The translations under genes and the position numbers were made by a program. A stretch of DNA of 26,254 nt from a virus, in IMG/VR virus record IMGVR_UViG_3300035145_002495, positions 1 to 26,254 of that record; one strand, written 5' to 3'. The notes beneath the pieces were generated by a model. The model ran no database searches. It worked only from the letters and a program-made list of their open reading frames with translations, and had not been told where the DNA came from. Position 1 is the stretch's first letter, and every line of letters starts with the position of its first letter. Below, in pieces: positions 1 to 26,254 of this stretch.

Positions 1-1459
1 GCACTGCTAGATCACACGCCTTTTGCATTTCTGTAGGTCGTCTGAAGTTGCCCCAATTGATTGCACTCAGTGTACACAATGCAATCTCACCTTCAGGGTC
101 ATCAATTCTGTTCATGGGTTTTGTGGGTAAGTCGATCTCACAGCACAAATTACTCTGCTTGATAGGAGCCACACTTTCTACAAAGCTACTGTGGGTGTTG
201 GCATGATCCACATTCATCAAGTAAATGCGTCCAGTGTCCTTACGCTCCTGCACAAATGCACTGAAAAGATCAACTGCCTTGATGGCTTTTTTGCGAAGTC
301 TGGTGTTACGCTCTGCTGTTTCGTATAGCTCTTTGAAACGTTCCTGATCGTTGAAGAAAGCATCATATAGGCCAGGTACATCGTTTGGTGAAAACAGTGT
401 GATGTCGCCGCCACTTAACAGTCTCTCGTACATGAGTTTGTTAAACTGTACACCGTAATCCAGATGTCTCACACGATTATCTTCCGTTCCTTTGTTGTTC
501 TTAAGCACCAACATGTCTTCAACTTCCAGGTGCCAGATTGGATAATACAGGGTGGCCGCTCCGCCGCGTACACCACCCTGTGAACAACTCTTGACGGAGG
601 CTTGAAATAATTTAAAAAACGGTATCACGCCAGTGTGGGTAGCGTCGCCACTTCTAATAGCTGAACCAATTGCCCTGATACGTCCGGCATTTACGCCAAT
701 GCCAGCCTTCTGGCTGACATACTTTACAATTGCGCTGCTGGTCGCATTGATGCTGTCCAAGCTGTCGTCGCTTTCAATGAGCACACAACTACTAAACTGT
801 CGCTGTGGTGTTCGAACACCTGCCATAACAGGAGTGGGCAAGCTGATATCAAAGTTACTGATAGCATCGTAATAATCCTTCACATACTGCATGCGTGTTT
901 CAGCAGGGTAGTCGCTAAACAATGTTGCAGCTATCAATATGTATGCAATCTGTGGTGTTTCGTAAATTTCTCCAGTTGCCCTGTTCTGGCACAGATACTT
1001 GCCACGAAACTGTTCCATGGCCGCATACGTGAGATTGTTGTCACGATTATGGTCAATGAATGTGTCCATAGTGTTGATTTCGTCTTCGGTGTACAATTGC
1101 AGGATATCTGCATCGTAAAATCCACTCTGTACATTCCTTTTCACAATGTCCATGAGGGGATCAGGCGTAAAGTCACCATACACATTCTTTCGTAAATGAT
1201 AGTTTACAAGTCTTCCTGCAACATACTGATAGTTGGGGGTTTCTTCTGAGATGAGATCAGCGGCACTTTTAATCAGTGTTTCCTGGATATCGCTTGAGGT
1301 AATGCCATTATAGAATTGAATATGACTTTTGATTTCTACTTCTGATGCGCTTACACCTGTGATTCCTTCACATGCATGAAATACGACTTTGTGGAGTTTA
1401 TCAAGCTCTAGCGGTTCTTTGCGGCCGTCACGCTTGACGATGTGAATTTCTTTGGACAT
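1..1459 (-). CDS. nrdA: Ribonucleoside-diphosphate reductase class Ia, large (alpha) subunit, C-terminus cut by window edge
   Basis: This enzyme reduces ribonucleotides to deoxyribonucleotides for phage DNA synthesis, working with an NrdB radical subunit that must lie outside the window. About 486 codons are open to the left edge, roughly two thirds of the usual 750-770 residues. The N-terminus is an ATP-cone (TKRDG-like VKRDGRKEP, then HIQFYNGI). It is followed by near-E. coli-like blocks: FSSCVLIE with the first redox cysteine, SCSQGGVRGGAATLYYP, ITLFSPNDVPGLYDAFF and SNLCCEIDLPTKP with the N-x-C-x-E radical site, then GEIALCTLSAIN. I start at the ATG at 1459, which has AGGA seven bases ahead. 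An in-frame ATG at 1483 would add eight residues but lacks such a site. A sigma70-like promoter lies just upstream. The missing C-terminal third, with the swinging-arm cysteines, cannot be judged. Confidence 0.97.
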   Translation of the reverse strand, partial: MSKEIHIVKRDGRKEPLELDKLHKVVFHACEGITGVSASEVEIKSHIQFYNGITSSDIQETLIKSAADLISEETPNYQYVAGRLVNYHLRKNVYGDFTPDPLMDIVKRNVQSGFYDADILQLYTEDEINTMDTFIDHNRDNNLTYAAMEQFRGKYLCQNRATGEIYETPQIAYILIAATLFSDYPAETRMQYVKDYYDAISNFDISLPTPVMAGVRTPQRQFSSCVLIESDDSLDSINATSSAIVKYVSQKAGIGVNAGRIRAIGSAIRSGDATHTGVIPFFKLFQASVKSCSQGGVRGGAATLYYPIWHLEVEDMLVLKNNKGTEDNRVRHLDYGVQFNKLMYERLLSGGDITLFSPNDVPGLYDAFFNDQERFKELYETAERNTRLRKKAIKAVDLFSAFVQERKDTGRIYLMNVDHANTHSSFVESVAPIKQSNLCCEIDLPTKPMNRIDDPEGEIALCTLSAINWGNFRRPTEMQKACDLAV

Positions 1460-1499
1460 ACTTTTTCCTGTGCCTGTGTTCATGTGTCACCTGATAATT

Positions 1500-1528
1500 A
1501 GTATACTACCACTTACTTATCAAGTCAA
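1500..1528 (-). promoter_or_regulatory. Sigma70-type promoter of nrdA
   Basis: On the minus strand TTGACT (1528-1523) and TATACT (1505-1500) are separated by 17 bases. That predicts a start near 1493 and a leader of about 34 bases before the ATG at 1459. The -10 box sits inside the perfect palindrome TAGTATACTA (1499-1508), which could serve as an operator. The -35 box overlaps the last codons of the upstream small gene. Host-polymerase recognition and early timing are inferred from the boxes. Confidence 0.6.
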
Positions 1529-1959
1529 CCATAGAGTTTATCTGTTGCTATAATATGACTATCATAGCGGGTACTGTTTTCTTTCAAATATTCTTCTGTA
1601 ACAATTTGCCCTGGTACAAAATTACACACGTTATTGTTATATACTAAGACTAGGCCTTGTTCGCCATTAATATGACTACTTATCGCATCCAACCTTACCT
1701 TGTCAGTTTTAATGAAGTTGAAATAATGCAGGGTGGCTGTTATTACCAGTGTGATCCCGCTCTGGCAAAACAACCCTTCTTCAACTATTTCAAATACGGA
1801 TGGCCAACTGTCTGGAGTATAAAAGTCCAAGTACCGGCTTTCAAACTCCATGTTTTCAAATGCAGTAACAACTTGTTGGGGGTTCTGTATATGTGTATTC
1901 TGTCTAAACTCTCTCCAAACGGTCAGTCGTTCAGAACCGTTCTGTGTGTTAGTAAACAT
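1525..1959 (-). CDS. Conserved T4-like phage protein of unknown function, 144 aa
   Basis: I do not recognise a domain with a known activity. The protein opens with NGSERLTVWREFR and holds RYLDFYTPDSWPS followed by EGLFCQSGITLVITATLHYF, blocks that resemble a small conserved protein found among structural genes of marine T4-like phages (from memory, not searched). There is no signal peptide or clear membrane span. It starts with ATG at 1959, only seven bases after the stop of the large tail protein, so it is probably co-transcribed with it. Its end overlaps the -35 box of the nrdA promoter. The position suggests a virion or assembly role, but this is inference. Confidence 0.8.
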   Translation of the reverse strand: MFTNTQNGSERLTVWREFRQNTHIQNPQQVVTAFENMEFESRYLDFYTPDSWPSVFEIVEEGLFCQSGITLVITATLHYFNFIKTDKVRLDAISSHINGEQGLVLVYNNNVCNFVPGQIVTEEYLKENSTRYDSHIIATDKLYG

Positions 1960-1966
1960 ACGATTC

Positions 1967-4900
1967 CTAGTCTGTGCTTGACCAGCGTTTGAACAAGTAT
2001 TTTAATTTTAGATTAGAGTCAATAGTATGAGCTACATAATCTCCCGGTGCAGGATTTGAAGGATCTCTGTACTGTCTCAGCATGCTGAACACTACACGCC
2101 CATTTACAATCTCTGCCTGGAATTGTGGTTCCACAACCACCTGCTGGCTTGGTACTTCCCAATGACTGTTGAAATTATCACTGAAAACAACCGCGTTTGC
2201 CGCATCAGTAAAATCTGGTCTGGCTGTGACGGTTATTATACCACTACGCATGTACTTGCTGGTGCCGCCCACTGGGGATTCGCTCATGGAATAGTCTATC
2301 ACAAACGTATTGTATTTGGTTGCATCCACCCCGAAAATTTCCTCATCATAGCTATCGCTCTGCAATATGATGGTGCTTTCCAAACTGGTGAATGTTAATA
2401 TTTTTTCACCAACACTTGCACCCTCTCTGGTTTGGATTTCCAGATTGTTTTTGAGGTTAACCAGTCCACGTGTACCGTCCTGGTCATCTTCGGCGCGATC
2501 ATAAGGTGACTCACTGTACGCACTGTTAACTATAAAGTTAAAGTTTTCTGCTTCCAGCCTATCACAAAATGTGATTTCACCAAACGTGTCATCAATGTTC
2601 AAACTGTATTGTTTGAAGTGGTTAGGGCTGGGTGAGCTGTACAAATCGCCGCCTGTAAATACGTTTGTAAACAAGTTAATGTCGCGATTGTTTACTATGT
2701 CGTTCATCCAGGTTTCTAACTTAGCCTTAACTGAATTGCTCTTGGTATCATAAAATCCAGGAGTCAATCCCAACGCACTCACCGTTCCCACAGCGTCATC
2801 AAAGATTGCAAATTCTAAACCACCCACACTAATACTAGTATATGATGGCTTTTGAGTCAGGAATAATGTGTCCAGAGCATTGTCTGGTTTAGGCAACCAA
2901 TCTAACACTGGGAAAATTTGTACTGGACCATTTGGATTAACTTTGGGTATGTCCACTAATTCCTTATTAACAGTTGTCATTGCCTGCTTAACTGTGGTGT
3001 TAGCACTGAGATCGATGCCCAACACAGGTATGACTTCATACCCAGGGAATGATGTTGCAAGTGATGCTCTGTATCTGCCACCCAGTCCCAGTGCAATCTT
3101 GTCGTTAGTATTAATGGGATTGTTCACTACAAAAAAGGTGTTTGCAGTGTGTGCAGTGAGGCCAGTGTCAATATCATAAAGGTTACCAATAATCAAACCG
3201 TCACCACCACTGATGTCTTCTACCGACTCAATTTGTGTTATTTCTGTTTCTTTGAGTCCGTGATTAACGCTTCTGATCTGGTAGCAATTACTGATGTTGG
3301 CCAGATCTGGACCATGGTTCACAAAATAAACATTTGCAATGTTAGCAGTGAATGTTGTTGCACCTGATACGTTAGTATCAGCATTAACTGTGATGGTGTT
3401 TGATGTGGTTCTTAACACTTTGAATACTGCACCATGTAGTTCACATGACGCAGGATCACCGTCAGCATCCACAATACGCACGTAGTGATTTTCAGCAATA
3501 CCATCTGACTCGTTGCCAGTAAAGGTAATAATGGTGCCTTCTGTAGGTGCGTTGGGATCATTTGTAAACACTCCCTGAGACAAGTTTGCTCTTGCTGGAC
3601 GGGTGATCTCATAATCATGTGTACCAATCTCCACAGTGAGATCAGAAGTTACGCTGTCGTTGAACACGGATGTGATATCGTAAACTTTATTGTGTAAGTA
3701 GCGTGTGGGCAGATCAGCTTTGATTAACACACGGTTATACTTGTAGACATCGTTATTGATAATTGGAGAAAAGACGTCATCACCCGCACTGACTGTGATG
3801 GTGTAATACAGGTTATCCAGTGTACTCAGTGCGTTGTCCTTGTCAAAAACACTAGTGGGAATATCGTCATCCAAACGAGCGATCAGGAAATCACCTAATG
3901 TCATGTCATTGGTGTCTGCAATGGCTTCACCGTCTGCAACACTCACAATGTGCTTTTGCTGTAGACCAATATAACCTAATCCAGTTGTATCGCTTACGCG
4001 AATGTTTTCTCTGGGAATATGACGGTAAGGCTTGATGTTATACTGACTGTAAAAACTTTCCACAGGACAGTTAGGTGCAACCAATCCAGTCGCCTCTATA
4101 CCTTCAATTGCTTGAATTACATTGGCATTGCCATAATAGCACACTGTGACACGATCTGTGGACTCTGGTCTGGTTCTCAAAGTCAAATAATGTGTTCCAT
4201 GACTGCTGGTATTACTACCGTCAATTGTATAGTCGTATGCCGCTGTGGGCATTTCCAGTACACTGCTGTTTGCTTCGGGTATCAACTTTATACCATTCTT
4301 CCTGACAACAACATCTGTGCTCACAAAGCTGCCGCGGCTCAGTTGAGTGGTGGCGCCTTGTCTGGTGGTGTCTTCTGTGGGCAGATTGAGCTTGGAAAAG
4401 TTTACAGCATTCTGCGGAATAAATTCAATTGTGTCACCACTAATAGCAGTAACAGGAGAGCCTTCACTTAGTTTAACTGTAAACGTACCAGCGATTTGAT
4501 TGGTTGACAGGCCCACTACCATGCTCTGAGTGTCTGAACCAGGAAACTTAACATGGTCGCCTATTCTGACATTACCTGAAGGATCAAGACCGGTCGTGCC
4601 TACCAGCTCTACATTGGTGCTACCCAGTGTCAAGTTGTTATTCAGTTGGTGAGACGAAGTGGCGGATCTGCTTACTGAAAATACGGGATAATCACTGCTG
4701 GTGTACGCACAGTCAGGCCTAGCTGTGCTACTCATGATGCTTCTGGCATCTGTGGGTTGCCAGCCCTTCTGTACGGTGGTGCCGTTAAACTCACCACGTG
4801 TGAACATCACAAAAGGTACCTGGAAGGCCAAGATTTGATTGTTTGCTACACTTACTGTGTAGTCTCTAGCACCTACAGTGTTTTCAAAATAACTTACTGC

Positions 4901-5068
4901 GTTATATGGTGCACTTTGCGGGTCGTCTGGGTCGCCACCAACATATAGCTGACGACTGTCTGTCGCCAGACCTATTTCACCAGGACGCAACGGTTGGGGT
5001 AGGTCCTGCTTTAGTCCACGCCTATGTTGGATACGTGATACTATGATATTGTTATTATCTTCTGCCAC
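1967..5068 (-). CDS. Large virion appendage protein (tail fibre or baseplate-associated), 1033 aa
   Basis: Residues of about 10-45 form a short module, HRRGLKQDLPQPLRPGEIGL followed by a TDSRQLYVG stretch. This is the N-terminal domain found in tail fibre and hyaluronidase-like tail proteins of many phages (the Mtd-N type). The rest is rich in Thr, Val, Asn and Asp in beta-like stretches without obvious collagen or chaperone repeats, as expected for a trimeric fibre or baseplate protein. No catalytic motif is evident. The start is a GTG at 5068, chosen because GGAG lies eight bases upstream and no better ATG fits before the conserved module. A late-type promoter box lies at 5095-5102. Whether it binds the host receptor or is a wedge protein cannot be decided here. 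Confidence 0.85.
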   Translation of the reverse strand: MAEDNNNIIVSRIQHRRGLKQDLPQPLRPGEIGLATDSRQLYVGGDPDDPQSAPYNAVSYFENTVGARDYTVSVANNQILAFQVPFVMFTRGEFNGTTVQKGWQPTDARSIMSSTARPDCAYTSSDYPVFSVSRSATSSHQLNNNLTLGSTNVELVGTTGLDPSGNVRIGDHVKFPGSDTQSMVVGLSTNQIAGTFTVKLSEGSPVTAISGDTIEFIPQNAVNFSKLNLPTEDTTRQGATTQLSRGSFVSTDVVVRKNGIKLIPEANSSVLEMPTAAYDYTIDGSNTSSHGTHYLTLRTRPESTDRVTVCYYGNANVIQAIEGIEATGLVAPNCPVESFYSQYNIKPYRHIPRENIRVSDTTGLGYIGLQQKHIVSVADGEAIADTNDMTLGDFLIARLDDDIPTSVFDKDNALSTLDNLYYTITVSAGDDVFSPIINNDVYKYNRVLIKADLPTRYLHNKVYDITSVFNDSVTSDLTVEIGTHDYEITRPARANLSQGVFTNDPNAPTEGTIITFTGNESDGIAENHYVRIVDADGDPASCELHGAVFKVLRTTSNTITVNADTNVSGATTFTANIANVYFVNHGPDLANISNCYQIRSVNHGLKETEITQIESVEDISGGDGLIIGNLYDIDTGLTAHTANTFFVVNNPINTNDKIALGLGGRYRASLATSFPGYEVIPVLGIDLSANTTVKQAMTTVNKELVDIPKVNPNGPVQIFPVLDWLPKPDNALDTLFLTQKPSYTSISVGGLEFAIFDDAVGTVSALGLTPGFYDTKSNSVKAKLETWMNDIVNNRDINLFTNVFTGGDLYSSPSPNHFKQYSLNIDDTFGEITFCDRLEAENFNFIVNSAYSESPYDRAEDDQDGTRGLVNLKNNLEIQTREGASVGEKILTFTSLESTIILQSDSYDEEIFGVDATKYNTFVIDYSMSESPVGGTSKYMRSGIITVTARPDFTDAANAVVFSDNFNSHWEVPSQQVVVEPQFQAEIVNGRVVFSMLRQYRDPSNPAPGDYVAHTIDSNLKLKYLFKRWSSTD

Positions 5069-5094
5069 TGTTATGTCTCCAAATTACATAACAG

Positions 5095-5102
5095 TATTTA
5101 TC
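5095..5102 (-). promoter_or_regulatory. T4-late-like promoter box GATAAATA of the tail protein gene
   Basis: The minus strand reads CAGATAAATACTGTTATG, one base from consensus with the T4 late box TATAAATA and nearly identical over 18 bases to the copy at 10036-10045. If the box is the -10 element, transcription starts near 5089 on the A of an ATG that is followed directly by TAA, a two-codon start-stop. The real gene begins 21 bases later at GTG 5068. Confidence 0.65.
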
Positions 5103-5106
5103 TGAT

Positions 5107-5775
5107 TTAGCCAGAGTAGAACTGAGTTACTCGCTCTCCCCAGAGGTTTGCGTAATGGTCAAACTCGTCGCCCTCTATGACAAAATCTGCATACTTGCCC
5201 TCACGGTCCACCATGAGAATAGCAACTTGTTTGATGTCGCTATCAAACATTTCGTTGTGGGCCAGTGCATACGCACAGCCCTGTAGGAAATAGTTTTCGA
5301 TCCATTCACGCTTTTTGATCTTTTTAGCAGTCTTGAAGTCGATAATGCTGGGCACACCGTTAAACATACCCACAGCGTCACTGGTTCCTGCGTACAAGCC
5401 CTCTGCGATAAGGCCCACTTCAACTCCCCACATTTCTTCCACCTGGCTGAGGCCTTGATCTATCATAATCTCCACAGCATTACGAGCCATGTGTTGAATA
5501 AGATTATTGCCCTTAACCACATAGTCTTCGCCCAGTGCATACTTTTCCAGACTGTCGTGCACTTTGGTGCCCCAGTTTGCACTCTCTGTGCTGATACGTT
5601 GTGCTTCTGCTTCGCCTACACGTTTGCGCCAGGCAATCAGGTGGGTTTTGTCCGAAGTTTTGTCCAGTATTGTGGTCACACTGGGCACTGGGTCACCAGT
5701 ACCATCAGTATAATTGCGTTTGCCGTCTACTTGGACACGTTTTAGATTAGGGTAATTGTATTTGTTTACTATCAT
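5107..5775 (-). CDS. PD-(D/E)XK nuclease of the RecB/Cas4-like type, 222 aa
   Basis: Motifs appear in the family order. A GT-K-V-H block contains H73, GTSDAVG contains D133, IIDFKT contains D146 and K148 (the D-x-K core), and Q165 and Y169 form the QxxxY motif. A PSVTTIL stretch near residue 31 is typical of these phage exonuclease-like proteins. The likely role is DNA cleavage or end processing in recombination, replication or host DNA breakdown. Four-cysteine iron-sulfur ligands as in Cas4 are not present. The start is the ATG at 5775, with no Shine-Dalgarno sequence. The predicted transcription start of its own sigma70-type promoter coincides with that ATG. It sits oddly between structural genes, but its own promoter would allow earlier expression. 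The fold is well supported, the substrate unknown. Confidence 0.88.
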   Translation of the reverse strand: MIVNKYNYPNLKRVQVDGKRNYTDGTGDPVPSVTTILDKTSDKTHLIAWRKRVGEAEAQRISTESANWGTKVHDSLEKYALGEDYVVKGNNLIQHMARNAVEIMIDQGLSQVEEMWGVEVGLIAEGLYAGTSDAVGMFNGVPSIIDFKTAKKIKKREWIENYFLQGCAYALAHNEMFDSDIKQVAILMVDREGKYADFVIEGDEFDHYANLWGERVTQFYSG

Positions 5776-5781
5776 ATATAC

Positions 5782-5810
5782 ATTGTATACAATTATATTT
5801 ACTTTGTCAA
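5782..5810 (-). promoter_or_regulatory. Sigma70-type promoter of the RecB-like nuclease gene
   Basis: On the minus strand a perfect TTGACA (5810-5805) and TACAAT (5787-5782) are spaced by exactly 17 bases. The -10 box lies within the 12-base palindrome ATTGTATACAAT (5782-5793). The start site expected from this geometry is base 5775, the A of the ATG, so the message would be leaderless. The -35 box lies inside the 3' end of the preceding SGNH gene. Confidence 0.65.
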
Positions 5811-6479
5811 GAACTTTTCTGTGATAACTTTGCTGAGCCTTTGGCTAAAGTCAGCATGTTGCTCTCTGCTATAATGTTTATCGTACTCTGTATACCAGGG
5901 GGTTATTTCCAGATTGAACAAGGCTAAGTCTAGTTGGAATAAGTGGCCTATCCATGGCTGGCTAAGAATATGTTGCCAGTCAAGAAAATCATGACCAGAA
6001 ATATCATCATCACTCCATTCCAGAGGTTTCACCATCACATGTAATACATTCTGGGTTTTTTGTCGCACTACTGCATCTGTGCCTATAATTAGCATTGACT
6101 GATCAAACTGAATATTATCACGGGCAGACATGTGCTCCACAACAAAGTTTTTTATGTGTAACAAGTTCTTATCATCAGTTGAAGGGCAAAACTGTATATT
6201 ACCATCGTCGGTGAGTATCATGTTTCTGTAGAATCCATCGCTCCACATAATAACAACCACATCGTCACTGGCTATGTTATGTACATTATTGGTGACATCG
6301 TATGCAATGGCCTTGTTAGAATGGCCACCCACAGCCAAATTACTAACTCTCATGTCTAAAATATCCGCCGTGATTTTGGGCCACGCACTATCAGACGGTA
6401 TAACATCACTTGCCTGTACATGTTTTTCTAGTCCAACGCCTTGTGTGAAACTATCACCAAACGCAAATAGTGTGGCCAT
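5799..6479 (-). CDS. SGNH/GDSL-fold hydrolase-like protein, copy 1, 226 aa
   Basis: The N-terminus reads ATLFAFGDSFTQG, with the nucleophile-type serine at residue 10 in a G-D-S-F block. A block II-like NLAVGG follows near residue 49. The C-terminal region carries D-K-H-Y-S-R-E-Q-H, giving a D-x-H and a further His as in block V. A canonical GxND block III is not visible, the equivalent stretch being VVVIMWSDG. The family contains esterases and carbohydrate deacetylases, so glycan trimming at the virion or cell surface is possible. I choose the ATG at 6479 over a TTG one codon earlier, because it overlaps the preceding stop as TGATG, a coupling arrangement. It is a diverged tandem copy of the next gene. 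Confidence 0.8.
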   Translation of the reverse strand: MATLFAFGDSFTQGVGLEKHVQASDVIPSDSAWPKITADILDMRVSNLAVGGHSNKAIAYDVTNNVHNIASDDVVVIMWSDGFYRNMILTDDGNIQFCPSTDDKNLLHIKNFVVEHMSARDNIQFDQSMLIIGTDAVVRQKTQNVLHVMVKPLEWSDDDISGHDFLDWQHILSQPWIGHLFQLDLALFNLEITPWYTEYDKHYSREQHADFSQRLSKVITEKFLTK

Positions 6480-7153
6480 CAATTACGTCTCAATAATTTG
6501 TAAGTTCTTTCAGCAAACGCTGTATGTTGCTCTCTGCTGTAATGTCCGTCGTCCAAGGGAGTGTATATGGGACTGATCCTGCTGTCAAACAATTGTAATG
6601 GTGACCATATTCTCAATGATTTCAAACTATTCATGGTTATCTTGCCCAAGTACTGATCCACATGATTATCTGCGTGTGGCATACTGTTTACTGTAACATG
6701 CATCACGTGCTGTGTCTGTTCACGCAACAAATAATCAGCAAACTTCATACACATTTTGGTTTGTAACATTTGCTCTTTTTTACCAGTCTGGTATGCATAA
6801 TACTGGTGTGCTATGGATTCGTATGGTTCTTCACCACAATCCAAACACCAAGAACCAATACGCCATATGTCACCATTGTCCTGAACGACACATGTACGCA
6901 TAGTACTGTATGGCCACATCACTATCACAATATCATCAGACTGTATCTGGCTTGCATTTTCGCTCACAGTGTGAGCCAGTTCCTTGGGTCCTGCACCAGG
7001 CTTGGAAAGATTTACGCACTCCATCTCTAACATATCAGATAACAATGCTGGCCATGCATACTTGCATGGATTCAGATTTGCTACATCAATATGATTATTG
7101 CACAGGGAAGTGCCGTGGGTGAAACTGTCACCAAAAGTGAACAGTTTTTTCAT
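6479..7153 (-). CDS. SGNH/GDSL-fold hydrolase-like protein, copy 2, 224 aa
   Basis: This gene is a paralogue of the one at 5799-6479. It has the same KLFTFGDSFTHG opening with Ser10, the NLSKPGAG block, a VIVMWP core strand and the same C-terminal D-G-H-Y-S-R-E-Q-H block followed by an amphipathic helix. The central parts differ strongly, so the copies probably act on different substrates or one is structural. The block III Asn is not evident here either. The stop overlaps the ATG of copy 1. Upstream is a small conserved protein ending seven bases earlier. Hydrolase fold is likely, activity unproven. Confidence 0.8.
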   Translation of the reverse strand: MKKLFTFGDSFTHGTSLCNNHIDVANLNPCKYAWPALLSDMLEMECVNLSKPGAGPKELAHTVSENASQIQSDDIVIVMWPYSTMRTCVVQDNGDIWRIGSWCLDCGEEPYESIAHQYYAYQTGKKEQMLQTKMCMKFADYLLREQTQHVMHVTVNSMPHADNHVDQYLGKITMNSLKSLRIWSPLQLFDSRISPIYTPLDDGHYSREQHTAFAERTYKLLRRN

Positions 7154-7159
7154 GGGTTA

Positions 7160-7480
7160 TTACCAGGAAATATTCCAGGTGATAGTGTCCTGCGTCAAAG
7201 CATTTTCTCTGACTTTAACACTATATCCCAGATTAGTGAAATATTGTGTGACGTAATCCACCTGATCTACCAAAGAAGGATCACTGGTGACGCCATAGTA
7301 TGCTTTGTAATATGCATTACTACTGGTCATTGTGGTGCCACTGGATATATTGGCATATAGTACACCGCTGCTGATGTTTGCCAACACGGCGGCTTCGATA
7401 GCTCTGACTTCTCCGTGTATAGCTGAATTATTGCGTGTGTCTTTTCTGGCCTGTGTTGCGTTTACAAAAATGTTAGCCAT
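7160..7480 (-). CDS. Conserved phage protein of unknown function, 106 aa
   Basis: The protein begins MANIFVNATQARKDTRNNSA, continues with an alanine-rich helix EVRAIEAAVLANI, and ends in a beta-like stretch containing VDYVTQYFTNLGY and ITWNISW. I recognise it only as a type of small protein seen in structural clusters of marine T4-like phages. It has no enzyme motif, signal peptide or membrane span. The ATG at 7480 overlaps the stop of the upstream gene as TAATG, so translation is coupled. A virion or assembly role is inferred from position. Confidence 0.75.
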   Translation of the reverse strand: MANIFVNATQARKDTRNNSAIHGEVRAIEAAVLANISSGVLYANISSGTTMTSSNAYYKAYYGVTSDPSLVDQVDYVTQYFTNLGYSVKVRENALTQDTITWNISW

Positions 7481-7809
7481 TATAAATCTGCCTTGATATC
7501 CTGCATTGCTTGGTCGCCTGCCATATCTCCTACATCAGGTGGCATGGTCATGTTAACATCGTCTGGCATGTTGCCTACATTGATGTATTCCTCGTCGTAT
7601 CCGTTTGCATAGCCACTCTGTTCAATAGCCTGAAACAGCATGTCATCACTAGCGACATCAAAACCGTAATGCTTGCTGAGCAGGCTTTTGAACTTTTCTG
7701 TTTTAACTTTACCAATATCCTTGGCGCTGATCATGGTGAGGAGATCCTGAACTGCCAGTACAAGATCATCCACATATGATTCTGCTAAAACGATCTGGCG
7801 TATTAACAT
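7480..7809 (-). CDS. Conserved phage protein with putative prohead protease site, 109 aa
   Basis: The function is unknown. The N-terminus contains IVLAES with L8-A-E10 before Ser11, which matches the T4-type prohead protease signature. The middle is helical (AVQDLLTMISAKDIGKVKTE) and the C-terminus is acidic and Met/Asp rich. The gene starts with ATG at 7809, one base after the stop of the 429-residue gene, and overlaps the next start. The arrangement suggests a small protein made together with the 429-residue protein, possibly a head-internal component. Confidence 0.75.
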   Translation of the reverse strand: MLIRQIVLAESYVDDLVLAVQDLLTMISAKDIGKVKTEKFKSLLSKHYGFDVASDDMLFQAIEQSGYANGYDEEYINVGNMPDDVNMTMPPDVGDMAGDQAMQDIKADL

Positions 7810-7810
7810 T

Positions 7811-9100
7811 TTAAATTGCAGCTCTGCCTAGTGGTTCTTCCGCTGGGCCTGCCGCCGCATCAATGTTGTCAACTGGTTCTTCATCAGCCATGCCCAAGTC
7901 AGCACCTGCATCCATTGCTGGATCCATAGCAGGATCTGCACCTAGCTCAGCTGTGTCGCCCAAACCGCCAACTGCTTCTTCACCGCTCATTTGAGATACC
8001 TGTGTATCGATACCAGCCTTGGCACTTTTAGCAGCTTCCATGTAACCGCTCAATACTTGTGCAGTTGCATCTGCAAAACCTTGTGCAACACTAGCACCCA
8101 TCTCTGCTCTCATCTGGTCAGCAATAGCAGGAACGTCTTCGTTCATCATGCGGCCCAAACGCTCAATCTGGTCTTGAATATCATCAGCCAGTGCACGTAC
8201 AGCCATAACAACTTCTGCTTGCTCTACGTCAACTTCCTCGTTGATCATCTCTGCAATGATATCGTCAAACATGCTTTCTTTTGCTTGCTTCTTTTCATCT
8301 GAAGTGTCGCCTGTAACTTTGTACTTCTTGCCATCCACTTCAAACTCTTTTTCGCCAGCATCAATTGCAGCTTTTCTTGCACCAGTAAATTTGTTCTGTT
8401 CACCAATCTTGCGACCAAACATCTGAATGCCTGATGTTAACGCATCTTCATCCAAACTGTTTAGGAAGCCTACAACAGCATCACGGCTCTTGCCTGATAC
8501 TTGTGCAAATGTTTCCAACTTCTCTTCAATTGTAGCCAATCCTTCCAAGCTAACTTCAACGCCACACTCTTTGGCTAATTCTGCCAACAATCTGTCGCCT
8601 AAGTCACTGTCAATCGATTCTGCACTGGCAGCAATCATGCCGCTTGAACACTCGTCCATATAGTCCTTTGCAGCTTTGATCACGATAGGCAAAACGTGCT
8701 CGTCGTCATAAGCAAAACGGCTGTCCATTCTGAAACGGTTCATGCACTCGTTGCATGCTTCGTCCATAGTGTAACCGCTGTCCATGAGCTCACGCACACT
8801 GTCAGCTACCATGCTCTTCATTTCTTTGTGCTTGGGAGAATCTGCATACAAGCCTTCGTTGATCATGGTTGATACAACATCCTTGATGCCCAAGAATTTG
8901 GCATATTCAGGTTCTAGTTGAAATTTTTTGTTGCTACTACGCAAGGTAATTAGGGTTTTTTCTGCATGCTCTGCTAGTTTTTCCAGCTTGCGTTTGCTGG
9001 GAAAACCCGCCTTAACAGAAATACCAAACTCACTCTCTAGCAACGAGTTGAGTTTTTTGATGCGCTTGTCTGCGCCTTGATTAAATTCTTTAAGAAACAT
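7811..9100 (-). CDS. Conserved virion-associated protein, 429 aa, acidic C-terminus
   Basis: No catalytic domain is recognised. The protein is mostly helical. A basic N-terminal part (KRIKKLNSLLESEFG, with an L-L-E site at residues 20-22) is followed by a region with ECMNRFRMDSRFAYDDEHV and a Met/Glu-rich helical stretch. The tail from about residue 360 is very acidic and Ala/Asp/Met rich with PAMD repeats. Charged, helical proteins of this kind occur as head-internal or scaffold-like proteins in T4-like phages. Expression is probably late and strong, as a GATAAATA box lies 32 bases upstream and a hairpin places the ribosome site GGGA in its loop. Scaffold or internal protein is inference. 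Confidence 0.75.
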   Translation of the reverse strand: MFLKEFNQGADKRIKKLNSLLESEFGISVKAGFPSKRKLEKLAEHAEKTLITLRSSNKKFQLEPEYAKFLGIKDVVSTMINEGLYADSPKHKEMKSMVADSVRELMDSGYTMDEACNECMNRFRMDSRFAYDDEHVLPIVIKAAKDYMDECSSGMIAASAESIDSDLGDRLLAELAKECGVEVSLEGLATIEEKLETFAQVSGKSRDAVVGFLNSLDEDALTSGIQMFGRKIGEQNKFTGARKAAIDAGEKEFEVDGKKYKVTGDTSDEKKQAKESMFDDIIAEMINEEVDVEQAEVVMAVRALADDIQDQIERLGRMMNEDVPAIADQMRAEMGASVAQGFADATAQVLSGYMEAAKSAKAGIDTQVSQMSGEEAVGGLGDTAELGADPAMDPAMDAGADLGMADEEPVDNIDAAAGPAEEPLGRAAI

Positions 9101-9132
9101 AAGTATAATTCCCGATGATGTCTATTATACTT
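9101..9132 (-). promoter_or_regulatory. Inverted repeat in the leader of the 429-aa gene
   Basis: A perfect 9-base inverted repeat, AAGTATAAT at 9101-9109 and ATTATACTT at 9124-9132, is separated by 14 bases. It abuts the ATG at 9100, and its loop contains GGGA, the only candidate ribosome binding site. Its distal arm touches the GATAAATA box. It may control translation as RNA or act as a DNA operator. If transcription starts near 9126, the RNA hairpin would be partly truncated, which favours the DNA-site reading. Confidence 0.45.
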
Positions 9133-9139
9133 ATTTATC
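9132..9139 (-). promoter_or_regulatory. T4-late-like promoter box GATAAATA of the 429-aa gene
   Basis: GATAAATA on the minus strand lies 32 bases before the ATG at 9100, in the only gap (9101-9157) between the neighbouring genes. It matches the T4 late consensus at seven of eight bases. A start near 9126 is predicted. Confidence 0.6.
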
Positions 9140-9157
9140 ACTTTCAGCAGTTTTTTA

Positions 9158-9586
9158 TTACAGCGAACTGGTAAGGTCCCTGATGAGTCGACGAATATTC
9201 TCCTTGGCGAAGTCCATTCTGATTGATGTGGTTATCCTTTTATCGATATCTTCTGTGTGTTGCATGGTGTGTAAATAAAACACACAGTCCATGTTGTGCT
9301 TACTGATTTCTCTGCACAGATTATAAATTTTCCTTTGTCTGTCCAGACTGTATCTTTTCCTGCTGGCGTTGTACTTGTCACAAATACGCTGTGCTATTTG
9401 TTTGTTGGGCAAATTATCAAAAATTACCCGATCTCTGCCATAGTCATACAGTTCCCACTCGTTGTAGTCGTTTTTCCTCACAACAAATATACCACGATCA
9501 GCCACACGCTGGCTGAGATCTTCTAACTTTTCAGCGAGCTTTTTGCGGTTATAAGCGGGTTTTTTGTGGGTAAATTTTGTAGCCAA
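9158..9586 (-). CDS. Conserved phage protein of unknown function, 142 aa
   Basis: A basic protein without a recognised domain. It opens with KFTHKKPAYNRKKLAEKLED and contains a short beta-like segment with VVRKNDYNEWELYDYGRDR, then a basic helix around ASRKRYSLDRQRKIYNLC. The charge suggests nucleic-acid or virion contact. The start is a TTG at 9586, the only reasonable initiator in frame, supported by AAGGA nine bases upstream. The first 38 bases overlap the end of the preceding 73-residue gene, an unusually long overlap for this window. No N-terminal L-x-E site is seen. Confidence 0.75.
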   Translation of the reverse strand: MATKFTHKKPAYNRKKLAEKLEDLSQRVADRGIFVVRKNDYNEWELYDYGRDRVIFDNLPNKQIAQRICDKYNASRKRYSLDRQRKIYNLCREISKHNMDCVFYLHTMQHTEDIDKRITTSIRMDFAKENIRRLIRDLTSSL

Positions 9587-9770
9587 CTGTGGATTCCTTA
9601 TCTACTTTTTGCAACACATTTCGTCTGTACAGTTCTTCTGCCAGATGATGTTCTCTTTCACTTAGTGTATTTAAGGCAACAAAGTTTTGCAGATCAATTT
9701 TATTGAATACTCTGACCTCATCTCTACTGATGAAAGTTGTGAGTCCGTTGGCGTCCAGGATAGCTCTCAT
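9549..9770 (-). CDS. Small conserved phage protein of unknown function, 73 aa
   Basis: The 73 residues contain FISRDEVRVFNKIDLQNFV followed by a helical stretch LSEREHHLAEELYRRNVL. There is no cysteine cluster or membrane segment. The ATG at 9770 overlaps the upstream stop by four bases (ATGA) and its 3' end overlaps the next gene by 38 bases, so all three small genes are likely translated from one message. A role is not assignable. Confidence 0.7.
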   Translation of the reverse strand: MRAILDANGLTTFISRDEVRVFNKIDLQNFVALNTLSEREHHLAEELYRRNVLQKVDKESTVGYKIYPQKTRL

Positions 9771-10030
9771 TTCTTCTTGGCCATGTTGGTAGCTGTGCCG
9801 TACTTGACTGATTCCCAGTCAGCACCGTAACGTTTCTTGAATTCTGCGTCAGGTAAGTCATCCGCATATTTGTCACGTTTTTTGATTTCTGCCTTGCTTA
9901 ATTTTCTTTCGGCAGTTTTTTTCTTTTTGGGGAACACACTGGGATTACGTCGTTGCATTTTACCCAAAGGCTGAGCAACGGTTGCGATAGCACCAGCTGT
10001 GGTTTCTGTAATAATATCGTTTATCTTCAT
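9767..10030 (-). CDS. Small basic phage protein with putative capsid-targeting N-terminus, 87 aa
   Basis: The N-terminus MKINDIITETTAGAIATVAQ resembles a leader-plus-motif I recall from short head-associated proteins of T4-like marine phages. I7-T-E9 before Thr10 fits an (L/I)-x-E protease site. The centre is highly basic (VFPKKKKTAERKLSKAEIKK), and the C-terminus, YGADWESVKYGTATNMAKKK, is a recurring phage tail sequence. DNA contact inside the head is plausible but inferred. No ribosome site precedes the ATG at 10030, and the late-type box at 10036-10043 puts the predicted transcription start on the A of the ATG. No other initiator fits before an in-frame stop upstream. Confidence 0.75.
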   Translation of the reverse strand: MKINDIITETTAGAIATVAQPLGKMQRRNPSVFPKKKKTAERKLSKAEIKKRDKYADDLPDAEFKKRYGADWESVKYGTATNMAKKK

Positions 10031-10035
10031 AACGG

Positions 10036-10043
10036 TATTTATC
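10036..10043 (-). promoter_or_regulatory. T4-late-like promoter box GATAAATA of the 87-aa gene
   Basis: The minus strand reads ACAGATAAATACCGTTATG, almost the same as the box before the tail protein gene. Only six bases separate it from the ATG at 10030. With T4 late geometry the transcript begins at 10030, giving a leaderless message. Confidence 0.6.
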
Positions 10044-10052
10044 TGTTACAGT

Positions 10053-10097
10053 GCCGGTCATTTTGATTACAAGGGTAGCGAATCCAGTAATCAGGGT
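10053..10097 (-). pseudogene. Decayed 3' fragment related to the XhlA-like gene
   Basis: In one frame this stretch reads TLITGFATLVIKMTG, against TLIATVASLVIKMVG at the end of the intact XhlA-like gene. The two 45-base segments (10053-10097 and 18521-18565) agree at about 30 positions, including the 12 bases TAATCAAAATGG-like core TAATCAAAATG. There is no own stop or full upstream reading frame, so I read it as a remnant of duplication or of a displaced gene. It lies next to the oxidase and fucosyltransferase pair, which may mark an insertion junction. Chance similarity of hydrophobic helices is the alternative. Confidence 0.45.
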
Positions 10098-10144
10098 GGC
10101 CGGCTCACCCACTCGCCCTAACCTAACGGTCCTAAGGCTGAGTT

Positions 10145-10930
10145 CTATATGCACACCCAGTCATTGGGTACCAAATCTTCATTTGAAATATCGGATTCCG
10201 GATTGAACCACTGTGCAGGTGCGATTACAGTTTTATCTGTGTTATCTGACAACCAGGCACCCCACCAGGAAAACGTGCTATTACCTATGATAAAATCACT
10301 ACACTGACTCATCTTGTACATGTCTTTAGCACTGTCTTTTTCTGTGGAAATAACAAATCTGCTAGACTGAAATAATGGTTGCTTTGCGCACCAGTCTGTG
10401 TCGTCGCTGAACACTATCACTGGTCGATCTGGTTCAAACCGAGCCAGGGCCTGTTCATAGTAATCCATGTTTATTTCACTGAATATATGTTGTAACAACA
10501 AATAATCAGTTCTTCTCACGTGTAATGCTATTGCGTGTTTGTTGATGTCCACCCCCTGTTTGATGTGCGGCCTGAACACAAAGTCCTGTCTGATTACGTC
10601 ATGTATGTTGTCAAAGTATCTGGGGGATTGGAAGAATCCAATTAAATCCACATTATCAGGGCATCTGACCATCAATTGTTTATTGAACGGCATGCGGCGA
10701 TCTTCCAGATCCAATTTGGGTAATTCTGTGTCCACAAAAGGACCATCAATTTGGAAAGTGTCGTATAGAACTTGCTTGATCAAGACACCTTGTGGTGTTT
10801 GGAACGTGTTGGAGTGCTTGTGCAAGCCATACTTGAAGCCATTTGCGTGTGCTATGCCACGCATAGCAGCATACTGAAACATCTGATTGCCCAGCAATCC
10901 GTTAACGCCCAGAGTTGATTGTGTGATCAT
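10145..10930 (-). CDS. Glycosyltransferase family 11, alpha-1,2-fucosyltransferase-like, 261 aa
   Basis: This enzyme would transfer a deoxyhexose, typically fucose from GDP-fucose, onto a glycan in the host cytoplasm. Family blocks are intact. GLLGNQMFQYA lies at residues 11-21, HVRRTDY, with the donor-binding H-x-R-R-x-D motif, lies at 137-143, and FSDD begins at 174. SDFIIGNSTFSWWGAWLS lies at 211-228 and PAQWF near 238. The length of about 260 fits short bacterial members. The ATG at 10930 overlaps the oxidase stop by four bases (ATGA), so the two are translated together. Possible roles are changing the host surface polysaccharide to block other phages or decorating virion proteins. Family assignment is firm, the acceptor unknown. 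Confidence 0.92.
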   Translation of the reverse strand: MITQSTLGVNGLLGNQMFQYAAMRGIAHANGFKYGLHKHSNTFQTPQGVLIKQVLYDTFQIDGPFVDTELPKLDLEDRRMPFNKQLMVRCPDNVDLIGFFQSPRYFDNIHDVIRQDFVFRPHIKQGVDINKHAIALHVRRTDYLLLQHIFSEINMDYYEQALARFEPDRPVIVFSDDTDWCAKQPLFQSSRFVISTEKDSAKDMYKMSQCSDFIIGNSTFSWWGAWLSDNTDKTVIAPAQWFNPESDISNEDLVPNDWVCI

Positions 10931-11523
10931 CTGTTTACTACCACATCAGCAAAGCGATGATTAGCAGATGCATGTTTGGCCTCGTCATCACGTACACAGT
11001 GTACCATGTGGCTAAGCCTAGCACTTTTCTTTAATCCGTAGTATTCTATAGCGATTGATGGAGCCTGGACATCTGAAATCTGATGGTTTTCGATCATGTG
11101 CAGATATTCCGTATAACTGCGCACTGCTTCTTCCTCAAAGTATGCAATCATTTTGTGTGCGGTGCGTGTAAAGAATATGTACATGAATGCATAAAATATA
11201 AAGAACACAAACTGTGCTACAAATATCAATCTACGCTCGAACCAGTTAGGTTGTGCTATCTCTATGAAAAACATCAAGTGCTTGCGTTCATTTTCTGCTT
11301 CTGCTAATAGTTCATGGATCATTGTGCCGTTGCCACGTTCCATTTTACGCAGGCTACGCATGTGTAACAGCATGCCGCCTACCATGCCTGGAACGCCAGC
11401 GATGGTCTCTAACACTACTGCACGATGCCCATAGCGTTTAGCAAAAAATGCATCTGCAAAAAATCGGAAGAATTTGGTCATTGCCATAGCGAAGAAATCG
11501 CTAGTGCGTTCAGTATATGTCAT
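10927..11523 (-). CDS. aox: Alternative oxidase (ubiquinol:oxygen oxidoreductase), 198 aa
   Basis: Alternative oxidase is a di-iron membrane-surface enzyme that passes electrons from ubiquinol to oxygen without pumping protons. All iron ligands are present: E39 in VVLETIAGVPGMVGG, E79 and H82 in AENERKH, E130 in YFEEEAVRSYTEYL, and E181 and H184 in RDDEAKH. The quinol-site residues R34 and L38 and the conserved Tyr137 are kept as well. A hydrophobic stretch at about 99-118 fits the membrane-binding helices. The length and FFAKRYGHRAVVLET block match proteobacterial enzymes rather than the longer plastid terminal oxidases of cyanophages. Met to Lys in NER(M/K)H is unusual. An AAAGGAA ribosome site precedes the ATG at 11523. 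I see no phage leader or protease site, consistent with a host-derived metabolic cargo gene. Confidence 0.95.
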   Translation of the reverse strand: MTYTERTSDFFAMAMTKFFRFFADAFFAKRYGHRAVVLETIAGVPGMVGGMLLHMRSLRKMERGNGTMIHELLAEAENERKHLMFFIEIAQPNWFERRLIFVAQFVFFIFYAFMYIFFTRTAHKMIAYFEEEAVRSYTEYLHMIENHQISDVQAPSIAIEYYGLKKSARLSHMVHCVRDDEAKHASANHRFADVVVNR

Positions 11524-11542
11524 GTATGTATTCCTTTAGAAT

Positions 11543-11549
11543 TATTTAG
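11543..11549 (-). promoter_or_regulatory. Possible weak late-type box CTAAATA before the oxidase gene
   Basis: CTAAATA on the minus strand lies 20 bases before the oxidase ATG in the short gap after the 669-residue gene. It departs from the GATAAATA boxes elsewhere, and its predicted start near 11537 would leave only the ribosome site ahead of the ATG. It is a candidate only. Confidence 0.3.
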
Positions 11550-13559
11550 TCACTTTTTGGATTTTCCAGACTTCATGTTGGCGCACCAGTGATACATTTT
11601 ACCTTTCTCACCGCTGTACTTCTTGGCTTTGGCGCGGAGACTACTCACTGAACCTTTGCAACTGGCTCCTGCCTTCTTTACTCGGCCTGGTCTACTCTTG
11701 CCTTTCACTTTGCCATCTTTAAAGTTTTCGCCTAATACTGCAACCTCATCTGGAACTTCAAACTGCCACACTATGCCCTTACCATGTTTGGCCATCATTG
11801 CTGTGAGTCTAGTATTACCACCTATAAGTTCTTTATAGCCGTCACTGTATACAGCAACAACAGGTAACTCAACATCGCCTTTTTCTACTTGTGCTAGTGC
11901 ACGTTTTTGTTTTGCTGGGTCCAGTGCTTTAAAACTGTCAGGATCAGCGGCATCAGTGTTGTTAATATCACTTGCATCAGTTATGGTGACTGCTTTGCCT
12001 TTACCGGCAAGTTTTATCCATGCCTCTTTACCAATCTTGCGAAACTCTGGATAACGTTGTGCTTCTTCCCACTCAACATCTAGTTGTGGTTTTGTGAATC
12101 CTTCGCTAACATGCTTTTTGCTTACCAACTCATATTCTACCATGTCGCCATAGTCGTCTATGTATGCCTGATATCCTAAACTATCTGCAAATCGTTCCAC
12201 CATGCGTGTGTATAGTTTGGCACGACTCTCTGGATCTTGACCTTCAGGAACATCTTTTGTTGCTGTAAAACTTACCGCGCCTGGCTTCTCCATTCTGATA
12301 AATTGTCTTACGGCTTCCATCATGGTGGCAAATATTCTGAAAGCATCACCATCGCCTGTGACGTCCTGGCTGCCTCCCCTGTAAAACTCCATATCCCAAA
12401 TGCCACCATGCTCAGTGAACAATATCTCCATGCCGGTGCCATCAGGTAATCTCAATGCTGCTTCATAGTCATCACTGTCAGGTGACTGTATCACTTTTAC
12501 AGGATAAGGCTGATTAAAACTTTCAGCAAACACGTCACTAGCTGTATGTTCGAAGTCTTTGATTAGCTCTTGCAGTGTGGCGTCAACCATGACCACGTTT
12601 GTTTTCTCTGCCCCCAGGTGCTTCAATGCATCTAGTCTGTGATGGCCATTCACCAAATAACCGTTCTTGTCCACAATCAGTGGCTTGTTCTTCATTTTAC
12701 CCTTGTACAGTCTGTCTATCACTTTGTTGGTCAAACCAGGAACTCTCTGACTTTGACTGGGTTTAATTTTATCCAGTGCCAGGCGTCCCTTTACCACACG
12801 ATAATTATGTTTAACATGTTTTATGTTTATTTGTGGCATCTCTTTTCTGGGAATATCCACATCACTTTCATGTTTAAATCTGGGCTCTTCTTCCTCGCTT
12901 ACCTTATCCAGTTTAGCACTGTTGATCCAGGCTTTGGCATCTTTTGTGTGAGGTTTGGATATAAAGGAGTCCAGTTGTTTTTTGGCACTGGCGATGTCTC
13001 TGTCAAAAACATCGGAAGAGTCTGAATTGATTTCTATGTAATCTTTACCAAACTCTGACTTTAACGCAGGCAATGAATCTTGTACCTGCTTGTGTGCGTC
13101 AGCAACCAGTGCGCCTGGGACACGTCTAGAACGCTGAGAATTTCTTTGCATGGCAGTTCGCAAACTGGTGTTCACAAAAATCAGTGCAGTGTGGTAGCCT
13201 AAATTTTCCAGTGAGCGTTTCATGTTTAAAATTTTGTTGGGGTCTTTGGCTGTGCCATCAATCACCACGCCCAACCTGCCTGACAAAAATCCCTGCTTTT
13301 TGAGATCGGTAAGTTTTTTGGCGCGGTCTCTGAGTTCTTGTCCTTGATCGCTGGCAATACTGCCAGGGCTCATGTCCATGTCATGCTTTTGCATCAGATA
13401 TTCAAATGCTTGATCACTGTCAATAGTTTTCAAGCCCATGCTGGATAGACTCAAGTGGCGGGCGGCATAGCTCTTGCCACTGCCTGGACCACCTGCTAAA
13501 AATATTGCACGAAAAATACCTGGGTCTTCAGGACCCTCGTTTAAATCTAGAAACTTCAT
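11550..13559 (-). CDS. Multidomain phage protein: P-loop kinase (zeta-toxin-like) with two ParB-like segments, 669 aa
   Basis: Residues 18-30 hold a Walker A loop, GGPGSGKS (23-30), with DSDQ near 47 and VVIDGTAKD near 98-106, as in zeta-toxin and polynucleotide-kinase-like P-loop proteins. A ParB/sulfiredoxin-type segment follows, PLIVDKNGYLVNGHHRLDAL (293-312). A central module of unknown fold starts around FNQPYPVKV (348). A second ParB-like segment has LIGGNTRLTAM (578-588). The C-terminus is basic and ends in CKGSVSSLR ... GKMYHWCANMK (634-663), a recurring phage tail motif. The N-terminus MKFLDLNEG gives an L-N-E site at 6-8, and E-S or E-G junctions precede the middle (FAES, 344-347) and last (VSEG, 484-487) modules, so it may be processed as a polyprotein. 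It overlaps the upstream stop by four bases. Substrate unknown. Confidence 0.8.
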   Translation of the reverse strand: MKFLDLNEGPEDPGIFRAIFLAGGPGSGKSYAARHLSLSSMGLKTIDSDQAFEYLMQKHDMDMSPGSIASDQGQELRDRAKKLTDLKKQGFLSGRLGVVIDGTAKDPNKILNMKRSLENLGYHTALIFVNTSLRTAMQRNSQRSRRVPGALVADAHKQVQDSLPALKSEFGKDYIEINSDSSDVFDRDIASAKKQLDSFISKPHTKDAKAWINSAKLDKVSEEEEPRFKHESDVDIPRKEMPQINIKHVKHNYRVVKGRLALDKIKPSQSQRVPGLTNKVIDRLYKGKMKNKPLIVDKNGYLVNGHHRLDALKHLGAEKTNVVMVDATLQELIKDFEHTASDVFAESFNQPYPVKVIQSPDSDDYEAALRLPDGTGMEILFTEHGGIWDMEFYRGGSQDVTGDGDAFRIFATMMEAVRQFIRMEKPGAVSFTATKDVPEGQDPESRAKLYTRMVERFADSLGYQAYIDDYGDMVEYELVSKKHVSEGFTKPQLDVEWEEAQRYPEFRKIGKEAWIKLAGKGKAVTITDASDINNTDAADPDSFKALDPAKQKRALAQVEKGDVELPVVAVYSDGYKELIGGNTRLTAMMAKHGKGIVWQFEVPDEVAVLGENFKDGKVKGKSRPGRVKKAGASCKGSVSSLRAKAKKYSGEKGKMYHWCANMKSGKSKK

Positions 13560-16030
13560 TTTTTAAGTTTAAAGCCCAATCTGTCTTTTGCCATGGTCGC
13601 CGCATACCCCTTGTTTACTAACTTGGGAGCACCTTCAAACACAGCTGGATATTTTGTATAGTAGTCCATGGAAACACCGTCACCCACTTTTTTGCCTTTT
13701 TGTAACACCTGTATAAAGTTATTGTTGTTGAGTGTTTCTTTCATGGCGTCAATAAATTCTTGATCGCTGTTAATCATGGGAATAATGATGTTTACTATGC
13801 CTGCAAGCAGGCGGAAAAATACTCTGTAGTTGGGGTGTGCTTCATCCTGTACACCCTGATTCGCCGCAATGTTGTACAGCGTCTGGTTTGTGATAGACTT
13901 GAGATCCTTGCTGTCCAGCGGCACTGTCTTGAAGTCTTCAACGTCCTGATCTGTCAGGACGCCCAGTTGTCTAGCGGCTAACACTGGCCCTAGTTTTGTG
14001 GGGCTGGTGCCCAGCAGTTTCATTATTGCTGTGCCACGTGGATAGCGTTGCTCTATCTCTGGAGTCAACTGATTTACGACACCACTGAGGCTGCTTGTTG
14101 CTCCACCACCAGTGTGAGCTTTACTGCTGATTCCGATTTCTTTGCCATCAGGAGTTCTAATTATACTGTCCACCAACGGATAGGCAGTGTCGTCCGGGAA
14201 CATTATAGTGCTTCCAGCAAGTGTTGTCAAGCCATAGGCCTCCAACATTTTGGCTGTGTCTCCTTTAAGGTTACCACCGTCAATCAGGGAAAGTGGACCC
14301 AGGTATTCGCCAGCATATTTTTGTAGCACATTAAAGTACTTGGATGCGTTTTCTATTGGACTTGTATCATTTGCTCTTGCTTTTGACACCGCATCGTTTA
14401 ATACAGCAACCAGTGCATCGTGCTCTGTTCCTGCAAACTTGGTTGTTGCGTTATGGTCAACATCAGAGGCTATCTGATCCGTAGTAATATATGCGTTGGG
14501 TGTAACCATGTCGCTGGGCTTGACTGGTATGCTTTCACGACTTGCGCCCTTGCTGTATTTGTAGCCACGAAGTGTTTTCCACAGATTATCCACACCGCTT
14601 GGTGGTATGGACTTAATAAATCTAACCCAATATTGATCGTCGCCCTGTTCTGTTGACACTGTTGCCACAATGGCAGCTTTACTACCAGCAGTGGGATTGT
14701 TGTCATCTATACGCATACCGTTATCAGGAACTGCTTTGTCCAATACACTTTGCAATTGCTCTACGCTGTCATATGCAGGATTACCGTCGTTAGGGAAAAT
14801 ATCTATACTTTGTATGGTTAAAATATCCTGGGGGTTGGAGTCACTAATATATTGCTCACCTGGTTGTCTGGCTGTTACACCACGCGACTCAGCTATGACA
14901 CTTTCTGAAACTTGCTTTTTCTCTTTGGGGTGCAACTGGCGATCAGCAAATGCTTTGAACACTGGACGCAAATCCACGTTTTTTCCTGCCGTGGCAATCT
15001 GTGCACGGAACTCACGCACCATGCTGGGATCCGGAACCACAAAGTATGCTTGCATCTGTGCCTTGATATCACTTCCCAACAGTGGCTTATTCATGATCTC
15101 GTTGTAATCACGCTTGGTGTTGTGTACTGGCACTGCACCTTCTTTTACTTTATTACCAGACTTATTGGGGTGCTCAAAACCTTTGGCCTTTTTCTTTTTC
15201 TTTTTGGGTGTACCATATGATGTAAGCAGGGCCGCCATGTCTTGCTCTGCCTCAATGGTTTCGTTCTTTTTCTTTTTGCCAGCACAGTGAGCTTTTTGGC
15301 TGAAGCCTTTGGGATCGCTACAATTAATACTTTTTTTGTATTTTGCGCTCCATGCCTCATCAATTTTCTTTTTGTCTACTTTGCTTAACAGCTCCAATTG
15401 TTCTGCCAATGGCAGGTTATCGAATTGATCAAATGCGCTTTCCTTGACTATCTGTATTCCCTTGTCCTTGATGTGTCTTTGCCAAACAGGGTCAGTGCTA
15501 TTAGCCCATTGGAAGCCATCCATGTCCTGGCCTTTTTGTACACTGAGACGATATACCAACTTGCCATACTTTTGCTGGATATCCTGAATAACTTTTTCGT
15601 ATTGAGCGATCTGTTCAGGGGTGAGCTCTGAACGTGCTGTTCTCAATGCCTCTGATGCAGATTCAAAATTTCTATGGTCTTCAGTGTTCACAAACACAAT
15701 ATCTGTGTTGGGATCGAAGGGAGCATCAGGGTTATATTCATCCTGTCCTGCATAAGCACTACGCTTTATGTATGGCTGTGCTGTGTGGCCGTGTGGTATT
15801 TTTAACACGGGTGCCCTTTGCGGTTCATCATGTTTTACCATCAAAAATTTGTCCAGCATTGCAACTGCAGGAATCAGGAAATCATCATTGATGTCTCCTT
15901 TCATATAATCTGAATTACGTACCAGATGGCGCTGTATTGCTTTGACAATATCATCACGACTAACTCCAAACTCTTTAAGTCCCTGACGCATGCCCCTAAC
16001 AAGTTGTGTTGTAATTTTAAATTCAGCCAT
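13556..16030 (-). CDS. Large phage head-associated protein with nuclease-like segment, 824 aa
   Basis: The first 220 residues are helical. INCSDPKGFSQKAHCAGKKK (235-254) is a Cys-Cys-His-Cys-type basic motif known from several phage proteins, preceded by KKKIDEAWSAKYKK. A lysine run follows near 275-283. At 379-382 I-A-E-S forms an internal (L/I)-x-E site, separating a C-terminal domain. In that domain GEYLGPL (574-580), PLVDSII (618-624) and EIGISSKAHTGGGATSS (631-647) are arranged as in some restriction-type nucleases, with E575, D621, E631 and K637 as candidate active residues. The nuclease reading is tentative. The start ATG at 16030 overlaps the amidoligase stop by eight bases. The likely location is the virion interior, by analogy and position. 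Confidence 0.75.
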   Translation of the reverse strand: MAEFKITTQLVRGMRQGLKEFGVSRDDIVKAIQRHLVRNSDYMKGDINDDFLIPAVAMLDKFLMVKHDEPQRAPVLKIPHGHTAQPYIKRSAYAGQDEYNPDAPFDPNTDIVFVNTEDHRNFESASEALRTARSELTPEQIAQYEKVIQDIQQKYGKLVYRLSVQKGQDMDGFQWANSTDPVWQRHIKDKGIQIVKESAFDQFDNLPLAEQLELLSKVDKKKIDEAWSAKYKKSINCSDPKGFSQKAHCAGKKKKNETIEAEQDMAALLTSYGTPKKKKKKAKGFEHPNKSGNKVKEGAVPVHNTKRDYNEIMNKPLLGSDIKAQMQAYFVVPDPSMVREFRAQIATAGKNVDLRPVFKAFADRQLHPKEKKQVSESVIAESRGVTARQPGEQYISDSNPQDILTIQSIDIFPNDGNPAYDSVEQLQSVLDKAVPDNGMRIDDNNPTAGSKAAIVATVSTEQGDDQYWVRFIKSIPPSGVDNLWKTLRGYKYSKGASRESIPVKPSDMVTPNAYITTDQIASDVDHNATTKFAGTEHDALVAVLNDAVSKARANDTSPIENASKYFNVLQKYAGEYLGPLSLIDGGNLKGDTAKMLEAYGLTTLAGSTIMFPDDTAYPLVDSIIRTPDGKEIGISSKAHTGGGATSSLSGVVNQLTPEIEQRYPRGTAIMKLLGTSPTKLGPVLAARQLGVLTDQDVEDFKTVPLDSKDLKSITNQTLYNIAANQGVQDEAHPNYRVFFRLLAGIVNIIIPMINSDQEFIDAMKETLNNNNFIQVLQKGKKVGDGVSMDYYTKYPAVFEGAPKLVNKGYAATMAKDRLGFKLKK

Positions 16031-18233
16031 CTTTGTTAAACCTTTGTGCCTTTAACAGCAGTTGTACCATAAACTGTGTAAATCCTTGTTTGGCTTCTTC
16101 TGGATTACTTTCCAGTTGTTCATATGCAGAGCTCAGTTGCTCCACTGCATCTAATCTCTCGCCGGTAGTGTTTAGGATACTCCTAGCAGCTCTGACAAAT
16201 TCTGTGTCAGGCAAACTGACGTTAACATCACTTCTGGTAGCAGTCAGTTTATCATCACTTGCTGTTTTGTTTACCATCCTGTATACAGTTTTCAAAAAAT
16301 CTTTTCTGTTGTACGGCCTATCTTCACTTGCAGCATTCATAGTGGCTGCATAGCGTATAACTGCCTTGGCTGCTTTTTCGTAATTTGTATGGTAGTCGCT
16401 ACCACCAGCAATTCTAAATTCAATCAAATCGTTTCCATCAGAATTTTTAGCGCCTTTGAAGTTAATACTGCTAAACTTGCCCTTGTCCAGTCCTCTGCTC
16501 AGTATGCCATAAAGCTCATCAAAGTCTTCAGCCGACCCACCATCTTTTAATAATCGTTCAATTTCAAATTGAATATTTTTTTGCTGGCTTTTGGCATAAC
16601 TGTTGTATTGACGATCAAACTGCTTTAGCACATATTGGTCTCCCAGAAGCACAGCCAGTACAAGTTGGTTGGTTTCCTTAAAGTCTCCAGCAAAGCTCAT
16701 GGTAACATGCAAACCAGTTGAACTGTTTGTTTCCACTTCCTCTTCTTCAAAGTGCTCAAACAGGCTCTTCATCTCTGCTAACATTTTTCGGGGACTGTCG
16801 TATACTGGTGAAATAATTTCTGCTTTGGCGCCGCTACCTTCAATTGAGCTGTCATCTTCCACACGCCAGTAAGTGTTATCAATGCCTTTTCCGCTGTGAT
16901 AGCTGCCTTGTCGTATTTCGTCTGTTTGGCTGTGGGCACTGGCCCAACTCTGCAAACTCTCTTCCACACTATCCAAATCATTTTGCATTTCATCTTCCAT
17001 GTAGATATCAAAATCTATACAAGCAGAACTCCACAGGCCGTCATAGATTTCAGCACACCAATCATCCATGCTCACCTCTTCTCTGGCACGTTCCCATGCT
17101 TCTTCCCAAACCTCGCCGTTATCTCGAATATCTTCTTCCAGCCACTCTTCAAAACTTTCTGAAAGTTCCTGTTCTATGTACTCTCTGGCCCACGCATCAT
17201 AATCCCACTCTTCATATTCGTCCAGTTCTTGTTGGTAGGATTCTGCTTTGGCTCGATAACGATCAACTACTTTGGAGGAGCCATCAGGATCTTGTTCCTC
17301 CTGATCCGCATTATTGTTCATGGCGTCTCTGCTATCTCTAAAAAAGTCTAATCGCTGTTCTTTGTAGTCTTCAACATCATCCTCGTATACCTGCTCATCG
17401 GCGTACCTGTCTATGTAATCTTCATCTTCCCGGCGTTCAGCAACAAGTTCCCGGGTCAGCTCATACTCGTATGTACTTGTGTGTTCTTCACTTAACCAGT
17501 CGTTGTATGCATTGGACATCTGGTCCAGTTCTCGACTGAATCCCTGTTCATAGGCAACGCCCCTGATCATATCCCAATCAGCATAATCCCAATTGAACCC
17601 TTCTATGCCGCCCATCAAATCAGGCCATGTAGTCTCTGCTTCAAAGCCACATTGTATGGGAGCATTCAGTGCACTGGTGATTATGTCCTTGCTGTTAAAA
17701 TTGATCTCAAAGACGGGTTCTCCCTGAACTGCGTGTTTCTGTGCACGTAGCACTCTCTTGATCTTTTGGCGCAGTTTGTTCTTGCGCTTGAGCATTTTGT
17801 CCAATTTGTCTTCAGAGGATTCTGTTACTTCTAGTTCACTATCTGGTTCAACAGTTACATACTCGCCTTTTATGTTTTTGGCCACAATAGTATCTGGTGC
17901 GCTTTTGTTTTTGCCCACTGCGCCCACAATCTCCAGGTTCTCACCATCAGCATCCACTGCTTTGGCACCTGGCTCAATGTCTTTGGCCACACTGATTTGT
18001 GGTTCAGGTTTCTCTGGTTCCTGGACTGTTTTACCTGGATTTGGATTTAGTGTGGGGCTGTTACTGGGTGCTGTGGTCGGACTTTTGCTAGTACCCAGTA
18101 CACTTTTGGATTTTTCTTTTGTTGCTTTTGCTTGTTGTCCAGTTTGCTGATCCCCCACTGATGTGCTCACACCAGGCTTCATACCATATTCAGCTAATAA
18201 TGCATTCAGCGTTGATAAGTCTTTGGCTTTCAT
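16023..18233 (-). CDS. Amidoligase (glutamine-synthetase-like COOH-NH2 ligase) with large acidic insertion, 736 aa
   Basis: The predicted reaction is ATP-dependent joining of a carboxylate to an amine, forming peptide-like bonds or modifying proteins. Family motifs occur in order: CGFEAE (195-200), WRVEDDSSIEG then AKAEIISPVY (456-478), TGLHVTMS (506-513), KFSSINFK (586-593) and DLIEFRIAGGS (602-612). The usual His after GLHV is Thr. Between the first two motifs lie about 250 residues, far more than normal, and these are extremely rich in Glu, Asp, Tyr and Trp. The first 170 residues are low-complexity Pro/Ser/Thr and then a basic KRKNKLRQKIKRVLR helix. L13-A-E15 near the start is a possible prohead protease site. 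An AGGT site lies five bases before the ATG. Family call is good, substrate unknown. Confidence 0.82.
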   Translation of the reverse strand: MKAKDLSTLNALLAEYGMKPGVSTSVGDQQTGQQAKATKEKSKSVLGTSKSPTTAPSNSPTLNPNPGKTVQEPEKPEPQISVAKDIEPGAKAVDADGENLEIVGAVGKNKSAPDTIVAKNIKGEYVTVEPDSELEVTESSEDKLDKMLKRKNKLRQKIKRVLRAQKHAVQGEPVFEINFNSKDIITSALNAPIQCGFEAETTWPDLMGGIEGFNWDYADWDMIRGVAYEQGFSRELDQMSNAYNDWLSEEHTSTYEYELTRELVAERREDEDYIDRYADEQVYEDDVEDYKEQRLDFFRDSRDAMNNNADQEEQDPDGSSKVVDRYRAKAESYQQELDEYEEWDYDAWAREYIEQELSESFEEWLEEDIRDNGEVWEEAWERAREEVSMDDWCAEIYDGLWSSACIDFDIYMEDEMQNDLDSVEESLQSWASAHSQTDEIRQGSYHSGKGIDNTYWRVEDDSSIEGSGAKAEIISPVYDSPRKMLAEMKSLFEHFEEEEVETNSSTGLHVTMSFAGDFKETNQLVLAVLLGDQYVLKQFDRQYNSYAKSQQKNIQFEIERLLKDGGSAEDFDELYGILSRGLDKGKFSSINFKGAKNSDGNDLIEFRIAGGSDYHTNYEKAAKAVIRYAATMNAASEDRPYNRKDFLKTVYRMVNKTASDDKLTATRSDVNVSLPDTEFVRAARSILNTTGERLDAVEQLSSAYEQLESNPEEAKQGFTQFMVQLLLKAQRFNKDG

Positions 18234-18236
18234 ATA

Positions 18237-18515
18237 CTACCTGTTGAGCGTTTTTAATCTTCTTGATGCTGGGTTTAGTCTTTTGGTACGCTGAGCTTTT
18301 CTGGCCAGGCGCTTGCCCAATTTACTTTTTGTGCGCTTGAGCGTTAGACGCTTTTTCACATTGATAGGCGCACTACACTGACTAGCAGTGCTTACTACAC
18401 GACCTTTTCGTCTGCCGCTAGTGCAACGCACAGCTCGCTTGACTTTGTTTCCGCTTCTCTTCCAGACCATTCTGGCTTCGGTGATCAGGTCGTCTGTTAC
18501 TTCGTCTAAACGCAT
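18237..18515 (-). CDS. Very basic Cys-containing phage protein, putative DNA-binding head protein, 92 aa
   Basis: The N-terminus MRLDEVTDDLITEARMVWKR contains I11-T-E13 before Ala14, a strong prohead protease match. The mature part would be nearly all basic, with RCTSGRRKGRVVSTASQC spacing two cysteines and a Lys/Arg-rich helix to the end (KLGKRLARKAQRTKRLNP). I recall this ARMVW family from T4-like marine phages but know no tested function. Packaged DNA binding or condensation is inferred from composition. I start at the ATG at 18515, two bases after the upstream stop. A longer in-frame reading back to 18599 runs inside the upstream gene and lacks support. Confidence 0.8.
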   Translation of the reverse strand: MRLDEVTDDLITEARMVWKRSGNKVKRAVRCTSGRRKGRVVSTASQCSAPINVKKRLTLKRTKSKLGKRLARKAQRTKRLNPASRRLKTLNR

Positions 18516-18517
18516 GA

Positions 18518-18769
18518 CTACCCAACCATTTTGATTACTAGAGATGCGACTGTGGCTATCAGTGTGGTAACTGTGGTGCCCACAATGGCTATTACCCAAC
18601 CTTCAATCTTGTTTAACCTGGCTTTGGTATCTTGCTTGAACTCCCTAAGTTCAGCAGTTATGCTTTCGATACGCAGCATGTCAGCAATAATATGTGCTTC
18701 CAAGTTACTACCATCAGTGTATGTATTGTTCTTGATGGCTTCTATTTCTTGTTGTGTTTTTTCTGGCAT
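18518..18769 (-). CDS. XhlA-like small membrane protein, possible holin-associated, 83 aa
   Basis: A helical N-terminal part with coiled-coil character (ESITAELREFKQDTKARLNK) leads into one hydrophobic segment, WVIAIVGTTVTTLIATVASLV, and a short VIKMVG end. This order matches the haemolysin XhlA family, small membrane proteins that act with holins in phage lysis or anchor complexes at the membrane. No endolysin or second holin is seen nearby, so a lysis role is uncertain. Its stop is followed after two bases by the next ATG. A decayed copy of its 3' end lies at 10053-10097. Confidence 0.7.
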   Translation of the reverse strand: MPEKTQQEIEAIKNNTYTDGSNLEAHIIADMLRIESITAELREFKQDTKARLNKIEGWVIAIVGTTVTTLIATVASLVIKMVG

Positions 18770-18770
18770 T

Positions 18771-19178
18771 TTACAATAAGTCCTGTTTGGTAAATTCAGT
18801 GTTCACAGTGTTTTTTGTGTCTACTGTGCCACCATTTAGCACGATACCGTGCAATTCATCAACAAGTGTCTGTATGCTATGTACGCCTTCACGTTCGAAA
18901 GCAAATTTAAAAATCCAACCTGCACCAGTTAGGCCGGGTGCACCGTAGTTTTCTAATAAATTGTTACCTGCACCGTCAAGATATACAGGATTGTTCATTA
19001 TAATGGGCTGTGCCCTCAATCCTATTACCTGTACCATACATTCAAAATCTTTCTGTGTGGCATCTGAGTAGTTACCTGTACTGGTAATATCAATGGTTGT
19101 GTACAAGGTAAAAAATTCTATATTACCTGTTACAACTTCCTGGCTACCCATTGCGCCACTTCGTGTCAAACTGCTCAT
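18771..19178 (-). CDS. Small conserved virion-type protein, 135 aa
   Basis: The sequence is beta-rich, with a small-residue N-terminus SSLTRSGAMGSQEVVTGNI and a core FFTLYTTIDIT, then YGAPGLTGAGWIFKFAFERE and a Thr/Asn-rich end. I recognise it only as a conserved small protein of marine T4-like phage structural regions. The start at 19178 is chosen because GGGGAA lies seven bases upstream. A longer frame from the ATG at 19193 would leave only about seven bases of leader after the predicted late start near 19200. The gene heads the minus-strand run below the sulfotransferase. Confidence 0.72.
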   Translation of the reverse strand: MSSLTRSGAMGSQEVVTGNIEFFTLYTTIDITSTGNYSDATQKDFECMVQVIGLRAQPIIMNNPVYLDGAGNNLLENYGAPGLTGAGWIFKFAFEREGVHSIQTLVDELHGIVLNGGTVDTKNTVNTEFTKQDLL

Positions 19179-19205
19179 GTGTGTGTTCCCCATGTTCTAT
19201 TGTAA

Positions 19206-19213
19206 TATTTATC
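19206..19213 (-). promoter_or_regulatory. T4-late-like promoter box GATAAATA, leftward arm of a divergent pair
   Basis: The minus strand reads ACAGATAAATATTAC, 28 bases before the chosen ATG at 19178. The predicted start is near 19200, leaving a 22-base leader that includes GGGGAA. It faces away from the plus-strand box at 19231-19238. Confidence 0.6.
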
Positions 19214-19230
19214 TGTTTTTGGCATTCTGT

Positions 19231-19238
19231 AATAAATA
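19231..19238 (+). promoter_or_regulatory. T4-late-like promoter box AATAAATA of the sulfotransferase gene
   Basis: AATAAATA on the plus strand differs at one base from TATAAATA and lies 29 bases before the ATG at 19267. It is the only such box found on the plus strand ahead of a gene. An AAGAG sequence nine bases before the ATG is a weak ribosome site. Confidence 0.5.
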
Positions 19239-19266
19239 ATATCGCGAACCATAAGAGTACATACAC

Positions 19267-20178
19267 ATGAATATATTTTACAGTGAATGCGCGGACACTA
19301 TGTATGTGGTGCCTCCCAAATGTGCATCGTCATTTGCATACACGTGTGCACACGACAACCCACAATTTTTACAAGATATTAACGATGTAATCACAGAAAA
19401 TGTCACACACGGTGATAACAACACTGTGGAACTTATCATGTCCTGTATGAATATTCCACGACTGGCTAATACAAAGTTTATATTTGTTTTTAGAGATCCG
19501 GTGTACAGATATAGATCAGGACTGTGGATGGCAGTGGCAGCGATGATTCCAGAAGAGGTGCTCAGCGCCGCCCACGGCGACCGGGAATTTTCAGACCGTT
19601 TATTCAAACAGGGAGCTCGAATGCTGGACGTCATGATTGATTCTGCGCATCGATCCCTGATACCGCAGTATGATTTCGGCAACAGTCACACCACGCCAAC
19701 AGTGTTGATTAACCTGCTAACCTATCTGTGTTTTCCTGATAAAGTATCGTTTGTCTACATCAACGATTTTGAAGATCATCTATTAGAAGTATTTGGTCCA
19801 GAGTTTGTTTTAGAACACCATGAACGTACAGATATAAAAGTTTCCTATCCTGGTGACCCTTTTATGGATTCAGTGGAAAATGCTATGGCACACCAGAATA
19901 ATTTGTATGATTTCAAAGCCTGGATAGAGCCCGACGTGATAGCATTTGATTACTTGAAGGACAATTACAAAAATATATCGCTTATACCTGCAATGGATGC
20001 TGCTATCCAAGCCGTATCATGTGAAAACGCCATTACCAGATTCAAAGATATTGCCTATGTTGCTGACCTAGCATCCAGATTTGCACCTGCACCGCTGAAA
20101 GAGAACATTGAAGCGCAACTTAACAATTACGGCGAGATAGCCAAGAAAATTTCATTCAACTTTAAAGACCAAAAATAA
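19267..20178 (+). CDS. Sulfotransferase-like protein (PAPS-dependent), 303 aa
   Basis: The protein should transfer sulfate from PAPS to a hydroxyl or amine, often on a glycan. The 5'-phosphosulfate loop is VVPPKCASSF (14-23), close to the family PKxGSS/T form but with Ala in place of Gly. The 3'-phosphate motif is FVFRDPVYRYRSGLW (73-87), with R76 and S84 at the expected spacing. The length fits bacterial members. It is the only plus-strand gene in the window, insulated by its own promoter and a terminator, which suggests a separately acquired unit. Together with the fucosyltransferase and SGNH proteins it points to glycan modification. The substrate is unknown. Confidence 0.82.
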   Translation: MNIFYSECADTMYVVPPKCASSFAYTCAHDNPQFLQDINDVITENVTHGDNNTVELIMSCMNIPRLANTKFIFVFRDPVYRYRSGLWMAVAAMIPEEVLSAAHGDREFSDRLFKQGARMLDVMIDSAHRSLIPQYDFGNSHTTPTVLINLLTYLCFPDKVSFVYINDFEDHLLEVFGPEFVLEHHERTDIKVSYPGDPFMDSVENAMAHQNNLYDFKAWIEPDVIAFDYLKDNYKNISLIPAMDAAIQAVSCENAITRFKDIAYVADLASRFAPAPLKENIEAQLNNYGEIAKKISFNFKDQK

Positions 20179-20187
20179 GCTCATAAA

Positions 20188-20210
20188 AAAGCCCGCACTG
20201 GGCGGGCTTT
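20188..20210. terminator. Bidirectional rho-independent terminator between convergent genes
   Basis: A perfect 9-base stem AAAGCCCGC / GCGGGCTTT (20188-20196 and 20202-20210) has a five-base loop. The A run at 20185-20190 gives a U tract for the leftward transcript, and TTT with further U/A bases serves the rightward one. It lies between the sulfotransferase stop (20178) and the stop of the 75-residue gene (20231). Confidence 0.9.
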
Positions 20211-20230
20211 CAAATAGTTTAAAACTAAAC

Positions 20231-20458
20231 TTAGCTGAATGTAGCAACTACTGCTGTTACATTAGCCAAAGCAGCAACAACTGTGTCAGTTGCAGTTGTT
20301 TGTGCTGCAATGTGACCAGATGCTGTGTCGATACCAGCAACTGTGCCGATCTCGCTGATTTGTGTTACAGCAAGCTCTAGATCGCTGTAAGTTACGATGT
20401 GAGTTGTTGGTCCTAGACCGTTACCTGCACCTGCTGATGCGTTTGAAATTTGTGCCAT
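20231..20458 (-). CDS. Small Ala/Thr-rich protein, probably abundant virion component, 75 aa
   Basis: The protein is rich in Ala, Thr, Val and Gly, lacks Cys, Lys, Arg and Trp, and contains NASAGAGNGLGPTTHIVTYS followed by a heptad-like hydrophobic C-terminal half. The function is not recognised. AGGAGAA eight bases before the ATG at 20458 is the strongest ribosome site I see in the window. A late-type box lies 61 bases upstream, and a strong terminator follows the gene. Together these suggest a short, abundant late transcript, such as a decoration or neck protein. No N-terminal protease site is present. Confidence 0.8.
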   Translation of the reverse strand: MAQISNASAGAGNGLGPTTHIVTYSDLELAVTQISEIGTVAGIDTASGHIAAQTTATDTVVAALANVTAVVATFS

Positions 20459-20518
20459 TTTTAAATTCTCCTAAAATTTGTGCCACATAACAAAGATTAC
20501 CTGCTATGTGTATACTTT

Positions 20519-20526
20519 TATTTATC
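20519..20526 (-). promoter_or_regulatory. T4-late-like promoter box GATAAATA of the 75-aa gene
   Basis: GATAAATA on the minus strand is followed by AAAAGTATAC. The predicted start near 20513 gives a 55-base A/T-rich leader ending in AGGAGAA before the ATG at 20458. Confidence 0.6.
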
Positions 20527-20540
20527 TTTTTGGGCGATTT

Positions 20541-21026
20541 TTATACGCCTTTGGTGTACTTGTCAGCAAATTTTGTACCAGTTTTAATGCGTGTCGCAAG
20601 GTAATCTTTGATATCACCCAGTTTTCCTTTGAGTTTCGTGCCTGCACCATCATCTGAATCAGAGGATTGTGGCTTCGCTTGGGGTTTAGCCCTGGGCTTA
20701 ACCTTTTTGGCCTTTTCTTTGCTGGGTTTAACGGGAGCGGGCTTGCTCACAGGCGGCGCGGCTGGCTTTTGTGACGCTGGTGGCTGGCCTTTTTTAGCTA
20801 ACTGTCTCCTGTATAGCGATTCTGCTTTACCCATGCTCATGCGGTAACCATCTTTTCTGATGATTGCATGTACATCATTTTTGATCACATCATTGCTGTA
20901 AAAATCAATGTCATCTAAATCGTCTGCATCTTGTTTTAACGCGGCCCATGCCTGTTCGAACTCATGTGCGTTCTGTGGCATCAGTGTATCCGACTTGTCC
21001 TGTTCAAATAATTCGTGTAATCTCAT
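20541..21026 (-). CDS. Basic Pro/Lys-rich phage protein with putative capsid-targeting N-terminus, 161 aa
   Basis: MRLHELFEQDKSD at the start gives L6-F-E8, an (L/I)-x-E site after a short leader much like those of T4 internal proteins. The middle is acidic and helical, followed by a Pro/Lys-rich linker (about residues 82-122) and a basic C-terminal helix. The linker plus basic end suggests contact with packaged DNA. I start at ATG 21026, supported by AGGA seven bases ahead and by the ATGA overlap with the upstream stop. An earlier TTG at 21047 is rejected. The function is unknown. Confidence 0.75.
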   Translation of the reverse strand: MRLHELFEQDKSDTLMPQNAHEFEQAWAALKQDADDLDDIDFYSNDVIKNDVHAIIRKDGYRMSMGKAESLYRRQLAKKGQPPASQKPAAPPVSKPAPVKPSKEKAKKVKPRAKPQAKPQSSDSDDGAGTKLKGKLGDIKDYLATRIKTGTKFADKYTKGV

Positions 21027-21748
21027 TTCTTTTTCCTGCCCGCCCAAAATCCTGCAATAGCACCTAGTCCTGCACTGGCTACTTGTTTGGCTGTGTCTGA
21101 AGTTTGTGCTTTGGGAGCCACTTTGGGCAAGTTTTTAAATTTAGGTTGCTTCAGCATGGGCGCAATAATTTTCATTAGCTCAGTGTACTGTCCTGAACCA
21201 CTACCAGTTCTGCGAAGCTCTTGTATAATTTGAGCAACTACTCTTTGCTTGCTACTGTATTTTAGGTTTGTCCAGTTGGTGATCATTCTTCTCCAACCTC
21301 TATATCTACCGTCGGTTACTTCCATCTGCTTTTCCAAACGATACAGATAGGTTACAGCTTCGCCCCGCTCATCCTGACTTTGCGCAATCTTTCTCACAAA
21401 TCTGGTGTGCATTTGTTTGTTAAAGTTCAAGTTCTTGAGAAACCGTTTTCCTTCAACAGGATCTTTTATTTTAGCATAATCGTTATTGGGGTGCAACACT
21501 TGGTAGCACAACATGTATAAATCTGTTGCATGTGTTCGAAACAGACTGTATGTACCAAATTGTATGGTCTTTTTAGCATACTCACGTGCTTCTTCCGATG
21601 TGTCCTGGTTTTGCGCCAGCATGTATGTGAGCATAGTTTCCAGGTATAGCATGTTAGCGATCTCTCTGGCAGTCAGTGCGCCAAAACTTCTGCTGGCTCT
21701 GAACAATCTGGCTTCACATAAATCTGTATCAAGCAGTTGAAATTCCAT
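21023..21748 (-). CDS. Conserved phage protein with C-terminal glycine-zipper-like end, 241 aa
   Basis: No known enzyme motif is seen. MEFQLLDTDLCEARLFRAS gives L10-C-E12 before Ala13, a good prohead protease match. The body is helical with LTAREIANMLYLETMLTYML and a basic middle (GRYRGWRRMITNWTNLKYSS). The end AGLGAIAGFWAGRKKK is a short glycine-zipper-like hydrophobic segment closed by lysines, possibly able to insert into or touch a membrane. The ATG overlaps the upstream stop as TAATG. A role in the ejected protein set is inferred. Confidence 0.75.
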   Translation of the reverse strand: MEFQLLDTDLCEARLFRASRSFGALTAREIANMLYLETMLTYMLAQNQDTSEEAREYAKKTIQFGTYSLFRTHATDLYMLCYQVLHPNNDYAKIKDPVEGKRFLKNLNFNKQMHTRFVRKIAQSQDERGEAVTYLYRLEKQMEVTDGRYRGWRRMITNWTNLKYSSKQRVVAQIIQELRRTGSGSGQYTELMKIIAPMLKQPKFKNLPKVAPKAQTSDTAKQVASAGLGAIAGFWAGRKKK

Positions 21749-22890
21749 TATCTCTGTACCGCCCTGTTTGCTTTACTGAAAAATTCTCTGGGTACAAGTT
21801 TGATATCACCCTCAGGGTGTGCCAAAACATAACCCTCGCCGCCTTCACCATGTCCTGGAATGCTTTGCTTTACTGCCATGCCCTGGCTATCAAATTTGTT
21901 TACAATGTCATCCTTGATTTTCACAATGGCATTGTACATTACCCACACTGCCTGAAATCCTGCCTGGTGTTCCTGCAAATATGCTGTTAGATTGTCACGC
22001 TTGCGTTGCGTGAGCTTGCTGGATTCTAACCACTGCATAAAGTCTGCACCCAGGTTACTGAAGTCTGTGTCCACCTTGCTGTTACAATAACTGTACAAAA
22101 TATCAGGCAAATTTTTCAGCTGGCGTGCTGCAAGCTCTGTGGGATTTAACAGGTCGTCTATCTGTGCGCCATATTTACTCACTGTGCGCTTGAGTAAATC
22201 GATACCTCTGGTGTCCACTTTGACTGGCTTCTCTGCTGTGACTGGTGGAACCACAAGTACATCACTGCCCTGGAAAATATCCGGATCCTGCAAGGGTTGT
22301 TCCGTGCCATCAGGGTCCACTTGTCTGTGAATTACCACGCCAGTTTTGCTGGCGCCTATCTTTTTGCCCAGCTCACTGTTAGCATCCACGCTGTACTGTA
22401 CTAGTTGTGGCTTGAACACATACTGTCCGTCCTGTAGTTCAGGTGTTGTGAAGTATAACATATCACCTTTGAAAAATCCTCTGTAGTCTGCAGGCACTGC
22501 CTGTTCAAACAGCGGATAAATGGACACCATAGCGTCAACCAATTTGCCATATCCCTCAGGATTGTTTTGATACCCTTTACGGGCTTTAAGCATTGCTTCT
22601 AGTTCTTCTGCTGATTTTGATCTTCCGTCGTAGCCTTTGGCAGTGAAACCACTTTTGTCAGTGAGTATAAAATTGCCAGCTTCGTCCCGGCCAAAAATAA
22701 CAGCAGGGCTGCCATCCCACTTAACAGTGACATCTTTGTGACCCTCTTTTGACATTTGCTCTAAACTGTTGATAACACGCTGTGCTCCTGCACTGCCTTC
22801 CCAGAACAGGATATCTTCAGCATGTTGTATACGTGCGCCTTCAGTGAGGACACGTGGCATGTATGGATATTGTATCTCTACAAACTTCAT
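21748..22890 (-). CDS. DNA/RNA-ligase-like covalent nucleotidyltransferase, 380 aa
   Basis: The core motifs of the ligase and capping-enzyme superfamily can be read. Motif I KWDG has candidate nucleotidyl-lysine K57 (57-60), GDMLYF (142-147) resembles motif III, EGYV (352-355) motif IV, and IKLV with K364 motif V. About 160 residues separate the last two from the rest, longer than in small ligases. No OB or zinc domain is recognised. I recall the opening MKFVEIQYPYMPRVLTEGAR from an uncharacterised family of marine T4-like phages. L15-T-E17 before Gly18 fits a prohead protease site. It overlaps the nucleotidyltransferase stop by four bases, so the two are probably a functional pair. Whether it seals, caps or modifies nucleic acid is open. 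Confidence 0.8.
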   Translation of the reverse strand: MKFVEIQYPYMPRVLTEGARIQHAEDILFWEGSAGAQRVINSLEQMSKEGHKDVTVKWDGSPAVIFGRDEAGNFILTDKSGFTAKGYDGRSKSAEELEAMLKARKGYQNNPEGYGKLVDAMVSIYPLFEQAVPADYRGFFKGDMLYFTTPELQDGQYVFKPQLVQYSVDANSELGKKIGASKTGVVIHRQVDPDGTEQPLQDPDIFQGSDVLVVPPVTAEKPVKVDTRGIDLLKRTVSKYGAQIDDLLNPTELAARQLKNLPDILYSYCNSKVDTDFSNLGADFMQWLESSKLTQRKRDNLTAYLQEHQAGFQAVWVMYNAIVKIKDDIVNKFDSQGMAVKQSIPGHGEGGEGYVLAHPEGDIKLVPREFFSKANRAVQR

Positions 22891-23726
22891 TGTATGTCCT
22901 CTGGTACACCCAGCTCTTGTACTTGATGATTATCTTTAAACGCCTGCATGATCTTTTCTACTTCTTCAGCAGGATAGTTCTTCTTGATTGCGGCATGCAG
23001 ACTTTCATAACTATCCAAATCTGATGCCTTGTCAAGCCCCAACGCTTTTACGATACCGTCAGCAGTTTTAATGGGCTCGCTTATAATTTCGTTGTTGTTC
23101 TTTTTGGTGTATCCGTCACCTGACTTCTTGGGCACAGGTGTACGCTTGATGCGCACCAGTCCATCTGTAGGGCTCCACATCCAGCGTTCACTTTCCACAG
23201 GACGACCATCGTCAATGGTATCTTGACTGTCCTGTCTGTCGTGTATTGCCGCAATGGTGGCAATCAGGATGTTACGGAACACGCCCTTGTATTTGCTGTC
23301 TTTTTCGTGCGGACTGTGATAATATACTTTCATCCAATCAGGATCGCCAGGCATGAAGTCCACCTGCACATATCCTGTTCTGGGCTTGCTGGTTTGTTTG
23401 CTTTCATCATAACCCACGATTTTAACCTTGGTCATGATCACACTGCTCTTGGCAATGTCTAATACTTCAGGTGTCTTTTCCAGTCTGCTCATGAACTCCG
23501 GAATATCTTGTGCATCAATTTTAAGTGCTACATCGATATCACCAGAAAATTCTTTCTTGCCCACACTACCCAATACATTGTTCTGGAGGTCCAAGCCCAA
23601 TACTTTTTCCAGAGCACTTAGCGTGGGTTTAATTTCATCAATATGGATCGGTCCCACACCAGGCATCGCACCGCCTTCAGTGATCTCGAACTTTTTGGGT
23701 GTAGTGAAAAACTCAAAAAGTTTCAT
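22887..23726 (-). CDS. Pol-beta-type nucleotidyltransferase, 279 aa
   Basis: The fold is shown by VLGSVGKKEFSGDIDVALKI (51-70): Gly53-Ser54, then D63 and D65 of the D-x-D metal site. A third acidic residue, D123, lies in YVQVDFMPGD. Such enzymes add a nucleotide to RNA, DNA, protein or small molecules. The N-terminus has I15-T-E17 before Gly18, at the same positions as the LTEG site of the next protein, which suggests shared processing. Coupling is tight: its start overlaps the upstream stop as TAATG and its stop overlaps the ligase-like start as ATGA. The substrate is unknown. Antitoxin-like or RNA-repair uses are possible. Confidence 0.85.
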   Translation of the reverse strand: MKLFEFFTTPKKFEITEGGAMPGVGPIHIDEIKPTLSALEKVLGLDLQNNVLGSVGKKEFSGDIDVALKIDAQDIPEFMSRLEKTPEVLDIAKSSVIMTKVKIVGYDESKQTSKPRTGYVQVDFMPGDPDWMKVYYHSPHEKDSKYKGVFRNILIATIAAIHDRQDSQDTIDDGRPVESERWMWSPTDGLVRIKRTPVPKKSGDGYTKKNNNEIISEPIKTADGIVKALGLDKASDLDSYESLHAAIKKNYPAEEVEKIMQAFKDNHQVQELGVPEDIQ

Positions 23727-26143
23727 TATTTGTCTTCTGATTCGTCTGTTTCGTCGTCAGAGTGAATGTCGTTGCGAACAATCTTGGCTTTTCTAGCTCG
23801 TCCACGATCTGCTCTGGCTTGGAACGTTGCCTTATCAAAACCAGGCTTCTTGGCGGCTGGCTTTTCTGCGTCAATATCTGCTTGTGCTTTGTTAGCTGCA
23901 TCAACGTTTTGCTGTCCCAATGACCCAGGAGCAGATGGTTGTGCTGGAGCCGGTGCCGCTGGCTTACCTGGCGCTGGTGCTGCTGGCTTACCTGGCGCTG
24001 GTGCTGCTGGCTTACCTGGTGCTGCTGGCTTACCTGGTGCTGGTGCTGCTGGCTTACCTGGTGCTCCAGCGTCACCGCCTGCCGCCGCGCCTGCTTTAGC
24101 ACCCGCTACCGCACCTGCAGCGGCGCCTGCCGCTGCCCTGCCAATTGTACCTGCCGCTTTACCTGCGGCCGCGGCACCTTTCTTAGCCATACCAGCAACT
24201 GCTTGCCCAATACGGCTAGTCATTCCTGGTTTTTTAGGTGCATCACCTGCTGGCTGTGCATCTTGTGGTTGTGCTGGTTGTCCAGGTTGTGCTGGTTGTG
24301 CAGGTTCAGGTGTCTGATCTGGTGCTGTAGCAGGTTCAGCTACAGGTGTAGCAGGATCAGGTGTCTGAGCTGGCGCAGGTTCCTGGGTAGGTTTAGGAGC
24401 GGCGCCGGGGGAAGGGACTTGAGCGCCTGGTGCTCCGTCAACCTCTGCAGACCCCCCGTCGCCACTTGTTTGGGTTCCCTGTCCAGGCTGGGATGCTGGA
24501 GCAGGTTTTTCAAATTTAATATTGGTTTGTTGTGATACTGCTTGCAGTGCTTTGTTATCCATGCCTGCAGCCTGTAGTACACCAAATACTGATGCGGCAT
24601 CTGTTGGCTTACCTGCCTTGGACCACATCTGATTCAGTTTACGTGCAGTAATCTGTTGGCCTAGTTCTTTGCCTACTGCTTTAGCGCCTTTGGCTACTGC
24701 GGCACCAGCCTTGCCTGCAGCGGCGCCTACTGCGCCTGCTGCTTTTGCGGCACCTTTCTTGATGTCAGCCCAACCAATTTCGTTTACAATTTTTTGTTCG
24801 CTTTCTGTTAGTGGCAAACCTGCTAAACGCTTGGTGTATAGCAGTTCGTAGTCTATGCTTTCTTTCTTGTTGTTGTCCATTGTGGCGGCTGTAACGGCGC
24901 CTTGGCCCACGCCTGCTGCAACGTCTGCAATCTGATTCATAACAGCGATGTCTGATGCTGCATCACCAGTAAGTTTAGCAATAGTATCCTGTAGACCAGG
25001 GTTGCTCAGTGCTTCTTTGCCTGCCTGTGAAATTGCAGACATAGCTTCCTGACCTTTTAGGAACACTTCATAATTTTGTGCATATTCAGCTGACTGAGTG
25101 AGGTCTTTGACATACTCAAATGCCTTGCCCACTTGTGATATATATTCTGGATTAGCAGCCCCATCCACAATAGGCTTTATATTGTCTGCCGCAGACAGCA
25201 GGGCTTGATATTGATTGTATTGATCTGGTGTCAGCAACACATCACGCATGTTAGCACCCACAATTTGGCCCTGTATATTTTGTATGTTGCTAATGTCCAT
25301 GATTGATGCATCAGCAACTGATGAGCCCTGCAAAATTTCTGCCGCGTCACCAAACTGGGCTTTGGCATCTGCCACTGCCGCAGTTACATCAGCATCTTTC
25401 ATTTGCTGAACAGTGTTAGCAACATCATTCATCTCAGTGGTGCTGAACCAATCTTTGACTTCTGTGCTCATCCAATCAAATGCTTTACCAGCCAGGAAGC
25501 CTGCTACCGCAGTCTTCATGGATTTGCCAACTGCTGTACTGAGCTTTTCCCCTGCCAATAGGTCATTACCCATGCGCAGTAGGAAACCTGCGGCGGCACC
25601 GCCTGCTGGTCCTGCGGCAATGGATGCGGCTGCTGTGAGCAAGCCCACTGCAAATTTTGCGGCGCCAGGGTGCGCTTTTGCAGCATCGCTTAGTTTTGTA
25701 ACAATCTGGTTAACTTTGGAATCTTGGCCGCCAAGTTTGTCATACATGTCCTTCTTGGCTTTTTCAAATGCGGCGTCAATGTTTTTAACAGGAGTAGTGT
25801 CCTGTATCATTTTGCCCAACTGATTAATTTTATTGTTAACCTGTCTGACTACGTCTGCACCAACTTTAACAGTGCCCGCCACAGCGGCGCCAGCACTTGC
25901 TGCTGCGTTACCTGCTTTACCTAAGCCAGTTTGGAATTCACCAGAGCTAATGGCATACTCTTCTGCACTTTTGAACAGTGCATCAATCTGCTGTGCTGTT
26001 AACTCAGCCTCAAACAGATCAATATTTTCTTTAATTAGCTGAGCTACTTCATCCCACTCTCTAAGGTAATTTCTGGTATCCTCATTGAGTGTAATCCAAA
26101 CGCTTTCTGTTAATATGTTTCTACTAAAGTGTTGAGCCGACAT
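23726..26143 (-). CDS. Large Ala/Gly/Pro-rich internal virion protein, 805 aa
   Basis: RNILTESVW gives L11-T-E13 before Ser14, a strong prohead protease match, and LPLTESEQ (about 440) offers an internal one. Residues of about 155-225 are a long Ala/Gly zipper segment (VGLLTAAASIAAGPAGGAAA) fit to cross or bury in a membrane. A second Ala/Gly/Lys repeat region lies near 460-490. The block ITARKLNQMW then KAGKPTDAASVFGVLQAAG is a recurring phage motif. A proline-rich region with tandem PGKPAAPA repeats covers residues 693-729, and the tail is acidic. It resembles large internal proteins ejected with DNA. AGGGG precedes the ATG at 26143. No enzyme motif is seen. Confidence 0.78.
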   Translation of the reverse strand: MSAQHFSRNILTESVWITLNEDTRNYLREWDEVAQLIKENIDLFEAELTAQQIDALFKSAEEYAISSGEFQTGLGKAGNAAASAGAAVAGTVKVGADVVRQVNNKINQLGKMIQDTTPVKNIDAAFEKAKKDMYDKLGGQDSKVNQIVTKLSDAAKAHPGAAKFAVGLLTAAASIAAGPAGGAAAGFLLRMGNDLLAGEKLSTAVGKSMKTAVAGFLAGKAFDWMSTEVKDWFSTTEMNDVANTVQQMKDADVTAAVADAKAQFGDAAEILQGSSVADASIMDISNIQNIQGQIVGANMRDVLLTPDQYNQYQALLSAADNIKPIVDGAANPEYISQVGKAFEYVKDLTQSAEYAQNYEVFLKGQEAMSAISQAGKEALSNPGLQDTIAKLTGDAASDIAVMNQIADVAAGVGQGAVTAATMDNNKKESIDYELLYTKRLAGLPLTESEQKIVNEIGWADIKKGAAKAAGAVGAAAGKAGAAVAKGAKAVGKELGQQITARKLNQMWSKAGKPTDAASVFGVLQAAGMDNKALQAVSQQTNIKFEKPAPASQPGQGTQTSGDGGSAEVDGAPGAQVPSPGAAPKPTQEPAPAQTPDPATPVAEPATAPDQTPEPAQPAQPGQPAQPQDAQPAGDAPKKPGMTSRIGQAVAGMAKKGAAAAGKAAGTIGRAAAGAAAGAVAGAKAGAAAGGDAGAPGKPAAPAPGKPAAPGKPAAPAPGKPAAPAPGKPAAPAPAQPSAPGSLGQQNVDAANKAQADIDAEKPAAKKPGFDKATFQARADRGRARKAKIVRNDIHSDDETDESEDK
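23957..24064. repeat. 24/18-bp tandem repeat encoding PGKPAAPA-type units
   Basis: Five units beginning GCTGGCTTACCTGG lie head to tail at 23957, 23981, 24005, 24023 and 24047. Units 1, 2 and 4 are 24 bases, units 3 and 5 are 18. Units 1 and 2 are identical, and unit 4 differs from them by one base. The length differences are whole codons, so the reading frame of the 805-residue protein is kept. The repeat probably expands and contracts by slippage. Confidence 0.9.
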
Positions 26144-26254
26144 CTGTTTTCCCCTGGCTTTCTTTTATGGCTTTTTTTATTCCCCGGGAGAATTTTGCGC
26201 TGTCCCGTCCACGTATACTGTTAATCAGTCTGTTTGTGAGGTCTTTCGCTGTGT
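26124..26254 (-). CDS. C-terminal end of an unknown basic protein (partial)
   Basis: An open frame enters from the right edge and ends at TAG 26124-26126. It encodes about 42 residues including LTNRLINSIRGRDSAKFSRG and IKKAIKESQGK. It is the only minus-strand frame open across this stretch, and it overlaps the start of the 805-residue gene by 20 bases, as other genes here overlap. The residues are basic and helical. No function can be assigned from the fragment. Confidence 0.6.
   Translation of the reverse strand, partial: TAKDLTNRLINSIRGRDSAKFSRGIKKAIKESQGKTDVGSTL

Follow-up and report, generated by a model that had tools for sequence, protein, structure and literature searches.

In a marine bacteriophage, two overlapping genes, one resembling a pol-beta-type nucleotidyltransferase and the other a ligase, begin with matching N-terminal leaders, raising the question of whether their products are carried in the phage head and injected as a nucleic acid-modifying pair. 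The DNA studied is IMGVR_UViG_3300035145_002495, positions 1 to 26,254 (26,254 nucleotides, ‘the window’). Gene A (22887..23726, minus strand; 279 amino acids) encodes a minimal Pol beta/Pol X-like nucleotidyltransferase (palm and thumb) with an N-terminal leader, and gene B (21748..22890, minus strand; 380 amino acids) a ligase/covalent nucleotidyltransferase-like member of DUF6267. The original prediction located both open reading frames exactly where they lie, including the four-base overlap (22887..22890), an ATGA that joins the TGA stop to the ATG start and suggests translational coupling; the motifs that it listed are all found in the frames, invariant or nearly so in alignments. Upstream, with a 1-nt overlap, lies the gene for a probable head-internal protein of 805 amino acids (23726..26143, minus strand; site LTE13↓S, the arrow marking a predicted cut), and downstream gene C (21023..21748, minus strand; 241 amino acids; own site LCE12↓A), which overlaps B by 1 nt and encodes a helical protein of unknown function. 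A late promoter directly upstream of A was seen in only 1 of 46 loci.

The assignment of A as a pol-beta-type enzyme holds, and is sharpened by Foldseek and hhalign to Pol X-like palm plus thumb. Its catalytic motif, G53-S54...S61-G62-D63-I-D65 (23532..23570, minus strand; L52 precedes G53), is completed by a third carboxylate, D123, within YVQVDFM (23358..23360, minus strand); a 22-member alignment shows no variation at G53, S61, G62, D63, D65 or D123, with S54 conserved at 90% or more, so that the predicted metal triad is present throughout. With the AF2 model (mean pLDDT 88.4 outside the leader), the best 50 Foldseek matches in the PDB comprise nothing but DNA polymerases beta and lambda (E from 4.7e-5; probability 1.00), and most of the alignments span ∼220–255 columns, thumb included. 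In hhalign comparisons A scored 75.1% against Pol X (P=2.5e-5), 71.8% against cellular Pol X only and 0.5% against phage Pol X alone, with controls of 0–1.9% for ligases and 0.4% for reversed Pol X. Two other identities found no support: a CCA-adding enzyme (only 2.5%) and RlaP (no PF10127 match; 0.1–0.2%, a shallow control of 2 sequences only, as viral contigs gave no new distinct RlaP relatives). Because a Pfam search gave no Pol X match over the cut-off, and the model has no HhH fingers/8-kDa domain ahead of the palm, A is named Pol X-like rather than Pol X. Like family X DNA polymerases (Pol beta, lambda, bacterial Pol X, ASFV Pol X), it has the palm GS...SGDxD, the third Asp and the thumb; unlike them, it lacks the 8-kDa/HhH fingers domains and the YFTGS motif (A has YYHSP), and carries an extra C-terminal region. 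A is thus a minimal Pol beta/Pol X-like palm-and-thumb enzyme with a complete metal triad.

Gene B matches Pfam DUF6267 (PF19782) over residues 21–379 (profile 4–375 of 376; E=1.2e-33; 117.5 bits against a cut-off of 27), a family that no paper found in our literature search names. Motif I, K57-W-D-G60 (22711..22722, minus strand), supplies the candidate lysine for a covalent NMP adduct, and is followed by motif III, G142-D143-x-L145-Y146, within GFFKGDMLY, motif IV, E352-G-Y-V355 (21826..21837, minus strand), and motif V, K364-L-V366, within IKLV (K364 at 21799..21801, minus strand). All four are invariant in their core residues among 24 sequences and stand in ligase-superfamily order, the same motifs being present in cyanophage DUF6267 members (T4-like cluster GC 71; S-PM2_138). 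As originally proposed, B appears by its ordered motifs, invariant motif I lysine included, to belong to the covalent nucleotidyltransferase (ligase/capping) superfamily. It would then be predicted to form a lysyl-NMP adduct. The AF2 model (mean pLDDT 86.5 for the high-confidence part) places a helical insert of ∼110 residues (∼227–335) before motif IV and no OB-fold domain at the C-terminus, the chain stopping ∼15 residues past motif V with a sole helix at 368–377. T4 Rnl1, Rnl2 and fungal Trl1 likewise have ordered motifs I, III, IV (EGYV) and V and no OB domain past V, but carry a C-terminal helical domain where B has helices inserted before motif IV, and show no detectable sequence similarity to B. 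RNA/tRNA ligases, DNA ligases or a capping complex make up 21 of the best 50 Foldseek matches in the PDB, individually weak and none significant (best E 0.095, TM ∼0.2). In a viral library, the first annotated match beyond the DUF6267/cytidyltransferase group, an RNA ligase, comes from phage Atu_ph07 (probability 0.80), where its gene is apparently the one overlapping the A homologue. No Pfam RNA_ligase match was obtained for B, nor did PDB sequence searches with the A and B family profiles give anything significant; hhalign values for B against Rnl1 and Rnl2 (0.8–0.9%) are, like the comparison with DNA ligase, uninformative, because known relatives fail to join as well (Rnl1 against Rnl2 itself gives just 2.6%).

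The two genes were expected to stay together in relatives, and almost everywhere they do: A and B are adjacent or fused at 37 of 43 A loci, and at B loci that seemed to be without A, a divergent A proved to lie immediately upstream. An HxGH cytidylyltransferase-like enzyme is a frequent partner of B, either linked or fused, and in two loci (L022 and L028) A is joined to a large protein that precedes it. In Atu_ph07, the gene overlapping the A homologue is RNA_ligase-like (PF09414, E=0.002, below the cut-off) and has the same length as the RNA ligase matched in the viral library; the order A-ligase-C recurs there and in Phosso with a ligase of another family; a gene C homologue stands directly after A in both (phmmer 5.2e-20 to Atu_ph07 and 1.7e-13 to Phosso). 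Judged by these similarities, gene C completes an A/ligase module that also occurs in rhizobial jumbo phages.

What, then, might the pair do? The reading that we prefer, which seems plausible if slightly short of an even chance, is that A and B are head-packaged enzymes delivered with the genome, which act as an end-repair pair. Where a 3′ end is broken, A would add or fill in the nucleotides that are missing, and B, charged with AMP on K57, would then seal the end. tRNAs cleaved by nucleases of the host would be one such substrate, and a kinase that the phage itself encodes may prepare the 5′ ends. The candidate for this kinase partner is a 669-amino acid protein (11550..13559, minus strand), in which a short leader (LNE8↓G) is followed by a P-loop kinase domain (Zeta-toxin/PNK-like; Pfam Zeta_toxin 1.9e-11, AAA_33 1.8e-10; PHROG polynucleotide kinase 6e-9) and a ParB-like part. 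A precedent is described for jumbo phages, where the idea is that RlaP, a Pol-beta-fold nucleotidyltransferase, acts with an RNA ligase and restores lost nucleotides before sealing (PMC7824862). The idea of a nucleotidyltransferase beside a ligase is common to both systems; here, A is not RlaP, B is not a known Rnl1 or Rnl2, and both carry head-packaging leaders. The proposal of an injected end-repair pair is borne out in part: its superfamilies, pairing and leaders stand. Cleavage, presence in the virion, and broken tRNA or DNA ends as the substrate are what we infer from these features.

RNA appears more likely than DNA as the substrate: one relative (G001) has 20 tRNA genes, and a CCA-adding enzyme whose N-terminus looks like a leader is encoded by relatives. 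Since its closest fold is a DNA polymerase, A fits DNA as well as RNA. The pair might instead repair DNA, A as a small Pol X that fills gaps and B as a DNA ligase of divergent sequence, and so close nicks, gaps or broken ends in the phage genome as it enters. ASFV, with a Pol X and a ligase, offers a comparison for such a DNA-repair pair. In keeping with it, the best structural matches of A, over palm and thumb, are DNA polymerases, ASFV ligase, LIG1 and LIG3 are among the Foldseek matches of B, and cyanophage DUF6267 genes lie just after gp43/uvsX/gp41, adjoining an HxGH gene; moreover, T4 g30 ligase homologues were not found in cyanomyoviruses (PMC2984593), and our searches of P-HM1 and S-PM2 gave no ATP-ligase match. 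Nevertheless, B is without the OB domain that ATP DNA ligases have after motif V, shares EGYV with T4 Rnl1 and Rnl2, and has an RNA ligase as its named structural neighbour, and we consider DNA repair somewhat unlikely. DUF6267 as a general stand-in for the T4 gp30 ligase was rejected: it is not simply the missing ligase, since three carriers (G001, EniLVp02 and 2.275.O) also have an ordinary ATP-dependent DNA ligase, which likewise counts against DNA repair. As to genomic setting, cyanophage DUF6267 genes differ from B in being leaderless and located among replication genes, a position that counts against RNA ends; some are fused to the HxGH enzyme, and in two loci checked they had no neighbouring gene A.

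A distinctly less probable alternative, which we think unlikely, is that A and B transfer nucleotides not to ends but to proteins, a small molecule or a cap, as injected host-takeover factors. T4 Alt, a protein-modifying enzyme, is injected in this manner (PMC9026906), Pol-beta nucleotidyltransferase domains proposed to modify proteins occur in polyvalent phage proteins (PMC5512222), and the HxGH cytidylyltransferase-like partner of B need not act on nucleic acid; A, however, is related to thumb-bearing polymerases that copy a template rather than to the small nucleotidyltransferases that modify proteins or drugs, and its partner in rhizobial jumbo phages is RNA_ligase-like.

Delivery of the putative end-repair pair would depend on the leaders, which are as claimed for both proteins, with ITE↓G or LTE↓G and a cut expected after residue 17. 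Residues 1–17 of A (MKLFEFFTTPKKFEITE; 23676..23726, minus strand) end at a predicted head-protease cut, ITE↓GG, after E17, and residues 1–17 of B (MKFVEIQYPYMPRVLTE; 22840..22890, minus strand) at a predicted LTE↓GA, also after E17. T4 gp21 cuts after L/I-X-E, and propeptides of 10–19 residues target T4 proteins into the head (PMC9026906). By analogy, each leader would direct its enzyme to the core of the prohead and be removed after E17 by a protease of gp21 type, and mature A (N-terminus GGAMPG) and mature B (GARIQH) would be ejected into the cell. The protease motif is found at the domain boundary in all distinct N-termini of both families (27/27 for A, background 0.4% per window of sequence; 42/42 for B, background 2.9%). 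Leaderless relatives begin at or near the same point, with M-GG or M-SG at the predicted cut in A proteins of jumbo phages, and near the predicted B site in cyanophage DUF6267 proteins. The leaders are thus real family features, which behave like capsid-targeting propeptides of T4 type, with cleavage predicted. It is very unlikely that E-G-G and E-A-R merely belong to the enzyme folds and that L/IxE is incidental, for although the GG after the A site is itself conserved, leaderless relatives included, and no head protease was found in 12 related marine contigs, the glutamate and P3 hydrophobic residue are kept across leaders of 4–33 residues (longer ones occur solely in fusions of A with another protein) and absent from leaderless relatives, the motif marks every junction of fused A-B and HxGH-A-B proteins, low AF2 confidence is confined to the leaders (pLDDT <50 for A residues 1–17 and B residues 1–11), and [LIVMF]xE[GAS] occurs within the first 27 residues in 8 of the 25 minus-strand genes of the window, unrelated ones among them (shuffles: mean 2.1 genes, 8 reached in 1/2000). 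A and B resemble T4 internal head proteins and Alt in their short N-terminal leaders ending in L/I-x-E, with a cut after E (PMC9026906; predicted here); they differ in their polymerase-like and ligase-like cargo, in its fusion into polyproteins in relatives, and in that the protease of this clade was not seen. Some A leaders have just 4–5 residues, as compared with 7–65 for the T4 propeptides cited.

A broader possibility, which we advance tentatively and as less probable than not, is that marine phages deliver a whole head-borne repair kit, each enzyme with a detachable leader: a Pol X-like transferase, a DUF6267 ligase of new architecture, an HxGH nucleotidyltransferase and a P-loop kinase, to which relatives add a CCA-adding enzyme and a phosphatase, some viruses making three as one polyprotein cut at its junctions by the head protease. 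DUF6267 would then be an unrecognised class of polynucleotide ligase across marine T4-like phages. If the end-repair reading is right, a family listed as unknown in many marine cyanophages and related phages would gain a function, and a T4-like phage could hold repair enzymes ready at entry instead of making them after infection, which would matter where the host defends itself by cutting tRNA or DNA within minutes. Enzyme fusions with head-protease sites between them would represent a new use of this protease, as a polyprotein processor. An old question would also become testable: whether an unrecognised ligase exists in cyanophages, from which the T4 DNA ligase gene is reported to be missing (PMC2984593).

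Virion content and the protease itself can be considered from relatives. The virion proteins of PA5oct listed from ESI-MS/MS include an A homologue, weak evidence in that this homologue is leaderless and ribonucleotide reductase appears there too. Searches of the 12 related marine contigs (up to 180 kb) gave no Pfam S77/S78 head protease and no capsid Gp23 beyond one fragmentary match; these contigs appear to be without the head module. All seven isolate genomes tested (7/7), each carrying A or DUF6267, encode an S77 head protease.

The two genes paired in the original prediction, a pol-beta-type transferase gene (A; 22887-23726, minus strand, 279 aa) and a ligase-like gene (B; 21748-22890, minus strand, 380 aa), are both present as described and overlap by ATGA. 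They lie within a tight minus-strand run of four genes, which opens with an 805-aa protein (23726-26143), closes with gene C (21023-21748), and has successive overlaps of 1, 4 and 1 nt; the family of C was not recognisable. Using homologues gathered from viral contigs and phage records, we found the proposed catalytic residues of A to be invariant in a 22-protein alignment, except S54 (at least 90% conserved), and those of B to be invariant across 24 proteins.

Searches of A against Pfam and PHROG returned no significant match. An AlphaFold2 model, based on the family alignment (mean pLDDT 88.4; residues 1-17 below 50), had family X DNA polymerases as all of its best 50 PDB matches (nearly all Pol beta, probability 1.00), spanning palm and thumb. 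Profile-profile comparison with aligned Pol X proteins from phages, bacteria, archaea and human (the human Pol beta query matched PDB chains) gave 75.1% (P=2.5e-5) in the expected register; the cellular subset alone gave 71.8% and the phage subset alone 0.5%, while controls gave 2.5% (CCA-adding enzymes), 0.1-0.2% (RlaP, a shallow control), 0 to 1.9% (ligases) and 0.4% (reversed Pol X). Because TM-scores are moderate (about 0.4) and the fingers and 8-kDa domains of family X polymerases are missing, the modelled protein is best described as a Pol X-like minimal palm-thumb form, not a Pol X member.

B belongs to DUF6267 (Pfam), and its predicted fold is assigned mainly on motifs, which run from the N-terminus as KWDGSP (I), TDKSGF (Ia position), GFFKGDMLY (III), TGVVIHR (IIIa-like), EGYV (IV) and IKLV (V), with roughly 110 helical residues lying between IIIa and IV. 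The OB domain is a feature of DNA ligases; the B chain ends ∼15 residues past motif V and therefore lacks one. Single PDB matches were weak (best E 0.095), although 21 of the first 50, each weak, are either ligases (for tRNA, RNA or DNA) or a capping complex. In a viral structure library DUF6267 relatives rank first, and the first match annotated as an RNA ligase is a 324-aa protein of Agrobacterium phage Atu_ph07 (probability 0.80); it agrees in length, phage and annotation with a 324-aa-long gene that overlaps the A homologue there, whose own Pfam RNA_ligase match is weak (E=0.002, under cut-off). The T4 Rnl1 and Rnl2 query sequences match their database copies at 98-99%.

Rather than being consistently separated in relatives, A and B sit side by side or are fused at 37 of the 43 A loci, the other six being L022, L028 and the near-identical L029-L032; B loci first taken to be without A carry a divergent copy of it immediately upstream. 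Atu_ph07 and Phosso carry an RNA_ligase-like gene, A and C in that order (phmmer of C, 5.2e-20 and 1.7e-13, respectively), which is the same logic with another ligase family and C retained. A cytidylyltransferase-like nucleotidyltransferase (HxGH) is a repeated third partner: it lies beside B in P-HM1 and in G005, is fused to B in S-PM2, and forms an 833-residue HxGH-A-B fusion in a related contig (L082:3603-6101, plus strand), whose two junctions each bear a head-protease-type site (IVE|G and LIE|S/LNE|A).

The T4 head protease gp21 cleaves after L/I-X-E, and propeptides of 10-19 residues direct internal proteins into the T4 head (PMC9026906). The leaders of A and B run up to the conserved domain and close with hydrophobic-x-E. 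The residue that follows is G or S in A; in B it is G or A, though some members have a different one. Separate A proteins have leaders of 4 to 33 residues, longer where A is fused downstream of another protein, and fusions carry the motif wherever two domains meet: L025 has LSE|G and LTE|D, L034 has INE|S and LSE|G/LRE|S, and L022 and L028 have ITE|G and LNE|G. Leaderless relatives begin at or close to the predicted mature N-terminus: jumbo-phage A homologues start M-GG or M-SG, and cyanophage B homologues just ahead of an HLEHLED-like sequence. Such a site lies near the N-terminus of 8 of 25 minus-strand window genes (shuffles: mean 2.1; 8 reached in 1/2000). The S77 head-protease family was found in 7/7 isolate genomes tested and in 0/12 marine contigs, which seem to be without the head module.

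Similar N-termini occur elsewhere. The protein encoded at 11550-13559 (minus strand), in which a kinase with an LNE|G leader is joined to a ParB-like domain, is a possible 5'-end kinase partner. A marine phage CCA-adding enzyme/poly(A) polymerase (L028:9777-10805, plus strand; PF01743, E=4e-36) and its relatives (L251-L305) begin MLINEV../MRINEVILHEE, resembling the same capsid-targeting leader. In related phage G001, HxGH nucleotidyltransferase-like (73550-75718) and HAD-like (70939-71967) proteins, both minus strand, have leader-like N-termini (MRLRQLFE|A and MRVHEIFENLGE), and an MKINEI/MRINEV start is common to many G001, L028 and L029 proteins.

The most economical reading of A and B is head delivery with repair of broken ends: delivered from the head, A would restore nucleotides at the ends and B would then seal them. 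The pairing is comparable to that of RlaP with RNA ligases described in jumbo phages (PMC7824862). RNA is favoured as substrate because B has RNA-ligase neighbours and is without an OB domain, A has an RNA_ligase-like partner elsewhere, relatives carry CCA-adding enzymes with leader-like N-termini, and G001 carries a cluster of 20 tRNA genes that together serve most amino acids (L101:1932-4202, minus strand). DNA is a possible substrate, given the likeness of A to DNA polymerases and the position of DUF6267 beside replication genes in cyanophages. That DUF6267 simply replaces a missing T4-type DNA ligase (gp30) was rejected, an ordinary ligase co-occurring in three genomes.

Five exact GATAAATA sites (5095-5102, 9132-9139, 10036-10043, 19206-19213 and 20519-20526), all on the minus strand and 6-61 nt upstream of genes, occur in the window against 0.79 expected, which suggests T4-like late promoters; none stands directly before A. 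By eye, we also noted an amidoligase-like protein (16023-18233, minus strand; no significant Pfam match) and, by eye only, an alpha-1,2-fucosyltransferase-like protein (10145-10930, minus strand). In G001, ARAGORN reported a permuted tmRNA (tmRNA*) with tag ANDNYAPETALAA (L103:2692-3076, minus strand).
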